A stretch of DNA of 64,000 nucleotides from an uncultured Pseudomonadales bacterium (lineage in GTDB: Bacteria; Pseudomonadota; Gammaproteobacteria; Pseudomonadales; Azotimanducaceae): assembly GCA_958296025.1 (NCBI GenBank), contig OY282430.1, forward strand, positions 1,178,001 to 1,242,000, in the 5' to 3' direction. Of this stretch, positions 1 through 64,000 are shown one piece after another. Below the pieces are notes generated by a model. That model was given only the letters and a program-made list of their open reading frames with translations, was not told the DNA's origin and ran no database searches. How positions within the stretch are numbered: the first letter of the stretch is position 1; each line of letters begins with the position of its first letter. Made by a program: the position numbers and the translations under genes.

Positions 1-720
1 GTGCTGGCCTCCACCATCCCCAACTGCATTTCCTACGACCCCTGCTACGCCTACGAACTGGCGGTGATCGTCCAGGACGGGCTGCGGCGCATGTTCACCG
101 AGCGGGAACACATCTTTTACTACATCACCCTGATGAACGAGAACTATCCGCAGCCGCCCATGCCGGAGGGGGTGGAGGCCGGCATCCTCAAGGGCGCCTA
201 TCGCCTGCAAGTGGCGGACGGGAGTGGTGCGATCAAGGTGCGCCTGTTGGGCAGCGGCGCCATATTGCGGGAGGTGCTGGCCGCCGCGGAGCTGCTCAAG
301 GAATGGGAGGTGGCGGCGGAGGTCTATAGCGTCACCAGCTACAACGAGTTGGCGCGGGAGATGCGCGACGTCGCCCGCTGGAGCCTGCTGCATCCCGACG
401 AGCCGCCCAAGCGCAGCTATGTGGCTGAACTGTTCGCCGGCGATGTCCCGGTCGTCGCCGCCAGCGACTATCAAAAATCCTTGGCCGAGCAGATTCGCGG
501 GGACTTGACGGCCCCCTACGTCGTGCTGGGCACCGACGGCTTTGGCCGCAGCGACACCCGAGCGGAACTGCGCGGTTTCTTTGAAGTGGACCGCCGCTTC
601 GTCGCCCTGTCCGCCTTGTCCGCCTTGGCGAGGGCGCAGAAGATGCCGGTGGAGGTGGTGCGCCAAGCCCGGGACGCCTTCGGCATCAGCCCAGACAAGC
701 CCAATCCGCGGCTGGCTTAG
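1..720 (+). CDS. aceE: Pyruvate dehydrogenase E1 component, C-terminal part (5' end outside window)
   Basis: The reading frame is open from the first base and ends in TAG at 718-720, so about 239 residues of the C-terminal region of the homodimeric E1 are present. E1 is the thiamine-diphosphate subunit that decarboxylates pyruvate and acetylates the E2 lipoyl group. Diagnostic stretches for the AceE type (not the alpha/beta type) include IPNCISYDP near the start, REHIFYYITLMNENY and GTDGFGRSDTR. The true start lies upstream of the window, so the GTG at position 1 is simply the first codon seen. aceF begins 5 bp downstream, a normal pdh operon arrangement. The thiamine-diphosphate binding part is outside the window. 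Confidence 0.95.
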   Translation: MLASTIPNCISYDPCYAYELAVIVQDGLRRMFTEREHIFYYITLMNENYPQPPMPEGVEAGILKGAYRLQVADGSGAIKVRLLGSGAILREVLAAAELLKEWEVAAEVYSVTSYNELAREMRDVARWSLLHPDEPPKRSYVAELFAGDVPVVAASDYQKSLAEQIRGDLTAPYVVLGTDGFGRSDTRAELRGFFEVDRRFVALSALSALARAQKMPVEVVRQARDAFGISPDKPNPRLA

Positions 721-725
721 TTGGG

Positions 726-2231
726 ATGCCGCAAGCCATGAAGGAGGAGGTCCGCATCCCGGACATTGGCGACGCCGATGAGGTCTATGTCATCGAGTTG
801 TGCGTGGCGCCGGGGGATGCGGTTGGCCCGGACGACGCCCTCGTCGTCATCGAGTCGGATAAGGCGTCTATGGAGGTGCCGGCCGGCGTTGGCGGCGTGG
901 TCGATGCCTTGCTGGTGGCGGTTGACGACACGGTGGTGGAGGGGCAGGCCATCGCCCGCATTGACACTGGCCAGAAAGCAGGGGACGCCGAGGCCGATGC
1001 GGCGGAGTCAACAGCCGAGATTGCTGCCGAAGAGGAGCGGGCATCCGCCGCTAACGCGGCTCAAGGCGAACGTGCAGCCGATGCTGTCAAGGCCGGAAAC
1101 GAAGCTGCTGCCGGCCTGAGCGCCGTCCAAGCGGAAACGGCGACCTCTTCGCAAGCGGTTCCGGTTTCAGCGTCTGCTTCCAAACCGCCGGCAAGGACGT
1201 CAGCAGGACGGTCCTCGCAAAGCACAGGCCCCAAGCCCTCCAGCATGCCGGTTGCAGGAGAAGCATTGCCGCATTCACAGTTGGCGCCGCCATCCGCTGC
1301 CGCCCAACCCACTTCCTTGGAAGCGGCGGGAAGCCCTGGCGCAAGGGTTTACGCCGGCCCCGCCACTCGGCGCTTGGCTAGGGAGCTTGGGGTGCCGCTC
1401 ACCGAGGTCACCGGCAGCGGCGCCAGAGGCCGCATTCTCAAGGACGACGTCAAGCGCTACGTCAAGGGACGGCTGACCGCACCCAGCCGCGACGGTGGCC
1501 TGCCGACTTTGCCGGAGGTTGATTTCGCTAGATTTGGGGAGATCGAGGTGGCCCCCCTGTCCCGAATCCGCGCCGCCGGCGCCCAAAACCTGCACCGAAG
1601 TTGGCTGAACCTGCCCCATGTCACCCAGCACGACGAGGCGGACGCGACCGCATTGGAAGCCCTGCGCACCGCCCTCAAAGGCGAGGCCGCCGAGCGGCAG
1701 GTCTCCTTGTCGCCGCTGCCCTTCATCGTCAAGGCCTGCTGCTTGGCCTTGCAGGCGTTTCCCACCTGCAACGCCTCCTTGGACGGGGCAGCGGCCAACA
1801 CCATCTTGAAGCGCTACTACAACATCGGCATCGCCGTGGACACCGATCAGGGGCTGGTGGTGCCCGTGATCAAAGGTGTCGAAGGCAAGGGCGTTTGGGA
1901 GTTGGCGGCGGAAATCGCCGACTTGGCCGCCAAGGCCCGCAGCCAGCGGCTGCCCATGAACGCCATGCAGGGCGGCACCTTCAGCGTCTCCAGCCTCGGC
2001 GCCATCGGCGGCACCGGCTTCACCCCGATCATCAACGCCCCGGAGGTCGCCATCCTCGGCGTCGGTCGCCTGGCCACCAAGCCAGTGTGGGACCAAGACG
2101 CCTTCCGCCCCCGCAAGATGCTGCCCCTCTCCCTCAGCTACGACCACCGCGCCATCAACGGCGCCGAAGCCGGCCGCTTCGTGGCCCATCTGGCGGAACT
2201 GTTGGCGGACCCAGAGCGGCTTGTGCTATAG
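726..2231 (+). CDS. aceF: Dihydrolipoamide acetyltransferase, E2 of pyruvate dehydrogenase
   Basis: A 501-residue E2 that carries acetyl groups from E1 to CoA. Domains in order: one lipoyl domain (about residues 5-80) with the lipoylated lysine in IESDKASMEVP; an Ala/Pro/Ser-rich linker (about 85-205); a peripheral subunit-binding domain (about 210-250, GPATRRLARELGV); and the catalytic core (about 265-501) with the active-site motif SYDHRAINGAEAGRF near the C-terminus. E. coli AceF has three lipoyl domains; a single one is common elsewhere. ATG 726 is used, but the internal ATG at 738 would remove only four residues. No dihydrolipoamide dehydrogenase gene follows in the window. Confidence 0.95.
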   Translation: MPQAMKEEVRIPDIGDADEVYVIELCVAPGDAVGPDDALVVIESDKASMEVPAGVGGVVDALLVAVDDTVVEGQAIARIDTGQKAGDAEADAAESTAEIAAEEERASAANAAQGERAADAVKAGNEAAAGLSAVQAETATSSQAVPVSASASKPPARTSAGRSSQSTGPKPSSMPVAGEALPHSQLAPPSAAAQPTSLEAAGSPGARVYAGPATRRLARELGVPLTEVTGSGARGRILKDDVKRYVKGRLTAPSRDGGLPTLPEVDFARFGEIEVAPLSRIRAAGAQNLHRSWLNLPHVTQHDEADATALEALRTALKGEAAERQVSLSPLPFIVKACCLALQAFPTCNASLDGAAANTILKRYYNIGIAVDTDQGLVVPVIKGVEGKGVWELAAEIADLAAKARSQRLPMNAMQGGTFSVSSLGAIGGTGFTPIINAPEVAILGVGRLATKPVWDQDAFRPRKMLPLSLSYDHRAINGAEAGRFVAHLAELLADPERLVL

Positions 2232-2380
2232 CCGTCTAGGAAGCTAGCGCATCAAGATCAATGCAAGGCTCGCGTCGGCCATAAAGAAACCAGCAAAGCA
2301 AACGAGGGTGACTCGGGGCTTTCGGGAAAGGTGATAAGGACGGAGACAATTGGCTGCGGGAAGTTCCACTCCTTGGCGAC

Positions 2381-3340
2381 ATGAACCGGCGTACATCCAT
2401 CTTGCTGCTCTCGTTGCTCCTTGTTTGCGGGGTTGCCGGCTATGCTGAGATGGTGCCGGGTGCGGGTCGGCAAGCATCCACCTGCGAAGGGGCGGGAGGT
2501 GACGAGGCGTACTCGCTCGGCTTGAGGATTCAAAACGCGGTGCGGGCGCGGGACCTCAGTGCTTTCTTCGCCATAGTGGAGGGCGAGTTGGAGCGCGGTC
2601 CTAGGCGTGTTCATGTCGAAGGCAAAGGTTTTGCTGACGTGTTCCCGGAATCCTGGAGGGATGCCGTGCTGGCTGCTGCGCCGGATTGCTCACCCGTGGG
2701 CGGGCGCGGCTACATGCTTGGGCAGGGGAATATTTGGTATCGTCCGGGCGGCGTGTTTGCGGTCAATGGCTGGCTTGTGCAGGAAGCGCCTTCCATGCTT
2801 GGAGAATGGAGATTCGACGGCAATCTCTTGCCTCCTAGCTGCTTCGTGCAGCAATCGCTTTCGGGCGATGTCTTTGAGGATTTCGCCGCCCGGCATTCGA
2901 TAGCGGCCAGCCGCAGCGCCCCGGCGTTTGTGGACTTTGAGCGGAATCCCGGCAGGTACTTCGGCAGTTCGGTTCGTTCTTCCGACCTTGAGGATTCCAG
3001 CCTTTGGCGGCATGTGGACCACTGCGTGAGAGATTCAGAACAACTGACGGTCGAAGGGTCAACGGTCATCCAAAATGACGGCGAAAGGTACGCCGCATTG
3101 GCTGAGGTTCCTCGCCGGCTGTGCCAAAGCCTCGCTCCCAAGCTGCCCGGCGAATGCCTCCAGTCCCGCCTGCTGCATAGGTTCAGCCTAACCGACGGCA
3201 GCATGGGCTACTACGGCGTCCACGGGATATACGGCTTGTTCAGGATGGAGGACGGCGCGGGGATCGTTTTCCCGCTGAAGTACTTCGATTCGGAGAACTT
3301 GGCGAGGAACTTCCTCGACGACTACAACCGAACGCAGTGA
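2381..3340 (+). CDS. Secreted protein of unknown function
   Basis: A 319-residue protein with a clear signal peptide (NRRT followed by a leucine-rich core ILLLSLLLVCGVAGYAE), so it is probably exported to the periplasm. The mature part has several cysteines and a composition normal for a folded globular domain. I recognise no family motif. It lies alone between aceF and the convergent ponA gene, with about 150 bp of leader after aceF, so it probably has its own promoter. The start is the first ATG before the signal peptide. Existence as a gene is fairly secure; function is unknown. Confidence 0.7.
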   Translation: MNRRTSILLLSLLLVCGVAGYAEMVPGAGRQASTCEGAGGDEAYSLGLRIQNAVRARDLSAFFAIVEGELERGPRRVHVEGKGFADVFPESWRDAVLAAAPDCSPVGGRGYMLGQGNIWYRPGGVFAVNGWLVQEAPSMLGEWRFDGNLLPPSCFVQQSLSGDVFEDFAARHSIAASRSAPAFVDFERNPGRYFGSSVRSSDLEDSSLWRHVDHCVRDSEQLTVEGSTVIQNDGERYAALAEVPRRLCQSLAPKLPGECLQSRLLHRFSLTDGSMGYYGVHGIYGLFRMEDGAGIVFPLKYFDSENLARNFLDDYNRTQ

Positions 3341-3421
3341 GACGGCTAGCCCGCACATTGCATCAAGCGCAGCTATGAGGGTGCCGGGTTTTCTTCCAGC
3401 CTGGGATTGCGACCAACAACC

Positions 3422-5833
3422 TCAGAACAAATCCTCCGGCTTGATGTCCCGCCGCCCCGCGTTTTCGCCGCTGCTGTCTCGGCGCTGGCCGGAATGGGCT
3501 TGGGGAGCCTGTTCGGCCAGAAAGTACTCGAAGATGGCGCCCGGTTGGCCGCTGTCGGCCAAGGCGCCGGTTGCGGGGTCGATCTTCATGGACAGCACGC
3601 CCGGTGGCTGCGGCGGGTGCAATTCCGGGCGGCCCTTCAGGGCCTCGCGCATGTAGTCTATCCAGATAGGCAGGGGATTGTTGCTGCCGTATTCTCGCTC
3701 GCCCAGGGCGCCGTGGTTGGGGAAGCCCACCCAGACGGTGGTGGCCACCTCGGGGTTGAAGCCGTTGAACCAAGTGTCGGCGGCGTCGTCTGTGGTGCCG
3801 GTCTTGCCGGCTAGGTCGCTGCGCTCCAGCGTCCGCGCCCTGCGGCCGGTGCCGCGGCGCACCACGTCCCGGAGCATCTGATGCATGATGAAGGCGTTGC
3901 GCTCGTCAATGGCCTGTTCGGCTGGCGTTGCCGCTGCGGCCAGAAGCTCCTCCAGGTTGGAGGGTTCGGCGCCGGGGGCTTCGGGCGGTGGCGTTTCGTC
4001 CCCATCGCTTTCGCGCACCACGACTGGATAGCTCGGATCGAAGACCACATTGCCGTTCAAATCCTGCACCCTTTTTATGATGTGCGGCTGCACCAGCCGG
4101 CCGCCGTTGGCCAAGACGGCGTAGGCCCGCACCATGTCGATGGGGGTCACCGCCATGGTGCCGCCGCCGATGGCCAGCTGGGTGTTGCGCGGGAAGGTGC
4201 GGGTGTCGAAGCCGAAGCGCCGCACATAGTCCAGGGTGCGGCCGGCGCCGACCTGCAGCAGCACCCGCATGGACACCAAATTGATGGAGCGGTACAGCGC
4301 CTCGCGCAGGCGGGTGGGGCCGTTGTAGCGGTTGTTGTCGTTGGCCGGGCGGTATTGGGACTCTAGTTGGGCGTCATCGAATACCAAGGGGGCGTCCATG
4401 AAGATGGAGGCGGGGGTGACGCCGGCGTCCAAGGCGGCGGAATAGACGAAGGGTTTGAATCCGGAGCCGGGCTGCCGCGCCGCCTGCAGGGCGTGGTTGA
4501 ATTGGTTCATGTGGAAGTCGAAACCGCCTTCCAGAGCCAGTACCGCGCCGCTGTGTACGTCCAGGGAGATCAACGCCCCTTGGATGGCCGGCAACTGCGC
4601 CAGCCGCCAGCCGTCCTCCGTCTGCTGCAAGCGGATCAGGTCGCCGACATGGAGCACTTCGCCAACTGCCTTCGGGCGCGGTCCGCGCGCATCGACTTCC
4701 ACATAGGGCCGCCAGCGCAGGCTTGCCAAGGGCAGATCGACCTCGCCGCCCGATCCCAGCCGAACCTTGGCGGCGGCTTGCTCGGCGTCAACGGCGGTGA
4801 CTAAGGCGGGAACCAAGCCGCCGTAGGGGAGCCGTTCCGCCAAGGCCGCCGAGGCGTCCTCCAGACTCTCAAAGCGGGCCTCGGGGCCACGGTAGCCGTG
4901 CCGCCGGTCGTAGCCGATCAAGCCCTTGCGCAGAGCCGCCGTCGCGGTGTCCTGCAGGTGCCCGTCCAAGGTGGTGTAAACCTCGTAGCCGCCGGTGTAG
5001 AGGTCCGGGATGCGGCCGAGCAGGGTTTGCCGCACCCATTCCGCTGGAAAGGGCGCCGGCACGTCCAGGGCGCGACCATGCACCTTGGCGCTGATGGGCG
5101 CCGCCACCGCCTCCCGGTATTCCGCCTCGTCAATGGAGCCTTGGCTGTGCATTCTGGAAAGCACCAGGTTGCGCCGCCGCAAGGCCCGTTCCGGGCCGTT
5201 GATCGGGTTGCCTGCCGTGGGCGCCTGCAGCACCCCGGCCAGCATGGCCAGTTGCGGCAGGTTCAGTTTGCCCAAGGGCTTGCCGTAGTAGGTCCGGGCA
5301 GCGGCCTCTGCGCCGTAGGCCCGTTTGCCAAAGGGCATTTCGTTGACGTAGAGCTCCAGGATTTCCTCCTTGGTCAACTCCCGCTCGATCTTCAGGGCCA
5401 GCAGCATCTCCTTGAACTTGCGCAGGAAACGGCGCTCCAGGGAGAGCGAGATGTTGCGCGCCAGCTGCATCGTGATGGTGCTGGCCCCAGGGCCAAGGGC
5501 GCGGTCGGTCGCTAGGTTGCCGAGCAGCCCGAACACATCGTTGGTCAGGGAGATGAAGTCGATGCCGCGGTGTTGGTAGAAGCGTTTGTCTTCGGTGTCC
5601 AGCAGGGCGTTGATGAACTGACGCGGCACCTCCTCGAAGGGAATGGGGATGCGGCGGCGCTCACCAAATTCGGCGATCAGCGCCCCGTCGCCGGTGAACA
5701 CCCGCACCGGGGTTTCCAGTTTGACGTGCCGATAAGACTCCGCATCGGGTATTTGCGGATTCAAATAGAGAAAGACCGCGGCCAAATTCAGAGATATCGC
5801 ACAGACAAGGGTAAACGCCGTCCAGATAATCAT
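3422..5833 (-). CDS. mrcA: Penicillin-binding protein 1A, bifunctional transglycosylase/transpeptidase
   Basis: Class A PBP that polymerises and cross-links peptidoglycan, anchored in the inner membrane by one N-terminal helix (IIWTAFTLVCAISLNLAAV). The glycosyltransferase domain shows EDKRFYQHRGID and GASTITMQLARN. The transpeptidase domain has SGFKPF (catalytic SxxK), SIN in YRSINLVS, and KTG in LAGKTGTTDDAADTW. I chose ATG 5833 because the residues before the membrane helix then match the short cytoplasmic tail usual in PBP1A. An in-frame ATG at 5899 (22 residues longer) would overlap the divergent pilM start. The ponA/pilM divergent arrangement is conserved in pseudomonads and relatives. 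Confidence 0.93.
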   Translation of the reverse strand: MIIWTAFTLVCAISLNLAAVFLYLNPQIPDAESYRHVKLETPVRVFTGDGALIAEFGERRRIPIPFEEVPRQFINALLDTEDKRFYQHRGIDFISLTNDVFGLLGNLATDRALGPGASTITMQLARNISLSLERRFLRKFKEMLLALKIERELTKEEILELYVNEMPFGKRAYGAEAAARTYYGKPLGKLNLPQLAMLAGVLQAPTAGNPINGPERALRRRNLVLSRMHSQGSIDEAEYREAVAAPISAKVHGRALDVPAPFPAEWVRQTLLGRIPDLYTGGYEVYTTLDGHLQDTATAALRKGLIGYDRRHGYRGPEARFESLEDASAALAERLPYGGLVPALVTAVDAEQAAAKVRLGSGGEVDLPLASLRWRPYVEVDARGPRPKAVGEVLHVGDLIRLQQTEDGWRLAQLPAIQGALISLDVHSGAVLALEGGFDFHMNQFNHALQAARQPGSGFKPFVYSAALDAGVTPASIFMDAPLVFDDAQLESQYRPANDNNRYNGPTRLREALYRSINLVSMRVLLQVGAGRTLDYVRRFGFDTRTFPRNTQLAIGGGTMAVTPIDMVRAYAVLANGGRLVQPHIIKRVQDLNGNVVFDPSYPVVVRESDGDETPPPEAPGAEPSNLEELLAAAATPAEQAIDERNAFIMHQMLRDVVRRGTGRRARTLERSDLAGKTGTTDDAADTWFNGFNPEVATTVWVGFPNHGALGEREYGSNNPLPIWIDYMREALKGRPELHPPQPPGVLSMKIDPATGALADSGQPGAIFEYFLAEQAPQAHSGQRRDSSGENAGRRDIKPEDLF

Positions 5834-5876
5834 GCGGCTGAGGCGTCTATCGCGCTGGCTTAAGGCGTTGCCGATG

Positions 5877-6866
5877 ATGTGGTTCAAAAGGCGGTCCATG
5901 GGTGTGCTGGGGGTGGATATTGGCGCCGCAGCGGTCAAGCTGCTGGCCCTGTCCGAGTGCGGCGGGCGCCGCCAAGTGGAGTTCTACGCCATGGCCCCGT
6001 TGCCTCCGAATGCCGTGGTGGAGGGACAGTTTAGAGATGTTGAGGCCGTTGGTGAAGCCATTCGGCAGGCGCTATCCGGCTGGCGCGGCCGGCCGAAGCC
6101 GGCTGCGGCGGCGTTGGCGGCGGCCTGCGTCCGCACCAAGGCGTTCGAAGTGGACGCCGCTCTCACGGATGAGGAAATCGAGGCACTCATCGTCGTGGAG
6201 GCGGAGCGCCACCTGCCCTGCGCCATCGACGAGGCGGCCTATGACTTCGAGGTACAGGGGTTTTGCGAATCCGGCCCCGGCCAAGTGGAGGTGCTGCTAA
6301 GCGCTTGCCGCGAGGAACACCTAGGATCGCGTGCAGCGGCCTTGGTTGCCGGGGGGCTGCGGCCGGTGGTCATGGACACTGAGGCTTTCGCCTTGGCGCG
6401 GGCGCTGGAGCTCTGTCGCCCCTTTGCAGGGGACGGTGGGGATGGGCAAGCGGTTGCGGTGCTTGATCTAGGCAGCACGCTCAGGCTGCTGGTGTTCGAC
6501 CCGTCCCGCTGCCTATACGAGCGCGGGCAAGCTCCGCCAGTCGGGGACAGCGTCGCTGCGCCCGGCAACGGCGATGCGCAAGCTCGCTGCCGCACCATCG
6601 CCAAACAAGCGTCGGAGGCGCTGCGGCTGTTCGGTGCCGCCCAACCGCATCGGCCGCTGAGCGCCTTGGTTCTGGCCGGGGGCGGGACGTTGCTGGATGG
6701 CTTGACGGAAGCCCTGGCTGCGGAACTGGCGCTGCCGGTGAAGACGGCCAATCCCTTTCAGGGCATGTCCGTCGCTGTGCGCGTTGATGCCGAGGCGCTG
6801 TCCAGGGACGCTCCAGTCCTGATGCTGGCCTGTGGCCTCGCCCTCAGGAGTTGGCCAGGATGCTGA
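5877..6866 (+). CDS. pilM: Type IV pilus assembly protein PilM, actin-like ATPase
   Basis: Cytoplasmic actin-fold protein that binds the PilN N-terminus and forms part of the inner-membrane alignment complex. The phosphate-1 motif appears at the N-terminus (GVDIGAAAVKLLAL) and a second nucleotide-binding segment near residue 200 (AVLDLGSTLRLLVF), with VLAGGGTLLDGL further on. ATG 5877 gives MWFKRRSMGVLGVDIG, the length typical before the first strand; an AAGG lies about 11 bp upstream. First gene of pilMNOPQ. A longer reading from ATG 5832 would run into the opposite-strand ponA gene. Confidence 0.9.
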   Translation: MWFKRRSMGVLGVDIGAAAVKLLALSECGGRRQVEFYAMAPLPPNAVVEGQFRDVEAVGEAIRQALSGWRGRPKPAAAALAAACVRTKAFEVDAALTDEEIEALIVVEAERHLPCAIDEAAYDFEVQGFCESGPGQVEVLLSACREEHLGSRAAALVAGGLRPVVMDTEAFALARALELCRPFAGDGGDGQAVAVLDLGSTLRLLVFDPSRCLYERGQAPPVGDSVAAPGNGDAQARCRTIAKQASEALRLFGAAQPHRPLSALVLAGGGTLLDGLTEALAAELALPVKTANPFQGMSVAVRVDAEALSRDAPVLMLACGLALRSWPGC

Positions 6867-6927
6867 CCATCCACGTCCGCAAGGCAAGGGTGCGTTCATG
6901 CTGTTCGTTGTCCAGCAGGGCTCTCCC

Positions 6928-7566
6928 ATGATGCCTACCCTCAACCTGCTGCCTTGGCGGGAGTGGCGGCAGAAACGCCGTAATCGGCAGTTCCTCTTGC
7001 AATTGGCCGCGGTCTTGATGGTGGCGCTGTTGATCCTGGGTGCGGCCGGCCGGTGGGTGCAGGGCGCCATTGAGGTCCAGGAAGGCCGCAACGCCCTGCT
7101 ACGGGAACAGATTACGGAGTTGGACGGGCGCATCGCCGAGGTCCACCGACTGCGGCAAAGGCGTGACGCCTCGCTTGCGCAAATCGACGCCATTCAATTC
7201 CTCGAAACGCAGCGAACGACCGTCGTGCGCATCTTCGACGCCTTGGCGAACACCTTGCCCGACGGTGTGCATTACCGAGCGGTCGAACGCAAGGGTGATG
7301 TTCTGGCGCTAACCGGCGTGGCCACATCCGGCGCGGACGTGGCCGCCTTGATCCGCAATCTGCAAGGCTCGGCAACTTTCGCCGAAACCCGACTCATCAG
7401 CATCGAAGAAGCGAAGAACGGCACCGCATTCAGCGGCGCGGCGAGGGTTTTCCATCTCACAACGGTGCGCGTCGCGCCCTGCATGGTGGAACGGGACGCG
7501 GCGCTTGCATCCCCGGCGTCGGCACAACCCTGCCGACAAATGGCCGAAAACCATTCACACCACTGA
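6928..7566 (+). CDS. pilN: Type IV pilus alignment protein PilN
   Basis: Bitopic inner-membrane protein linking PilM to PilO. The conserved PilM-binding tail is at the start (TLNLLPWREW), followed by a basic stretch, one membrane helix (QLAAVLMVALLILGAAGR) and a periplasmic coiled coil then ferredoxin-like fold. I chose ATG 6928 because this puts NLLPWR at its usual place; ATG 6898 would add ten residues. The last 30 or so residues after the normal fold, ending in ENHSHH, look like an extension with no clear role. pilO starts 18 bp downstream. Confidence 0.87.
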   Translation: MMPTLNLLPWREWRQKRRNRQFLLQLAAVLMVALLILGAAGRWVQGAIEVQEGRNALLREQITELDGRIAEVHRLRQRRDASLAQIDAIQFLETQRTTVVRIFDALANTLPDGVHYRAVERKGDVLALTGVATSGADVAALIRNLQGSATFAETRLISIEEAKNGTAFSGAARVFHLTTVRVAPCMVERDAALASPASAQPCRQMAENHSHH

Positions 7567-7584
7567 GGAGGCGCATCGCCGGTC

Positions 7585-8196
7585 ATGGACGTCATGAAGC
7601 TGTTCGACGCCCTGCGTGGCCTGCACGGGGCCGACTTTGACCTAGGGCGCATGGGTGCTTGGCCCGTCAAGGTCAAGGCAGCCCTCATGGCGCTGCTTTT
7701 CGCAGCCGCCTTGGGCGGCGGTCATGCGCTGTCGCTTTCCGGCATGGCCCTGGAGTTGGAGCGGCTCAAGGCGGCGGAACGGGCGTTGCGCCAAGAACAG
7801 GCGCAGCAGCTCGGACAAGCCGCTCAAATGGGTGCGTTGCGGGCGCAACATCAGGCGGTGGCGGCGGTTTTAGCCGACTGGCGGCAGCGATTGCCGGCCG
7901 GGGATGGGGTGCCTGACCTGCTCGAGGACATCGGCCAAGCGGCCAAACGAAACGGCCTGCGCCTTGAAGGCTTGGAGCTTGCCTCCGAGCAGCGCAAGGA
8001 ATTTTACGCGGAGTTGCCCTTTGCGCTGAGGGTGGTTGGCGGCTACCACCAAATCGGCGTCTTTGTCAGCGCCTTGGCCGACCTGCCGCGCCTCGTCACC
8101 TTGCATGACTTCGCCCTGCGGCCTAATCGGTCGAACGCCGGGCTGCAACTGCAAATCTCCGCAAAAACATACACTTATTTGGGAGAAAACCAATGA
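7585..8196 (+). CDS. pilO: Type IV pilus alignment protein PilO
   Basis: A 203-residue protein with a short cytoplasmic tail, a membrane helix at about residues 33-52 (AALMALLFAAALGGGHAL), a coiled coil rich in Glu, Arg and Gln (about 55-100) and a periplasmic ferredoxin-like domain including ELPFALRVVGGYHQIGVFVSALADLPR, split here by reading only the GGYHQIGVFVSALADLPR core as diagnostic. It heterodimerises with PilN and contacts PilP. The stop codon overlaps the pilP start by 4 bp (ATGA type), implying translational coupling. Confidence 0.87.
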   Translation: MDVMKLFDALRGLHGADFDLGRMGAWPVKVKAALMALLFAAALGGGHALSLSGMALELERLKAAERALRQEQAQQLGQAAQMGALRAQHQAVAAVLADWRQRLPAGDGVPDLLEDIGQAAKRNGLRLEGLELASEQRKEFYAELPFALRVVGGYHQIGVFVSALADLPRLVTLHDFALRPNRSNAGLQLQISAKTYTYLGENQ

Positions 8197-8747
8197 ACGC
8201 AAGAACTGTTGCCGTAGGCGGCGCGGCGGCTTTGGGCACCGTGCTGACGGGAACCCTCGCCTGGTGGACTGGCGTTGGGCCGCCGGCAGCCAAGGAGCCT
8301 TCGCGCTCCAGCAGCGCATCGCCCGGCTTGACGGTGAAGCCGCTGCCGGCATTTGGGGAGGCGCCGGGCTTCTTCTACCAAGCGGTTGCCAAACGTGACC
8401 CCTTTGAGTCCGCCGCGGTCAGCGACGAGGGGAAGTCAAAGGCCACCAGCGGCGGCATGGCCCCGGACCCCAGCCGGCCCAAGGAACCTTTGGAAGCCTT
8501 CGATTTGGCGGCGCTGACCTTGGTGGGCACCGTCTCCTACGGCAACCGTCATAGCGCCTTGGTGCTAGACGACACGGAAACGTTGCATTGGGTGGTCGTG
8601 GGCGACCGTTTGGGCGGCCACCACGGTCGGGTTCGGCGCATTGGCGATGCCTGGGTGGAGTTGGTGGAGCTTGTGCCGAATGGGCTGGGTGGCTGGGTGG
8701 AGCGCATCGCAACGCTCAGCCCGCCGAACGGGGCACCGCAGACATGA
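8193..8747 (+). CDS. pilP: Type IV pilus protein PilP, lacking the usual lipobox cysteine
   Basis: PilP couples the PilNO inner-membrane complex to the PilQ secretin. The N-terminus is hydrophobic (VAVGGAAALGTVLTGTLAW), then a Pro/Ser-rich linker, the PilQ-contact motif RDPF (KRDPFES), and the C-terminal beta domain (FDLAALTLVGTV, then ALVLDDTETLHWVVVGDRLG). Canonical PilP is a lipoprotein; this sequence has no cysteine at all, so it must be anchored by an uncleaved N-terminal helix or released. Identification rests on the beta-domain and its position between pilO and pilQ. The gene overlaps pilQ by 4 bp. Confidence 0.83.
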   Translation: MNARTVAVGGAAALGTVLTGTLAWWTGVGPPAAKEPSRSSSASPGLTVKPLPAFGEAPGFFYQAVAKRDPFESAAVSDEGKSKATSGGMAPDPSRPKEPLEAFDLAALTLVGTVSYGNRHSALVLDDTETLHWVVVGDRLGGHHGRVRRIGDAWVELVELVPNGLGGWVERIATLSPPNGAPQT

Positions 8748-10114
8748 AGCGCTTTCTTGTCGGATGGAGTATGGCGGGCCTGATGACGGCCGGCCAAGCC
8801 GCTGCCCCGCCGTCGGCTGAGGATGAGGGCATCTCCCTCAACTTCCAGGATGTGGAGGTGCGCGCCGCCCTGCAGACCATCGCCGACTTCACCGGCCTCA
8901 ACTTGGTGGTCAGTGACGCCGTGGTCGGGCGCATCACTCTGCGCTTGGACGAGGTTCCTTGGCGTCAAGCCTTGGATTTGATCCTGCAAGCCGAGGGTCT
9001 CGGCCAACGGCAGGTGGGTGGGGTGGTGCTCATCGCCCCGGTGGCGGAAATCGTCGCCGCCGAGCAGCAGCGTTTGGAGGACGAGCGCAAGATGGAGACC
9101 CTTGCCCCGCTGCATACGGAGCACATTCAAATCGGCTATGCCCGGGCGGCCGACCTTTGGGCCTTGTTCCACGGGTCTGGCGGTGAGGAAAGCTGGGCCG
9201 CCAAGCAAGGCAGCGCCCTGATCGACGAGCGCACCAACGCCATCATCGTCACCGCAACCGAAGCGCAGATCGAGGCGTTTCGCCGCATCGTCGCCGCCTT
9301 GGACGTGCCGGTGCGCCAAGTGCTGATCGAATCCAGAGTCATCACCGTCAACAGCAACTACGCACAGCGCTTGGGCGTCCGCTGGGGCGGTGGCGGCATC
9401 GCCGATGCGGGGGAGCGGTCGGTGCGCATCGGCGGCTCCCTCAAGACCTTGGGGGAGTTGCAGAACGCCTTGGCGGACCCGACCAAGGCCGGCGCCATCT
9501 CCAGCCCGGATGACTTGGTGGTGGACCTAGGCGTGTTGAACGACGGCGCGTCCAGCATCGGCGTCGGCGTCACTGGGGACAGCTACCTCATCGACTTGGA
9601 AATCTCCGCCCTTGAAGCCGAGGGCAACGCGGAAGTGATGGCCCGTCCCAAGGTCATCATGGCGGACAAGTCCCGGGCCAGGATCGAATCCGGGGTGGAG
9701 ATTCCCTACCAAGAGGCGAGCAGTAGCGGTGCCACCTCCACCTCCTTCAAGGACGCCGTGCTGGCGTTGGAGGTGATGCCAAGCATCACTCCGGACGACC
9801 GCATCATCATGGAGATCAACGTCAAGCAGGACAACGTGGGCAAGATCTTCAACGGCATCCCCTCCATCAACACCAACGAAATTCAAACCGAGGTGTTGGT
9901 CAACAACGGCCAGACCCTGGTGCTCGGCGGCATCTTCCAAACCGACCGCAACCTGGTGACGGAGAAAACGCCTGTGCTCGGCAACGTGCCCGTCCTTGGC
10001 CGCCTGTTTCGCCGAACCTATGAGCGGGATGACAAGCAGGAGCTGCTCATCTTCATCACCCCCCGCATCCTGCCGGCGGACGGTGAGATCCAGCAGGAAG
10101 GAGAAGATGCCTGA
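8744..10114 (+). CDS. pilQ: Type IV pilus secretin PilQ, short form
   Basis: Outer-membrane secretin that forms the exit channel for the pilus. ATG 8744 overlaps the pilP stop. Signal peptide (about 1-20), then an STN/N0 domain (about 27-95, ISLNFQDVEVRAALQTIADF), an N1 domain (about 115-195), and the secretin beta domain with its VPVLGRLFR and LLIFITPRIL hallmarks near the end. At 456 residues it is far shorter than typical proteobacterial PilQ (about 650-750): no AMIN domains precede the N0 domain. It is otherwise intact and in frame, so this looks like a natural short architecture rather than a truncation artefact. Confidence 0.9.
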   Translation: MKRFLVGWSMAGLMTAGQAAAPPSAEDEGISLNFQDVEVRAALQTIADFTGLNLVVSDAVVGRITLRLDEVPWRQALDLILQAEGLGQRQVGGVVLIAPVAEIVAAEQQRLEDERKMETLAPLHTEHIQIGYARAADLWALFHGSGGEESWAAKQGSALIDERTNAIIVTATEAQIEAFRRIVAALDVPVRQVLIESRVITVNSNYAQRLGVRWGGGGIADAGERSVRIGGSLKTLGELQNALADPTKAGAISSPDDLVVDLGVLNDGASSIGVGVTGDSYLIDLEISALEAEGNAEVMARPKVIMADKSRARIESGVEIPYQEASSSGATSTSFKDAVLALEVMPSITPDDRIIMEINVKQDNVGKIFNGIPSINTNEIQTEVLVNNGQTLVLGGIFQTDRNLVTEKTPVLGNVPVLGRLFRRTYERDDKQELLIFITPRILPADGEIQQEGEDA

Positions 10115-10133
10115 ACCGCGCTAGAATCCCGCC

Positions 10134-10661
10134 ATGGCGCAGAGCATTTTTTTGGTCGGCCTGATGGGCGTGGGCAAAACCTCGGTAGGCCGGAAGTTGG
10201 CCAAGTCCTTGAAACGGCAGTTCTTTGATTCCGACAAAGTGATCGAAGAGCGTTCCGGCGTGCCCATTTCCTGGATTTTTGACTTGGAGGGCGAGGCGGC
10301 CTTTCGGGTCCGGGAGCAGGCGGTGATCGATGAACTGACCCTCAAGGAGGGCATCGTTCTGGCCACCGGCGGCGGTGCAGTGCTGCGCGCCGCCAACCGA
10401 CGGATGCTAAGAAGCCGCGGCTGCGTAGTGTATTTGAACAGCACGGTTGAACAACTGCTTAAGCGCATCGGCCACAGCAAGACCAGGCCGCTGCTGGAGA
10501 AGGGCGACCCCAAGGAAACCTTGCAGCGGCTGCAGGACGAGCGCCAACCGCTCTACGACGAAGTGGCGGACTATCGGTTTCAGAACCGAAGCGACGGAGG
10601 ACGGGCCTTGGTGGAGGAAATTGTGCGTACCCTGCGCAGCGACGGGGTGGTTCGTGATTGA
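10134..10661 (+). CDS. aroK: Shikimate kinase
   Basis: A 175-residue kinase that phosphorylates shikimate at the 3-hydroxyl in aromatic amino-acid and folate precursor synthesis. The P-loop is GLMGVGKTSVGRKLA (about 8-22), shikimate-binding Asp in FFDSDKVIEERSG, FRVREQAVI, and the conserved GGGAV loop (ATGGGAVLR). It starts 20 bp after pilQ and overlaps aroB by 8 bp. The pilQ-aroK-aroB order is conserved in gammaproteobacteria. Confidence 0.95.
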   Translation: MAQSIFLVGLMGVGKTSVGRKLAKSLKRQFFDSDKVIEERSGVPISWIFDLEGEAAFRVREQAVIDELTLKEGIVLATGGGAVLRAANRRMLRSRGCVVYLNSTVEQLLKRIGHSKTRPLLEKGDPKETLQRLQDERQPLYDEVADYRFQNRSDGGRALVEEIVRTLRSDGVVRD

Positions 10662-11745
10662 ACTAAAGGTGGATCTGGCGGAGCGCGCCTATCCCATCCT
10701 CATCGGTCAAGGTCTCTTGGGGCAACCTGGGCTGCTACGGCCGCACATCGGCGGTCGTCAAGCGATGGTGGTCACCAACAAGACCGTCGCTCCTCTGCTG
10801 TTGCCCAAGCTGATGGCCAGCCTTGGCGACGTCCAGGCGGATGTGTTGGCGCTGGAGGACGGCGAGCAACACAAGACCTTGCGCACCTACGCCCAAGTCA
10901 TCGACGCCCTGATGCACAAGCGCCACAACCGCACCACCACCCTGATCGCCTTGGGCGGCGGCGTCTTGGGGGACATCGCCGGCTTCGCCGCCGCCACCTT
11001 CCAGCGCGGCGTGGCCTTCATCCAGGTGCCCACCACCTTGCTGGCCCAGGTGGATTCCTCGGTGGGCGGCAAAACCGGCGTCAACCATGCCCAAGGCAAA
11101 AACATGATCGGCGCCTTTCACCAGCCCCGCTGCGTGCTGGCGGACATCGCCGCCTTGGCGACCTTGCCGGAGCGGCAGTATCGGGCCGGGCTGGCGGAGG
11201 TGGTGAAATACGGCGTGATTTGGAGCGCAGACTTCTTTGCTTGGCTGGAAAGCCAAGCCGATGCGCTTGAACGCCGGCTGCCGGACGCCCTAGCCGAGGC
11301 CGTGCGGCGTTCCTGTGTCATCAAGGCCGAAGTGGTGCGCCGGGACGAGCGGGAGCAAGGCTTGCGGGCGATCCTCAACTACGGTCACACCTTCGCCCAC
11401 GCCTTGGAGACGCTCACTGGCTACAGCCAACTACTGCACGGCGAGGCCGTGGCCATCGGCATGGCGACGGCGGCGGATTGCGCCCGGCGGCATCAACTGC
11501 TCAGCGCCGATGCCGTGCAACGCATCACCGCCTTGCTGCACACCTTGGGCTTGCCGACGCGAATGCCGGAGGGCCTAGACAACAAGGCTGTGCTGAGGTC
11601 CATGGGCATGGACAAGAAGGTGGTGGACGGTCGCCTGCGCTTGGTGCTGCCGGAGCGCATCGGCGCCGTGCGCGTCACCGACCGAATCGATCGGCAAGCC
11701 TTGGCCCAAGCCGTTGCTGCGGCCATCGGCCATGCCGCTGCGTGA
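10654..11745 (+). CDS. aroB: 3-dehydroquinate synthase
   Basis: NAD- and metal-dependent enzyme converting DAHP to 3-dehydroquinate, the second step of the shikimate pathway. The start is GTG 10654, overlapping the aroK stop by 8 bp, giving VIELKVDLAERAYPI as the normal N-terminus. Signature segments: LEDGEQHKT, GGGVLGDIAGFAAATFQRG, PTTLLAQVDSSVGGKTG, metal ligands in the E of AGLAEVVKYG and the histidines of NYGHTFAHALE and LLHGEAVAIG. Length (363 residues) is typical. The gene is convergent with vsr. Confidence 0.95.
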   Translation: MIELKVDLAERAYPILIGQGLLGQPGLLRPHIGGRQAMVVTNKTVAPLLLPKLMASLGDVQADVLALEDGEQHKTLRTYAQVIDALMHKRHNRTTTLIALGGGVLGDIAGFAAATFQRGVAFIQVPTTLLAQVDSSVGGKTGVNHAQGKNMIGAFHQPRCVLADIAALATLPERQYRAGLAEVVKYGVIWSADFFAWLESQADALERRLPDALAEAVRRSCVIKAEVVRRDEREQGLRAILNYGHTFAHALETLTGYSQLLHGEAVAIGMATAADCARRHQLLSADAVQRITALLHTLGLPTRMPEGLDNKAVLRSMGMDKKVVDGRLRLVLPERIGAVRVTDRIDRQALAQAVAAAIGHAAA

Positions 11746-11839
11746 AGCCCTTCCGCCGTCAAGCGCGTTGGGTCTTGCGGTTGGACCGCTCGCCGGCCCT
11801 GAATGGCAACGATGGACTAGCGCGGGCGCTGTTGGCTGG

Positions 11840-12292
11840 TTAATCCGGACCATCCAGAAACGACCGGATGCGCTTCCCCAAGGCGTCCCTGTCCTTGGTT
11901 TCGCACTCCCAAATCACCAGCGCCTGCCAGCCCAATTGCCGCAGGCTGTCAAGATTCTGCGCGTCGCGCTCCACGTTGCGGCGCAGTTTGTGCCGCCAGT
12001 AGGCGCGGTTGGTCTTCGGCGTCCGCTCGCCCCGCCGGCAGCGGTGCCGATGCCAGAAGCAGCCGTGGACGAATATCGCCTTGCGCCTTGACGCGAAAAC
12101 CAAGTCCGGCCGCCCCGGCAGCCGGGCGCCGTGTAGGCGATAGCGGTAGCCCATGCCGTGGGTCAGCCGGCGCACCACCATCTCCGGCTTGGTGTTGGTG
12201 CTGCGGATGGCCGCCATGATGCGGCTGCGCACGGGGCTTGGCGGCACCGTCATCTTGGGCGCCTCGCCCGGCGACCCCTCCGGCTCATCCAT
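11840..12292 (-). CDS. vsr: Very short patch repair endonuclease (orphan)
   Basis: Vsr nicks 5' of the T in T:G mismatches created by deamination of 5-methylcytosine. The family hallmarks are complete: catalytic Asp in GRPDLVF, VHGCFWHRH with active-site histidines, zinc-type Cys/His residues (HGCFW, HRHRCRR), WRHKLRRNVERD, and LGWQALVIWECE. Length of 150 residues is usual. Vsr normally sits beside a DNA cytosine-5 methyltransferase, but none is nearby. ATG 12292 is used; the in-frame ATG at 12253 gives TVPPSPVRSRIMAAIRS and is an alternative. Confidence 0.92.
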   Translation of the reverse strand: MDEPEGSPGEAPKMTVPPSPVRSRIMAAIRSTNTKPEMVVRRLTHGMGYRYRLHGARLPGRPDLVFASRRKAIFVHGCFWHRHRCRRGERTPKTNRAYWRHKLRRNVERDAQNLDSLRQLGWQALVIWECETKDRDALGKRIRSFLDGPD

Positions 12293-12417
12293 CCATACGC
12301 CCTTGCCGGCAACGTCAAGTAAGAATCGACCTTAACACTGCGCTGCATTGGGGCAAAAGCCGGCAAGCGTCTTGGCCGGATGGCTGAGTTCGGGTGCGAC
12401 TAATGCCCTTGGGGACT

Positions 12418-12449
12418 AAGGCGCAGGCCGCTTGGGCGGCCCGCGCCTT
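12418..12449. terminator. Strong GC-rich palindrome just after the TonB receptor gene
   Basis: The arms AAGGCGC-A-GGCCGC and GCGGCC-C-GCGCCTT face each other across a TTGG loop, pairing 13 bp with one internal mismatch. It lies 10 bp beyond the receptor stop codon on the minus strand. There is no uridine tract on either side, so an intrinsic terminator is not certain; it could instead protect the mRNA 3' end. Confidence 0.45.
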
Positions 12450-12458
12450 CGGCGCCGG

Positions 12459-14645
12459 TCAGAACAGGATGCGTACGCCGCCCTCAATGGTTCGGCCCGG
12501 TTCCGGGACGCGGTCCTTGATGTAGGAGGTGTGGCGGCGCTGTTCAGCATCGGTGAGGTTGCGGCCCTGGACGAACAGACTGATGGCGGCGCCTTGGGTT
12601 TCGATGTTCCAGGCGAGGCGCGCCCGCAGGTCGTCGTAGCCGTCCGTGGGCAGTTCGTAGGCCGCCGTCTCGGTTTGCTTGAAGGCGCGGGTGTAGTCCA
12701 AGGCGGCGGTGAAGGGGCCGTTCTCCAGGGTGGCGCCAACGCCTAAGCGGTCCGGGGGCAGGCGTGGGGGGTTGGCGTCGTTGTCGGCGTCGATTTCGGC
12801 GGACACCGCATCGAAGAACGCGTTGAGGGCCAACAGACCATCCGGCCAACTGACCGCAACCACCCTTGCCTCCACCTCTAGGCTGACGAAGGTGGCGTCG
12901 TTCTGGACGAATTGACGCACCGGCAGGTCGTCCCTCTCCTCCCCCGTGTCGGCTTGGTGAATGAAATCGGAGAAGCCTGTGTAGGAGGCGGTGGTCAAGG
13001 CCGACCAGCGGTCGTCCTCGTAGCCCAAGGTGGCGGAGAAGTTGAAGGCGACCTCCTTTTCGAGGTTTGCGTCGCCGACATCGAAGCTGCTAGTGGCCAG
13101 ATGGGGACCATTGGAGAACAGCTCCTCGGCCACGGGCGCCCGGCTGGCATAGTCTGCCTGCACGGTGGCCCGCCATCCTTGGGCTAGGGGAAGCACCGCA
13201 CCGAGGGAGGCGGACGCGCCGCTGAATTTTTGGTTTTCCCCGGTCGCCGGATCCTGCTGCACACGGTCAAAGCGCAGGCCGGCCTCCAGTTGCAGGCGTT
13301 TGAGTTGCCGTTGGCCCACCCAAAACAGGCCGAAGGCGGAGGTGGTGACCGGCGGGGTGTAGGCTTCCTCGCCGTAAGCGGCGTAGTCTCGGTTGCTGAG
13401 CTGCACACCCCAAACGCCCTCCCAACCGGCCAAGGGATCCTGGGCCAGCTCGGCGCGCGCCTCCCAGGCGTCGTTGCTAAACTGGCTGCCGACCAGGTCG
13501 GCGTTCTCCATTTCAACGTGCTCGTAGTCGTTGATGCCGAAGCGCAGGTTTAAGCTGCGGAAGCCGGGCAGGGGGCGGGAGAAGGCCGCTTCAATGTCGA
13601 TGCGCGTCTGTTCAAGGTCGCTGAACGGCGAGCCTTCGGCCGCATGGCCATGCCCTTCCTCATCTTCGCCTTGATGGTCGGCATCCTCGTCATGTCCCTC
13701 GTCATGTTCCTCGTCATGTCCTTCGTCTGGGTGAGCTTCATCTTCATGGGCGTGGGCATGGCCGGGCAGTCCATACTCCGTCTCAAAGCGGCTGACGGCT
13801 ACGCCGACGAAGCCGCGCTCACCGACGAAGGAAAAGCCGAAGGCGCCGCTCTTGGCTTCAAGGGCGCTGTTGGTCAACAGGCCCTCGACTTCCGCCGCTT
13901 CGTCGCCTTCCTCGTGGTCCTCCTCTCCGTCTTCCTCGCCGTCCTCGTGACCGTGATCGTCCTCCTCCAAGGTGCGCAAGCGGGCGGATTCGGCAAAGCC
14001 GGGAATCTCAAAATCATCCGTATCGCGCAAAGCGCCGTCGAGGTGCCAGGCGAAGTTGCCGAAGCCGCCATCCAGGCGCACGGCGCCGCGGGTTGCGTCG
14101 GCGTTGTCCGCCATCCGCAAGTCCAGCTTGCCGGCCAGTTGTTCGGGCACTTCGTGGGGGATGCGCCCGGTATGCACGTCGATCACGCCGCCGATGGCGC
14201 CGGTGCCGTAGAGCAGGGTGCTGGCCCCTTTCAGGATGTCGATGCCGTTCGCCACAAAGGGATCGACGGTGGTGGCGTGGTCGCCACTGGTGGCGGAGAC
14301 ATCCAAGACGTCGATGTGGTCCTCCATGATCCGCACCCTGGCCCCGTCGAGGCCGTGGATGACGGGGCGACCTACGGCGGGGCCGAAGGAGGCGCTGTGG
14401 ATGCCGGGTTCCTGGGCTAGAGTGGCGCCTATGCTGTCCGCCATCTTCCAGTTCAGTTCCTCGCCCACGAGGGCGTCGGTGGGTTGCGCCAAGCCATCGC
14501 CGGACAGGGGATGGGCGGTGACGACGATCTCCTCAAAGATGTTTTCCGCGCCGCCATTGGCGACGGCCTCAGCGTTGACCGCAGCCGCCGCCAAGCCGGG
14601 CAGCCAGAGACTAAGCGCCAACAAGCGTTGTGCCAGAATTTTCAT
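12459..14645 (-). CDS. TonB-dependent receptor with His/Asp/Glu-rich loops (ZnuD-like, probable zinc uptake)
   Basis: A 728-residue outer-membrane receptor. Signal peptide 1-22; TonB box region EEIVVTAHP (about 38-46); plug domain to about 165 with LKGASTLLYGTGAIGGVIDV; then a beta-barrel ending in a terminal Phe (GGVRILF). Two long extracellular insertions are extreme in composition: about residues 227-254 (Glu, Asp, His) and 295-338 (His, Glu, Asp repeats such as GHDEEHDEGHDED). Such loops are known in Neisseria ZnuD and related zinc receptors, so zinc or another divalent metal is the inferred substrate. A strong Shine-Dalgarno AGGAGG precedes the ATG. The small His/Cys gene upstream reads in the same direction. 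Confidence 0.87.
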   Translation of the reverse strand: MKILAQRLLALSLWLPGLAAAAVNAEAVANGGAENIFEEIVVTAHPLSGDGLAQPTDALVGEELNWKMADSIGATLAQEPGIHSASFGPAVGRPVIHGLDGARVRIMEDHIDVLDVSATSGDHATTVDPFVANGIDILKGASTLLYGTGAIGGVIDVHTGRIPHEVPEQLAGKLDLRMADNADATRGAVRLDGGFGNFAWHLDGALRDTDDFEIPGFAESARLRTLEEDDHGHEDGEEDGEEDHEEGDEAAEVEGLLTNSALEAKSGAFGFSFVGERGFVGVAVSRFETEYGLPGHAHAHEDEAHPDEGHDEEHDEGHDEDADHQGEDEEGHGHAAEGSPFSDLEQTRIDIEAAFSRPLPGFRSLNLRFGINDYEHVEMENADLVGSQFSNDAWEARAELAQDPLAGWEGVWGVQLSNRDYAAYGEEAYTPPVTTSAFGLFWVGQRQLKRLQLEAGLRFDRVQQDPATGENQKFSGASASLGAVLPLAQGWRATVQADYASRAPVAEELFSNGPHLATSSFDVGDANLEKEVAFNFSATLGYEDDRWSALTTASYTGFSDFIHQADTGEERDDLPVRQFVQNDATFVSLEVEARVVAVSWPDGLLALNAFFDAVSAEIDADNDANPPRLPPDRLGVGATLENGPFTAALDYTRAFKQTETAAYELPTDGYDDLRARLAWNIETQGAAISLFVQGRNLTDAEQRRHTSYIKDRVPEPGRTIEGGVRILF

Positions 14646-14808
14646 GTTTTCCTCCTAAACTCATGGAACCGGCCTGCAACCAGCCATGCGGGCAAACCGG
14701 TTCCCCGTGCGTTGACGGCTGCCGAAACTCGGTGCGCGAGTGGGGTGCAGCTAAGTTTGGCTGCGGCCGAGAAATGGCCGGCAAAGCCGTCCCTTTTGGG
14801 GTTTGGGT

Positions 14809-15117
14809 TTAGGAGGAGGGCGGTGCCCTTTGCCAGATGGGGGAGAGGCGCCGCTTAACGCAGGCCGCGACGGGAATAGTGGCATAGGCCGTTTGGAGCG
14901 GCCTTTTGCGAAACGGTGCGGCGAGGCTTGGCCCCGGCAGCAACTCCGCCGCGGAATAAACGCAGGCGGAGCAAACGCTTTCCGGCGCGTGGGCCGCATC
15001 CAAGGCGTGGGAATGCAACCCTAAGAGTAACTGCGCGAGGCCAAACGCCAAGACAGCCAGCCAACGCGCCGACCGCTTCCGGCCAAAGGGCGATTTTTGC
15101 TGCTGCGCTCCAAGCAT
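14809..15117 (-). CDS. Small membrane or exported protein with His and Cys pairs, upstream of the metal receptor
   Basis: A 102-residue protein with a basic N-terminus, a hydrophobic segment (WLAVLAFGLAQLLLGLHSHA) and after it a short region with spaced histidines and a CSAC motif (ESVCSACVY). Small proteins of this layout often sit next to Zur-regulated TonB receptors; here the receptor gene follows 163 bp downstream on the same strand. I cannot identify a named domain with certainty. The likely role, binding or handling zinc or copper in the periplasm, is inferred from composition and context only. The C-terminal 40 residues are basic and may be poorly defined. Confidence 0.5.
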   Translation of the reverse strand: MLGAQQQKSPFGRKRSARWLAVLAFGLAQLLLGLHSHALDAAHAPESVCSACVYSAAELLPGPSLAAPFRKRPLQTAYATIPVAACVKRRLSPIWQRAPPSS

Positions 15118-15245
15118 GGCGATTAGGTGGACCCCGCGATTAGCTCAGCACTATAGGCAAGCAGTGGGCGGCCTGCAACCATTGGGGGTTGCCAAGTGCC
15201 GCTGGTCGTTCTAATTTGGGTGCCTTGGCGGTAGTGGAGTGGGCC

Positions 15246-15659
15246 GTGCGTTGCGTTGGCGACATTTTGGAGGAGAAATCCGAAAGATTGGTCTGGATTG
15301 GGCCGCTGGAATCGGTCTTCGAGGCCCTTAAACTCATGAACCGGGAGGATGTCGGGGCGGTCTTGGTGCAGATCGACGGCTACCTTGTGGGCATTCTGTC
15401 GGAGCGGGACTATGTGCGCAAGGTCATTCTGAACATCCACGCATCGCAGAAGACCAAGGTTTCCGAGGTGATGACTCGGAATCTGGTCACCGTTACCCGC
15501 AAAGACACCATCGTCCATTGCATCGCCCTGACCAAGAAGCACCATATTCGCCACCTGCCGGTAATGCAGGACGGCAAGGCCATCGGCATGGTCTCCCTGC
15601 GGGACCTGTTCCTCGACGTCATCCACCACAAGGTGGGGGAAATCCGCGAAGACGAGTGA
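15246..15659 (+). CDS. CBS-domain protein (tandem CBS pair)
   Basis: About 137 residues forming two CBS motifs, a Bateman module that usually binds adenosine nucleotides. First repeat about 20-65 (VFEALKLMNREDVGAVLV, GILSERDYVRKV); second about 80-130 (VSEVMTRNLVTVTR, HIRHLPVMQDGKAIGMVSLRD). No catalytic domain is attached. I chose GTG 15246 (VRCVGDILEEK) because this matches the usual N-terminus and a GGAG sits 8-11 bp upstream; GTG 15234 and TTG 15189 are alternatives. It stands alone between divergent and convergent genes. Confidence 0.85.
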   Translation: MRCVGDILEEKSERLVWIGPLESVFEALKLMNREDVGAVLVQIDGYLVGILSERDYVRKVILNIHASQKTKVSEVMTRNLVTVTRKDTIVHCIALTKKHHIRHLPVMQDGKAIGMVSLRDLFLDVIHHKVGEIREDE

Positions 15660-15827
15660 CGGGCGCCGGCCGCTGTCGGATGTTGGCGTTCTGGGTGCCG
15701 GCCATGCTCCAGCTAGCAAAAACGGCCCTTAGGGCTGACAAAGCGGCGGAATCACACCGATAACGAGGGTGGCGCGGCTGCACCGTTTTGCTGATGCCGC
15801 CGGCCGTATGGGGGCATTCGGCAGTGC

Positions 15828-17183
15828 TCAGGGAGGCGCCAGCCATCCCAGCGCGGCCGCCACCGGCGCATCCAGCGTGTGCAGGAAGGCCTCCAAGCGT
15901 TTCAGTTCGTAGGGCAGCAGGTTCAGCGGCTTCGCCTCGTTGTGGCCGACGATGGCGTTGGGGGCGCGGTTGTAGTGGTCGAGCACTTCGCTCAAACTGG
16001 GGAACTGACCGGCGTGCATATGCGGCCCTGTTCCTCCCAGGTTGCGCAGGGAAGGCGTTTTCCGTGCTCCCAGAAGCTCAACGCCGGTGCGCTGGAAGCG
16101 CAGCTCCGCACAGTCGTCCGTGGCCGCGTCGCTGTGCGGGCCTAGGCAGTTGAAGGGGTCCTCGCGCACGAGATCCACGCCGACGATGCGCCCCAAGTCG
16201 GGCAGGCCGCCGGGGGCCGGCAGCAGGCCGGTGTTGTGGAACTCGTGGTTGCTGAACAGCGGCCCGTTGTGGCAATTGATGCACTGCGCCTTGCCGATGA
16301 ACAGGCGCAAGCCCTCCATCTCCATGCGGGTGATGCCGTTGCCCGACCCAGCTTGTGCAGGTTGTTGCGGGTTGGCGGTTGGCTTGCCGGCTTCGGGTTC
16401 CCTGATGCGGATGCTGGGCATGTCTTGGACTTGATGCGGCTGGTCGGCATCGGGTCTGACGCCCGCCGGGCGGAACAGGCTGGCGGCGTAACGGTCGAAG
16501 CGGCTCTCGCCCGGCAGCAGCAGCCGTTCGTAGGCGGCGATGACCTTGGCGGCGTTGATGAACACCTCCGTCATCACACCCGCCCCGGCGGCGGATTCCC
16601 CCACCGGCAGTGCCGGTAGGGGGCCGAACAGGGTTTCATAGGCTGTCCGGTAGTTCGCGTCAGCCGCGATGAGGCGGGCCACGGTCGTGCGGCTGCTGCC
16701 GTGTTCGATGGGGCTTTCCAAGGGCGATGCGGCTTGCGCCCAAAGGCTGTCCTTGCGCCCGTTCCAAAACTGCCAAGGACTGTAGGCGGCGCCGACGAGG
16801 CTGGGGGTGTTGAACTGCCCCAGGCCCAAGCCCACGGCCAGCCGCAGGCCATCGGTGAAGCGGCGCTCCGGGCGATGGCAGGTGGCGCAGGCGACCGCGC
16901 CGTTGGCGCTGAGGCGCTGATCGAAAAACAGGCGGTGTCCGAACCGTTGGGCCAAGGGGTCATTGGCCACGGCGTTGGTCGGATCCTCCGGCGCCGGCGG
17001 CAAGGCGTCCAGCCACAGGGCGCCGATGGTCCGCAATTCAGCGTCCGTCCACGGCTCCGGTGGCGGCGCTTGCCGATAAAGCGCATAGCCGCTGCCCAAC
17101 GCGATGGCGAAGGCCAGCGATCCAGCCAGATTCAACCGGGCTTTTTGGCCTGCGTTGCCCATGTCCCGCTTAGGGTAACTCAT
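15828..17183 (-). CDS. Di-haem cytochrome c peroxidase / MauG-family protein
   Basis: A periplasmic c-type cytochrome with two haem-binding motifs: CATCH (in VACATCHRPERRF) and CINCH (in QCINCHNGPLF), and the conserved RKTPSLRNL and GPHMHAGQFPSLSEV segments of the di-haem peroxidase superfamily. An N-terminal membrane segment (LAGSLAFAIALGSGYAL) exports or anchors it. ATG 17183 or 17162 can start it; the longer frame upstream runs into the insertion sequence. Upstream, the IS1202-type element separates it from the FixH-like gene; removing the element leaves only about 34 bp between the two genes, so they were one transcription unit and this gene may now be poorly transcribed. MauG-like maturation function is possible but not shown. 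Confidence 0.85.
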   Translation of the reverse strand: MSYPKRDMGNAGQKARLNLAGSLAFAIALGSGYALYRQAPPPEPWTDAELRTIGALWLDALPPAPEDPTNAVANDPLAQRFGHRLFFDQRLSANGAVACATCHRPERRFTDGLRLAVGLGLGQFNTPSLVGAAYSPWQFWNGRKDSLWAQAASPLESPIEHGSSRTTVARLIAADANYRTAYETLFGPLPALPVGESAAGAGVMTEVFINAAKVIAAYERLLLPGESRFDRYAASLFRPAGVRPDADQPHQVQDMPSIRIREPEAGKPTANPQQPAQAGSGNGITRMEMEGLRLFIGKAQCINCHNGPLFSNHEFHNTGLLPAPGGLPDLGRIVGVDLVREDPFNCLGPHSDAATDDCAELRFQRTGVELLGARKTPSLRNLGGTGPHMHAGQFPSLSEVLDHYNRAPNAIVGHNEAKPLNLLPYELKRLEAFLHTLDAPVAAALGWLAPP

Positions 17184-17200
17184 GCCGCGAATGTGGTGAA

Positions 17201-17216
17201 CTTGACCGGTCGTGCA
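17201..17216. repeat. Left copy of 16-bp target-site duplication
   Basis: CTTGACCGGTCGTGCA directly abuts the left end of the insertion sequence and is identical to the copy at 18736-18751. It contains a GACCGGTC palindrome. Confidence 0.9.
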
Positions 17217-18735
17217 TGTCAAACCAAAGTAGAAATGTCCCCTTTTCTCCAAAGTTAAAATGTCCCCTTCCCTGTTTTCCGTTCCCAAGCGGACGTTGCT
17301 GGATTCGCCGGGGGGCGGCGGGGCCGTGAACGGAGGGAGCGGAGCGACCGGAGGTCACGGCCCCGCCGCGGCGCGCTCGGCGCCGACGCGCGCCGCCCGC
17401 CTCCAAGGATGGTCCGGGGCGGGCTTCCAGTTCGGGCGCGCCTGTTGGCGCGCCTTGGCCCGGTCCACCGCATGGCGGACGCTCTTTTCGTCCTCCACGG
17501 AAACGGGCGGCTCCCCCTCGGCCAGCACCCGGAACGCAAGCGGCCGCCCGTCCCGAAGGATCGCCACCCGCCCGTCGAAGCCCTCGCAGACCGTCACCCG
17601 GGCGCCGCGCAGTCCGTAGCCTTGGCCCCGAACCTGGATCTGGTGCTCCCGACCGCGGTAGCGGAGCGTCAGGCTCCTCGACACCTTGCGCGTCGAGTGC
17701 AGGGACAGGATCAGGCCCAGCTCCGCCGCGTCGTGCAGCACCGGCCGGTGCGCGTCCGCCGGGCAAAGGGGCTCCACCGCGAAGCGCCGGTTGTGGTCCT
17801 CCATGAACTCCGGCAGGAAGGCGTTGCCGGCCTCCATGCCGTCGATGCCCCGCAGCCGCATCTCCTTGACCAAACGGTCCTGCAGCGTCCCGTTGGCCCG
17901 CTCCACCCGCCCCTTCGCCTGCGGGCTGCCCGCATGGATCGGCTCGATGTCCAGCGTCCTCAGCGCCCGCCCGAACTGCGTCAGCTCCCCCTCGCGCTCC
18001 CGATGGTTCACCCGGAAGACCCCATGCTTGTCCGAATAAACCGCCACCGGGCGGCCATGCCCGTCCAAGTGGCCGCGCAGCACCTCCATGTAGGCCTCGG
18101 TGGTCTCCGCCGGGACGAACCGCAGCGCCAGAAGCCGGCTGGTCGCGTCGTCGATGAACACGATCAGCGAGCACCGCGGCCCCCGGTCCTCGAACCAGGC
18201 GTGCTCCGAGCCGTCGACCTGAACCAGCTCCCCGAAGCACGGACGACGGGGGCGCCTCTGGCGAACCGGCGCCCCCCGGCGCGGCTTGGCCCGCCGCAGG
18301 CCATCCTCAAGCATCCACTTGCGCAGCGTCTCCGCCGACAGCCTGAAGCCGTGAACCTCCACCAGCTTCTCCCGAGCGAACGTCGGCCCGAAGTCCGCGT
18401 AGCGCTCCCGAACCAAGTCCATCGCCCGCCCGCGCACCTCCGCCGCAATCGCGTTGTTCGACCGCCTCCCCCGACGCCCGGACGTCAATCCCGCCGCGCC
18501 GCGCTCCCGGTAGCGCCGCACCAAGCGCTTGACCTGGCGAACCCCCAAGCCCAAACGCTCCGCCGCCTGACGCTGCCGAACCCGTCCCTCCGCCGCGTCC
18601 CTGACCACGCCAAGCCTGTCCGCCTCCTTGCCGCTCATCAACACCAACCCTTCCGACATCCGTCCGCCCTCCGGCACAGCCAAAAGGGGACATTTCTACT
18701 TTGGAGAAAGGGGACATTACAGCTTTGGGCTGACA
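17217..18735. mobile_element. IS1202-type (ISNCY group) insertion sequence
   Basis: A 1519-bp element bounded by imperfect terminal inverted repeats that begin TGTCA and both contain CAAAG and AATGTCCCC in the same spacing. Each end carries the CAAAG...AATGTCCCC unit twice, as subterminal repeats. One full-length transposase is encoded on the minus strand. Exact 16-bp direct repeats flank it; long target duplications are a known trait of IS1202-related elements. It is inserted between the FixH-like gene and the di-haem peroxidase. Confidence 0.9.
17355..18659 (-). CDS. IS1202-type transposase
   Basis: A DDE transposase with an N-terminal helix-turn-helix (about 10-50, RQRQAAERLGLGVRQVKRLV), a linker region (SGRRGRRSNN) and an RNase-H-like catalytic core: first Asp in ELVQVDGSEH, second in SDKHGVFRV, and Glu in AKGRVERANGTLQD. 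The C-terminal part has an SH3-like tail (LRYRGREHQIQVRG). It appears intact. ATG 18659 gives SEGLVLMSGKEADRL, the normal start of this group; a TTG at 18683 would extend it. The coding sequence is more GC-rich than its neighbours. Confidence 0.9.
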   Translation of the reverse strand: MSEGLVLMSGKEADRLGVVRDAAEGRVRQRQAAERLGLGVRQVKRLVRRYRERGAAGLTSGRRGRRSNNAIAAEVRGRAMDLVRERYADFGPTFAREKLVEVHGFRLSAETLRKWMLEDGLRRAKPRRGAPVRQRRPRRPCFGELVQVDGSEHAWFEDRGPRCSLIVFIDDATSRLLALRFVPAETTEAYMEVLRGHLDGHGRPVAVYSDKHGVFRVNHREREGELTQFGRALRTLDIEPIHAGSPQAKGRVERANGTLQDRLVKEMRLRGIDGMEAGNAFLPEFMEDHNRRFAVEPLCPADAHRPVLHDAAELGLILSLHSTRKVSRSLTLRYRGREHQIQVRGQGYGLRGARVTVCEGFDGRVAILRDGRPLAFRVLAEGEPPVSVEDEKSVRHAVDRAKARQQARPNWKPAPDHPWRRAARVGAERAAAGP

Positions 18736-18751
18736 CTTGACCGGTCGTGCA
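18736..18751. repeat. Right copy of 16-bp target-site duplication
   Basis: Identical to 17201-17216 and abuts the right end of the insertion sequence. The stop codon of the FixH-like gene begins 2 bp further on. Confidence 0.9.
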
Positions 18752-18752
18752 G

Positions 18753-19187
18753 CTACAAGTCCAAAGATAGGGAAAGGGAATCCGTGCCCTGGGCCGCCCG
18801 AACGGTCAGCACCAGTTCCCAAGCGCCGCCCATGTGGAACCTCATGCCCTCGATCAGGTAACGCCCGTCGCCGAGGTAGGCAGTGGCTTGGGGCGCCGTT
18901 GGCAATCCGTGGTCATGGGCGGGCATGCCGCCGGATATTTGGATGTCGGCGTTGGCCACGGGAGCGCCACCGGCATCCGTAATGCGCACCACCCATGCGT
19001 GGATGCGATTGATGGTGATGGGGTCCAGGGCGGCGGCGTAGCTGATGCGGTAGCGGCCAAGGGTTGTGGGTTGAGCGCTGGCCGGATCCGGGATTGGCAA
19101 GGCGACCTCACTGAAGGCGCTGCAAGCAAACCACAGCGCCGCCAGCGGAAACAGGGCGGGACAGCTTGAGAATAGGGTTTTCCGCAT
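18753..19187 (-). CDS. FixH/YtkA-like exported protein
   Basis: A 144-residue protein with a signal peptide (FPLAALWFACSAFSEVA) and a single immunoglobulin-like FixH/YtkA domain: VRITDAGGAPVANADIQISG, PAHDHGLPTAP, YLIEGMRFHMGGAWELVL, quoted separately as short motifs. The HDHG histidines and MRFHMGG are the family hallmark and suggest metal binding. It was originally the first gene of a unit with the di-haem peroxidase; the insertion element sits 1 bp beyond its stop codon. A role as metal-binding partner of the peroxidase is inferred. Confidence 0.75.
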   Translation of the reverse strand: MRKTLFSSCPALFPLAALWFACSAFSEVALPIPDPASAQPTTLGRYRISYAAALDPITINRIHAWVVRITDAGGAPVANADIQISGGMPAHDHGLPTAPQATAYLGDGRYLIEGMRFHMGGAWELVLTVRAAQGTDSLSLSLDL

Positions 19188-19205
19188 GAACAGAGCCTAA
19201 CTTGG

Positions 19206-19262
19206 TGTCCTGTCCGGCAAATAACTCCCCATCTAAAGTGCGCTTATTAACAGGACAGGACC
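19206..19262. mobile_element. Short, internally deleted copy of the TGTCCTGTC MITE
   Basis: Left end TGTCCTGTCCGGCAAATAAC and right end TTAACAGGACAGGAC are the termini of the element seen in full at 27580-27738 and 29002-29165, with almost all of the interior missing (57 bp). The right flank is CTAG; the left flank (TTGG) is diverged. The right boundary provides the TAG stop codon of the next gene. Confidence 0.75.
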
Positions 19263-19544
19263 CTAGCTCATCACGCCGTCGGCAACCTTGGGCTTCAGGT
19301 CCGGCAGGAAGGTGGGAACGCCGCCTTCGACGGTGCAACCGAACAGGGTGGTTTGGGTAAAGGGTTCTTTGATTTGATCGTCAACGGGGATCAGCTTGCC
19401 GTGCTCGAAGCCGCCGAAACAGATGTTGCCTCTGTCTCGGTCGGCCCGCACCGGCGGTTCCTCCGGCACCTCAACGGCGTTGATGGAAGTGCTGGCCGCC
19501 AAGGCCAAGGCGGCGAGCATCAAGCGTGAAGGCGATGGTGTCAA
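19263..19544 (-). CDS. Small secreted protein of unknown function
   Basis: A 93-residue protein with a signal peptide (LMLAALALAASTSINAVE). The mature part is short and polar with two cysteines (GNICFGGFEHG and LFGCTVEG), possibly forming one disulphide. No family recognised. Its TAG stop codon is the CTAG target duplication at the edge of the MITE, so the original 3' end may have been different and the last few residues may be new. It lies upstream of the FixH-like gene on the same strand. Confidence 0.55.
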   Translation of the reverse strand: MTPSPSRLMLAALALAASTSINAVEVPEEPPVRADRDRGNICFGGFEHGKLIPVDDQIKEPFTQTTLFGCTVEGGVPTFLPDLKPKVADGVMS

Positions 19545-19609
19545 TGCACTGCCCGCAGACCAATGAAGTAGGCAGCCTAGGCAGCGAAAGTGACAGTTTT
19601 ATGAAGACC

Positions 19610-20687
19610 TAGATTCAACCCATAAGTGCAACACTTCCTTCGTCAAGGATAGCATCCCGGAACGCCTCCTTGGGGGTTCGGTAGTCCAAGCATTTCCGCG
19701 GGCGGTTGTTGAGCTTGTCGATGGCGGACCGGACCTGCTCCGGGCGCACCTGTGACAGTGGCATGGACTTGGGGAAGTATTGCCGAAGCAGGCCGTTGCC
19801 GTTCTCGTTCGTGCCGCGCTCGCAACTGCGGTAGGGCGTGGCGAAGTAATCCTCGCAGGCCAGCGCCCGCGCCACCCGGACATGGTCGCTGAACTCCCGT
19901 CCATTGTCGTAGGTGATGGTGCGGACCCATTGGGCGATGGGCGAGAGCAGATGCAGCAGGGCATTCGCCGTCTCCAGCTTGGTCTTGCGCATGATCGGAT
20001 GCGCCAGCATGAACCGGGTCTTGCGCTCCGCCAGCGTCACCAGAGCGCCGCGATGTCCCTTGCCGATCACCGTGTCGGCCTCCCAATCGCCCAGCCGGGA
20101 GCGCTCGTCCACCACGGGCGGACGCTCCGATATGTCCGTGCGGCAAGGGATCCGCCCCCGAAAGTCGTTCTTGCCGTAGCGCTTGCGGCGTTTCCTGTGC
20201 GAATGGCGCAGAAAGCGGTGAAGACCTCCGCCGTTGGCCTTGTCCAGCCAGATGCGGCGGTAGATGGCCTCGTGCGACACCGCCGGCATTCCCTCGGCCT
20301 TCATCCGCCCGCTGATCTGCTCCGGGCTCCAGCCGTCCGACAGGCGGGCGTCCACGAAAGCCGCCGCCTCCGGCGTCATCCTGACGCATTTGGGCTTGGC
20401 CTTGAGGCGCTCCCGCGCCTTGCGGTCCGCCTGCTGGTGGCGATAGCCTCGCTGTCCGGCGTTGCGCCTCAACTCGCGGCTGACGGTGCTGTGGCAGCGC
20501 CCCATGCCAGCCGCAATGCTGCGCATGGAGCGGCCCTCCTTGCGCAACGCTTCAATGTGGTATCGTTCCTCTTGGGCCAAGTGGGCGTAGCCTTGCATCT
20601 GCAACTCCTGGGTTTTTGATCGGGCCAAGGATGATGTTACCCCGCTTGGCCCAACAAACTAGGTGTTGCACTTGTGAGTTGAATCTA
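19610..20687. mobile_element. IS30-family insertion sequence
   Basis: About 1078 bp with terminal inverted repeats TAGATTCAAC.CA.AAGTGCAACAC at both ends (26 bp with a few mismatches) around one transposase gene. Outside the element, TATGAAGAC occurs on both sides (19600-19608 and 20695-20703), but 7 bp away from the right end as I draw it, so the exact boundary and target duplication are uncertain. Confidence 0.85.
19615..20598 (-). CDS. IS30-family transposase
   Basis: Intact DDE transposase of about 327 residues. N-terminal helix-turn-helix region (HLAQEERYHIEALRKEGRS; MGRCHSTVSRELRRN) and a second DNA-binding segment (SDGWSPEQISGRM) are characteristic of IS30. Catalytic residues: Asp in LGDWEADTVIGKGH, Asp in TYDNGREFSDH, and Glu in ERGTNENGNGLLRQYFPK. 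ATG 20598 is used; a TTG ten codons earlier is possible. The stop codon lies inside the left terminal repeat. Confidence 0.93.
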   Translation of the reverse strand: MQGYAHLAQEERYHIEALRKEGRSMRSIAAGMGRCHSTVSRELRRNAGQRGYRHQQADRKARERLKAKPKCVRMTPEAAAFVDARLSDGWSPEQISGRMKAEGMPAVSHEAIYRRIWLDKANGGGLHRFLRHSHRKRRKRYGKNDFRGRIPCRTDISERPPVVDERSRLGDWEADTVIGKGHRGALVTLAERKTRFMLAHPIMRKTKLETANALLHLLSPIAQWVRTITYDNGREFSDHVRVARALACEDYFATPYRSCERGTNENGNGLLRQYFPKSMPLSQVRPEQVRSAIDKLNNRPRKCLDYRTPKEAFRDAILDEGSVALMG

Positions 20688-21033
20688 GAAGATCTATGAA
20701 GACTTTGCGTTTTTTTCCGCCTGCCTTTTGGTGTGCCGTTGAGGATGGCTTGCAGGCTGCGCCCGGAGCAAGGCGAAGCATCGGACTTGGCGGCCCGCCC
20801 GCCGCTACTCCAGCAGGTTGGCGCGGCCGTCGTGGGAGGCGAGGCGAAATTCTTGAGGGTTCGCGCAAGAACAGCCAAACTAACGCCCCATTCGGCCAGT
20901 GCGCATGATTGCAGAGCGCGTTTCGCCCGCCCTTGGCGATGGGGTCGGACCTGCCCTTGCCGGCTGCGCCTCGCCGCAGGTCCCGCGCAATGTGCTCATG
21001 GGATGCGAATTGGCTTGGCGGAGCATTGTTGAT
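20688..21033. other. Intergenic region without a recognisable gene
   Basis: 346 bp between the IS30 element and tesB. Open frames here lack homology-like composition. The tesB promoter must be in this stretch or lost to the insertion; no clear -35/-10 pair stands out. Confidence 0.5.
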
Positions 21034-21870
21034 ATGAACATCGGTTTTGCATCCCTGACGACCCTCGAGCGGCTGGGCGATCATGCCTTCCGCGGTCCGC
21101 CCGCCCCAGACAAGGGAGACGCCTTATACGGCGGGCATTTGCTGGCGCAGTGCGTGGTGGCCGCCGCCGCCACTGTCGATGGCGGCCGGCCGGCGCATTC
21201 GCTGCATGCCTACTTCCTACGCCCCGGTGATTCCGATGCGCGGGTGGAGATCGGCATCGAGCGGGTGCGGGATGGGCGCTCCTTTTCCGCCCGGCAGGCC
21301 ATCGCGGTGCAGCACGGCAAGGAGCGCTTCCGCATGATCGCCTCCTTTCAGGCAGCCGAGGAATCGCCCCCCTACAGCGGTGTGCGGATGCCCCAGGCGC
21401 CGCCGCCGGATGCAGTCCGCTTCACCTATGACGATTTCACCTTGGCCGAAACCGGCGCGTCTTTCTGGCACGGAATGGACCGCCCCATGGACATTCGCTA
21501 CGTCAATCCGCCGGCCCGAGGCGAGGCGTCCAGCGCGCCGCAGTTGATGTGGATGCGCATTCGCGAACCCTTGCCGGCGGATGCGATTCTGCATCAAGCC
21601 GGCATCGCCTATCTTTCCGACAGCACCTTGGCGGACAACGCGATGTTGCCGCACGGGCTGCGCTGGCCGGACAGCGACTTCGCCGGCACCAGCCTGGACC
21701 ATGCCATGTGGTTCCATCACCCTGCCAAGGCCGATGCATGGCTGCTGTTTGAACAGACCGTGGTGGTCACCGGCCAAGGGCGCGGCTTGGTGGAGGGAAA
21801 GTTCTTCGACCAAGCGGGTAAACTGGTGGCCAGCTGCGTTCAGGAGGCCTTGATGCGATGGGCGGGATAA
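21034..21870 (+). CDS. tesB: Acyl-CoA thioesterase II (TesB family)
   Basis: Double-hotdog thioesterase hydrolysing acyl-CoA to free fatty acid and CoA. The N-terminal hotdog shows YGGHLLAQCVVAAAATVDG and SLHAYFLRPGD; SFSARQAIAVQHGK follows. The C-terminal hotdog has the catalytic Asp in AYLSDSTL, then SLDHAMWFHHP and GRGLVEGKFFDQAGKLVAS. ATG 21034 gives NIGFASLTTLERLGDH, the usual start. First gene of a three-gene unit: the CULT-domain gene begins 4 bp after its stop. 278 residues, typical. Confidence 0.92.
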   Translation: MNIGFASLTTLERLGDHAFRGPPAPDKGDALYGGHLLAQCVVAAAATVDGGRPAHSLHAYFLRPGDSDARVEIGIERVRDGRSFSARQAIAVQHGKERFRMIASFQAAEESPPYSGVRMPQAPPPDAVRFTYDDFTLAETGASFWHGMDRPMDIRYVNPPARGEASSAPQLMWMRIREPLPADAILHQAGIAYLSDSTLADNAMLPHGLRWPDSDFAGTSLDHAMWFHHPAKADAWLLFEQTVVVTGQGRGLVEGKFFDQAGKLVASCVQEALMRWAG

Positions 21871-21873
21871 GCC

Positions 21874-22269
21874 ATGCCTGAGGTGATCGACGAGCAGCGC
21901 CAAGGGCTGGATCCGGCGCTGGGCCGCCTTCTCGAGCGGCACAAGGAGAGCCGCAAGGACTACATCTACTGCGCCGCCTGCTCCACGGTGATCGGCCGCT
22001 TCGGCGACCGCATCGAAGTCAACGGCGGCCATGAGCACCACTGCGTCAATCCCCACGGGCTGCGCTTCCACATCGGCTGCTTTCGCGAGGCCTTGGGCTG
22101 CGACATCAGCGGTGCGCCGCAGGCGGCGGACTCCTGGTTCATGGGCTTTCGCTGGCGCATCGCCAGTTGCGGGGACTGCAAGCGCCATCTCGGCTGGTAT
22201 TTCGACCGCCCGGACCAAAACTACTTCTACGGCCTGATCCTGAACCGCATCCAATATGACCACGATTGA
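21874..22269 (+). CDS. CULT-domain protein, bacterial cereblon homologue
   Basis: A 131-residue single-domain protein matching the thalidomide-binding CULT fold of eukaryotic cereblon and its Magnetospirillum homologue. Zinc ligands: C33 and C36 (CAAC) with C99 and C102 (CGDC). The aromatic cage that binds cyclic imides and uridine-like ligands is complete: W88 (DSWFMG), W94 (FRW) and W108 (HLGWYF), with Phe110 where the Magnetospirillum protein has Tyr. HEHHCVNPHG and FHIGCF are further family motifs. No Lon or DDB1-binding domain is present, as in other bacterial versions. It is sandwiched tightly between tesB (4-bp gap) and the HAD gene (14-bp overlap), implying a shared function that is not known. 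Confidence 0.88.
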   Translation: MPEVIDEQRQGLDPALGRLLERHKESRKDYIYCAACSTVIGRFGDRIEVNGGHEHHCVNPHGLRFHIGCFREALGCDISGAPQAADSWFMGFRWRIASCGDCKRHLGWYFDRPDQNYFYGLILNRIQYDHD

Positions 22270-22930
22270 CCCGAACCGTTACGCCAGCCTCACGTTCGAC
22301 TGCTATGGCACCCTGATCGACTGGGAGGCCGGCATCCTGGGCTACCTGCAGCCGTTGCTGGCCAACTACGACGTGCATGTCATTGACGAATTCCTGTTGG
22401 AGGCCTTCGCCGAACTGGAGCCGGCGCTGCAGGCCGAGGGCGGTGCCTACCGAGATGTGCTGGCGCGGTTGCTGCAGCGCCTCGGCGAGCGGTTAGCCTT
22501 CCAGCCCAAGCCGGCGGAGCTGGCGGGCTTCGCTGCAAGCATCGCCTACTGGCCGCCGTTTGAGGATGCGGTGGCGGCGCTTGAGGTTCTGGCCGGCCAC
22601 TTTGAGCTGGCGATTGTCTCCAACATCGACGATGCGCTGTTCGCCTTTTCCGCCGAGCGCTTGCAGGTTCCCTTCACCGAGGTCATCACCGCGGAGCAAG
22701 CGCAAGCCTACAAGCCGGATGCCAGGGTGTTTGAACTGGCGCTCCGACGCGTGCAAGGCCCCGTGCTGCATGTGGCGCAGAGCCGCTTTCACGACATCCT
22801 GCCCGCCACTGCCGCCGGACTGGACACCGTGTGGATCAACCGACCCTCCAAGGGGGCGGCCAAACCCGTTGCAGCCAACCCGACCTGGACCTTCACCAGC
22901 ATGGCGGAATTCGCCAACGCGGTGGGCTGA
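22256..22930 (+). CDS. HAD-superfamily hydrolase, type II haloacid dehalogenase-like
   Basis: A 224-residue HAD enzyme. Motif I with nucleophile Asp: LTFDCYGTLIDWE; motif II SNIDD; motif III Lys in AYKPDARVF; motif IV with RFHDILPA. The small alpha-helical cap fits the L-2-haloacid dehalogenase or phosphoglycolate-phosphatase-like group; true substrate unknown. The start ATG overlaps the end of the CULT gene by 14 bp, so the two are translationally coupled. Typical length. Confidence 0.85.
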   Translation: MTTIDPNRYASLTFDCYGTLIDWEAGILGYLQPLLANYDVHVIDEFLLEAFAELEPALQAEGGAYRDVLARLLQRLGERLAFQPKPAELAGFAASIAYWPPFEDAVAALEVLAGHFELAIVSNIDDALFAFSAERLQVPFTEVITAEQAQAYKPDARVFELALRRVQGPVLHVAQSRFHDILPATAAGLDTVWINRPSKGAAKPVAANPTWTFTSMAEFANAVG

Positions 22931-23085
22931 GCGGTGCCGGCGCAGACTCCAAGGACCCTAAGGCTAAAATGACGATGCCCGACAAAATCCCGTCCGTTTG
23001 GGTGCGCGCCGGCTGGCCGCGCCGGTCGGCAGCGCCGCAAGAACCACCGTACGCATGGGCCGGCGCAACGGTGGCGCGTTGACCG

Positions 23086-23577
23086 ATGGCGACCAAAGCG
23101 CTCACCACCATAGAAGTTTGCAAGGAGGCGCTGCACTTCGCTGCCGCCCACTTCACCCTGTTCTCCGCCACGCAACGGGAGAACCTGCACGGCCACAACT
23201 TCAACGTGCAGCTGGAGGTGGACGCCGAAGTGGGTGCCGATGGCTTGGCCTTTGACTACAACATCCTCAAGCGGGTGTTGCAGGCCCTGTGCGATCGGCT
23301 CGACGAGCATGTGCTGCTGCCGGAGCGCTCCCCACACTTGCGCATCGTGGAGGATGGAGGGTATCGAGTGGCGTTGTTCAATGGGGAGCGCATCCCGTTC
23401 CTGCCCCGGGATGTGCTGACGCTGCCGGTCAGCAACATTACCGTGGAGGCGTTGGCGACCTGGATTTTGCAGGAATTGCGGGGCGACCCCGCCTTGGCGG
23501 GCTTGGGCATCCAGCGTTGGATGGTCAAGGTTTCCTCGGGCCCCGGCCAGTGGGCGCGGGTACAGTGGCAGGCTTGA
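23086..23577 (+). CDS. 6-pyruvoyltetrahydropterin synthase family protein, PTPS-III-like
   Basis: A 163-residue T-fold enzyme. Zinc histidines are in HFAAAHFT and in the HGH of ENLHGHNFNV. The motif around the active site is ExxHGH (ENLHGH): the catalytic Cys four residues before HGH in QueD is Arg here. ExxHGH is the mark of PTPS-III, which makes 6-hydroxymethyl-dihydropterin from dihydroneopterin triphosphate and replaces FolB in folate synthesis. The C-terminal VSSGPGQWARVQW matches the family's E/G region loosely. Folate rather than queuosine is thus inferred. An SDR follows at 23768. Confidence 0.8.
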   Translation: MATKALTTIEVCKEALHFAAAHFTLFSATQRENLHGHNFNVQLEVDAEVGADGLAFDYNILKRVLQALCDRLDEHVLLPERSPHLRIVEDGGYRVALFNGERIPFLPRDVLTLPVSNITVEALATWILQELRGDPALAGLGIQRWMVKVSSGPGQWARVQWQA

Positions 23578-23741
23578 CTTGGGGCGCCGAAGTGGCCGGC
23601 GGCGTTGGGGAATAATCCCGATGCGTGCGTGAACGACAGGCTGTCCGCGGGACGCCCCTGACTGCCGCCGCCGGGACCTCATTGGAGAATCTGCAGGCAT
23701 GAACGGAATGACCGACGAGATTGCTGTGTGGTTGGCGAGAG

Positions 23742-23758
23742 GCGGGACAGGACACTAG
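23742..23758. repeat. Solo terminal repeat of the TGTCCTGTC MITE
   Basis: GCGGGACAGGACACTAG is an exact match to the inverted terminus of the element, including the CTAG flank, but no second end is present nearby. It sits 9 bp before the SDR start codon, so it contributes the SDR leader. Confidence 0.6.
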
Positions 23759-23767
23759 GAAATAGCC

Positions 23768-24463
23768 GTGAAAACGCTCATCATCACCGGCGCCAGCGCC
23801 GGCATTGGCTTGGCGACGGCGCGGCGCTTTGCCGCGTCGGGCTGGGCGGTCACCAACATCTCCCGACGTCCCTGCCCCCTTGAGGGGGTCAACCATCTGC
23901 GGGGCGACCTGTCTGCGCCGGGCTTTTTGGATGCGCTGCGCAAACCCTTGAGCGTCGCCCTGCAGGGGGCGGATGCGGTGGCGCTTATCCACAATGCCTC
24001 TCGTCTGCTGAACGATAGCGCCGCAGACACGTCCAGCGAGCAGTTGCGGGCGGTCTTTGAAGTCAATCTAGTGGCGGTCAACGCCCTGAACCGCCTCGCC
24101 ATTGCATGGATGCCGTCCGGTTCCGCCATTCTCTACGTTGGCTCCACCTTGGCGGAGAAAGCGGTGCCCAACAGCTACTCCTATGTGGTCAGCAAGCACG
24201 CCTTAGTGGGCATGATGCGGGCCACCTGCCAGGATCTGGTCGGGCGCGGCATCCACACCGCCTGCATCTGCCCCGGCTTCACGGACACGGAAATGCTGCG
24301 CGCCCATGTCCCGGCGCAGGCCATGCCTTCGGTGGCCGGGATGTCCGCCTACGGCCGGCTGATCGAGCCGGAGGAAATTGCCGAAACCCTCTTTTGGGCC
24401 GCGGTCAACCCGGTCATCAACGGTGCCGTTCTGCACGCCAATCTGGGACAGGTGGAGCGATAA
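23768..24463 (+). CDS. Short-chain dehydrogenase/reductase, possibly pteridine reductase-like
   Basis: A 231-residue classical SDR. Cofactor motif TGASAGIG at the N-terminus; NAS in LIHNASRLL; catalytic Ser in YVGSTLAEK; YSYVVSKHA gives Tyr-x-x-x-Lys; PGFTDTEML follows. Start is GTG 23768, with the MITE end just upstream. The preceding pterin enzyme suggests reduction of a pterin (sepiapterin-, FolM- or PTR1-like), but SDR substrate cannot be read from sequence. Convergent with yhhQ. Confidence 0.82.
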   Translation: MKTLIITGASAGIGLATARRFAASGWAVTNISRRPCPLEGVNHLRGDLSAPGFLDALRKPLSVALQGADAVALIHNASRLLNDSAADTSSEQLRAVFEVNLVAVNALNRLAIAWMPSGSAILYVGSTLAEKAVPNSYSYVVSKHALVGMMRATCQDLVGRGIHTACICPGFTDTEMLRAHVPAQAMPSVAGMSAYGRLIEPEEIAETLFWAAVNPVINGAVLHANLGQVER

Positions 24464-24528
24464 GCCTGCAGTGAAGCAACGCGCCATCCCTAGCCGCCGC
24501 AAGCCCGCCTTGGGCGATTGCGCTCGGA

Positions 24529-25323
24529 CTATCCGTCGGTCGCCTCCCCGTCGGGGCGCAGCCCCAAGTAAGGGCGCAGCCATCCGACGCAAAGGTAAGC
24601 CGGACCGGTGTCCAGCGCCGCCATCACCACCTTGAACACATAGCCGGAGAGGATGAAGACCAGCAATTGCGGCGCTAGGGCCGCTTCCGGGTCTATCGGC
24701 AGCACCCCGGCGTAGAAGTGGGTGATGAGGATCACCGCCGTGGTGTCCAGGATCTGGCTGGTCATGGTGGAGGCGTTGTTGCGCAGCCAGAGATGCCGAC
24801 CGGCGGTGACCTTTTTCCAGAAATGGAACAGCCGCACGTCGCAAAGCTGCGCCGCCAAGTAGGCGATCACGGAGGCCGCCACCGCGCCGAAGGCCAGTTC
24901 CCGAATCTCGAAGAACACCGGCAGGCGCCCGGCGGCGTCCCGCTCCGGTAGGCCGGTGGCCAGATCCATCGGCTCGGTGCCGGGCAGCACCCCGCCCAGC
25001 CACAGCAGGAAGATCACCCAGCCGTTCAGCAACATGCCCACCCAAACCATGTCCCGGGCCTTCTTCTCGCCGAACAGCTCGCTGATGAGGTCCGTGCAGA
25101 GAAAAGTGATGGGGTAGGGCAGCACCCCCACCGCCACCAGCATGGGGATGCTGAGGCCGAACAGATCGAAGGACAGATCAACAAAGCGGCTAATGCCCAG
25201 CACGTTCAATAGGGAAAGGGTGCCAAGAAAGACGCCGGAGAGGACCAGGTACACTCGTTGCCGCCGCTTCTCGTAGTTAGGCGGCGTCTGCGTTGGTCTG
25301 GTTGCTAATTGATCTGCCGACAC
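24529..25323 (-). CDS. yhhQ: Queuosine precursor transporter, YhhQ/VUT family
   Basis: A 264-residue inner-membrane protein with about six to seven helices, with LLVAVGVLPYPITFL-type pattern (MLVAVGVLPYPITFLCTDL), ELFGEKKARDMVWVG, and SVIAYLAAQLCDVRLFHFWK, which are diagnostic. YhhQ imports preQ0/preQ1 for queuosine modification of tRNA. Start is GTG 25323 (SADQLATRPTQ); no better start was seen. Convergent with the pterin SDR. Because the nearby PTPS looks like a folate type, the adjacency may not mean shared function. Confidence 0.87.
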   Translation of the reverse strand: MSADQLATRPTQTPPNYEKRRQRVYLVLSGVFLGTLSLLNVLGISRFVDLSFDLFGLSIPMLVAVGVLPYPITFLCTDLISELFGEKKARDMVWVGMLLNGWVIFLLWLGGVLPGTEPMDLATGLPERDAAGRLPVFFEIRELAFGAVAASVIAYLAAQLCDVRLFHFWKKVTAGRHLWLRNNASTMTSQILDTTAVILITHFYAGVLPIDPEAALAPQLLVFILSGYVFKVVMAALDTGPAYLCVGWLRPYLGLRPDGEATDG

Positions 25324-25526
25324 GACTTACCTAGAACTTAAGGAGGCCATGGGGCGTTCGCTCGCAAAGGGGCGGTCACGGACGACGGCGGGCTGTGCTG
25401 CGGCGCCGCTCCAGCGGACCGCTCAGATAGTGTTAATAGGCCCTAGCCGGAGCAATTGCCGTTTCCGCCGCGTCCGCCCGAAGCCAACGCAGTCAACATG
25501 ATAACTTGGGCGCCTATGCAAGCGCA

Positions 25527-26435
25527 TCAAAACAACGCGATGAAATCGGCCATCGACTCCTGCAAGCGCCGTCGCTCGATGCCGCCGATGCGCAGGCGCG
25601 TCGCCACCAAGTGCGTTGGCTGCAAGGTCTCTCGGTATTCCGCCAGCTTCGCCGCAACATACCCCTGGTCCCCGACCAAGGCCCAGTCCCCTAGGGCCGC
25701 ATCGTCGCGTCGCGGCCGGCCGGCGGCGTTCAGGCTGCTGCGCACCGCCTCAATTTCGCTGCGGCTGCGGCCCACGAACGCCGTACGCATGATCGGGCGC
25801 ACTGCCAGCTGGCCATGCCCGGCTGCGGTCGCCGCCCGTTGATGCCATTCGAAATTGGTCATCAGATCCACCAAAGTCTCCATGGGTGAGGCTAGGTAGG
25901 GCAGCCCCAGGCGGCCCGCTTGGGCCAACGCCTTCGGGCCGAAGGCGGCCACCCAGATGGGCGGATGGGGGCGCTGCACCGGCAGCGGGTCCAGCACGAC
26001 GGGTTCGGCGACGCCTTGCGCAGCGATGCGCTCCCCGGCCCAAGCCCGTTGCATCAGCCGCAGATGGGCTTCAAACCGCTGCCGCTTCTCCCCGGGCGGC
26101 ACATCGAAAGCTCGCAGCATGGCCGAGGCGTAGCCGCGTCCCACGCCGAGCAGCACCCGCCCGCCGGACAGCTGATCGAGCACCGCCACCTGTTCCGCCG
26201 CCAGCAGGGGGTTGCGCACCGGCAACAGCAAGGAGGTGGTGCCCAGCCGAATCCGCTGCGTCGCCCCGGCCACCGCGGCTAGCGGCATCAGCGGGTCGGG
26301 GATGGCGCCGGCAGTGAAGTGGCTCTCCGGAAGCCAAAAGGACTGATAGCCTAGGGATTCGCCGATCTCCGCCTGCCGCGCCAAGGACTTGGCGGAACGG
26401 TCATGGAAATCCCAAGGGGTCAGTCCTAGATGCAT
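25527..26435 (-). CDS. LLM-class flavin-dependent oxidoreductase (luciferase-like)
   Basis: A 302-residue luciferase-like monooxygenase family member binding FMN or F420. Family features: MHLGLTPWDFHDRSAK, YQSFWLPESHF, RIRLGTTSLLLPVRNPLLAAEQ, LDQLSGGRVLLGVGRGY, and IWVAAFGPKALAQAGRLGL. No partner reductase is nearby. Substrate unknown. Isolated transcription unit on the minus strand. Confidence 0.88.
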   Translation of the reverse strand: MHLGLTPWDFHDRSAKSLARQAEIGESLGYQSFWLPESHFTAGAIPDPLMPLAAVAGATQRIRLGTTSLLLPVRNPLLAAEQVAVLDQLSGGRVLLGVGRGYASAMLRAFDVPPGEKRQRFEAHLRLMQRAWAGERIAAQGVAEPVVLDPLPVQRPHPPIWVAAFGPKALAQAGRLGLPYLASPMETLVDLMTNFEWHQRAATAAGHGQLAVRPIMRTAFVGRSRSEIEAVRSSLNAAGRPRRDDAALGDWALVGDQGYVAAKLAEYRETLQPTHLVATRLRIGGIERRRLQESMADFIALF

Positions 26436-26595
26436 GGGTCAAAGGCGCTGTTGGTGGGCGAACCGCCCGCCATCCTACCCCAGGCCCTGGCTTTGCCGTA
26501 TGCAAGCACATCGGCGATGCGTTCGCGGCATCGTCATCAGCGGCCCCTGCGGTTGCCTCCGCGCTGCGATCGATTATGGGTGCTTTGGTTCCGCT

Positions 26596-27474
26596 TTAGC
26601 GCTGTCGCTGCAAGGTCAGCAGGACGCGCATGCTGGCCACCACTGCGGTGATGTGCCTTTGCAGCGCAAAATCTCGAAACAGGGGGTCCTCCCGCAACAG
26701 GACGCAGCGCTCCCCGCCGCCGCAGGGGAAACTGGCGTCACGCCCGAAGTTGTTGCCCGCCGGCCCGTACTCCCCGAATTTTCCGGGGTCGTCGTTCAGG
26801 GTCCAAAAGGCTTCCCAAGTGGTGGGCAAGCCGAACACCGGGGCCGATACGGCAGTCAGGGTGTCTTCCGCGGCGTCCTGCAGAACGCGGTGGTAGGAGG
26901 CGGGATTGGCCAGCAAGTAGGTGCAGCTTTTCTCCACCGCCGCGGCCACCTGCGCCTGGTCGATGGAGAAGCTGTCGAACCGGTCCCGCCAACTCAGCCG
27001 CCACCAGCGCCCCGTATAAACCGGAACCGCATGGGCGGGAGAGGTGACGTCCTGTACATGGTTGAGGATGCGCCCGACATGGCGGTAGGCGTCGGCGGCG
27101 GCGTCGGCCAGACGGGACACTTGCTGGTTGAAGTGTTCGTGCATCCGGGTGTCCACCACCCAGAGCAATTCCCGGTCCTCAACGCCGCTGCGGTCGTAGT
27201 AGCTCCAGCGCACGATGCGCACGAACAGGTTGGCCTCCGCTTGACGAGCGTTCGCCTTGGCGACCATGCGCACCTGCAGGGCATTCATCGCCGGCACTCC
27301 GCTATCGACTAGGCAGCGGTTCAGCTGCTTGGCGGCCAGAAAGGTCAGCTTTTGGTGGATGGCGGACTCGTAGGCGACCACGCTTGCCGCCAAGCATCCG
27401 GCCAGCACCAAGCCCAAGCCGGCAACGGCTCGGCTAAGGCGTTTTGGCAACGCCGACGGGCGGGGTCTCGACAT
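26596..27474 (-). CDS. Exported protein with a zinc phospholipase C / S1-P1 nuclease-like fold (predicted)
   Basis: A 292-residue protein with a signal segment (AVAGLGLVLAGCLAASVVAYES; a Cys in AGC could be a lipobox) and an alpha-helical region with metal-ligand-like histidines: MHEHFNQQ and HVGRILNHVQDVTSPAHAVPVY. The pattern H-x3-GR-x-x-x-H-x-x-D-x-x-x-P-x-H is that of the zinc-dependent phospholipase C superfamily. ATG 27474 is chosen because residues upstream in the frame come from the MITE. An extracytoplasmic hydrolase is inferred; substrate not determined. Confidence 0.6.
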   Translation of the reverse strand: MSRPRPSALPKRLSRAVAGLGLVLAGCLAASVVAYESAIHQKLTFLAAKQLNRCLVDSGVPAMNALQVRMVAKANARQAEANLFVRIVRWSYYDRSGVEDRELLWVVDTRMHEHFNQQVSRLADAAADAYRHVGRILNHVQDVTSPAHAVPVYTGRWWRLSWRDRFDSFSIDQAQVAAAVEKSCTYLLANPASYHRVLQDAAEDTLTAVSAPVFGLPTTWEAFWTLNDDPGKFGEYGPAGNNFGRDASFPCGGGERCVLLREDPLFRDFALQRHITAVVASMRVLLTLQRQR

Positions 27475-27579
27475 GGGTTTGCAACACTCCGAGTGATTCG
27501 GCAACAGCGCGGCGGAAACCAGCCCATGGGGGCCGAATCCCGTCAATTCACAGATTCCTGTTGTGTTCCCGGAGTCTAG

Positions 27580-27738
27580 TGTCCTGTCCCGCAAATAACC
27601 ACACATCATCTGCGGGTCCTTTGGACTTCTGGCTGCGTTGCTCCGCCTTGTGTGGAGCCCGCCACACGGCGTTGTCGCGCCTTGCCAGGCGCCAAAAATC
27701 CCTCGCATCCAAAGTACGCTTATTTACGCGACAGGACA
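27580..27738. mobile_element. TGTCCTGTC MITE, full-length copy 1
   Basis: 159 bp with terminal inverted repeats TGTCCTGTCCCGCAAATAA / TTATTTACGCGACAGGACA and an interior roughly 80% like the copy at 29002-29165. Flanks are CTAG and CTGG, a 4-bp target duplication with one change. No coding capacity. It lies upstream of both the phospholipase-like gene (minus) and the alcohol dehydrogenase (plus), so it may carry promoter material for either. Confidence 0.85.
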
Positions 27739-27849
27739 CTGGCAGCCTTTTGAGATGACCCTGTGGGGACACCCCAGCAGGGTGGCAATTCTCAGTTCCC
27801 TTTGGCAGACTCACAGGTCCGTTTTTCCGCAAGGCCAACAGGAGCAACC

Positions 27850-28932
27850 ATGAAAGCAGCCGTGTTGCGCGAAGTGAACAAGCCGCTGGAAATCGAGGAC
27901 GTTCAGCACGGCGACCCGGGGCCGCGGGAAGTGCTGGTGCGCACCGTCGCCGCCGGGGTTTGCCATTCGGACCTGCACTTTCAGAACGGCGCCTATCCCT
28001 ACGCCCTGCCGGTGGTGCTGGGGCATGAGTCCGCCGGGGTGGTGGAGGCGGTGGGGGACATGGTTCACTACGTCAAGCCGGGGGACCGGGTGATCACCTG
28101 CCTGTCGGCTTTTTGCGGCCACTGCGAACACTGCCTGACGGGGCACATGTCCCTTTGTCAAGCGCCGGAACTGCAAAGGGCCCCGGGGGAGCCGCCGCGC
28201 CTGGCCAAGAACGGCGAGGCGATCAATCAGTTCCTGAACCTGTCGTCCTTCGCCGAGTACATGCTGGTGCATGAACACGCCATCGCCAAGATACGGGAGG
28301 ACATGCCCTTGGACCGTGCCGCCCTCATCGGCTGCGGCGTCACCACCGGGGTGGGCGCGGTGATTCACACGGCCAAGGTGGAGCCGGGTTCCATGGTGGC
28401 CGTCATCGGCTGCGGCGGCGTCGGCTTGGCGGCGGTCAACGGGGCGGCCATCGCCGGCGCCGTGCGCGTCATCGCCATCGATCAGGTGCCGTCCAAGCTG
28501 GAGTTGGCCCGCACGTTCGGCGCCACGGATTTGGTGAACGCCGCCGAGGTGGACCCGGTGCAGGCCGTGCGGGAATTGACCGGCGGCGGCGTCCACCACG
28601 CATTCGAAGCCATCGGCCTGAAGGTGACGGCGCAGCAGGCGTTCAAGATGGTCGGCCGGGGCGGCACCGCCACCATCATCGGCATGATCCCGGTCGGCAC
28701 CATGGTGGAGATTCACGGCCCGGAGCTGTTGGCGGAGAAGAAACTGCAAGGCTCCAACATGGGTTCCAACCGCTTCCGGGTGGACATGCCCAGGTTTGTC
28801 GATTTCTACCTTCAGGGCAAGCTGCATCTGGACGAGATGATCTCCGGCCGCATCGGGCTGGCGGACGTGAACGACGCCTTCGCCCAGCTGCAGACCGGGG
28901 AGGTGGCCCGCAACGTCATCCTGTTTGAGTAG
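27850..28932 (+). CDS. Zinc-dependent alcohol dehydrogenase
   Basis: A 360-residue medium-chain dehydrogenase. Catalytic zinc ligands in AAGVCHSDLHF and GHESAG; structural zinc cysteines in CLSAFCGHCEHC and LTGHMSLC; the Rossmann motif is GCGGVGLAAVNGAAIAGA with Asp after the second strand (VIAIDQVPSKLELA), so NAD is expected. It resembles the class III / NDMA-dependent branch. ATG 27850 has AGGAGCAACC upstream. Nothing nearby suggests the substrate. Confidence 0.9.
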   Translation: MKAAVLREVNKPLEIEDVQHGDPGPREVLVRTVAAGVCHSDLHFQNGAYPYALPVVLGHESAGVVEAVGDMVHYVKPGDRVITCLSAFCGHCEHCLTGHMSLCQAPELQRAPGEPPRLAKNGEAINQFLNLSSFAEYMLVHEHAIAKIREDMPLDRAALIGCGVTTGVGAVIHTAKVEPGSMVAVIGCGGVGLAAVNGAAIAGAVRVIAIDQVPSKLELARTFGATDLVNAAEVDPVQAVRELTGGGVHHAFEAIGLKVTAQQAFKMVGRGGTATIIGMIPVGTMVEIHGPELLAEKKLQGSNMGSNRFRVDMPRFVDFYLQGKLHLDEMISGRIGLADVNDAFAQLQTGEVARNVILFE

Positions 28933-29001
28933 GGCGCGACCCGAGCGGGGAAACGAAAGGCCCGGGCAGCCAAAACCCACTTATGCGGGATGGCGCACTA
29001 G

Positions 29002-29165
29002 TGTCCTGTCCCGCAAATAACTCCACACATTATCTAGGGGTCTTTTGGGCTCTTGGCTGCATTGCTCCGCCTTGGGTGGAGCCTGCTACACGGCGGCGTT
29101 GTCGCGCCTGGCCAAGAGCCAGAAATCCCTCGCATCCAAAGCGCACTTATTTACGCGACAGGACG
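29002..29165. mobile_element. TGTCCTGTC MITE, full-length copy 2
   Basis: 164 bp with the same ends as the copy at 27580-27738. Perfect CTAG lies on both sides (28998-29001 and 29166-29169), showing the target duplication. The right-hand CTAG is read on the minus strand as the TAG stop codon of the HtrA gene. No open frame of its own. Confidence 0.88.
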
Positions 29166-30530
29166 CTAGCGTATTGAGATGTAGCCGTAGCGCCCGGCGC
29201 GGTAGATGCGCAGCAGGATCTGCCGGGCGTTGATGCCAATATTCTCGCGCAGGTCCTTGAGTTCGTTGACTTCCTTTTGGTTGGCCGCCACGATCACGTC
29301 CCCCCGCCGCAGGCCCGCCGCCCAGGCGCGGCTGGCTTGGGCCACTTCGGTCACCACCACGCCGGCGCCCAGCTCGTTCTCGTCGCGGAAGTTTTGCAGC
29401 TCGGTGCCGGCCAAGCGCGTGTCGATGCGCTCGCCGCCAACCTCCTCGAGCAAGTCATCCTCAACGATGATGGTGGCCTCTCGGCGGCTGCCTTTGCGCA
29501 GCAGCTCCACCTTCAATTCATCGCCGATGAAGACTGCTGCGGTCTGGCTGTGGAAATCCCCGATCTCGCGTATGGGGCGCCCGCCAATACGGGTGATGAC
29601 ATCCCCTGTCTCGATCTGCCCGGCCGCCGCGCCGCCCGGCGCCACAGACACCACCACCACGCCGTCCTTGTCCGTCACATCGAAGGCTTCGGCCAAATTC
29701 GGGTCCAGGTTCTGCACCTCCAAACCCAAATAGCCGCGCCGCACCTCGCCGTGCTCGACGATTTCGCCGGCGATGGCCTGCACCAAGTTGGCGGGAATGG
29801 CGAAGCCGATGCCCACGTTCACCCCAGCCGGGGAGAACAGGGCGGCGTTGACCCCCACCAAGGCGCCGGACAGATCGACCAAGGCGCCGCCGGAGTTGCC
29901 GGGGTTAATGGAGGCATCGGTTTGGATGAAGTCCTCAAAGCCCTCCAAGCCGAGGCCGCTGCGCCCCAAGGCGCTGACGATGCCGCTGGTCACGGTTTGG
30001 TTTAGGCCGAAGGGGTTGCCGATGGCGACCACGAAGTCCCCCACCCGCAGGGCGTCGGAGTCCCCGAACCGGATCTCGATGAGGCCCTCGGCGGGGACCT
30101 GCAGCAGAGCCAAGTCCACTGGTTGGTCGCTGCCGACCAATTCCGCCGCCAGCACTCGGCCGTCGGAAAGGGTGATGTCGATGTCGTCGGCGCGGGCCAC
30201 CACATGATTGTTGGTGACGATGTAGCCGTTCTCCGCGTCGATGACCACGCCGCTGCCGGCGCTGCGGGTGTGGCGGTAGCGCTGCCGGTTGGGAATGTTG
30301 AAGAAGCGGCGGAAGAAGGGATCGTCCAGCAGCGGGTTGCGCACCGCCGTGGTGGCGTGGGTGGCGATGTTCACCACCGCCGGGTTCACCCGCTGCAACA
30401 TCGGCGCCAAGCTGGGCAACGGCTGGCCATCCGGCAGAGCCGAGGGCACGGCTGCATAGGCCGATGGCGCCGCCAGCGCGGCCAACAGCCAAGCCGCCAT
30501 TGTCGCCAGCTGCAGCAATTTCATCCTCAT
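29166..30530 (-). CDS. degQ: Periplasmic serine protease, DegQ/HtrA type with two PDZ domains
   Basis: A 454-residue protease/chaperone. Signal peptide (MKLLQLATMAAWLLAALAA). Protease domain with the triad His (VTNNHVVARADD), Asp (QPVDLALLQV) and Ser (NPGNSGGALVD). PDZ1 from RRGYLGLEVQNLD; PDZ2 from ELGAGVVVTEVAQ to the end (GYISIR). The TAG stop lies in the MITE target duplication, but the PDZ2 domain ends normally, so little or nothing seems lost. ATG 30530 or 30524 can start it. tRNA-Gly is 20 bp upstream. Length and two PDZ domains fit DegQ/DegP; I cannot separate the two. Confidence 0.92.
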   Translation of the reverse strand: MRMKLLQLATMAAWLLAALAAPSAYAAVPSALPDGQPLPSLAPMLQRVNPAVVNIATHATTAVRNPLLDDPFFRRFFNIPNRQRYRHTRSAGSGVVIDAENGYIVTNNHVVARADDIDITLSDGRVLAAELVGSDQPVDLALLQVPAEGLIEIRFGDSDALRVGDFVVAIGNPFGLNQTVTSGIVSALGRSGLGLEGFEDFIQTDASINPGNSGGALVDLSGALVGVNAALFSPAGVNVGIGFAIPANLVQAIAGEIVEHGEVRRGYLGLEVQNLDPNLAEAFDVTDKDGVVVVSVAPGGAAAGQIETGDVITRIGGRPIREIGDFHSQTAAVFIGDELKVELLRKGSRREATIIVEDDLLEEVGGERIDTRLAGTELQNFRDENELGAGVVVTEVAQASRAWAAGLRRGDVIVAANQKEVNELKDLRENIGINARQILLRIYRAGRYGYISIR

Positions 30531-30550
30531 GGTTTGATCCAAGGTGGTGG

Positions 30551-30626
30551 TGGAGCGGGAAACGGGACTCGAACCCGCGACAGCTTGCTTGGGAAGCAAG
30601 GGCTCTACCAACTGAGCTATTCCCGC
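30551..30626 (-). tRNA. tRNA-Gly (anticodon CCC)
   Basis: On the minus strand the sequence begins GCGGGAATAGCTCAG and ends in TCCCGCTCCA. Acceptor GCGGGA pairs with TCCCGC; D-loop AGCTCAGTTGGTAGAGC; anticodon arm CTTGC-TTCCCAA-GCAAG with CCC in the loop; T arm GCGGGTTCGAGTCCCGT. The CCA end is encoded. It reads glycine codon GGG. Confidence 0.95.
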
Positions 30627-30970
30627 ACGAAGACGGTGCCTTGGCGGCGCAGTCTAACCCAAGGAGGAAAATTTGGGTACGCTCAGTTTGGGAACATAGG
30701 CTTAACTCCCGAACCACTATATGTCGTGCCTTTTAGGCGGGTTGAAGCGCAAGAGTTTGTGATTGGGCAGTCAAGTATGTCACTCCTCTCAGTTTGACCC
30801 CCCCCCCCCCGATCCCCTGATGAGGGTCTGTTGGGCAATGTTTCGGGGGAGTTTGCGGCGGTCTTGGCGGACGGATGCGGGTGGCGTTGCGCCAGGGTCG
30901 GGTTTTGACGTGGGGTAGCCCGCCGTAGCGTCTAAAATGCCATCCATTGCGATGACTAGGCATTTAGCGG
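30627..30970. other. Intergenic region with a 13-C tract
   Basis: 344 bp between tRNA-Gly and a truncated nucleotidyltransferase gene. The only notable feature is a homopolymeric run of 13 cytosines; no gene or terminator recognised. Confidence 0.5.
30798..30810 (+). repeat. Homopolymer of 13 cytosines
   Basis: An uninterrupted C13 run in the intergenic region. Such tracts are slip-prone; no gene begins close enough (nearest ATG at 30971) to make phase variation the obvious role. Confidence 0.95.
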
Positions 30971-31117
30971 ATGAACGCGGAACCGGTCCATGACGGGTTC
31001 ATGGACGATGACATGAAGCGGCTGTGGCGCGAGCTAGGGCCGTTGCCGGGCGGACTGCGGCTATACGGGGGCACGGCCCTTGCCCTATATCGCAACCATC
31101 GCCGCTCCACGGCTTAG
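30971..31117 (+). pseudogene. 5' fragment of an AbiEii-like nucleotidyltransferase gene
   Basis: 48 codons ending in TAG. The segment GLRLYGGTALALYRNHRRST matches the start of the nucleotidyltransferase fold used by AbiEii/MNT-type toxins (GGTAL and the following basic residues), where an acidic DxD motif should follow; here a stop codon intervenes right after HRRSTA. The remaining several hundred codons are missing, so this is a remnant. Confidence 0.5.
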
Positions 31118-31577
31118 GCAAGTGAACGGCATCCGCCAAGCAAGAAGCAGCGCCGAGCTCGGCTATGACCCGCACAGGGAACTGAATTGTTGGCGAGGAA
31201 CCCCCATTCCCGCCGTGCAGGACCCGCTGGCGCACTCCCCAACCCGCTGGGCCATTGCCGACCATATTTGGTGGAACGGCCCGCCCTGGACGGTCTTACG
31301 CAATGCCTCCTGCTACCTTTGGCGCGTCATGGATTACGGAGGGACAGAGGACATTCGCTTCACGTTGCACGACGTGCCGGCCTCTTTGTGGATTCGCGCT
31401 TTGCAACAAGCCCGCCCCGGGCAACTTTCCAAGGGTTCCTATGTGCTTTGGTCCTTGGTGTTTGGCCTGATGCAGCCCGGGGTGTGTTGCGACTGGCCGG
31501 ACACCGCCCATGCGCTGGATTATCGGATGCTCGCCAAGGACAGCCGGGAACGCATGTTCCAACGCCATCGCCGATGA
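31080..31577 (+). CDS. Hypothetical protein, possibly an antitoxin-like partner of the preceding fragment
   Basis: A 165-residue frame. The first 55 or so residues look non-native; the part from about residue 60 (ADHIWWNGPPW, CYLWRVMDYGGTEDIRFTL, GQLSKGSYVLWSLVFGLM) looks like a real protein and resembles the YG..EDIR and LS....FW..VFG pattern of antitoxins paired with AbiEii-like nucleotidyltransferases (DUF6922 type). Similarity is judged by eye. It overlaps the truncated gene upstream, and both may be remains of one locus. Confidence 0.35.
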   Translation: MPYIATIAAPRLRQVNGIRQARSSAELGYDPHRELNCWRGTPIPAVQDPLAHSPTRWAIADHIWWNGPPWTVLRNASCYLWRVMDYGGTEDIRFTLHDVPASLWIRALQQARPGQLSKGSYVLWSLVFGLMQPGVCCDWPDTAHALDYRMLAKDSRERMFQRHRR

Positions 31578-31580
31578 CGA

Positions 31581-31613
31581 CGTAGCGGTTTTGGGTGGCA
31601 ATGGGCCTGCTCT
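31581..31613. repeat. 33-bp repeat, copy 1
   Basis: Same 33-bp sequence as at 46975-47007 with two mismatches, located between a hypothetical gene and the threonine dehydratase-like gene. On the minus strand it spells the TQNRY codons of the restriction endonuclease start, so it may be a scrap of another copy. Confidence 0.6.
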
Positions 31614-31620
31614 GTTCCGT

Positions 31621-32601
31621 TTAGGGGGCCTCACCGGCGGCGCCGGCCAGCACCCGCCGAAAAACCTGCGCATCGACGTTGCCGCCGGAGAGGATGACGC
31701 CGACCCTTTTGCCCGCCTGTTGGGAGCGCTCCTGCATCAGGGCGGCGAAGGCGGCGGCGCCGGCGCCTTCGGCGACATTGTGGGTGTCCGTATAAAGAAT
31801 GCGCATGGCGGCGGCGATTTCCGCTTCGCTGACCTCGATGATGCGTGCGGCGCCGGCGCGGATGATGGCCAAGGGTTCCGGCATCGGCACCCGGCAGGCC
31901 ATGCCGTCGGCGAAGGTGTTGGCGGATTCCGTCTCCACCACCCGGCCGGCCTCGAAGCTCTTGGCCACCGCCGGTGCCTCGGCCGCCACCACGCCGATGA
32001 TTGCCGTCTTCAGGCCCAGCAGGTCCCTAGTGGTGATGAGGCCGCAAATGCCGGAGCCCATGCCGATGGGCGCATAGACGGCGTCCAAGCCCTGGACGGC
32101 GTTGAACAACTCCAGCGCATAGGTCGCCACGCCCCGGGCCAAGGCGGGATGGAAGGCCGGCACCCAAAGGGCGCCTTCATCCTTGGCAAGACGTGCGGCC
32201 TCCACCCGCGCCTCGTCGAAGTCCTGGCCGAACTCGATGAGCTGCGCACCCCAGCCGACCATCGCCGCGTTCTTCTCAGCGCTGTTGCCCTTGGGTGCAT
32301 AGACCGTCACCCGCACCCCGTGGCGGCGGGCGGCGAAGGGGATGCTCTGGCCGTGGTTGCCGCGGGTGGCGGTGACCATGCGCTCCGGCAGTTGGCCTGT
32401 GCGCTTGAGGTGGTCCAGATACACCAACCCGCCGCGCACTTTGAAAGCGCCGATGGGCGTGTGGTTCTCATGCTTCACCCAAACTTCGCAGCCCGCACGC
32501 CGACACAGCCCCGGCCAAAGGTACTGCGGCGTCGGCGGCATCACTTCAGCGACGGTGTCCCGGGCTTGCTCTAGGTCGGATAGGGTAAACATGGCGGGCA
32601 T
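31621..32601 (-). CDS. Threonine/serine dehydratase family PLP enzyme
   Basis: A 326-residue fold-type II PLP enzyme. The PLP lysine lies in HTPIGAFKVRGG, the phosphate-binding glycine loop in APIGMGSGICGLI, and TATRGNHGQSIPFAARRHG is the substrate Asn-His region. There is no regulatory ACT domain, so it is like catabolic threonine dehydratase or serine/hydroxyaspartate dehydratase rather than biosynthetic IlvA. Start ATG 32601; ATG 32592 is equally possible. Stand-alone gene within a decayed toxin-antitoxin region. Confidence 0.88.
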   Translation of the reverse strand: MPAMFTLSDLEQARDTVAEVMPPTPQYLWPGLCRRAGCEVWVKHENHTPIGAFKVRGGLVYLDHLKRTGQLPERMVTATRGNHGQSIPFAARRHGVRVTVYAPKGNSAEKNAAMVGWGAQLIEFGQDFDEARVEAARLAKDEGALWVPAFHPALARGVATYALELFNAVQGLDAVYAPIGMGSGICGLITTRDLLGLKTAIIGVVAAEAPAVAKSFEAGRVVETESANTFADGMACRVPMPEPLAIIRAGAARIIEVSEAEIAAAMRILYTDTHNVAEGAGAAAFAALMQERSQQAGKRVGVILSGGNVDAQVFRRVLAGAAGEAP

Positions 32602-33068
32602 CTGCTCTGTTTTGCGGCGGGGTGGCCTTGAGGGTCTGCGCCAAGTCTAACCGCACCGTCGGTCCAACCAACTCAGAACCTGACGAATAAGAGCGGTTAG
32701 CACTCCAGCCGGTCCGATGGGCAACGCTATGAATGCATAGCCTAGCCAAGTTGCGAGAGAGGTGGTTCCGATCTCATGCACAGGTCAACGGTCAACCTAA
32801 GCTGCGTTTCGGGTTGATGATTCTATTTTTTTCTTGTTGGCTGAAAGTCGTCGCCTTCGCCACGATTCCGCGGCGGCAGCGTCATGCGGCTATGATGGTG
32901 GCGTGGCCCTGCTGAGAGTTGGACGGCCTTGGAGAAACCCAATCCGCCTGACCAACGCCAAGATTCAATTGCGTAACCCGAGGCTCCCCTCACTTTGGCT
33001 CGGCCCCATCGAAGCGAGGTCTTGTGGTATCTTTTACGAATTCCCACAAGAAATTGAGGGTGCTGTCC
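32602..33068. other. Intergenic region without a recognisable gene
   Basis: 467 bp. Its last about 45 bp (from GTATCTTTT to the antitoxin ATG) recur in front of the duplicated antitoxin at 34462, so the duplication included the leader. Nothing else recognised. Confidence 0.5.
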
Positions 33069-33335
33069 ATGTCCGCAACCGCGCAAATTTCCGCCCGCAT
33101 ATCGGGCGAGACCAAGGCCAAGGTCGAAGCCTACATAAAGGCCCGTGGCGTAAAGAAGGCTCATCTGGTTGAAGCCGCACTTCAGCATCACCTGCAGGCG
33201 CTGCGCGAGGTCCCGGAGGACATAGTTATTCCGTCGCGGCTGGTTTTGACCGAAGAGGCAATGGCCGAAGTCGCCAAACGCATCGCGCAGGAAAGCCGTC
33301 CCACGGAAGCGCTGCGAACATTGCTGCGTGATTAG
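33069..33335 (+). CDS. DUF1778 / TacA-like ribbon-helix-helix antitoxin
   Basis: An 88-residue antitoxin. The N-terminal RHH motif is in AQISARISGETKAKVEAYIKAR cut to its core ARISGETKAKVEAYI, and the C-terminal segment (VLTEEAMAEVAKRI to LLRD) is the toxin-neutralising tail. ATG 33069 is preferred over 33024. Overlaps the GNAT toxin gene by 8 bp. DUF1778 antitoxins repress their own operon and neutralise acetyltransferase toxins that modify aminoacyl-tRNA. Confidence 0.87.
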   Translation: MSATAQISARISGETKAKVEAYIKARGVKKAHLVEAALQHHLQALREVPEDIVIPSRLVLTEEAMAEVAKRIAQESRPTEALRTLLRD

Positions 33336-33879
33336 CTCACAGCCCGAGGTTCGCATCCGTCGGCTGAACCCAGCGGACGATCGGTCAAAGTTCCGCAGCG
33401 GCAACATCGACTTGGATCGATTCTTCCAACGCTATGCTGGACAGAATCAGTTTCGGCACCACATAGGCACAACCTATGTCGCTGTCCAGGGCGACCAAAT
33501 CGCCGGCTTTTTCACTGTTTCCACTGGGGAGATGGTTGCTGAGAAATTGGCATGGGCGCAACGCCGGGGCCTTCCCGCTTATCCGTTGCCTGTTTTGCGT
33601 CTTGCCCGACTGGCGGTGGATGAGCGTTTCCAAGGGCACAGCATTGGCAGCTTGCTGCTTCGCGCCGCCTTGGGGTTGGCTTTGGACCTGCGAAATCGGT
33701 TTGGATGCATCGGCGTGGTCGTGGATGCCAAGCCGGATGCATTAGCTTTCTACTCCGCGTTGGGTTTCACGCCCATTCAGTTGGCCAGCGGCATTTTGGG
33801 AGACAGGCCCGAGCCGGTCGCCATGTTCCTGCCGATTGGCCAGATCAGTGGCGCCGTAAACCAAGCGATGAACTCATAG
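33328..33879 (+). CDS. GNAT-family acetyltransferase toxin (TacT/AtaT-like)
   Basis: A 183-residue GNAT protein starting at GTG 33328 inside the antitoxin gene. Features: FRSGNIDLDRFFQRYAGQN near the start as in TacT-type toxins, AGFFTVSTGEMV, LPVLRLARLAVDERFQGHSIGSLLL (the acetyl-CoA motif VDERFQGHSIG), VVVDAKPDALAFYSALGF. Expected to acetylate the amino group of charged tRNA, blocking translation. Intact, so this is the functional member of the duplicated pair. Confidence 0.87.
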   Translation: MISSQPEVRIRRLNPADDRSKFRSGNIDLDRFFQRYAGQNQFRHHIGTTYVAVQGDQIAGFFTVSTGEMVAEKLAWAQRRGLPAYPLPVLRLARLAVDERFQGHSIGSLLLRAALGLALDLRNRFGCIGVVVDAKPDALAFYSALGFTPIQLASGILGDRPEPVAMFLPIGQISGAVNQAMNS

Positions 33880-33900
33880 GGACAACCACAATTAAGATGC

Positions 33901-34107
33901 TTAGTTGACAGGACAGGCGAAAAAGCCCTCCCGGGCCAATTGGGTGGCGGGAACGCGGTCCGGGTCTTCCGCGTCGCCGGCGCTGCGGAGTTCACCCGTG
34001 GCCGGGTCGAAGATCAACTCGTCGCCGTTTTCGCCGCCGGCGCCGATGGCCTCGAAGGCGCCCTTTAGGCCGTCCTGCTTGGGGTCGTTGTTGCTGAAGT
34101 TGCTCAT
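33901..34107 (-). CDS. Small acidic protein of unknown function
   Basis: A 68-residue acidic protein starting at ATG 34107 with AAGGAGAC directly upstream, so well translated. Sequence motifs: SNFSNNDPKQDGLKGAF, GENGDELIFDPATGELRS, and a C-terminal FFACPVN. No signal peptide. Not recognised. Small size, strong ribosome site and a Cys near the end would fit a precursor peptide, but no maturase is nearby. Confidence 0.5.
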   Translation of the reverse strand: MSNFSNNDPKQDGLKGAFEAIGAGGENGDELIFDPATGELRSAGDAEDPDRVPATQLAREGFFACPVN

Positions 34108-34461
34108 GATGTCTCCTTGCATCTCTGTTTGAGGCGGCAATCACTACCTGCCCCCATATGCGTGGCAGGTGGCGGTTAATGTCCTTTCCGGTTGCCGTAG
34201 GGCACCCCGTGGAGCTGCCGGCGCGAGGTCGCAGCAGCCTTGGGATTCTTGGCGGCGAAGTCGGAAACGGCGCTGAACCTGCGCCGAAAAGTTGGTCGCT
34301 GCTGGCCAGCGGAGGGCATTGCCTTTCTCTCTGTTGATTGACTCGCAGTGCAGGCTAAGGGCTATATGCGACACATTCGGACGCACTTATTCACGCGATC
34401 AACCTTTTTTCTTGTTGGTCGTATCTTTGTGAATTCCCACAAGGAATTTAGGACGCTCTCC
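34108..34461. other. Intergenic region with the duplicated antitoxin leader
   Basis: 354 bp. CGCACTTATTCACGCGATC at about 34382-34400 resembles the right end of the MITE but the GACAGGACA terminus is missing. The last about 45 bp match the leader of the first antitoxin gene. No gene seen. Confidence 0.45.
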
Positions 34462-34719
34462 ATGCCCGCAACCGTGCGGATTTCCGCCCGCATATCGGGC
34501 GAGACCAAGGCCAAAGCCTGCATAACGGCCTGTGGCGTAGAGAAGACTCATCTGGTTGAAGCCGCGCTTCAGCATCACCAACAGGCGCTGCGCGAGGTCC
34601 CGGAGGATATAGCTGTCCCGTCTCGGCTGTTTTTGACCGAAGAGGCAATGGCCGAAGTCGCCAAACGCATTGTGCAGGAAAGCTGGCCCACGGAAGCGCT
34701 GAGAACATTGCTGGATTAG
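34462..34719 (+). CDS. Duplicated DUF1778 antitoxin without a toxin
   Basis: An 85-residue paralogue of the antitoxin at 33069, very similar at DNA level, with a six-base (two-codon) in-frame deletion in the RHH helix region (KAKACI versus KAKVEAYI) and other changes. The RHH strand (VRISARISGETK) and the toxin-binding tail (LTEEAMAEVAKRI) are kept. The toxin gene that should follow is gone apart from a short stub. It could still titrate the neighbouring toxin or repress that operon. Confidence 0.75.
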   Translation: MPATVRISARISGETKAKACITACGVEKTHLVEAALQHHQQALREVPEDIAVPSRLFLTEEAMAEVAKRIVQESWPTEALRTLLD

Positions 34720-34755
34720 TAGCCCGCTGTCCGAGGTTCGCATCAACCGTCCGCC
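34714..34755 (+). pseudogene. Stub of the GNAT toxin gene
   Basis: After the antitoxin stop, CCGAGGTTCGCATC is shared with the start region of the intact toxin gene (33344-33357) and then similarity ends. The rest of the toxin is deleted. Confidence 0.5.
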
Positions 34756-34834
34756 GCGTCTGGAAGACCCTAGCTCAGCCGTGGTGCCGCCATATCGGTG
34801 GCGGAATAGTCGCTCAAGCGAATGGATTGGCCGC

Positions 34835-35065
34835 TTAGTCCGCCGGCGGCCGATCAAGCCGCTCGGCAAGCCAGATCTTGATGATGGACTGGCGCGTTGT
34901 GGCGAGGCGCTTTGCTTCCCTGTCGAGTTTCTCGATCATCCAGATTGGGAAATCGACGTTGACCCGCTTCGGCGTCTGCTGCACACGCCGGGCCTTTGTT
35001 AAGTCAAGTGTCCCGGTGACATCCTTGCCCGCATCAAAGTCGTCGTCGAACTTCTTAGCCTTCAT
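34835..35065 (-). CDS. brnA: BrnA-type antitoxin
   Basis: A 76-residue antitoxin with the usual BrnA features: a basic/acidic N-terminus (MKAKKFDDDFDAGKDV), then the RHH DNA-binding part KRVNVDFPIWMIEKLDREA and TTRQSIIKIWLAERLD. ATG 35065 overlaps the end of the toxin fragment by 11 bp, the normal brnT-brnA arrangement. The toxin upstream is truncated, so this antitoxin is probably an orphan. Confidence 0.82.
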   Translation of the reverse strand: MKAKKFDDDFDAGKDVTGTLDLTKARRVQQTPKRVNVDFPIWMIEKLDREAKRLATTRQSIIKIWLAERLDRPPAD

Positions 35066-35186
35066 AAAGCGCCACCTCTTCTTTGCGTGACCGCCGCACC
35101 GAGATGATGCGCGTTGCCTCATTTCGGTAGGTGACCACAGCCGACCAGTGCTTGCCCGAGATCTTGCCGATTAGCATCCACCGCGG
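35055..35186 (-). pseudogene. brnT: 3' fragment of a BrnT-type toxin gene
   Basis: The C-terminal half of BrnT is recognisable (PRWMLIGKISGKHWSAVVT, then RIISVRRSRKEEVALYE), but the N-terminal half with the catalytic Arg/His region is absent: upstream in any frame there is unrelated sequence. No start codon with a ribosome site fits the family. Probably inactive. Confidence 0.6.
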
Positions 35187-35246
35187 TGGCATCCAATAGG
35201 GTTGCGTTTTGCAGGTCGTCAATGGACCTGTAAGGTGGGGGGGCAA

Positions 35247-35559
35247 GCCGAAAGACTTGCTCAGCCTTGCCCTGTTGTAGCTGCTTCATGTCTTGTTACT
35301 CCTGTACAAAGCCATTTTTCTTGGGTGGGACTACGGCCCAAGAGGCACCGCCCAACCGCGCATTTATAGCCGACATCCCGACATAAGCCACTACTTGGCG
35401 GTCTGGGGCGGGAAATTCTTCAGAATTCAGCTTACCCATCGCTGCAGATGGTGGCAAGAAGTGGAAATAGGGCGCTACGGCACTAGTCCTTCATGCTGCA
35501 GGCTGTAGCGTCGGCGACGCAAAATGCCTAATGTAGGCGACTTTACCGAGGATGAGCGG
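35247..35559. other. Intergenic region without a recognisable gene
   Basis: 313 bp between the truncated toxin and the SDR. A 57-codon frame on the minus strand (ATG 35289) has no recognisable content. Leader of the SDR gene lies at the right end. Confidence 0.4.
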
Positions 35560-36324
35560 ATGGAGGCAGCGGGCAAGGTCATCGTCGTCACCGGCGGCGC
35601 CAGCGGCATTGGCCGGGCGCTTTGTGAGCGGTTCGCGGCCGAGGGCGCTCAGCAGGTGGTGGTGGCGGACTTGAACGGCGAGGGCGCCGCTGCGGTGGCG
35701 GAGGGCATCGGCGGCGTCAGCCGCAAAGTGGATGTGGGCGTGGAGGCCGATTTGGCCGCACTCATTGAGCACACCGAAAGCGAACAGGGTCCCATCGACC
35801 TGTTTTGCTCCAACGCCGGCATCGGCCTCGGCGAGGGACTGGACGAGCCCGATGCGGTCTGGGACACCATTTGGCGGGTCAACACCATGGCCCATGTATG
35901 GGCGGCGCGGCATCTGGTGCCCAGAATGATCGCCCGGGGCGGCGGCTACCTGCTCAACACGGCCTCGGCGGCCGGCCTGCTCACCCAGATTGGCTCCGTC
36001 ACCTACGCCGTCACCAAACATGCCGCGGTGGCCTTGGCGGAGTGGATCGCCATCACCCACGGCAAGGACGGCATCAAGGTGTCGGTGCTGTGCCCCCAAG
36101 CCGTGCGCACCGCCATGACCGCCGACGGCCCCGGCGTGGCCGGCGTCGATGGCATGATCGAGCCGGAGCAGGCGGCGGACGCCGTGGTCGAGGCCCTGCG
36201 CGAAGAAAGGTTTCTAGTGCTGCCGCACCCGGAAGTGGCGGAGTACATGCGCCGCAAAGCCGCCGACTACGACCGCTGGCTGCACGGAATGCGGCGCCTG
36301 CAGGAGCGGTTTGTGGGGGAGTAG
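35560..36324 (+). CDS. Short-chain dehydrogenase/reductase
   Basis: A 254-residue classical SDR: TGGASGIGRALCERF cofactor motif, Asp after strand 2 (VVVADLNGE, favouring NAD), SNAGIG, catalytic Ser in LNTASAAGL, and YAVTKHA. Chosen start ATG 35560 (MEAAGKVIVVTGG) has GAGG about 9 bp upstream; ATG 35524 would add 12 residues. Substrate unknown; no operon partners. Confidence 0.88.
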   Translation: MEAAGKVIVVTGGASGIGRALCERFAAEGAQQVVVADLNGEGAAAVAEGIGGVSRKVDVGVEADLAALIEHTESEQGPIDLFCSNAGIGLGEGLDEPDAVWDTIWRVNTMAHVWAARHLVPRMIARGGGYLLNTASAAGLLTQIGSVTYAVTKHAAVALAEWIAITHGKDGIKVSVLCPQAVRTAMTADGPGVAGVDGMIEPEQAADAVVEALREERFLVLPHPEVAEYMRRKAADYDRWLHGMRRLQERFVGE

Positions 36325-36472
36325 AGGGAAAACATGCGTGAAGCGGAGGCAAGACAGACCGGGAAACGCCTGCAGCGAAAACGCCTCCGAGTAGCCGGCT
36401 AGTTTACATTAGGGCCTAGCTGCGGATAAAGTGGCGCACTTCAAAGTTGGCTCAGAAATAGGCAGGTGACCA

Positions 36473-36664
36473 ATGGACTACAGGGTGCCGCTGATCTTAA
36501 CGCCACAGGCAGCAGGCGGATACACGGTAACATCCCCTTTGCTGCCGGAATTGGTGACGGAGGGGAACTCCGTGAGCGAAGCCTTGGAGAACGTCAAGGA
36601 TGCGCTCGCTGCCGTGATTGAGCTTTACGAAGACCTTGGGCGTTCCCTGCCGCAAAGCACTTAG
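36473..36664 (+). CDS. hicB: HicB-family antitoxin, slightly shortened, with hicA deleted
   Basis: A 63-residue HicB-like domain: YRVPLILTPQAAGGYTVTS, LLPELVTEGNSVSEALENVK, AVIELYEDLGRSLP. The partial RNase-H fold typical of HicB is present, but the tail usually following GRSLP is missing and replaced by QST-stop. Immediately downstream is only the last part of a hicA-like frame, so a deletion appears to have removed the end of hicB and most of hicA. Confidence 0.75.
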   Translation: MDYRVPLILTPQAAGGYTVTSPLLPELVTEGNSVSEALENVKDALAAVIELYEDLGRSLPQST

Positions 36665-36671
36665 CTTCCCG

Positions 36672-36701
36672 CTTCAGTGGCAGGAGTTCCGGCAGGCATA
36701 A
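36672..36701 (+). pseudogene. 3' stub of a HicA-type toxin gene
   Basis: In the frame CTT-CAG-TGG the codons read LQWQEFRQA then TAA, which matches the usual C-terminus of HicA proteins paired with this HicB type (L-x-W-x-x-F). Nothing of the double-stranded-RNA-binding core remains. Assigned by eye; short. Confidence 0.4.
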
Positions 36702-36746
36702 ACGAAACTCGGAGATGGGCGAGTAGGGGACCGTCGCACTGGAGCT

Positions 36747-39170
36747 ATGGGCACCGCCGTGGACAAGGGTTCTCTATTGGCGATCGCGGGAGCGCTCATC
36801 CTCCTGTCGGCAGCGCCCTCGTGGGCGGAAGCGCAAACAGGCGCCACGAGCGGAGAAGCGATTGAGGAGGTCGTCGTTATCGGCACACGACGGCCCGGGC
36901 GCTCGGCGGCGGAGTCCATCGCGCCCATCGATGTCATCTCCGGCGAAGACTTCGCTCAGGTGGGCAATTCCGCGGACATTACCGATAACCTGCGCCTCAA
37001 TGTCCCCTCGTTCAACGCCACCATCGCTTCGGGCGACGGCGACACCTTCGTGCGCCCGACGTCGCTGCGCGGTTTGGCGCCAGACCAGACTCTGGTGATG
37101 GTGAACGGCAAGCGTCGCCACCGCGGGGCGGTGATTGCGGAGTTCGTGCCCTCCGCCGGCAAGGGCGCTCACGGCCCCGACATCGGCATGATCCCGAGTA
37201 TTGCGTTGCAGCGCGTTGAGGTGTTGCGGGACGGCGCTTCGGCTCAATACGGTTCCGACGCCATCGCCGGCGTGATCAACTTCATCGTCAAGGACGCAGC
37301 CGAGGGGGGTGAGGTCCGGTTGCGGTACGGCCAGTTCTACGAGGGCGAACAGTCCTATGCGCTGGCCGGCAACCTTGGCTTGGCCTTGAGCGAGCGCGGT
37401 TTTTTGAACTTGAGTCTCGAGTACGCCGAGAATGAAGCGCTTTCCCGAGGGGTCCAGCGCCCCAATGCGCAAGCGTTGATCGACGCCGGCGTTTCCGGCG
37501 TGGGCGCCGACACTCCGTTCGCGGACGCGCCCTTTGTGCAAACCTGGGGGCGAGCCCGGGGAGAACACCTGCGCACGTTTGTCAACGCCGGTATCGACAT
37601 CAACGACGACACCGCCGTTTACCTGCGCAGCAACTACGCGGATACCTTCGGCCGGTATCGATTTTTCTTCCGCAATCCCGACCACATCACTCTGCGAACC
37701 CTGCGTGAAGAGCACGGATTCAACGGGCTGCCCGGTGGATTCACGCCCTACTTCGACGGCGCTCAGAAAGATTTCAGTCTGGTCGGCGGCGTCGATGGAA
37801 ATCTCGCCAACGGCATTCAGTACGACTTGAGCGTTGGCTACGGCTACAACGAAATCGACTTCTTCCTGAACAACACCATCAATCAGAGCCTAGGGCTGGG
37901 CGCTGACGGCAACCCGGCGCAAAGGGATTTTGACGTGGGCGGCTTTCAGCAGGCGGAGATCAATCTCAACGCCGATTTCTCCAAACAACTTGGCAACGCC
38001 GTTTACTTGGCTTTCGGCGCCGAATGGCGAGAGGAAACCTTTACCGTCGTGGCCGGGGAGCCATCGTCCTATTTCGGTGCCGGCAGCAGCGGCTTCAAGG
38101 GTCTGGAGCAGCAAAACGCCGGCGATTTTTCGCGCAGCAACTACGCCCTCTATGCGGAAATCGAACAGAATCTATCTGCTAACTTCGTGGCGCAGTATGC
38201 CGCACGATACGAGGACTTCTCCGATTTCGGCGGCACCTTCAACGGCAAAATCGCCGCCCGCTACGATGTCACACCGGGCTTCGCCCTGCGCGGGGCGGTC
38301 TCCACCGGCTTTCATGCCCCGACGCCGGGACAGGCCAATATTCAGAAAATCACGACCACCTTCGATAACGATCTCGGGTTACAGGTGGAGTCCGGCACCG
38401 TTCCGCCGGACCACCCTCTGGCCGTGGCGGCGGGGGGATCGCCCTTGAGCGAAGAGCGTTCGACCAACTTGAGCGTTGGGCTTATCGCCGGTCTTGGGGG
38501 TCTGGCCGCGCTGACCGTGGATGCCTACCGGATCGAAATCGATGATCGCATCTTCAAGACGCAGAACCTGCCGGTGATCGATCCGGTCACGGGTGTCGGT
38601 TCCAACGTGCAGTTTTTCACCAACGCGCTGGACCTCAACGTCACTGGTTTGGATGTGGTGCTGGCCACCTCGTTCGCTTGGGGCGGTCGTGCGGCGACCA
38701 CGGGCTTGACCTTGGCCTACAACCGCAATCAAGTGGATGTCGCCAGCCAAACCGCCATCAACGGAATCCTGCCCGTCTCCGCAGCCAATGTCGAAGATAT
38801 CGAGAAGAGTTATCCGAAAGACCGCGCCACCCTCACGGCGAACACCTCCACGGGAACGAATTGGAGCTTTTTGGTACGGCTCAACTACTTCGGCAGCCAC
38901 TACGACGAACGCGGGCGCATCGGCGGCGTAGATGGCGGGGCACCGACCAAGAAGCTCGGTGCCACCCTGTTTGTGGATATGGAACTCGGCTACGAGATTT
39001 CCGAGACCTTGCGCGTTGTCCTAGGCGCTTCCAACCTGTTCGACGACTATGTGGACCGCATCGGCCCACCTTATGCCAATCGACTGGATGTGGGTCTGCC
39101 GTACGCCCGCCGAACGGCGGCCAATTTTGAAGGGGGCTCCTGGTACGCGAGGATGGTTTACCGCTGGTAA
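36747..39170 (+). CDS. TonB-dependent receptor
   Basis: An 807-residue outer-membrane receptor. Signal peptide (LLAIAGALILLSAAPSWAEA), TonB box (EEVVVIGTR), plug domain (about 50-175; PTSLRGLAPDQTLVMVNGKR, VEVLRDGASAQYGSDAIAG, VINFIVKD) and a 22-strand barrel ending in an aromatic-terminated strand (ARMVYRW). The style is that of receptors abundant in marine bacteria for carbohydrates or other organics; substrate not readable. No transcriptional regulator or TonB nearby. ATG 36747 is preceded by a GGAG-like site (CTGGAGCT). Confidence 0.92.
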   Translation: MGTAVDKGSLLAIAGALILLSAAPSWAEAQTGATSGEAIEEVVVIGTRRPGRSAAESIAPIDVISGEDFAQVGNSADITDNLRLNVPSFNATIASGDGDTFVRPTSLRGLAPDQTLVMVNGKRRHRGAVIAEFVPSAGKGAHGPDIGMIPSIALQRVEVLRDGASAQYGSDAIAGVINFIVKDAAEGGEVRLRYGQFYEGEQSYALAGNLGLALSERGFLNLSLEYAENEALSRGVQRPNAQALIDAGVSGVGADTPFADAPFVQTWGRARGEHLRTFVNAGIDINDDTAVYLRSNYADTFGRYRFFFRNPDHITLRTLREEHGFNGLPGGFTPYFDGAQKDFSLVGGVDGNLANGIQYDLSVGYGYNEIDFFLNNTINQSLGLGADGNPAQRDFDVGGFQQAEINLNADFSKQLGNAVYLAFGAEWREETFTVVAGEPSSYFGAGSSGFKGLEQQNAGDFSRSNYALYAEIEQNLSANFVAQYAARYEDFSDFGGTFNGKIAARYDVTPGFALRGAVSTGFHAPTPGQANIQKITTTFDNDLGLQVESGTVPPDHPLAVAAGGSPLSEERSTNLSVGLIAGLGGLAALTVDAYRIEIDDRIFKTQNLPVIDPVTGVGSNVQFFTNALDLNVTGLDVVLATSFAWGGRAATTGLTLAYNRNQVDVASQTAINGILPVSAANVEDIEKSYPKDRATLTANTSTGTNWSFLVRLNYFGSHYDERGRIGGVDGGAPTKKLGATLFVDMELGYEISETLRVVLGASNLFDDYVDRIGPPYANRLDVGLPYARRTAANFEGGSWYARMVYRW

Positions 39171-39343
39171 TAGGTGCGTACGTTTGAATGAATCTTGATC
39201 ACGAGCTGCCCTGACAAGCGGTAGCCAATTCGCGCCAAGGCAATGAGAGGCCCCGCATCCGCGACGTTTCTAGGGATATGCGAGTCCATCACTCCTCGCA
39301 AGGTGGGCGACCCGCCGGTCGCTTCACACGGAACCGGTGAGCT

Positions 39344-40276
39344 TCAGAACAGTTTGCGCTTCTTCTTGGTCTTCTTTCGGCCCTTCTCGTCCACGACCTC
39401 GTCGGTGATTCGGGCGAGCATGCCCGCGGCCACGTCACCGCCATCCACGACCGTGGCCTTGGAGAAGCGGTCTTGGACGCTTGTGACGCGCAACTTGGCG
39501 ACGAGCGTTTCTTCCCGGCCAAGCTCCTCGCCGGTGTCCGGATCGATGAACGCCTCGCCTTGGCTGAACACCTCCAACACGTCGTCCTCGCCTAGCAGCG
39601 CAGTGCCGTAGTTGAGCATGACCTCGCCGTTGGCTTGGACGCGGACGACTTTGACTGGGAAGATGTTGGACACGATCAGAGCGGTGACGCCTTTAGCGGT
39701 GACGCGCATGACCTCGCCGAGCGCGGCACTCGAGTCGGACTCGCCTCCGGACGCCACGCCCTCAATGGCGAATGCGCCGCCGATGCGCACCTCCTTGCTG
39801 ACGGTCTCGGCGAAGCCTATGGAACCCGTGTGGGCGTCGATGACGCGCACATCCACCGCCATGCGGGCCGTCTCGGACGCGCCGCCAAACCTGCCGAACT
39901 TTGCCGCCTGCGCCTTCGTGCCGTACTCCGTGATTGCGCCCAAGAAGATGTAGTCCACTCCCTCGACGCTCACGCCGGTCGGGAATCCTCCTTCGTTCAT
40001 GGTTTGGATGCCCTGCTCCTGAGCGATTTCGCCGAGACGGTCGCGTTCTATGACGTCGAACTTGTTGGTCTTGACGAGAGCCGTGGTGATCATGTCCACG
40101 AAGGCGCGTGTGTCCTCGCGCGGTTCGCGCCCATAGGCCCGCAGGCGCTTGTTCGATTCCGAATCCATGGCGCGGTACTCTATCCCGCCGACGGCCATAG
40201 TCGCCCTTCCCACTTCTCCTTGCCCGAACGCGGCGGCGGTAAACGACGCTACCAGCAGAATGACGCATACTCTCAT
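39344..40276 (-). CDS. CsgG-family secreted protein 2
   Basis: A 310-residue exported protein with a CsgG/HfaB domain (about 20-210): FVDMITTALVKTNKFDVIERDRL (core TNKFDVIERDRLGEI), GVDYIFLGAITEYG, DVRVIDAHTGSI. The C-terminal part (DVLEVFSQGEAFIDPDTGEELG) resembles the SH3-like FlgT C-terminal domain; the very end is lysine-rich (KKTKKKRKLF). The signal peptide (CVILLVASFTAAAFGQ) has no lipobox Cys at the cleavage site, unlike CsgG itself. ATG 40276. Paralogue of the gene upstream; no other curli genes are present. Confidence 0.8.
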   Translation of the reverse strand: MRVCVILLVASFTAAAFGQGEVGRATMAVGGIEYRAMDSESNKRLRAYGREPREDTRAFVDMITTALVKTNKFDVIERDRLGEIAQEQGIQTMNEGGFPTGVSVEGVDYIFLGAITEYGTKAQAAKFGRFGGASETARMAVDVRVIDAHTGSIGFAETVSKEVRIGGAFAIEGVASGGESDSSAALGEVMRVTAKGVTALIVSNIFPVKVVRVQANGEVMLNYGTALLGEDDVLEVFSQGEAFIDPDTGEELGREETLVAKLRVTSVQDRFSKATVVDGGDVAAGMLARITDEVVDEKGRKKTKKKRKLF

Positions 40277-40429
40277 GGTGGTGCCCCCCTGATGTTCGCT
40301 GTTCCCGGCGCGGGCGCTGTTCAGACAGGCCACTCTGCCGGCACAAGAGAAGACACCATGACCGCAACCGCATGGCGTGTCAAGTTAAGCTCTATCCCCT
40401 TTTAATTCCTTGTGGTTGCCATGCAGGCA

Positions 40430-41647
40430 CTAATCCTTCTGCTTGTCCTTTTTCCTTCTCTTGAACCGCTGCGGGCGCTCCGGCGGCGTCCAGCCATCGG
40501 CGAACTCAATGGACGGCGGCGCCTCCATTGAGACCACCTTGTCGCCGCGCTTGACCCGGGCCGACCCTTCGAGGCGGGCGATGCTGAACTTCTCCTGAAC
40601 TTCGGCGACCGTGGCGTTGCCCACTGCGGTGTCCTCGGTGCCCAAGCTGATGCCGGTCTCCGGGTCAATCAGGGCCTCACCCTTCCGAAGCACCTCCAGG
40701 CGGTCTCCAACGCCTACCGCGCCCTGGCCCAAGTTGAGCCAGATGCGGCCCGACTGCGCCTTCACGATGCTGCCCTCCGCCGGACGGGCGCCGACGATGC
40801 GCACCAAGTCGAAAACGCCCTTGTTGACCCCCGCGATCACCGCCTGCCCGATAGGCGTTTTGGAGTATTTCCCGAAGAACCCGCCGAGGGCCACCCCGCC
40901 GCCGAACCCGCCGCCGCCCAAGAGCAGCCCGCTCTCCCGGATGATGGACTCGACCTGCTTGGTGTGGACCACTTCCGTGGTTTCGGAATCGACCAAGCGG
41001 AAGTTCAGTCCGACCCGCCCTTGGCTGTTCTTGATGCCGATGCCGCCAAGGAGGGGCACCCGCGACAAACCGCCGATGGCGCCCCCGCCCGTGCTGCTGG
41101 TGTTCTCCTCGTAGTCGGTGACCACCACCTGCAGCAGGTACTGCGCACCGAGCACCTTGCCGATGTTCGCGGCCGAGGGGCGCGAGACGCGGTCCCCGAG
41201 GTCCTGCTCGCCGAGCACGTCGCCGAGAATCTTGCGTTCAACCATGGAGAATCTTCCGGTGCGGGCCATGGTGTCGGTGACGATGGCCTCAATGCCGTTA
41301 ACGGGGACCGTCTGACCGGCAAGGGTGACGTCCCCGCCAGACCCAATGTTGACCGTGGCGAAGCCCGTGGTGTTTTCAACTTCAAGCACGCCCACCCGGG
41401 TCCGCTTCCCCTCATAAGCGCCCCATTCGAGGTTGACCAGATGCTTGGCGTCGATTTGGTCAAGGTGCAGGGGCAGCGGCGACTTGTCCACCGGCGTGAC
41501 GGAGTAGGCCAAGTAGTCCCCGAAGGCGGGCCAAGCGACCGAGGCCAGCGCACAGATCAAGCACGTCGGCAGCAGGAAAGCGCCGCCCCGCCTCCCGCCG
41601 CCCCTTGAAAATCTCGGCGGAAAGCGAAAAAGTCGCGTGAACGTCAT
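40430..41647 (-). CDS. CsgG-family secreted protein 1
   Basis: A 405-residue exported protein. After a basic leader and signal helix (AFLLPTCLICALASVAWPAFG), the CsgG domain shows MARTGRFSMVERKILGDVLGEQD, LGAQYLLQVVVTDYEE and LNFRLVDSETTEVVHTKQV, each split in text; Gly-rich loop LLLGGGGFGGGVALGG; then an SH3-like domain (GDRLEVLRKGEALIDPETG) and a basic tail (RFKRRKKDKQKD). ATG 41647 chosen as the start of the leader. It precedes paralogue 2 with 153 bp between; both probably share one transcript. Outer-membrane-associated role inferred. Confidence 0.8.
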   Translation of the reverse strand: MTFTRLFRFPPRFSRGGGRRGGAFLLPTCLICALASVAWPAFGDYLAYSVTPVDKSPLPLHLDQIDAKHLVNLEWGAYEGKRTRVGVLEVENTTGFATVNIGSGGDVTLAGQTVPVNGIEAIVTDTMARTGRFSMVERKILGDVLGEQDLGDRVSRPSAANIGKVLGAQYLLQVVVTDYEENTSSTGGGAIGGLSRVPLLGGIGIKNSQGRVGLNFRLVDSETTEVVHTKQVESIIRESGLLLGGGGFGGGVALGGFFGKYSKTPIGQAVIAGVNKGVFDLVRIVGARPAEGSIVKAQSGRIWLNLGQGAVGVGDRLEVLRKGEALIDPETGISLGTEDTAVGNATVAEVQEKFSIARLEGSARVKRGDKVVSMEAPPSIEFADGWTPPERPQRFKRRKKDKQKD

Positions 41648-41687
41648 GTCTATGCTCCTTGGTGCGTGTTTTGTTGCTGTGTTCGAT

Positions 41688-41869
41688 TCAAGGCGGACAG
41701 GCCCCTGCCGCCATCGCTTCCCGGCAGGGGTGCGGCGTGGTTTGAGGCGCATTGAAGTCGGGTTGGTGATGGAGAGGAGAGCGGCCAATTAGGGGCGAAC
41801 GACAACATGCGGACACCTGCCGCCGCCCCAAAAGGGCGATGGTTGATGCCGGTGCGCCGGCGGCCATGC
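41688..41869 (-). CDS. Possible small open reading frame upstream of csgG-like genes
   Basis: A 60-codon frame starting ATG 41869 with AGGGAG 7 bp upstream, encoding MAAGAPASTIALLGRRQ and ending GACPP. No family recognised, no signal peptide. It could be a leader peptide, or chance; listed because of the ribosome site and its position between the nested hairpin and the first csgG-like gene. Confidence 0.2.
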
Positions 41870-41926
41870 AGTTCTCCCTAGCTTCCCGTTCGCCACGCAA
41901 GGCGAACCGCCTCTGGGCCGGCGCAC
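41852..41926. promoter_or_regulatory. Nested inverted repeats in the csgG-like leader
   Basis: Outer arms GTGCGCCGGC (41852-41861) and GCCGGCGCAC (41917-41926) are perfect; inside them GTTCGCC (41888-41894) and GGCGAAC (41901-41907) form a second perfect stem with a 6-base loop. Possible RNA structure or operator; function unknown. Confidence 0.35.
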
Positions 41927-42123
41927 TTGGCGCCGGGCCATTGGCAACAGTCAACTAGGATCGTTGAAGTCCCTGCCTATTCGCCGGGGCGTGGGTAGCT
42001 ACTCCCATGCCGGGTTTGAGGCTGTTGTATTCGACAGGCAACCCGGCAGAGCGGATTGGCCTAGTCAACTGTTGCCACTTTCTAGACTGTCACAGGCGAC
42101 AAATCGATGTCAACGCCTTTTTC

Positions 42124-43754
42124 CCTAATCCCCTATTAAGGATTTAGTGGGTGGTGTTTGAGGGTGTTTGCTGGGGGTTTGGGCTGTCGGAGGGGTTTGG
42201 CGGAGTGTTGAGCGGGGGTTTTGGCGTTTGTTGGGGACCGTGAAGCGGTTGGGGGCTTGGCGGGAGGGGTGTTTTTCGGCCATGGGGCCGAAGGGCGTCC
42301 CGCCTTGGGTTGTCAAGGCGAGTTTCGGCGGGGGTTCGGGTTGGGTTCGCCGGGCGTTTCGGCTCACTCCAGTTGAACTGCCGCCCCGTAAATCCAGTCG
42401 AGTCGGAGGTTGGACTTGGCGAAGTCGAGGCGCCGGCGCCTGGCGGCCTTGACCAGCCGGGCGACCGTTCGGATGAAGTGCCGGATGAGGGGTCGCAGTC
42501 CGTGCTTGCGGGCGAACTGGGGCAGCAAGTTGAACTGCACGGTGCGCAGGAGCATCCGCGCCAGTTGGCCGCAGGCGTAAAAGACTTGGTTGGCCAGGAG
42601 CTTGCGGCAGGGGGGATGGTGCAGGTCCAGGTCCCGCAGCGGCCCCTTGAAGGCGTTCTCCTGGCCTTGCTTGCCGCGGTGGCGGCGCACCAGCTCGTCC
42701 GGAGGCAGGTCGTCCCGGGAGACGAGGATGACCGTGTGGACGGGAAAGAGGTTCCCTTGGGCGCCCTCGAGGAACTTGCGGACCACGACGTACGCTTGCT
42801 CCCTCCACTTCCTCGGTTTGTGGCGCACCAGCACCGCCTCCCCGCACAGGCCGATGTCCTGCCAGGCGGACTCCGGCAGGCCCTGAAGCTGCGCCAGCAC
42901 CGGGGCCTTGCAGTTGGGGTGCGTGACGCTGACCGAGCAGTCCCATCCCCGCTTGCGGCAGAACCCCACGAAGCGCCGGCTGTAGTGGGCGTTGTCCGCC
43001 CGAACCCAAACCGGCGTCCCCTCGGGCAGTGGGGGGGGCCACGTCCGTCTCCATCCGCTCCCGCCAGCCGTGCGCCGCGTGGACCCCGCCCGGATGCAGC
43101 CGCCCGGACGCCCAAAAGCCCGCCAACGAACACGCCGTGCAGCGCCAAGGCCCGCTCCGCCCCCCAACCGCGCCCCGCCCCCTCGAACAACTCCCCGCCC
43201 ACCTTAATCTCCGTGCCGTCCACGAACACCGGAACATAGCCCCTCGCCGCAACCTCATGCTCAATGACGGCCGGCGCGACCCGACCAGCCAAGCGCCGGG
43301 CCGCCTCCAGCAAGCCGTCCAAGTCGGCCTTGGAGCCCTTCGCCAAAAACTCCCCCATCCGCCGGCCTGACGGCGCATGGCGCAGCCCCAACAGCCGACA
43401 CGCCCCCGGGTCCGCCCGCAACTCGTCCAGATCGGACAGCGCCCCGCCGCCCGCCGCAAGCGCCCAAAGCGACTCGCCGTCCGACGCCCCGCGCCGCCGA
43501 ACCTTGACCGACACGCCCTCCGCCAAATCCCCGAAAAGACCCAGACGCTCCGCCGTCAGGGCCAAGGCGGACCAGCCCCCGAAGCCGGTCAAGCGGGCGT
43601 CCGTGAACTCGTGCTCAACCTTCAGCGGGCGGGGTGTTATGCTTGTCATCGGCGCACCTGCAAGGTGTTTTTGTTCAACCGGCATTTTGCCGGAAAAACC
43701 CTTGCACGGTGCGCCTTTCAAAGCACTTCAACGATTTCTTAAGCGGGGATTGGG
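42124..43754. mobile_element. IS1380-family insertion sequence (degenerate)
   Basis: About 1.63 kb, the usual size. Ends are imperfect inverted repeats: left CCTAATCCCCTATTAAGGAT, right (reversed) CCCAATCCCCGCTTAAGAAAT. The single transposase gene is frameshifted twice. Target duplication not identified. It separates the csgG-like leader from the nuclease region. Confidence 0.8.
42364..43649 (-). pseudogene. IS1380-family transposase, frameshifted
   Basis: Reads in three pieces. The N-terminal part starts at ATG 43649 (TSITPRPLKVEHEFTDARL; FVDGTEIKVGG). Near 43130 the frame must shift to continue as FWASGRLHPGGVHAAHGW. At a run of eight G (43031-43038) it shifts again to PLPEGTPVWVRADNAHYS and then HRGKQGQENAFKGPLRDLD, the IS1380 catalytic Glu region, ending at 42364 (IYGAAVQLE). 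Without both shifts no full transposase is made. One shift is at a homopolymer, so a sequencing error should be considered there. Confidence 0.8.
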
Positions 43755-44192
43755 GGTCAAGTTAATAAGTATGCAATTCCACTTGGTTGGCTAGGATATT
43801 ATGGCCCTTCCCGCTCTTGCTTGCCGAGGTAGCGACGCGGATTAATTGGCCACGCACGGTGTAGGGCCGCCATGCCGTCGCGACCGCTCAATGAGCAGCC
43901 GACACTTGCCCACTCACCGCTATCCCCAAAGGACAACGAAGGCGGGGAAAGCGCGGCATCCTGCCGGTGAATTTCAACCCCCTAGAGACGACTTTGGCTG
44001 CCCTGTGCTATATTGCGGCGGCGAACCGAGCGGACTGCAGCGGAAACTGGTGTGGAAGTTATCCGGTTTGGGGTGTGACCTCGAAGCTAGGTGATGGTTT
44101 CCGTAGCTTTTCACCTTCTTGAGTAAGCAAGAGCGTGCTTCAAGCCATCATCTTTGCGGGATAGTCTGCTTGTGAGGATTTAGGAGGGCCGT
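43755..44192. other. Intergenic region without a recognisable gene
   Basis: 438 bp between IS1380 and the nuclease gene. An 82-codon plus-strand frame at 43846 has no recognisable content. The right end carries GGATTTAGGAGGG, the ribosome site of the next gene. Confidence 0.5.
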
Positions 44193-44933
44193 ATGTCTAA
44201 TGCGAGCAAAACCAATGAATATCCGACCATTGCGGATCTGTTCTGTTTGTTGGATAGATGGCGGCACTTGCCAGCTTATCAATTCGAACGTCGGGCGGAT
44301 ATATTCTTCGCGTTGTTTCTGCCTGAAGTGCTGGGGGCGCACTTGTCGGAGAAAAATTGCTCCGTCGAAATCAACCCCACGTTGATTCCTGAGTTTCCGA
44401 TCAAAAATATGGATAACAACCAGTCCACAAAGGCTGACTACCTTGCACTGTCCACGGATCGGAAGCGGGCATTTCTTGTTGAACTCAAAACAGACATGAA
44501 CTCAATAAAGAAAGAACAATGCGCGAATCTTCATGAAGCTGCCGACGAGGGGCTTAAAAAGCTAGTTATGGGTATTTTGGATATTTGCGGATCTCCCCAT
44601 AAAGACCCAAAATATGTTTATCTCCTGAAATTGCTTTCGGAAATTGGTCTGATTGAGTATGAGGATGGCCTCTTCCCCCCCACAGGGAAAGAATACAGAA
44701 ACGCTCTCAAGAGAATCAAAGGCAAGGTGGAAAAAAATGAGGATTGGCCCTGTTTGAAGGTGGTGTATATCCAACCCCGTTTACCACCAGATGCCATCGA
44801 CTTCAAGGAGTTCGCGGACGCCATCGAAAAGGGTGAGGGAGGGGGAATTCGTAGTTTGTTCGCGGACTATCTCAGAAAGTGGGCTACCGATGATGCCGGG
44901 ACGCCGAACCCAAAGGATTGGCACCCGTGCTAG
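44193..44933 (+). CDS. Putative PD-(D/E)XK nuclease-like protein, coupled to DUF2779 gene
   Basis: A 246-residue protein, noticeably AT-richer than its neighbours, suggesting transfer. No named family recognised. The segment STKADYLALSTDRKRAFLVELKTD, cited here by its cores ADYLAL and FLVELK, fits a PD-(D/E)XK nuclease site (Asp, about 12 residues, then E-L-K), preceded by a helical region (FERRADIFFALFLPEVLG). AGGAGGG lies 5 bp before ATG 44193. The last bases overlap the GTG start of the DUF2779 gene by 7 bp, so the two are probably made together. DNA-processing or defence function is inferred. Confidence 0.55.
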   Translation: MSNASKTNEYPTIADLFCLLDRWRHLPAYQFERRADIFFALFLPEVLGAHLSEKNCSVEINPTLIPEFPIKNMDNNQSTKADYLALSTDRKRAFLVELKTDMNSIKKEQCANLHEAADEGLKKLVMGILDICGSPHKDPKYVYLLKLLSEIGLIEYEDGLFPPTGKEYRNALKRIKGKVEKNEDWPCLKVVYIQPRLPPDAIDFKEFADAIEKGEGGGIRSLFADYLRKWATDDAGTPNPKDWHPC

Positions 44934-46417
44934 GCCCCCGCCTCTCCAAATCCACCTACCTAACTGGCAAGCAGTGCCATCTGCGCCTGTGGCATGACTT
45001 CCACGCCCGTCATTTGGCCGCCCCGGCCGACGAGGCCCTGCAACTCGTCTTCGACACCGGCCACGAAGTAGGTGAGCTTGCCTGCCGGCGCTATCCCGAT
45101 GGGCATTTGATCGCGCACGATCACAAGCATGTGCCGGAGGCGCTGGAGGAGACGCGGCGGGTCATCGATGCGGGGGCGGCACCGGCGGTTTTTGAGGCCG
45201 CGTTTCAGCATGAGCATGTCTTGGTCCGCGCCGATGTGCTCGAGCGCTTGACTGACGGTGGTTGGCGGTTGGTGGAGGTGAAGTCCACCACCAAGCTCAA
45301 GGACGTTTTCGTTCTTGACGTTGCCGTGCAGCTATGGGTGCTGCGCGGCGCCGGGCTGGATGTGCGGGAGGCGGGGGTGCTCACCCTGAACCGGGACTAT
45401 GTTTACGATGGCGTCCAGCTGGATGTGGACGCCCTGTTCAAACTGCATCCCGTCTTTGACGAGGCTACGGCACTGTTGGACGGCATCGGTGGGGAGGCAC
45501 AGAAAATGCGGGCCATGCTCGCCGACTCCGCGGCGCCCGCCATCGCCCCCGGCGACCATTGTTTCACCCCGTACAACTGCCCGTACTACGCGCACTGCAC
45601 CCGCGACCTGGCCCAGCCGGATCACGGCATCACGGAACTGCCCCGGCTAAGCGGTGCCCTCCACGCTGATTTGGACGAGGCCGGCATTGACGAAATCAAG
45701 GACATCCCGGCTAGTTTCCCCCTCAACAATCTGCAGCGGATTGTGCGCACGGCGGTGCGGCAAGGGCGCATCCAAGTGCATGGCAACCTGAGGAACGCGC
45801 TGACCCCCATCAAGCCGCCGGTGCGCCACCTGGATTTTGAGACTTTCGCGCCGGCCATCCCCCGCTTCGCCGGCACCCGGCCTTATGACGCCATCCCCTT
45901 CCTGTTCTCCGTACATACGGAGCACGACGGGCAGCCGCCCGCCCATGCGGACTATCTGCACGAAGGGGACGACGACCCCCGCCCCATGCTGGCCGAACGC
46001 CTGCTGGACGCCCTTGGCGAGGAAGGGACCATCTGCGTCTATTCAAGCTATGAGCGGCGGATGCTGCGGGAATTGGCGGCAGCAGTTCCGCAGCGGGCGA
46101 CAGCGCTTACCGCGGTTGAAGCACGGCTGTTTGACTTGCTGCCGGTAGTGCGCAACTGCTGCTACCACCCGGACTTCCGAGGCTCCTTCTCCATCAAGAG
46201 CGTGTTGCCGGCCCTCGCGCCGGGCCTAGGCTACGACGACCTGGCCGTGGCCGACGGCAACCTGGCCGCAGCCCTACACCAGCGCGCCCTTTCCAACGAC
46301 AACGTAGGGGAGCGCCAACAAACCTTCACTGCCCTCCGCGCCTACTGCCAACACGACACCCTAGCGACGCTGGAGTTGCGCAAGGCGCTGGCCGCACTGG
46401 TCCAACCCGCCGCTTGA
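44927..46417 (+). CDS. DUF2779-type protein: Cas4-like nuclease plus DEDD exonuclease-like domain
   Basis: A 496-residue two-part nuclease. The N-terminal half (about 1-230) is Cas4/RecB-like: LSKSTYLTGKQCHLRLW with the first iron-sulphur Cys, Asp in VRADVLERL, E-V-K in LVEVKSTTK, then Cys residues in CFTPYNCPYYAHC, completing a 4Fe-4S pattern. The C-terminal half (about 285-490) is DUF2779, an RNase-H-like 3'-5' exonuclease fold: LDFETFAP (D-x-E), YSSYERRML, FSIKSVLPAL, and final Asp in YCQHDTLATLEL. Start GTG 44927 overlaps the upstream gene's stop; TTG 44918 is possible. Role in DNA repair or defence is inferred. Confidence 0.82.
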   Translation: MLGPRLSKSTYLTGKQCHLRLWHDFHARHLAAPADEALQLVFDTGHEVGELACRRYPDGHLIAHDHKHVPEALEETRRVIDAGAAPAVFEAAFQHEHVLVRADVLERLTDGGWRLVEVKSTTKLKDVFVLDVAVQLWVLRGAGLDVREAGVLTLNRDYVYDGVQLDVDALFKLHPVFDEATALLDGIGGEAQKMRAMLADSAAPAIAPGDHCFTPYNCPYYAHCTRDLAQPDHGITELPRLSGALHADLDEAGIDEIKDIPASFPLNNLQRIVRTAVRQGRIQVHGNLRNALTPIKPPVRHLDFETFAPAIPRFAGTRPYDAIPFLFSVHTEHDGQPPAHADYLHEGDDDPRPMLAERLLDALGEEGTICVYSSYERRMLRELAAAVPQRATALTAVEARLFDLLPVVRNCCYHPDFRGSFSIKSVLPALAPGLGYDDLAVADGNLAAALHQRALSNDNVGERQQTFTALRAYCQHDTLATLELRKALAALVQPAA

Positions 46418-46440
46418 CGGAGTGCTCGGCGTGACCCTGC

Positions 46441-46737
46441 TCACCCCGCTTGCGCAACCAGCGGCAGTAGCACTCGCACCATGCGCTGGCCTTCCGCCGG
46501 CTCGAGGTCGCTGCTGTCCGGTCTAAAGCCGCAGTCCTTGAACACCTCCTCCAAAGTGCCCCGCTCGAAGCAGGACTCCATGAACAGGTGCAACGCCTCG
46601 GCGAGGTTGACGAGAGCAGCCTCCTCGGTGGCGCCTTGGCTGCAAACATCGAGAGGGGGACAAGCGGAAACGTAGTGTGCGCCTTCCTCCCGGACCTCCG
46701 CAGGAACCGTGAACTCGACCCGTAGTCTGGTGGTCAC
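46441..46737 (-). CDS. HicB/DUF1902-like antitoxin, no toxin visible
   Basis: A 98-residue protein with a HicB-like partial RNase-H fold: VEFTVPAEVREEGAHYVS, CPPLDVCSQGATEEAALVNL, AEALHLFMESCFERGTL. HicA-type genes usually follow; here the next gene is the convergent DUF2779 gene, so no partner exists. Upstream is the truncated restriction gene. Orphan regulator or remnant. Confidence 0.65.
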   Translation of the reverse strand: MTTRLRVEFTVPAEVREEGAHYVSACPPLDVCSQGATEEAALVNLAEALHLFMESCFERGTLEEVFKDCGFRPDSSDLEPAEGQRMVRVLLPLVAQAG

Positions 46738-46741
46738 TCGC

Positions 46742-46999
46742 TCAATCTCCCGGCCAGCTATAGGGCAAGCCTACAGAATCTAGGGTCAGACGTAAAGCCA
46801 AGATGCTTTCCGGAAGGATTGCTCGATAGCGAAAACTGTAAGTCACATCTCCCAAATTCTTGGGCAGGCTGATGCCCAACTCAGACGCGAAATTGGCGAT
46901 ATCCTGTCGTTCAAAAGCAACTTCGCGTTGGCCCTGCTTGTACTTGGCAAGAAAAATCGCTTCGATTATGGCAGCGTAGCGGTTTTGGGTGGAAATGGG
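46742..46999 (-). pseudogene. 5' fragment of a restriction endonuclease gene
   Basis: The segment TQNRYAAIIEAIF, EVAFERQDIANFASELGI, LPKNLGDVTYSFRYRAILPESI is the usual N-terminal region of restriction endonucleases encoded next to this kind of N4/N6 methyltransferase. Homology-like sequence ends after ILPESI and the frame stops 20 residues on; the catalytic domain is absent. No start codon fits in frame with NRYAAII, so the 5' end is also damaged. Confidence 0.55.
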
Positions 47000-47007
47000 C
47001 CTGCCCT
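46975..47007. repeat. 33-bp repeat, copy 2
   Basis: CGTAGCGGTTTTGGGTGG followed by AAATGGGCCTGCCCT matches 31581-31613 at 31 of 33 positions. Here it covers the start of the restriction endonuclease fragment. Confidence 0.7.
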
Positions 47008-47012
47008 CCGCA

Positions 47013-48030
47013 TCAGTGCTTCGGCCATTCCAGCAGGACGACTTCTTCGCGGAGTTGTTCGCCGGTGACGGTGGATGGTCTTGTTCTGAACAAGTCAATG
47101 CCCATGACCCTGTAATTCAACGACTGGGCCAAGTTGGCAAGCAATTTTCCGGTTCGGATCATCACTCTGAGGTAGGATGCTTGGTCGCCCACGACGTAGG
47201 CGAGCTGCGCACCTGGTTTGAGGGCTGGGCGAAGGGATGCTAGGTGGCGGAGCATTCCGCCGAAGTACAGTTGGGTTACTCGGGGGTAAAGCCGCTCGAA
47301 ACCGGATGTTTTGCCTAGTTCCATTCAGCGCCTTTCGATCGCGCTGGCGATTTCCTGTATCTCATCGTTGTGCGCAATCTCAAGATCGTCCTTGTCGGAT
47401 TTATAGACGCCTCTGGTGTTGGAGCGGACCAAGCCCTGCTTCAATGACCGCAATTCCTGTTTGTTGAGAATCAAACCCAAAATGACCGATTCAAGCCGGG
47501 TGGTGCGGGTGTAGTCCTTTTCGTTGGGATAGGGGGGAGATGTGATCACGACATCGACGGATTGGGGCCTCAGCACTGCGCCGACGCTGCGGGAATCCGC
47601 CTTTAATACCTCGGCGGGAACCTTGCGGTGGCCGCCCGGCGCCATTCACGGCAAACAGGGGCAAGCCGCCGCATTCGTCCAAGCCCTGCCGCCTGAGCGT
47701 TTCCCCTGCTGATGACCTGACCTTTTCGGCATAGGCCGAGAGCTTGGCGCATTCGGCGGACCAATCGATTTTTACAGCGCTGGCGAAATGCGCCATCGGG
47801 TTGGACTCGACGCCAAGGCTGGCGATGCCGAGCTTCTTGCACTCGACCAAGGTGGTGCCGGTGCCGCAGAACGGATCGAGAACCGTGCAGGAAGGGTCAA
47901 CGCCGAACCTGTCCAAGTAATCCTGAACCATGTGCGGCGGGAACGACAGGACGAAGCGATACCAGTCATGCACGGCCCGGTCTTCGGGCCGCAGCTTGTT
48001 GCGGCTGTTTTGGGCGGCGCTGTTGGTCAA
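47013..48030 (-). pseudogene. DNA N4/N6 methyltransferase gene with a frameshift and an in-frame stop
   Basis: Read together, three segments make one methyltransferase. 48030 to about 47640: FVLSFPPHMVQDYLDRFGVD, DPFCGTGTTLVECKKLG (SAM motif). A one-base frameshift near 47640 moves to a frame with VVITSPPYPNEKDYTRTTRL (catalytic SPPY) down to IERR and a TGA at 47325-47327. The next codon in the same frame is ATG, continuing MELGKTSGFERLYPRV, LKPGAQLAYVVGDQASYLRV to WPKH at 47013. The endonuclease gene after it is truncated too, so the whole system is dead unless these are sequence errors. Confidence 0.8.
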
Positions 48031-48249
48031 GGCAGCGCCGCAGTATAGCCATTGGCCGGTTCATGTCAGTATGGCCCTGCTTGAATTTGCCCTTTTCCGC
48101 TTAAGCGGCCCGAATGCCGGCCCCGCGTTTTCCACCGTCTGCCCACCGACGCCGTTCCAGTGCGACCGACCTTCAGTTCCAGATCAGCATTCGGTCCCTG
48201 CTTCCTTCGGCAACGCTGCGATTGCCGAGTGTTTTTCCGCCTCTTCCCT

Positions 48250-51200
48250 TCAATCAACCACCACGGTGTTGCTGGCGTACATTCCCGCGCCTGTGTCGAT
48301 GGTGAGTTCCGCCACCAGCCTGCCGCTCTCGGTGGTTTCCACGATCACGCCGAGTTCGACAACCCGGTTCTCGACTGTGCAGCCGTCGCCATCGTCGCAG
48401 CTGTACCTGATCCCATTTTCCAACACATAGCCACCGTCATTGAAGCGGATGGTCACAGTCGAACCGGAGACGGCAAACGACGCGCCGGATGTGGTGTCGG
48501 GAAACCAGGATCCGGTGGGCATGGAAGTGATCGTGTCGCCGACTTCATGGGTGATCGATTCCGGGGCACCCACGGACTGGACCGTGACGCGCACCCCGGT
48601 TGAGCAGTTATTGCCGATGTCGGTCTCGCCGCTGGCCGGGTCGACGCAGGCACCGTAATAGTAGGCACCGGCACTTGACGGAGCGGTTAGGTCGATGGAC
48701 TCGCCGCTGGTGCCAGAGGGGGCGAGGCGGGGCACCGACTGCCCGCCCACCTCTGCGTCCGAGTTGGAGATGGCGGAGTCGGACGAGCGGAACCAACGCA
48801 GCGTCGTGGAGGGCGCGTTGGCGTTGCCGTCGTTGCGCACGATGGCGGAAAGCGTGAAGGCGGCACCAACGTCCGGGGCGCCATCGCTCGCTGAGGGGGA
48901 CACTACCACCAAGTCCGGGCCGACCAGCTCGTTGCCGACGCGCTCGAAGAAATCGATGCTCGAACTCGGATCCAAACCGATCGCATAAATGTGCTTGCCA
49001 TCGGGGCTCGCCACGGGGGAGCGGTCACAACAGTGGTTGAAAGTCGGCACCTCATTGTCGAAACGGTCGGTTCCCGCCACAACATCGGTCCCGACCAGTT
49101 CGGCTGTCTCTGGTCGCCACTTAGCGCTGAACGCCAAATTGTGGCAGAGGGCGTCCATCGCTGGATTGCCGTTGCGCGCGGCGGCGAAATCGCAATTCCA
49201 GTAACGCCAGGACGGGATGTTCCCAGACGGTGGCAGCGAGTCCAGGTGCCGCGGACTGGACGGATCCTCCTCCAGTCCGAAAATTTGTGTCGGGCCATCG
49301 TTGCTAACGGCGAACAAATACCGGTCGTCGTCGCTGATCGCCAGCGCCTCAACATCGTTTAGGGCCTGCGGGGTTCCGACCTCGGTTAGGCGGCCCGTCT
49401 CGGCGTCGCGTTGGAAGACGAGCAGCAGCCCGTCCTCCGCAGCGGCATAGACGCGGCTGTCGTCGTTCGAGATCAGCGCGAGCCGCAAATTGTCCAGGGT
49501 TTGCACATGCCGGAGACCGCCCGACGCATCAAAGGCGAGGACCGTCAGCCCCCCATCCCATCGATGGGACGCGTACAGGAAGGATCCCGCGGAATCCATA
49601 AAGAACGACTCAGCGCGGATCACCGATTGGGATCCGCTTACCTTCAACTCTCCTTCATCCCTGAGTTTCCGCTGGTCCCCATCGACGGGCGCGAACTTGC
49701 GCCACGCCTCCGAAAAGACATCCGCATACAGCTTGTTTCTATGTGGATCCCAAATCAACGCGCCAGCGCCAGCACCACCGGCACCGTATTCAAGCGTCTG
49801 GACGAGCCCCAGACCGCCGCTTTCGGGATCGCGCTGGAACACTTGCAGTCCAAGAGGGGAAGCCACGTAGAGCGCTGTTCCATCGCCGTTGAACGCTAGG
49901 GCGGTGAGCTCGGAGAGTTCGATCCGGCCACCAGTCGAGTCCGTATCCCCATCGGCCAGACGTCCGACGTATTTCAGCCAGACTGGACTGAACTCATCCC
50001 AGCGGATGGTGAAGTCGCCGCCGTCCGCGGCGCCCTGGGTTCCCAGCCGGATGTGGTAGCGAACCCCCCGCTCCGCTTGGAAGAAGACCTCGACAGGGTC
50101 GGACCCAGCGCTGCTTCCCACCAGTTCCAACGAGCCCGGCCCGGCACCGACGCTTCGGTAAACGGCGAGCGCGGCGGCGGTGTCCATCCGGAAACGGAAC
50201 CACCCGGAAGCGGGCGCCTCCCAGATCCACCAGAGGGACGAGTGGCCTTCGCGGCGAACGCGCTCGCCGCGCTCGATGGTGGCGAACCGATTCGACCCGG
50301 TGACCGAACCGCTGGCGCCCGAAAGCGCCGCCGCGCTCGCCAGATCGTCGTTCTCCGGGGTTCGTCCCCACCGCAGTTCGGCGCCACTGTAGCCGACCGC
50401 GAAAGCGCTGCCGTCGCCCGCCGGCAAACCCGCCGAAATCCAGTAGCGCCGGTCGGCCACGGCGTCGAGGGTGGAGCCCGTCGATGTGAGGTTCTCATCG
50501 GCCGCGCCAACGAGCTGCAGATCTTCGATCGCCGCGCCGGCGAAAATGGCCACCCGCAACTTCGAACTGGGTGCGCTTGTCAACCGCCATGTAAAGCGGC
50601 CGTCCTCGGGCGCCGTCCAGATCCACCATTTCGTCCTAACGCCGGTTGCGACGGGCTCGCCGGGCTCCACGGTCGATTTGCGGTCAACGAAAACCTGTTC
50701 CGGTGACGCGCCCGCGAATTCCCCGGCACCCTGGAAGTCGTCATTGCCGGCTTCCCGTTCGGTTGCTTCCTCCCACGTCAACTCATAGGAGCTGCCGGCG
50801 GCATAGGCGTCCTTCGCCGCGACGGCGATCTGGTATTCCGTTCCGGCGCGGACGGGGAACTCCGCGGCTCGCCCGGGAAAACCGGAAACCAAGCGAAGCG
50901 CCGCAACGGCGTCGCCGGTGAAAGCCAGCACACGGGACGCGGGGTGATCCGACTCGAACCGCCAGGCGCCGTCGCGCGGCGCGGTCCAGCGGTGCCAGGT
51001 TGTGGCCGCCAGCCCGCCGACCGACTCGCCGAGTTCCAGGGTGGCGCCCTGGTTGGCGCCTTCGGCGGTGCCCGCCGCGCCCTCGATCGGGGCGGCGGCC
51101 TGGAAATCGTCGTTGGCCGGCCGCGGACCCTGCGACCAGCGCAGGGTCAGGGGAATCTTCCCCCGCTCCGCGTTGCTCACCCGGATGTGGTAAGTCAGCC

Positions 51201-54200
51201 CTTTTTCCGCGAAGAACGTTGCGCTCCAGGGCTTGGCGGCCACTCGCTCAAGCCCGGCGACCTGGTTGCCGCGAAAAACATCGACATTGACGAGGAAGGT
51301 GTCGATGCCGGAGCCGCCCAGCGCCTCCGAATAGGCGTCGTACACATCTGGGTCGGCACCCGTGAGGCCGAACCGCGCAAGATCGCTCGCCGGCGCCGTC
51401 CAGGCATACCAGACCGAACCGGTGGGCCGCCCATAACGGGACCAGGGAAAGCTCCAGAACGCCGGTTCCCCCGGCTCGGGCGTCGCCAGCAGAAGATCCA
51501 GCTCCCAGGCGCCCGTTTTGCCCGCGATTGCGGTGGCCGCCGCGAAATCGTCGTTCGCCGGGCGCTCCGCCTCCGCGACTTCGGACGGATCCGCATCCGT
51601 CGGGACGGCGACGGACATGGAAGCCGCCGCGCCGTTCCACGCGCTTGCCGTGAAGTGGAGTCGGGCCGCCGACTCTCCCGAATTGACCAGAAGCCGCACC
51701 TCCTGGCTTTCGCCGGCGGCGATTTCGCCGAGCGTGATCGACGACCCCAGATAGCCGGCCCAGGGATAGTCACTCCAAGGCTCGGGCGGCTCGCGCGATA
51801 CGCCGTCTTCGCGGCTCACGCTCACTTCCGAGATCGACACGCCGGCGCAATCGGAGGAGCCCCCCGCGTCGCGGCAGCCGAAGTGCAGTTTGGTTCCGGC
51901 CGCCACGTATCCGTCGGCGGTCACCGTCAGGGTCAGTCGCCCGCCGCCGCTCAGCGTCTCCCTATCCGCGCCGATCCCCAGTTGCGGCGTGGACGCGCCG
52001 CGTATCACCGTCCAGGCCAGCGCCGCCCGGGGCGGCGCGGTGTAGACCCGGTTCGGCACCACCTTCGCCCGGTACACGCCCGGCGGCGGATTGCGCACGA
52101 TGATCCACTCCACGTTGTCCTTGCGGGACGTTGACGAATGCTCGCCGCAGCCGCCGTCGCCGCAGTCGCCGCCCCGATCCAGCCACAGGTCAAGATCGTT
52201 CAGCACCGCTTCGCCCAGCGTGTCCGTGGGCGGCTCGTCCCAAGTCATCACCAGATCCAGACGGCTAGCGTTCTCCGGCACTCGGATATCCTGGTGGGCG
52301 TATTCGCCATTGCGCAGGGCGGACGTTGCGCTGCCACTCGTCCACCCATCCGCTTGGTTTCGATTAAGTGTGCTGGTGCGCGCCGATACTTTTCCTAGCC
52401 CATATTGCGCCTGCAGCGTCCCCGGTCCGTTGGTGTTGTCGGCGGGGAATCGGGCGGGGGCGTCCAGCCACGCATCCGGCCTGACGGCGCTGGCCATCAA
52501 TCGCGCCCTGGCCAACGCCGGTCGCTCCCGATGCGCCGGCGCCGCGTCCATCAACAGGGCCGCCACGCCGGCCACCGCGGGCGACGACATGCTCGTGCCG
52601 CTAAAGGAGACGTAGCCGTTTCGACTTCCCTCTCCCTTTGTGGAGTGGATGTCCACGCCGGTGGCGACCACCTGCGGCGCCAACCGTCCGTCGGCGGTGG
52701 GGCCATGGCTGCTGAACGTCGCAAGGTGACCGCTGTCCAGCGCCGCCCCCACCGCCAGGGAGTTCTTGGCCGTGCCGTAGTTCGAGAAGCCGTGAATGCT
52801 GGAGTTCGATTGAGCCACGACGTAAAGCTGGCGGTGGCGCCAGACGATGGAGTCGAGTTTGCGCGCCGACGCCCCCCTTCCCTCGAAAAACCGGGCGGAC
52901 CCGGACAAGCTCATGTTCACGATCAGCGGCTTGACCCGCTCGGCGCTCCAGCCGGCTTCCGCGCAGCTGGAAGGCGCGGCGAGGAAATCCATGCCTCGCG
53001 AGATCATGTCGTGAGTGCCGCCTCCCCCTATGTTCAATACCTTGGCGAAGCGAATGTGGGACACGGACGGCGCCATGCCGGCGTAGCCTGGTTCGACGGC
53101 ACCGTTGCCGGCAATGGTTCCGGTGACGTGGGTGCCGTGCCCGCCGTCGTCCACCCACAGGTCCGCGTCCTCGACCCGACCGCTGGTCAACCAGTTGTCG
53201 TAAACGAAGTTGGCGCCGCAGATGCTCTCCCGGTTCGATGCGATGTCCAGATGGTTGATGTTGAGCCCGGTGTCCATGACGCCGATGGGCGTCGAGGCGC
53301 CGCCGCCGGTGAAGAGTCCCGACGAGGCGTTGTAGTCCCTGAGCGCGTCGGCCCCCATGGCGGGCACGGCGGTGTCGTGGGTGGCCCGCACGACGCCGAT
53401 GGGCTCGACGGCCAGCACAAAATCCGCCCCGGCGACGGTGTCCAACGCCATGCGGGTGACATTGGCCGAATAGACTCGAATGGCCGGGTCGAAGCGGCCG
53501 ACCACGGCGCCCAGATCGGTGAGTGCGCGCCGCCACCGGCCGTCGGGATCGTTCGCCATCAGGGTGATGAACACGGGAACCTGTTCATGGGGCGGCGCTT
53601 CCAGCGCCCGCTTGGCGAACGCTTCGGGGAGCTTCGCTTCCTTCGGCACGGTGCCCAGCGCGGCCACTTCCGGCAACGCCGAGATCGCCCGCAGGCTAGC
53701 CGCATCACCCGGCAACCGGGCGCGAATCAGCTCCCCCGAGGCACCGAGAACGTTCACGCCCAGACGTCGCAGGGACGCCTTGGCGGCGTCCGGCTGCCTC
53801 GTTGGCACCATTCGCACCCACCCGAAGGACCAGTCACGCCCCGCCGCGGCCGCCTGGCGGACCAGCGCATCGACCGAATCCGGCGCGCCGGTCCAGCGCC
53901 GATCGGCATCGGCGCGTTCGGGCGGATGCTCGGGATTATCCCGCAGCGGTGCCTTGGCCATCTCCCCGTGGACGGTGACGAACGAATAGCCGTCGGGCGG
54001 GACGGGTGCGGAACGCTCGGACGAAACCGGATGCCCCCCATCGCCCGAAACCCCTGGCGCGGCCTGAACAAGCGGTGCCCGAAGCTCTCCCCGGCTTTCC
54101 GCCGCAATCCGGGCAACCGCCGCATCGACGGCCTTTTGCTCCAGGGCGCCACCCGCCGGGCTGGGCGGGGTCGCTTCTTCTTTGGGAATGGAAGAAAGCA

Positions 54201-54264
54201 AATAGGCGAGGGCCAAGCCCGCCGCAAGGCTCACCAACGCGAGGACGCTGGCTCTTTTCTTCAT
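48250..54264 (-). CDS. Giant secreted subtilisin-family protease with PPC-like repeats, beta-propeller and CARDB domain
   Basis: A protein of about 2004 residues. Signal/anchor segment (KKRASVLALVSLAAGLALAYLL). S8 protease domain with Asp about 330 (GVMDTGLNINHLD), His about 376 (GGHGTHVTGTIAG) and Ser about 556 (FSGTSMSSPAVAG). After a beta-sandwich region come four repeats beginning NDDF/NDDL at about 905, 1053, 1175 and 1307, each with a TxWxxWTAP-like core (pre-peptidase C-terminal type). Then a propeller-like region (about 1425-1795, LGLQVFQRDPESGGLG), a CARDB domain (about 1800-1895, VRNDGNANAPSTTLRWF) and a C-terminal module (SCDDGDGCTVEN). ATG 54264 has AAGG upstream. Extracellular proteolysis or adhesion inferred. 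Confidence 0.9.
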   Translation of the reverse strand: MKKRASVLALVSLAAGLALAYLLSSIPKEEATPPSPAGGALEQKAVDAAVARIAAESRGELRAPLVQAAPGVSGDGGHPVSSERSAPVPPDGYSFVTVHGEMAKAPLRDNPEHPPERADADRRWTGAPDSVDALVRQAAAAGRDWSFGWVRMVPTRQPDAAKASLRRLGVNVLGASGELIRARLPGDAASLRAISALPEVAALGTVPKEAKLPEAFAKRALEAPPHEQVPVFITLMANDPDGRWRRALTDLGAVVGRFDPAIRVYSANVTRMALDTVAGADFVLAVEPIGVVRATHDTAVPAMGADALRDYNASSGLFTGGGASTPIGVMDTGLNINHLDIASNRESICGANFVYDNWLTSGRVEDADLWVDDGGHGTHVTGTIAGNGAVEPGYAGMAPSVSHIRFAKVLNIGGGGTHDMISRGMDFLAAPSSCAEAGWSAERVKPLIVNMSLSGSARFFEGRGASARKLDSIVWRHRQLYVVAQSNSSIHGFSNYGTAKNSLAVGAALDSGHLATFSSHGPTADGRLAPQVVATGVDIHSTKGEGSRNGYVSFSGTSMSSPAVAGVAALLMDAAPAHRERPALARARLMASAVRPDAWLDAPARFPADNTNGPGTLQAQYGLGKVSARTSTLNRNQADGWTSGSATSALRNGEYAHQDIRVPENASRLDLVMTWDEPPTDTLGEAVLNDLDLWLDRGGDCGDGGCGEHSSTSRKDNVEWIIVRNPPPGVYRAKVVPNRVYTAPPRAALAWTVIRGASTPQLGIGADRETLSGGGRLTLTVTADGYVAAGTKLHFGCRDAGGSSDCAGVSISEVSVSREDGVSREPPEPWSDYPWAGYLGSSITLGEIAAGESQEVRLLVNSGESAARLHFTASAWNGAAASMSVAVPTDADPSEVAEAERPANDDFAAATAIAGKTGAWELDLLLATPEPGEPAFWSFPWSRYGRPTGSVWYAWTAPASDLARFGLTGADPDVYDAYSEALGGSGIDTFLVNVDVFRGNQVAGLERVAAKPWSATFFAEKGLTYHIRVSNAERGKIPLTLRWSQGPRPANDDFQAAAPIEGAAGTAEGANQGATLELGESVGGLAATTWHRWTAPRDGAWRFESDHPASRVLAFTGDAVAALRLVSGFPGRAAEFPVRAGTEYQIAVAAKDAYAAGSSYELTWEEATEREAGNDDFQGAGEFAGASPEQVFVDRKSTVEPGEPVATGVRTKWWIWTAPEDGRFTWRLTSAPSSKLRVAIFAGAAIEDLQLVGAADENLTSTGSTLDAVADRRYWISAGLPAGDGSAFAVGYSGAELRWGRTPENDDLASAAALSGASGSVTGSNRFATIERGERVRREGHSSLWWIWEAPASGWFRFRMDTAAALAVYRSVGAGPGSLELVGSSAGSDPVEVFFQAERGVRYHIRLGTQGAADGGDFTIRWDEFSPVWLKYVGRLADGDTDSTGGRIELSELTALAFNGDGTALYVASPLGLQVFQRDPESGGLGLVQTLEYGAGGAGAGALIWDPHRNKLYADVFSEAWRKFAPVDGDQRKLRDEGELKVSGSQSVIRAESFFMDSAGSFLYASHRWDGGLTVLAFDASGGLRHVQTLDNLRLALISNDDSRVYAAAEDGLLLVFQRDAETGRLTEVGTPQALNDVEALAISDDDRYLFAVSNDGPTQIFGLEEDPSSPRHLDSLPPSGNIPSWRYWNCDFAAARNGNPAMDALCHNLAFSAKWRPETAELVGTDVVAGTDRFDNEVPTFNHCCDRSPVASPDGKHIYAIGLDPSSSIDFFERVGNELVGPDLVVVSPSASDGAPDVGAAFTLSAIVRNDGNANAPSTTLRWFRSSDSAISNSDAEVGGQSVPRLAPSGTSGESIDLTAPSSAGAYYYGACVDPASGETDIGNNCSTGVRVTVQSVGAPESITHEVGDTITSMPTGSWFPDTTSGASFAVSGSTVTIRFNDGGYVLENGIRYSCDDGDGCTVENRVVELGVIVETTESGRLVAELTIDTGAGMYASNTVVVD

Positions 54265-54273
54265 TCGATCCAC

Positions 54274-54932
54274 ACCTTATCCCTGTTTGACCCGTTGTTC
54301 GCGGTGTGGATGCCGCACCGGACCACGCTGCCGCTCGGCTTCGCCAACCTGCTCATAGCCCACCATCTCAACCAATTCCCAACTCGGCCCCAGGCACGGA
54401 ACATCACCCTTCGTTCAGTCTCATTTCGGTATTGGAATTGACTGGATGTCAAGAACTTTTTCAAATCCCGGATTCGAATCTCAAGTGCAATTTTGGATTG
54501 GTCGCGTCGCCAAGGAACGCTTCTTCGGTCCTTGGCGGGGTTGGCCTGTCAGTGGTATTCAGAGGGAGTTTGGGTAATCCGCCACCATGCGGATAAGCAA
54601 AAACTTCCTTGCTAATTGAACGACACGCCAAGCGCAGCGCGACGCCCCGCACCAGCAAAGGCTTTGCTTTGGCGGCGGAGGACGTGCAGGCAACCGAGCG
54701 GTTCGTCGTCCACTCAGGCGATGACAGTTTCCCCCTCAACGCGAACACGCTGGCCATCCCCTTGGCGGCGCTCATGGAGCGCTTGGCAGGGATGGACTGA
54801 ACGGGGCTGCACAAGCCGCTCGCTGCGTCGGTTGGAAGCAGCGAATCGTGCATGGGCGGCAGCATGCAACCACGCTGTCGCCAAAGGCGGGGCGGAGTTT
54901 GAAATTGCCGGGGACTGGTTTAAGGTGCCGCC
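54274..54932. other. Intergenic region, possible decayed gene
   Basis: 659 bp between divergent genes. No confident gene. Two plus-strand pieces look protein-like: ERFVVHSGDDSFPLNANTL (about 54690-54770) and, in another frame, RRLEAANRAWAAACNHAV to AGDWFKVPP (about 54825-54935). They could be a frameshifted remnant; family unknown. The protease promoter should be at the left end. Confidence 0.35.
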
Positions 54933-56480
54933 ATGAATAGAGGCAAACTGCCCATCGGCATCCAGACCTTCCGAAAAATTCGTGAGGAAGGCTGCTACTA
55001 CGTCGATAAGACCGCCTACATCCGGCGGCTGGTTGACGAAGGCACACACTACTTCCTTTCCCGCCCGCGGCGGTTTGGCAAGAGCTTGTTTCTGGACACC
55101 CTCAAGGAGCTGTTCGAGGGCAACGAGGCGCTGTTCACAGGGCTGGACATTCACGGGCAGTGGGACTGGTCGGTTCGCCATCCGGTTCTGCGCCTGAGCT
55201 TCGGCGGCGGCAACTTCAAGGAGCCGGGCTTTTTGGAAGCCAACTTCATGGAGAAGCTGGCCGCTGCCGAACGGGAGGCGCAGGTTGCCAGCGAATACGC
55301 CACGGCACCCGGTCGTTTCGCCGCTTTGATATCAGCCCTGCATCGCCAGGCTGGCCGGCCAGTGGTGGTTTTGATCGATGAATACGACAAGCCCATTCTC
55401 GACGCATTGGAGGCGCCGGACATCGCCCGCGCCAACCGGGAGTTTCTGCGGGGCGTCTATTCGGTCATCAAGGACTGTGACGCCCATGTCCGCTTCACCT
55501 TTCTAACCGGCGTGAGCAAGTTTTCCAAAGTCAGCCTGTTCTCCGGCCTCAACAACCTGACCGACATTACCTTGGAGCCGGAATACTCAGCGGTTTGCGG
55601 CTACACGGAGCAAGACTTGGACAGCGTGTTCGCGCCGGAACTCGAGGGGTTGGACCGGGACGAGATCTGCCGTTGGTACAACGGCTACAACTGGCTGGGT
55701 GAGGAGAAGGTGTACAACCCGTTCGACATCCTGCTCCTGTTTCGCCGTCGCGAGTTCGCCGCCCATTGGTTTGAGACCGGCAGCCCGGCGTTCTTGGTGG
55801 AAACCTTGTTCAAACGCGGCGTGAGCCCCTTGGAACTGGACGGCATGGCCAGCACCAGCGACCTGCTATCCGCTTTCGATGTCGATGACATGGCCACCGA
55901 AGCCCTGCTTTTTCAAACGGGCTACCTCACCATTCAGGAGCGCAGCAACATCGGCGGCCAGACTTTGTTTCGCCTGGGCTACCCCAACCAAGAAGTGCGG
56001 CAGAGCCTCAACGAGAGCCTGCTGCGTCAATTGGTGGGCCGCAGTTCACGCCAAGGGACCAACAGCATCCGCCTGTACGAACTACTGAAGGTCAACGACT
56101 TTGCAGGGCTGAAGAGCCTATTCCACGCTTTCTACGCCAGCATCCCCCACCAGTGGTACACGAACAACGACATCGCTAGGTTCGAGGGCTACTACGCCGC
56201 GGTGTTCTATTCCTACTTCGCCGGATTGGGGCTGGACATTGTGGTGGAGGACAGCAGCAGCCACGGACGCTTGGACATGGCGGTGCAATTCAACAACAAC
56301 GTTTATCTGTTCGAGTTCAAGGTGGTGGAGCTTGCGCCTAAGGGCGGTGCGCTGGCGCAGTTGCAGGCCAAGGGCTACGCGGACAAGTATCGGCGCCTAG
56401 GCCAGCCCATTCACCTGGTTGCCGTGGAATTCAGCAAGGAATCCCGCAACATAGTGGCGTTTGAGGTGGAGGCAGCGTAA
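54933..56480 (+). CDS. AAA-ATPase-like / DUF1703 PD-(D/E)XK protein
   Basis: A 515-residue protein. The N-terminal AAA-like domain begins with the typical GIQTFRKIREEGCYYVDKT, Walker A-like RPRRFGKSLF and Walker B-like VVVLIDEYDKPI. SKVSLFSGLNNLTDIT and YNGYNW are further family motifs. The C-terminal DUF1703 nuclease-like part has GRLDMAV, then YLFEFKV (Asp and E-x-K). These are abundant, often multicopy genes in Bacteroidetes and in symbionts, with mobile distribution and unclear role. Intact and full length. Confidence 0.88.
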   Translation: MNRGKLPIGIQTFRKIREEGCYYVDKTAYIRRLVDEGTHYFLSRPRRFGKSLFLDTLKELFEGNEALFTGLDIHGQWDWSVRHPVLRLSFGGGNFKEPGFLEANFMEKLAAAEREAQVASEYATAPGRFAALISALHRQAGRPVVVLIDEYDKPILDALEAPDIARANREFLRGVYSVIKDCDAHVRFTFLTGVSKFSKVSLFSGLNNLTDITLEPEYSAVCGYTEQDLDSVFAPELEGLDRDEICRWYNGYNWLGEEKVYNPFDILLLFRRREFAAHWFETGSPAFLVETLFKRGVSPLELDGMASTSDLLSAFDVDDMATEALLFQTGYLTIQERSNIGGQTLFRLGYPNQEVRQSLNESLLRQLVGRSSRQGTNSIRLYELLKVNDFAGLKSLFHAFYASIPHQWYTNNDIARFEGYYAAVFYSYFAGLGLDIVVEDSSSHGRLDMAVQFNNNVYLFEFKVVELAPKGGALAQLQAKGYADKYRRLGQPIHLVAVEFSKESRNIVAFEVEAA

Positions 56481-56516
56481 AGAGGGCGGCGGAAGGCGGG
56501 TGAGCGCAGTGCTTGG

Positions 56517-56732
56517 TTGTCGGATGTGATCAGGCCCCACCAAGCATTGCCGATGGATGTCCCGGCTTTTCGAGAGTGGGCGCGTTTCAAGCTGGGCAAA
56601 TCCCGCACCTTGTTTGAAGACGCCATGATTGCCGCCGCGGCTGAGGTTCATGGGCTGCCTGTGGCGACCAGTAACCAGTGTACTTTCCGGACGCTCGACA
56701 TCCCGTTGTTCAGTCCGTTTGCGCAAGGATGA
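56517..56732 (+). pseudogene. 3' fragment of a PIN-domain (VapC-type) toxin gene
   Basis: The frame reads FREWARFKLGKSRTLFEDAMIAAAAEVHGLPVATSN and ends with IPLFSPF; the core EDAMIAAAAEVHGL and TSN/F pattern is the C-terminal half of VapC. The N-terminal half with the first catalytic acids is missing and the frame starts in unrelated sequence. Probably inactive. Confidence 0.6.
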
Positions 56733-56773
56733 CGCTGCCAAGCCGCAGTATTAAACAGGAGTACACTGCGCCC

Positions 56774-57517
56774 ATGAACAAGACGGGCGAGCAGGTGGAT
56801 TTCGGATTTCGCAACGTGGCGCCGGATGAGAAGACGCGGCTGGTGGATGAGGTCTTCACTTCGGTGGCGCAGCGTTACGACCTGATGAACGACCTCATGT
56901 CCTTGGGCACCCATCGGTTGATGAAGCGGATGCTGGTGGAGATGTCCAGCGCCCGGCCGGGGCACTCTGTGCTGGACCTTGCCGGGGGCACTGGGGACAT
57001 TGCCGGTTTGCTGGCGCCGGTGGTGGGCGGCGATGGCCGGGTGGTGTTGGCGGACCTTAACCCGTCGATGTTGGCGCTTGGCCGGGACAAGAGCTTGGAC
57101 GCCGGGCTGGCGCAGGTGCAGTGCTGTTGCGTCAAGGCGGAGGCCCTGCCCTTTGCGGAAGACGAGTTCGACGGCGCGACCATCGGCTTTGGGCTGCGCA
57201 ACTTCACCGACAAGCGCCGGGCCTTGGCGGAGTTGAAGCGGGTTCTCAAGCCCGGCGGGGTGCTGCTGGTGTTGGACTTCTCCAAGCCGACAAACCCTTG
57301 GCTGGATGCGGCCTACCGCGGTTTCCAGAGCACTTGGCCGGCCTTGGGCAAGCTGCTGGTCGGGGATGCGCAGAGTTACCGCTATCTCATCGAGTCCATC
57401 CGCGTCCACCCGGATCAGCAAGCCCTGAAAGTGTTGCTGGCGGATGCCGCCTTCAACGCGGTGGAGCACCATGACCTGCTTGGCGGCATCGCCGCCATTC
57501 ATCGCGCCCTGGCCTGA
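56774..57517 (+). CDS. ubiE: Ubiquinone/menaquinone C-methyltransferase
   Basis: A 247-residue SAM methyltransferase adding the C-2 methyl in ubiquinone synthesis. Features: DFGFRNVAPDEKTRLVDEVF, SVAQRYDLMNDLMSLGTHR, SAM motif VLDLAGGTGDIAGLL, GFGLRNFTDK, ELKRVLKPGG, and SYRYLIESIRVHPDQ. ATG 56774 starts the usual N-terminus. The ubiE-ubiJ-ubiB order is conserved in gammaproteobacteria. Confidence 0.95.
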   Translation: MNKTGEQVDFGFRNVAPDEKTRLVDEVFTSVAQRYDLMNDLMSLGTHRLMKRMLVEMSSARPGHSVLDLAGGTGDIAGLLAPVVGGDGRVVLADLNPSMLALGRDKSLDAGLAQVQCCCVKAEALPFAEDEFDGATIGFGLRNFTDKRRALAELKRVLKPGGVLLVLDFSKPTNPWLDAAYRGFQSTWPALGKLLVGDAQSYRYLIESIRVHPDQQALKVLLADAAFNAVEHHDLLGGIAAIHRALA

Positions 57518-57722
57518 AACCGCCGACGTCCTTGCAGAAGAATCATGGCAAGAATGCGGCGGACATTCAGCCCCGTCAGGGGGTATCCTAGGCTTGCCCT
57601 GCGCCGCTTTGCTTTTGACGGCGGGGAAACGGGCGCATCAGCCAGATGGAGCGGCGCCACGCCATCGCCTTGGTCTGAGGCGTCGCTTCGCAAGTGTTTC
57701 TAATCGGCAGGTGAGTGGGAAG

Positions 57723-58355
57723 ATGAACCAACCGTTGGGCCGGGCCAAGGTGCCCTCCTGGTCGGAGGCCATCGCCGCGGCGGACGCCCTGTTCGCCGAC
57801 TTCGTCGAGATCTCGGCTAACGTCGGCCTCTCCTTCGACGATGCCGCAGCGCAACGTTTGGCGGCGCTGGAGGGACGGCGAATGCGCATTCAATGCACGG
57901 CGCCGGAGAAGACGGTGACCTTGGGGGTGCAGCGCCGCCGCCTCAGCGTATCGGCGGAGGCCGTTGGCGAGGCGGATGTCCTCGTGCGGGGGACAGCGCC
58001 GGGCTTGCTGGCTTGGGCCGCCGCCGGCTTCGGCGAGGCGGGCGATCCGCTGGAAGTTGAAGGAGATGAGGCGCTGCTTGCCGAATTTGCCGCCGCCCTT
58101 CGGCCAAGCGGCCTCGATGCCTTGCTGGAACGCCTACCTGGCGACGTCGGCGAAAACCTGATTGGCGCGTTTGAGTTGGGCGGGGCCACGTTGCGTTCCG
58201 CCGCCGAAGCGGGTGCCGATGCACTGAAGAGCGGGTTGCAGGAGCTGTACGCCGACAGGCCGCATTGCCGGGAATTTGCCGCCGAGCTGGCCAGCTTGCG
58301 CAAGCGCGTGGATCAACTGCAAGCCAGGCTGCGAACGCTTGAGCAGGGGGCCTAG
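57723..58355 (+). CDS. ubiJ: Ubiquinone biosynthesis accessory factor UbiJ (SCP2 domain)
   Basis: A 210-residue SCP2-like lipid-binding protein in the UbiJ position. The SCP2 fold covers about 20-120 (GRRMRIQCTAPEKTVTLGVQ; core RRLSVSAEAVGEADVLVRG), and the C-terminus ends in a coiled coil (FAAELASLRKRVDQLQARLR). UbiJ with UbiK supports the soluble Ubi complex. ATG 57723; earlier frame codons overlap ubiE and are not plausible. The 200-bp spacer after ubiE is longer than usual. Confidence 0.85.
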   Translation: MNQPLGRAKVPSWSEAIAAADALFADFVEISANVGLSFDDAAAQRLAALEGRRMRIQCTAPEKTVTLGVQRRRLSVSAEAVGEADVLVRGTAPGLLAWAAAGFGEAGDPLEVEGDEALLAEFAAALRPSGLDALLERLPGDVGENLIGAFELGGATLRSAAEAGADALKSGLQELYADRPHCREFAAELASLRKRVDQLQARLRTLEQGA

Positions 58356-58461
58356 CCATGCGTTTACGCACCGTTGGTTTTCGTTTCTTGCGTTCGGCCC
58401 GCCTCCAGGACACCGGCCGCTTTGCCCGAGGCCGCAAGCCCTGTTTCGTCAGGAAAACCCG

Positions 58462-60117
58462 ATGAGAAGCCGCCTTTGGCAGATCTTCCGCATCGCCGCC
58501 CGGCATCGGCTGGATGTGGCGGTGCCGACGGAGTTGCTGACCGCCAGCGATGTTCCCCGCTCCGTCCGTTGGGCCCTACGGGCTTGGCCGGGGCGTTGGC
58601 TGCCGGCGCCGCGCCGGGCGTCGGCGGTGCGCCTTCGGTTGGCCTTTGAGGCGCTGGGGCCGGTCTTCATCAAGTTTGGGCAGTTGCTCTCCACCCGGCG
58701 GGACATGCTGCCGACGGACTACGCCGACGAGTTGGCCAAGCTACAGGATCATGTGCCGCCGTTTGCCGGGGAACAGGCGCGGGCCATCGTGGAAAAAGCC
58801 TTGGGGGACGCCTTTGCGGCCCGGATAAAGCGCTTCGACCTCGTGCCCATCGCCTCCGCCTCCATCGCTCAGGTGCATGGCGCGGCCTTGAGCGACGGTT
58901 CCGAAGTGGTGGTGAAGGTGGTGCGCCCAGACATAGAGGAAACCATGCGGGCCGATCTGGAGGTGCTGGCTTGGCTGACCGGCTGGATCGACCAGCACAT
59001 CGCCGCCAGCCAGCGCCTGCGCCTGCCGGAGGTGGCGGCGAACTACGCCAAGACCGTGCTGGCGGAACTGGACATGCTTCGGGAGGCGGCCAACACCCAG
59101 CGGCTGCGGGAGAACTTCGCCGGCTCGCCGCTGCTCTACGTTCCCCGCATCCACCCCGACCTGACCCGCCCGAACCTGTTGGTGATGGAGCGCATCCACG
59201 GCCTGCCCGTGGGTGAGGTGGCGCAGCTCAAGGCCTTGGGCACGGACTTGGCGCTTCTGGCCAGACGGGGGGTGGAGACCTTCTTCACCCAAGTGTTCGT
59301 ACACAATTTCTTCCATGCGGACATGCACCCGGGCAACATCTTTGTGGATGTGAAGGATCCGCGCAATCCACGCTACATCGCCTTGGACTGCGCCATCATC
59401 GGGCAGCTGGCGCAGCGGGATCAGGACTATCTGGCCGGCAACCTGCTGGCCTTCTTTAACCGGGACTACCAGAAGGTCGCCCGCCTGCACCTGGAGTCCG
59501 GCTGGATTTCGCAGGGGACCGACATGGCGGAGTTCGAGCGGGTGATTCGGGAGGTCTGCGACCCCATCTTCGCCAAGCCCCTCACGGAAATCTCCTTCGG
59601 CAACTTTTTGGTCAACCTGTTCCGCACCGCCGCCGAATTCAACATGGAAATTCAGCCGCAGCTGGTGCTGCTGCAGAAGACCTTGCTGTACGTTGAAGGG
59701 GTGGGGCGACAGCTGTACCCGGAACTGGATCTATGGAAGACGGCCAAGCCCTTCATGGAGCGTTGGATGCGGCAGCGGGTGGGCCCCTTGGCGGTGCTGC
59801 GCAGTTTCGCCGAGCGGGCCCCCGAAATCATCGAGAACCTGCCGCACCTGCCGGAACTGTTCCTGGACACTGGACGGACGCTGCGTCGCCTGGAGTCCGG
59901 CCTGAAGGAACAACAGGCCAGCGTGCGCAAGTTGGAGGAGCAGGCTGCCCGGCTGAAGCGTCGCCGTCGCCGCGACCGCGCTTTGGGCGCCGCCTTGATG
60001 GCCGCGGCTGGGTTCCTGTTGTGGGCGCCGCTCAGCCAGACGTTCAGCGACAGTCTTGGCGCCTTGGCCGGGGTGTTCAGCGTGTTGGCCGGCTCCTACT
60101 TCTTGGTGAGGGTTTAG
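58462..60117 (+). CDS. ubiB: UbiB, atypical kinase-like ATPase for ubiquinone biosynthesis
   Basis: A 551-residue membrane-associated protein kinase-like ATPase. KxGQ motif in IKFGQLLSTRRDMLP; Ala-rich nucleotide loop ASASIAQVHGA; Lys in VVVKVVRP; EAANTQRLRENF; NLLVMERIHG; NFFHADMHPGNIFVD; and LDCAIIGQL where most homologues have LDFG or similar. Two C-terminal membrane helices (GAALMAAAGFLLWAP, GVFSVLAGSYFLVRV). ATG 58462 gives MRSRLWQIFRIAARH. About 106 bp after ubiJ. Confidence 0.93.
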   Translation: MRSRLWQIFRIAARHRLDVAVPTELLTASDVPRSVRWALRAWPGRWLPAPRRASAVRLRLAFEALGPVFIKFGQLLSTRRDMLPTDYADELAKLQDHVPPFAGEQARAIVEKALGDAFAARIKRFDLVPIASASIAQVHGAALSDGSEVVVKVVRPDIEETMRADLEVLAWLTGWIDQHIAASQRLRLPEVAANYAKTVLAELDMLREAANTQRLRENFAGSPLLYVPRIHPDLTRPNLLVMERIHGLPVGEVAQLKALGTDLALLARRGVETFFTQVFVHNFFHADMHPGNIFVDVKDPRNPRYIALDCAIIGQLAQRDQDYLAGNLLAFFNRDYQKVARLHLESGWISQGTDMAEFERVIREVCDPIFAKPLTEISFGNFLVNLFRTAAEFNMEIQPQLVLLQKTLLYVEGVGRQLYPELDLWKTAKPFMERWMRQRVGPLAVLRSFAERAPEIIENLPHLPELFLDTGRTLRRLESGLKEQQASVRKLEEQAARLKRRRRRDRALGAALMAAAGFLLWAPLSQTFSDSLGALAGVFSVLAGSYFLVRV

Positions 60118-60192
60118 GGCCTGAGCGGACCGGTCATCGACCCGGACGCAAGCCGGGCGGCAACCCGCCGAAACGGAAAGAGGGCCTGAATA

Positions 60193-60564
60193 ATGAGTGA
60201 ACCCATCATCGACGCCTTGGCGGAAGTGTTGCGCAGCCGCCGCAACGCATCGCCGGAGGAGTCCTACACGGCGTCGCTTTTTGCCGGGGGCGTGAATGGG
60301 ATTGCGCAGAAGATCGGCGAGGAGGCCACCGAAGTGGTGCTCGCCGCCAAGGACGCCGCCCCCTCCGGCCGGGATGCCGCCTTGGTGCATGAGGTAGCCG
60401 ACCTTTGGTTCCACTGCATGGTGCTGCTAGTGTACTGCGACCAAGACCCGCGCTGGGTGCTGCGGGAACTAGAACGCCGCCTGGGTGTGTCCGGGCACGA
60501 GGAGAAGGCGCACCGGAGCGGCAAGCCCCCTATAATGCGGGGCGACGAGCAACCGGAGGAATAG
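60193..60564 (+). CDS. hisE: Phosphoribosyl-ATP pyrophosphatase
   Basis: A 123-residue all-alpha NTP pyrophosphohydrolase of histidine biosynthesis (second step). Motifs: SYTASLFAGGVNGIAQKIGEEATEVVLAAK with metal-binding EEATE, and HEVADLWFHCMVLL (E-x-x-D). It ends 2 bp before tatA. Other his genes are not in the window; the hisE-tatA link is common in gammaproteobacteria. Confidence 0.92.
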   Translation: MSEPIIDALAEVLRSRRNASPEESYTASLFAGGVNGIAQKIGEEATEVVLAAKDAAPSGRDAALVHEVADLWFHCMVLLVYCDQDPRWVLRELERRLGVSGHEEKAHRSGKPPIMRGDEQPEE

Positions 60565-60566
60565 CC

Positions 60567-60800
60567 ATGCCGGGTGGATTTGGCCTAACTGAACTGCTGG
60601 TGGTGCTGGCCATCGTGCTGCTGATCTTTGGTCCGCGGCGCCTGAAGAGCATCGGCGCGGACTTGGGCAACGCCATCAAGGGCTTCCGCAAGGCGGTCTC
60701 GGATGACGAGGCCAAGGCGCAGGCGACTGCGGACCCTGACGTCATAGAGGGCGAGGTCACCGCACGGAAGACGGAGGCCAAGCAGGAAACCCATGTTTGA
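60567..60800 (+). CDS. tatA: Twin-arginine translocase subunit TatA
   Basis: A 77-residue protein with one N-terminal membrane helix ([18 protein letters not shown]), the [10 protein letters not shown] hinge, an amphipathic helix ([17 protein letters not shown]) and an acidic tail. Forms the protein-conducting pore of the Tat pathway. GGAGGA sits before ATG 60567. Overlaps tatB by 8 bp. Confidence 0.93.
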
Positions 60801-61161
60801 CATCGGCTTCCCCGAACTGATGCTGGTGGCCATCGTCGGCCTGCTGGTCATCGGTCCGGAGCGGCTGCCCGAGGCGCTGCGCACCTTGGGGCTGTGGCTG
60901 GGCCGCATGCGCCGCAGCTTCACCACCGTCAAGACGGAGGTCGAGAAGGAGATCGGCATGGACGAGGTGCGGCGGCAGCTGCACAACGAGGCGGTGATGG
61001 ACGAAATGAAGCGCATTGAGCGCCAAGTGAAGGACACCGCCGCGGCCGCCGCCATCGAGCCGCCATCAACCAAGCCCGCAGCCGCTAAACCGTCATCCGG
61101 GAAGCCTGCCGAGATCAAGCCGACGCCGGCAAAGCCCGCCGACAAGCCGGACGATGGCTGA
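60793..61161 (+). CDS. tatB: Twin-arginine translocase subunit TatB
   Basis: A 122-residue protein starting [30 protein letters not shown], of which [11 protein letters not shown] and [11 protein letters not shown] are the family signature. One membrane helix, amphipathic helix, then a long Lys/Pro/Ala-rich tail ([18 protein letters not shown]). Receives Tat substrates with TatC. Overlaps both tatA and tatC by 8 bp. Confidence 0.93.
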
Positions 61162-61978
61162 GGGCGAGTCCGGCGCACCCGCCAGCGGCGAGGCTTCCGC
61201 TGCCGAGCGGCCCACAAAGGCCCCCATCGCCAAGGACCACGATGAGTTGGTGGACAGCGCGGAAATGCCGTTCATGGCCCATGTGGTTGAACTGCGGCAA
61301 CGCCTCTTGCGCAGCCTGGCGGCGGTGGGCTTGCTGTTTCTGCCCATCTACTACTTCGCCAACGATCTGTACGTCCTGGTCGCCATGCCCCTGATGGCGC
61401 ACCTGCCCAGCGGCGGCACCATGATCGCCACCGAGGTGGCCACGCCCTTTCTCACCCCCTTCAAGCTGGCGGTCTATGCGGCCATTTTCGTTGGCATGCC
61501 GGTGCTGCTGCACCAGGCTTGGGGGTTCGTGGCGCCGGGGCTTTACAAGCGCGAGAAGCGCTTCGCCATGCCCCTGCTGCTGTCCAGCATCTGCCTCTTT
61601 TACCTCGGCATGGCGTTCGCCTACTTCGCGGTCTTTCCCTTGGTGTTTCAGTTCATGGCCAGCGTCACCCCCACTGGCGTGACCATGATGACGGACATCA
61701 ATCGCTACCTGGACTTCGTGCTCACCCTGTTCTTCGCCTTCGGCTTCGCCTTTGAGATTCCCGTCGCCATCCTGCTGCTGGTGTGGTCCGGCATCAGCAG
61801 CGCCGACAGCATCGCCCACAAACGCCCTTACGTCATCGTCGGCTGCTTCATCGCCGGCATGATCCTGACCCCACCGGACGTGATCTCGCAACTGCTGCTG
61901 GCGCTACCCACTTGGCTGCTGTTCGAGGCCGGCATCTTGTTCGCCCGCCTCGCCGAGAAACGCAGCAAGGCGCAATAG
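61154..61978 (+). CDS. tatC: Twin-arginine translocase subunit TatC
   Basis: A 274-residue six-helix inner-membrane protein that recognises the twin-arginine signal. A 35-residue hydrophilic extension precedes the conserved [16 protein letters not shown]. Then [84 protein letters not shown] (each motif short). Convergent with dtd. Confidence 0.95.
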
Positions 61979-61998
61979 GGGCCGGGGCGTGAATGCCC

Positions 61999-62436
61999 TC
62001 ACCGCTCCAGCAGAAAGGTGACCGGCCCGTCGTTGATCAAGGCCACCTGCATGTTGGCGCCAAAGCGCCCAGTCTGAACCTCCACGCCCCCGGCCTTGAG
62101 GCAGGCGGCGTAGTGCCCATACAACCGCGCCGCCTGCTCGGCAGGCGCGGCGCTGGTGAAGCTGGGCCGCCTGCCCTTGCGCAGATCCCCGGCCAGGGTG
62201 AACTGGGAGACCACCAAGACGGCGCCGCCCACCTCCACTAGGGAGCGGTTCATGGGCTTACGCTTGTCCGGGAAAATGCGCAGCCCAAGGGTCTTGTCCG
62301 CCAGCCATCGCGCCTCGGCGCCGCCATCGGCGGGAAAGACGCCGACAAAGGCCAGCAACCCAGACCCTATGCTGGCAATCTCCTGGGCATCGACGCACAC
62401 CGACGCCTGCGACACCCGTTGTAGAAGAACTCTCAT
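61999..62436 (-). CDS. dtd: D-aminoacyl-tRNA deacylase
   Basis: A 145-residue enzyme that removes D-amino acids (and glycine from tRNA-Ala) to protect translation. Starts RVLLQRVSQASVCVD; LLAFVGVFPADG; the SQFTLAGD motif; and the cross-subunit Gly-cis-Pro motif in INDGPVTFLLE at the C-terminus. ATG 62436 is the normal start. tatC-dtd facing genes are common near this locus. Confidence 0.94.
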   Translation of the reverse strand: MRVLLQRVSQASVCVDAQEIASIGSGLLAFVGVFPADGGAEARWLADKTLGLRIFPDKRKPMNRSLVEVGGAVLVVSQFTLAGDLRKGRRPSFTSAAPAEQAARLYGHYAACLKAGGVEVQTGRFGANMQVALINDGPVTFLLER

Positions 62437-62723
62437 CCGCCAACCGGAAACTGTAACGGTCGCTCCCTGCGGCCAGATCCCCCGGGGGCTCGTGCCGCGC
62501 AAGGACTATAACGCGCTGCGCGACGCCTTGCAGGGCGCTACCCTAAATAACCCCCAACGACCCGCCAAACCCCAGCGCCAGCCCAGACCACAAACACACA
62601 CCCTCAAAATCCACCCAGCAAGGCCCATCAGGACACTAGGGACGCGCATGGAAGGTGCCCATCGCCTTCGACACCGCCCCTGTTTCCTGACAAAATGCCG
62701 GCTTGACCCGCTCAGAGGCGTCG

Positions 62724-64000
62724 ATGCGCATCGATCCGTTTCCTTTTTCAGCCCCGGCCCTGCCCATCCGAAGGTTTTCCTGTCGCGTTCCCAACCTGGG
62801 GCTGAATGCAGTCCACCAGGCGCTTCGCCGGCGGGGAAGGGGAACGAGCAGGGGAAGGGGCGGAGGAAAGGGCAAGGGAAAGGGCAGGGGAGGGCTCAGC
62901 GCCTCTATTGGCGCACTGCTCGGTTGTGCGCTGCTGCTGCCTCAGTTGACTAGGGCGGAAGCGGCCATTGAGGAAGTGGTGGTCACCGGCACCATCACCG
63001 AGCGCTTGGGGGGCGCCGGCAGTTCCAGGGTCATCGATGGGGACGCTCTGGCGGAAATCAGGCCCAACCATTTGCACGAGGCCTTGGTTCGGATTCCGGG
63101 GGTTTGGGTGGTGCGCGGCTCCGGTCAGGAGCATCTCACCGCCATTCGCTCCGCCGTGCTGACCGGCACTGGCGCCTGCGGGGAGTTCCTCTATTTGGAG
63201 GACGGCCTGCCCATTCGCCCCGCCGGGTTCTGCAACGTCAACAACCTTTTCGAGGTCAACGCCGAACAAGCCGCGGCGGTGGAGGTGTGGCGGGGACCTT
63301 CGAGCGCCCTGTTGGGCGGCAACGCCCTGCACGGGGCGGTCAATGTGGTCAGCCCCAGCCCGTGGGGGACGCGGCTTGGCTTGGAGGCGGGCGCCTACGG
63401 CTACACCCAGGCTCGCGCCGAGTTCGGCGCCGACATGGACGGGCACTACTTGGGTCTTAGCCTGAACGGCAGCCGGACCAACGGCTATCGGGATGACACC
63501 GGCTACGGCCAGCAAAAGCTGAACTTGGCCCACGGCGCCGACATCGGCGGCTGGCAGGTGCGCAACACCCTGAACGCCAGCAACCTGAATCAGGAAACCG
63601 GCGGCTATGTGCGCGGCTTTGAAGCCTATGAAGACGGTGCGTTGCGCCGCTCCAACCCCCACCCGGAAGCCTACCGGGACGCTTGGGCACTGCGGGCGGC
63701 CAGCCATTGGCGTCGGGACGCTTGGCGTCTTTCCACCTACCTGCGCCGCTCGCGCATGACCTTTTTGCAGCACTTTTTGCCGGGCCAGCCGACCGAGACC
63801 AACGCGCAAACCAGCGGCGGGGTTTTCCTCAGCCGCACCTTCGCCGCCGGTGCCCTGATCCGGCGTTTGGGCGCCCAGCTGGAGGCCATGCAGGGCCGCC
63901 TGCTCGAGTTGCAGAGACGGCCCACGGTGGGCTCCAGATTCCTGATGGAGACGCGCCCGGCCGGCCGCCACTACGACTACGACGTGAATTCCTTCATGGC
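62724..64000 (+). CDS. TonB-dependent receptor, 5' part (runs off window)
   Basis: Open from ATG 62724 to the end of the window (425 codons). TonB box AIEEVVVTGTI, plug domain (RVIDGDALAEI, ALVRIPGVWVVRGSG, VEVWRGPSSALLGGNALHGAVNVVS), and early barrel strands. An unusual feature is the N-terminus: about 55 residues rich in Arg, Gly and Lys precede the signal-peptide-like core (SASIGALLGCALLLPQLTRAEA). The Arg/Gly/Lys part is encoded by the purine tract at 62831-62895. No ATG, GTG or TTG in frame was found between it and the signal core, so the real start is unclear. A Cys pair (GACGEF, GFCNV) lies in the plug. Confidence 0.82.
   Translation, partial: MRIDPFPFSAPALPIRRFSCRVPNLGLNAVHQALRRRGRGTSRGRGGGKGKGKGRGGLSASIGALLGCALLLPQLTRAEAAIEEVVVTGTITERLGGAGSSRVIDGDALAEIRPNHLHEALVRIPGVWVVRGSGQEHLTAIRSAVLTGTGACGEFLYLEDGLPIRPAGFCNVNNLFEVNAEQAAAVEVWRGPSSALLGGNALHGAVNVVSPSPWGTRLGLEAGAYGYTQARAEFGADMDGHYLGLSLNGSRTNGYRDDTGYGQQKLNLAHGADIGGWQVRNTLNASNLNQETGGYVRGFEAYEDGALRRSNPHPEAYRDAWALRAASHWRRDAWRLSTYLRRSRMTFLQHFLPGQPTETNAQTSGGVFLSRTFAAGALIRRLGAQLEAMQGRLLELQRRPTVGSRFLMETRPAGRHYDYDVNSFM
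62831..62895 (+). repeat. Purine-rich tract of short GGGGAAGGG-like repeats
   Basis: Almost every base is A or G, with AGGGGAAGGGGCGGAGG and GGGCAAGGGAAAGGGCAGG as short repeating units. It lies between the only in-frame ATG and the signal-peptide core of the TonB receptor, and may have expanded by slippage. Confidence 0.7.

Follow-up and report, generated by a model that had tools for sequence, protein, structure and literature searches.

Results

A CULT gene lies between a thioesterase gene and an overlapping hydrolase gene

In the window (the whole stretch of 64,000 nt that was analysed, from an uncultured bacterium of the family Azotimanducaceae), we found a gene for a small CULT-domain protein that is preceded by a TesB-family thioesterase gene and followed by a gene for a hydrolase of the HAD superfamily, with PTPS, SDR and VUT family genes further downstream (Table 1). 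The TesB stop codon ends at 21870 and the CULT ATG is at 21874, which leaves a gap of 3 nt rather than the 4 bp given in a first-pass annotation of this DNA; with so short a gap, TesB is probably in the same transcript as CULT. The CULT and HAD frames overlap by 14 nt (22256–22269), as that annotation had reported, and the same-strand gaps beyond HAD are 155 nt (HAD to PTPS) and 190 nt (PTPS to SDR). The transposase-like gene upstream of TesB may bear on the placement of TesB here. A promoter and terminator scan of 20650–24600 returned no promoter-like site and one terminator-like site, no more than shuffled sequences did.

Table 1. Genes at the CULT locus, in window positions
Feature	Position	Strand	Remark
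Transposase-like gene	19615-20628	-	HTH_38 over Pfam cut-off, integrase core under cut-off
TesB-family acyl-CoA thioesterase	21034..21870	+	Seen beside CULT only in some members of the window genus
CULT-domain (cereblon-type) protein	21874..22269	+	131 aa; W88/W94/W108, Cys 33/36/99/102, N59-P60 hairpin
HAD-superfamily C-X hydrolase (haloacid dehalogenase type II / azetidine-2-carboxylate hydrolase-like)	22256..22930	+	CULT-linked clade
PTPS family enzyme	23086..23577	+	ExxHGH (PTPS-III, folate) motif; sole PTPS match in genome
Short-chain dehydrogenase (SDR)	23768..24463	+	Syntenic with PTPS, CULT present or not
VUT family (PF02592, putative vitamin uptake transporter)	24529..25323	-	Adjoins SDR, neighbours the PTPS-SDR block

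The CULT protein carries the cereblon-type pocket

The best PDB match of the window CULT protein in a phmmer search is Magnetospirillum MsCI4 ("cereblon isoform 4", E 6.5e-21), and vertebrate cereblon matches with E values of about 1e-9 and weaker. Pfam gave only sub-threshold matches, to Yippee-Mis18 (21.4 bits, cut-off 26.6) and to SelR (15.8 bits, cut-off 24.9), so that no profile assigned the protein to another zinc-ribbon family and the identity proposed in the first-pass annotation stands. The three cage tryptophans (W88, W94 and W108) and two CxxC motifs with putative zinc cysteines (C33/C36 and C99/C102) are present at the positions given there, and the protein also has an NPxG hairpin tip (N59-P60-H61-G62), which excerpts of the MsCI4 study name as a CULT motif (PMC4449219). 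Structure modelling, which had been proposed as a check, agrees: an AF2 model built from 23 homologues has a mean pLDDT of 85.3, with blocks within residues 31–130 at 90–98 and low confidence at residues 1–30 and at the very end, and its top Foldseek matches are MsCI4 entries (E about 1e-10, TM by target about 0.85–0.92). As modelled, the window CULT protein has the beta-tent fold of MsCI4.

We aligned 157 CULT rows (155 fetched loci, the window and MsCI4; some species appear twice, and 152 rows differ) and found hardly any variation at the cage and zinc residues. N59 is present in all 157 rows, the three tryptophans are present in 156 with a gap in the remaining row, and C33, C36, C99 and C102 are each present in 156. 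Residue 86 (window 22129–22131), at the pocket edge before the first cage Ser/Thr-Trp, is Asp in 76 of the 157 rows including the window, His in 32 and Phe in 26, and is Phe in MsCI4.

The linked hydrolase resembles haloacid dehalogenases and belongs to one clade

The closest solved relatives of the HAD protein are (S)-2-haloacid dehalogenases (E 1.7e-39), and one set of these closest structures is also titled L-azetidine-2-carboxylate hydrolase. Its predicted catalytic set is D15 (in motif I, DCYGT), T19, S122-N123, K153 and D180; when we aligned the CULT-linked HADs (L091 left out), D15, T19, N123, K153, S176 and D180 were invariant. The window protein scores 109.9 bits against NCBIfam TIGR01428 (haloacid dehalogenase type II, equivalog), under the 125.4-bit cut-off, and a relative, at 122.6 bits, is also under it. 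HAD phosphatases have a second Asp in motif I. We rejected a phosphatase or nucleotidase assignment on the basis of the motif, which is without that residue, and of the nearest structures; of the earlier "phosphatase/dehalogenase-like" description, it is the dehalogenase half that fits better.

More distant HADs were found in 12 genomes besides that of the window in a class sample of 369 genomes (cut-off 1e-18; 31–46% identity, at most 152 bits). CULT also occurs in two of the 12 (G317 and G437), at a site separate from the HAD. Over the matched part, three of the free HADs in this sample have 45–46% identity (136–152 bits), and identity alone therefore does not separate CULT-linked from free HADs. 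A quick tree groups the 41 CULT-linked HADs in a single clade (support 100*) and leaves 13 others outside it (the 12 from the class sample and PDB 3smv); the clade sits on a long branch, of a kind about which the tree tool warns. "CULT-linked" in this tree means any HAD match inside a CULT locus, from –10 to +2220 nt; the broken HAD of L050 was left out by name, and L055, L232 and L238 by threshold (weaker than 1e-20).

CULT and HAD occur together in the window family

To count pairs, we scored a HAD orthologue at 188.9 bits or more, which gives 44 of 145 sampled family genomes. The next match below (G1010: 121.5 bits, 40%, with CULT on a different contig) was not counted, nor were weaker matches or the broken copies in G019 and G024. 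We found that 43 genomes have both CULT and HAD, 29 have CULT only, one has HAD only and 72 have neither (Fisher p 2.7e-16 for these kin genomes, kinship not corrected). CULT is thus present in 43 of the 44 HAD-bearing genomes and in 72 of the 145 overall. Both genes lie on the same contig and strand in 42 of the 43 genomes, and in 39 of these 42 HAD is downstream of CULT at 136 nt or less, match to match. The remaining genome (G1041) has the two genes on different contigs, with the CULT contig ending about 400 nt past the gene, and was counted for co-occurrence and not for distance. The recurrence of HAD beside CULT, which the first-pass annotation had put forward as a sign of function, is therefore borne out within the family.

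A set of 58 relatives gave the same picture: an intact HAD orthologue (48–100% identity) is present in 15 genomes, all of which have CULT, two more genomes have a broken HAD beside CULT, and no HAD orthologue was found in the CULT-less genomes among the 58. The gaps between first-start ORFs recur at –14, –26, –8 and –4 nt, and the pair may often be translationally coupled.

The description of the operon as "locked" was too strong. CULT is kept where we found no intact HAD orthologue in 29 of the 72 family CULT genomes, some of which are incomplete assemblies and two of which (G019 and G024) have broken copies. Because CULT often persists without HAD, it probably has a function on its own or with some other enzyme as well. 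At two loci, L050 and L055, HAD lies in pieces downstream of an intact CULT, which is decay of HAD with CULT kept. The sole HAD-only family genome is G1030 (L330, whose sequence has unread bases), where a ferredoxin reductase gene adjoins HAD with no CULT between them.

One reading of these data is that the pairing is inherited gene order with no shared function. Every linked pair for which we have a family label belongs to a single bacterial family, and by genus HAD is found in 9 of the 24 CULT-bearing genera, with 9 of 9 in four genera; because the patterns follow genera, the genomes greatly outnumber the independent events. When context was mapped on a CULT tree (157 rows, 139 columns), the tree was poorly resolved, and on it the HAD label requires 19 changes, of which at least 6 are forced. 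However, CULT and HAD stay together while both flanks change: upstream there may be TesB, a ferredoxin reductase, an Anbu protease or another gene, and downstream PTPS or other genes. The overlapping or near-overlapping frames recur, and only one genome was found to carry a HAD of this clade but no CULT. We therefore regard inherited order without shared function as unlikely, and consider that CULT and HAD probably serve the same process.

A protease gene adjoins the pair in one branch

At eight loci (L100, L101, L102, L104, L105, L107, L108 and L111), a gene for Anbu, a proteasome-like protease, lies directly upstream of CULT-HAD (Anbu of L104 against PDB 5loy: E 3e-68). This arrangement makes a relative of the proteasome the neighbour of a cereblon-type domain. 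Coordinate matching places L105, L107 and L108 in one genus of the window family (g8).

These loci bear on the idea that CULT, like cereblon, recognises damaged proteins or peptides by their C-terminal cyclic imides and passes them on to proteolysis. Cereblon binds such imides (PMC13001092). In addition, a member of the homologue cluster whose representative is an M24 metallopeptidase lies close to CULT, on the opposite strand, at 20 of 81 CULT loci (the window and the best 80 of 121 relatives in a scan of named genomes, with homologous neighbours clustered; these 81 loci are used below). However, Anbu directly upstream of CULT-HAD looks like an arrangement of one branch, and we give it little weight; the sole other Anbu seen (L237) is 3.9 kb from CULT, in another family. 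Among the window genes run through Pfam there is no protease, and we know of no part played by this type of HAD in proteolysis. A role in damaged-protein recognition is thus quite unlikely.

PTPS and SDR are neighbours that persist without CULT

At the 81 loci, HAD is present at 36, a ferredoxin-reductase-like gene at 51, SDR at 54 (a cluster that includes a few paralogues), PTPS at 52 and VUT at 37. A frequent gene order is reductase-CULT-(HAD)-PTPS-SDR-VUT, and other genes, many of them on the opposite strand, often lie between reductase and CULT. By these counts PTPS and SDR, which also occur at loci without HAD, were at first the strongest candidates for a true CULT partner, and CULT could then be part of a pterin/folate block, with a PTPS and SDR product, a pterin or lumazine, as its ligand. 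Pterins have an N3-H/C4=O edge. The window PTPS contains RENLHGH, which is an ExxHGH motif, with no CxxxHGH and without the catalytic Cys, and its best PDB match is the Plasmodium PTPS (2a0s, E 4e-19). In excerpts of the published work, ExxHGH without CxxxHGH marks PTPS-III, the folate type (PMC5041015). A search for FolB found none in the window genome and none in seven of its eight congeners, so PTPS may be the pterin source; PTPS-III together with the missing FolB suggests a folate bypass that is independent of CULT.

However, 9 of the 11 CULT-less family genomes among the 58 relatives retain PTPS, and in the nine CULT-less regions that we read, PTPS, SDR and VUT stand together without CULT or HAD. 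Among the 26 family CULT genomes of the same set, PTPS is elsewhere in three and absent from one. No convincing CULT remnant was found in 12 PTPS regions without an adjacent CULT (best E 0.18). Since PTPS and SDR persist without CULT, their link to it looks positional, and we demoted them as partners; CULT presence is tracked by HAD, not by PTPS. A pterin-binding role accordingly has a poor chance of being right, a little below that of damaged-protein recognition, and PTPS and SDR are neighbours, not needed parts of a CULT-HAD unit.

CULT neighbours vary freely outside the window family

CULT is patchy in its distribution: it was found in 31 of the 58 relatives, in 37 of 194 genomes of the order, in 29 of 369 of the class and in 21 of 398 of the phylum, in addition to the family count given above (the window genome is part of every count, and for order, class, phylum and family the genomes are samples of larger groups). 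We read 75 further regions, all but five of which are from other families; the 81 loci, the 75 regions and the relatives overlap, with some of the same species under other names. No universal CULT neighbour was found across the sampled phylum, and the 75 regions show no general partner. The first-pass annotation had held that freely varying neighbours would speak against a functional link; outside the window family the neighbours do vary freely, but within it CULT-HAD recurs.

In 11 of the 75 regions, from five other families of the order, an RluA-type pseudouridine synthase gene is directly downstream of CULT (L191, L196, L197, L198, L200, L204, L205, L208, L210, L211 and L213; RluA identity was checked on the L200 copy), and other genes follow CULT less often. 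RNA-methyltransferase, SpoU and MiaB-like genes are near some CULT loci. These neighbours would suit a CULT protein that recognises free uridine, uracil or pseudouridine released when RNA is turned over or modified. RluA enzymes are common, so that adjacency alone is weak support, and it was not seen downstream of CULT in the window family. Excerpts of the MsCI4 study report low-micromolar uridine binding, although in the same excerpts its authors had not found a biological context for uridine (PMC4449219). We consider uridine recognition very unlikely as the function of the window protein.

TesB is a local companion

The window TesB scores 223.1 bits against TIGR00189 (the TesB equivalog), under its cut-off of 292.85, while its Pfam thioesterase domains exceed their cut-offs. 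We rejected TesB as a CULT partner: it is upstream of CULT in 6 of the 81 loci, all in the window genus, and was not found at the other 75, some of which have short upstream flanks. At the congener locus L037, a ferredoxin reductase gene takes its place. That TesB, CULT and HAD work jointly in acyl-CoA or nucleotide turnover, as first proposed from the close spacing in the window (the 3-nt gap and the 14-nt overlap) and consistent with those six loci, is scarcely credible given that the other five TesB-CULT gaps are 63 to 708 nt, that TesB is unlinked in most sister genera of this sample that have an intact CULT-HAD pair, and that the HAD motif differs from that of phosphatases. With TesB not a recurring partner, there is little case for acyl-CoA turnover, and TesB, like PTPS and SDR, is not a needed part of the CULT-HAD unit.

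Discussion

Taken together, these data make it about an even call that CULT and HAD form a two-gene functional unit in the window family, in which CULT would be the binding or delivery part and HAD would act on the ligand. The tryptophan cage of CULT may capture a ring with a C(=O)-NH edge (a cyclic imide, a lactam or a uracil-like ring). HAD belongs to a type of nucleophilic-Asp hydrolase that breaks C-X or C-N bonds, and could then act on the CULT-bound molecule or a close product. CULT may, as the first-pass annotation suggested, serve to sense or present a small cyclic metabolite. A ring-binding CULT paired with a C-X/C-N hydrolase would agree with what the MsCI4 cage is known to bind and with the reactions known for HADs of this type. 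Uridine and thalidomide are ligands of MsCI4, according to excerpts of the study (PMC4449219), and solved MsCI4 complexes include valerolactam and deoxyuridine, according to their entry titles. This ring-ligand mechanism is tentative, and we would sooner doubt it than rely on it: azetidine-2-carboxylate is not an imide, and the use of the CULT ligand by HAD is our proposal. What the data show is the family and pocket of CULT, the family and catalytic set of HAD, and the linkage, co-occurrence and single HAD clade of the pair, whereas a shared substrate, complex formation and ring chemistry are what we infer. More speculative again is a CULT-HAD module that works on a natural cyclic imide or lactam: the thalidomide pocket would capture it and the dehalogenase-type hydrolase would open or dehalogenate it, with Anbu joining in one branch as an echo of the eukaryotic cereblon-proteasome link.

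The thalidomide-binding domain of human cereblon occurs here as a small stand-alone bacterial protein, and the recurring hydrolase, unlike TesB, provides a handle on what CULT does in bacteria. A co-inherited hydrolase narrows the search, as screens for HAD substrates and for CULT ligands can be checked against each other, and a match, if found, would reveal what class of natural ligand fits a pocket that is used in many drugs. We found no paper that ties bacterial CULT to an operon or to a HAD in the open-licence PMC literature; by that search, what is new is the HAD partner, not the CULT domain.

Comparison with known systems

The window CULT protein most resembles MsCI4 (MGR_0879 of Magnetospirillum gryphiswaldense, PDB 4V2Y), its best match in both sequence and fold, with 36–39% identity in the best structural matches. 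Both have a single CULT domain, the tryptophan cage, two CxxC motifs and the N-P hairpin; they differ at the residue before the cage S-W, which is Asp86 in the window protein and Phe in MsCI4. The CULT domain of human cereblon is the same domain with the same cage; in contrast, the window protein stands alone at 131 aa, with no room for a LON or DDB1-binding part. The window PTPS shares ExxHGH with PTPS-III and the Plasmodium PTPS, but is bacterial and lies beside SDR and a VUT-family gene. The HAD protein has the same catalytic residues as (S)-2-haloacid dehalogenase/L-azetidine-2-carboxylate hydrolase (PDB 3smv, 8ywo and 9v14); in the tree, the CULT-linked HADs are a clade of their own, set off by a long branch.
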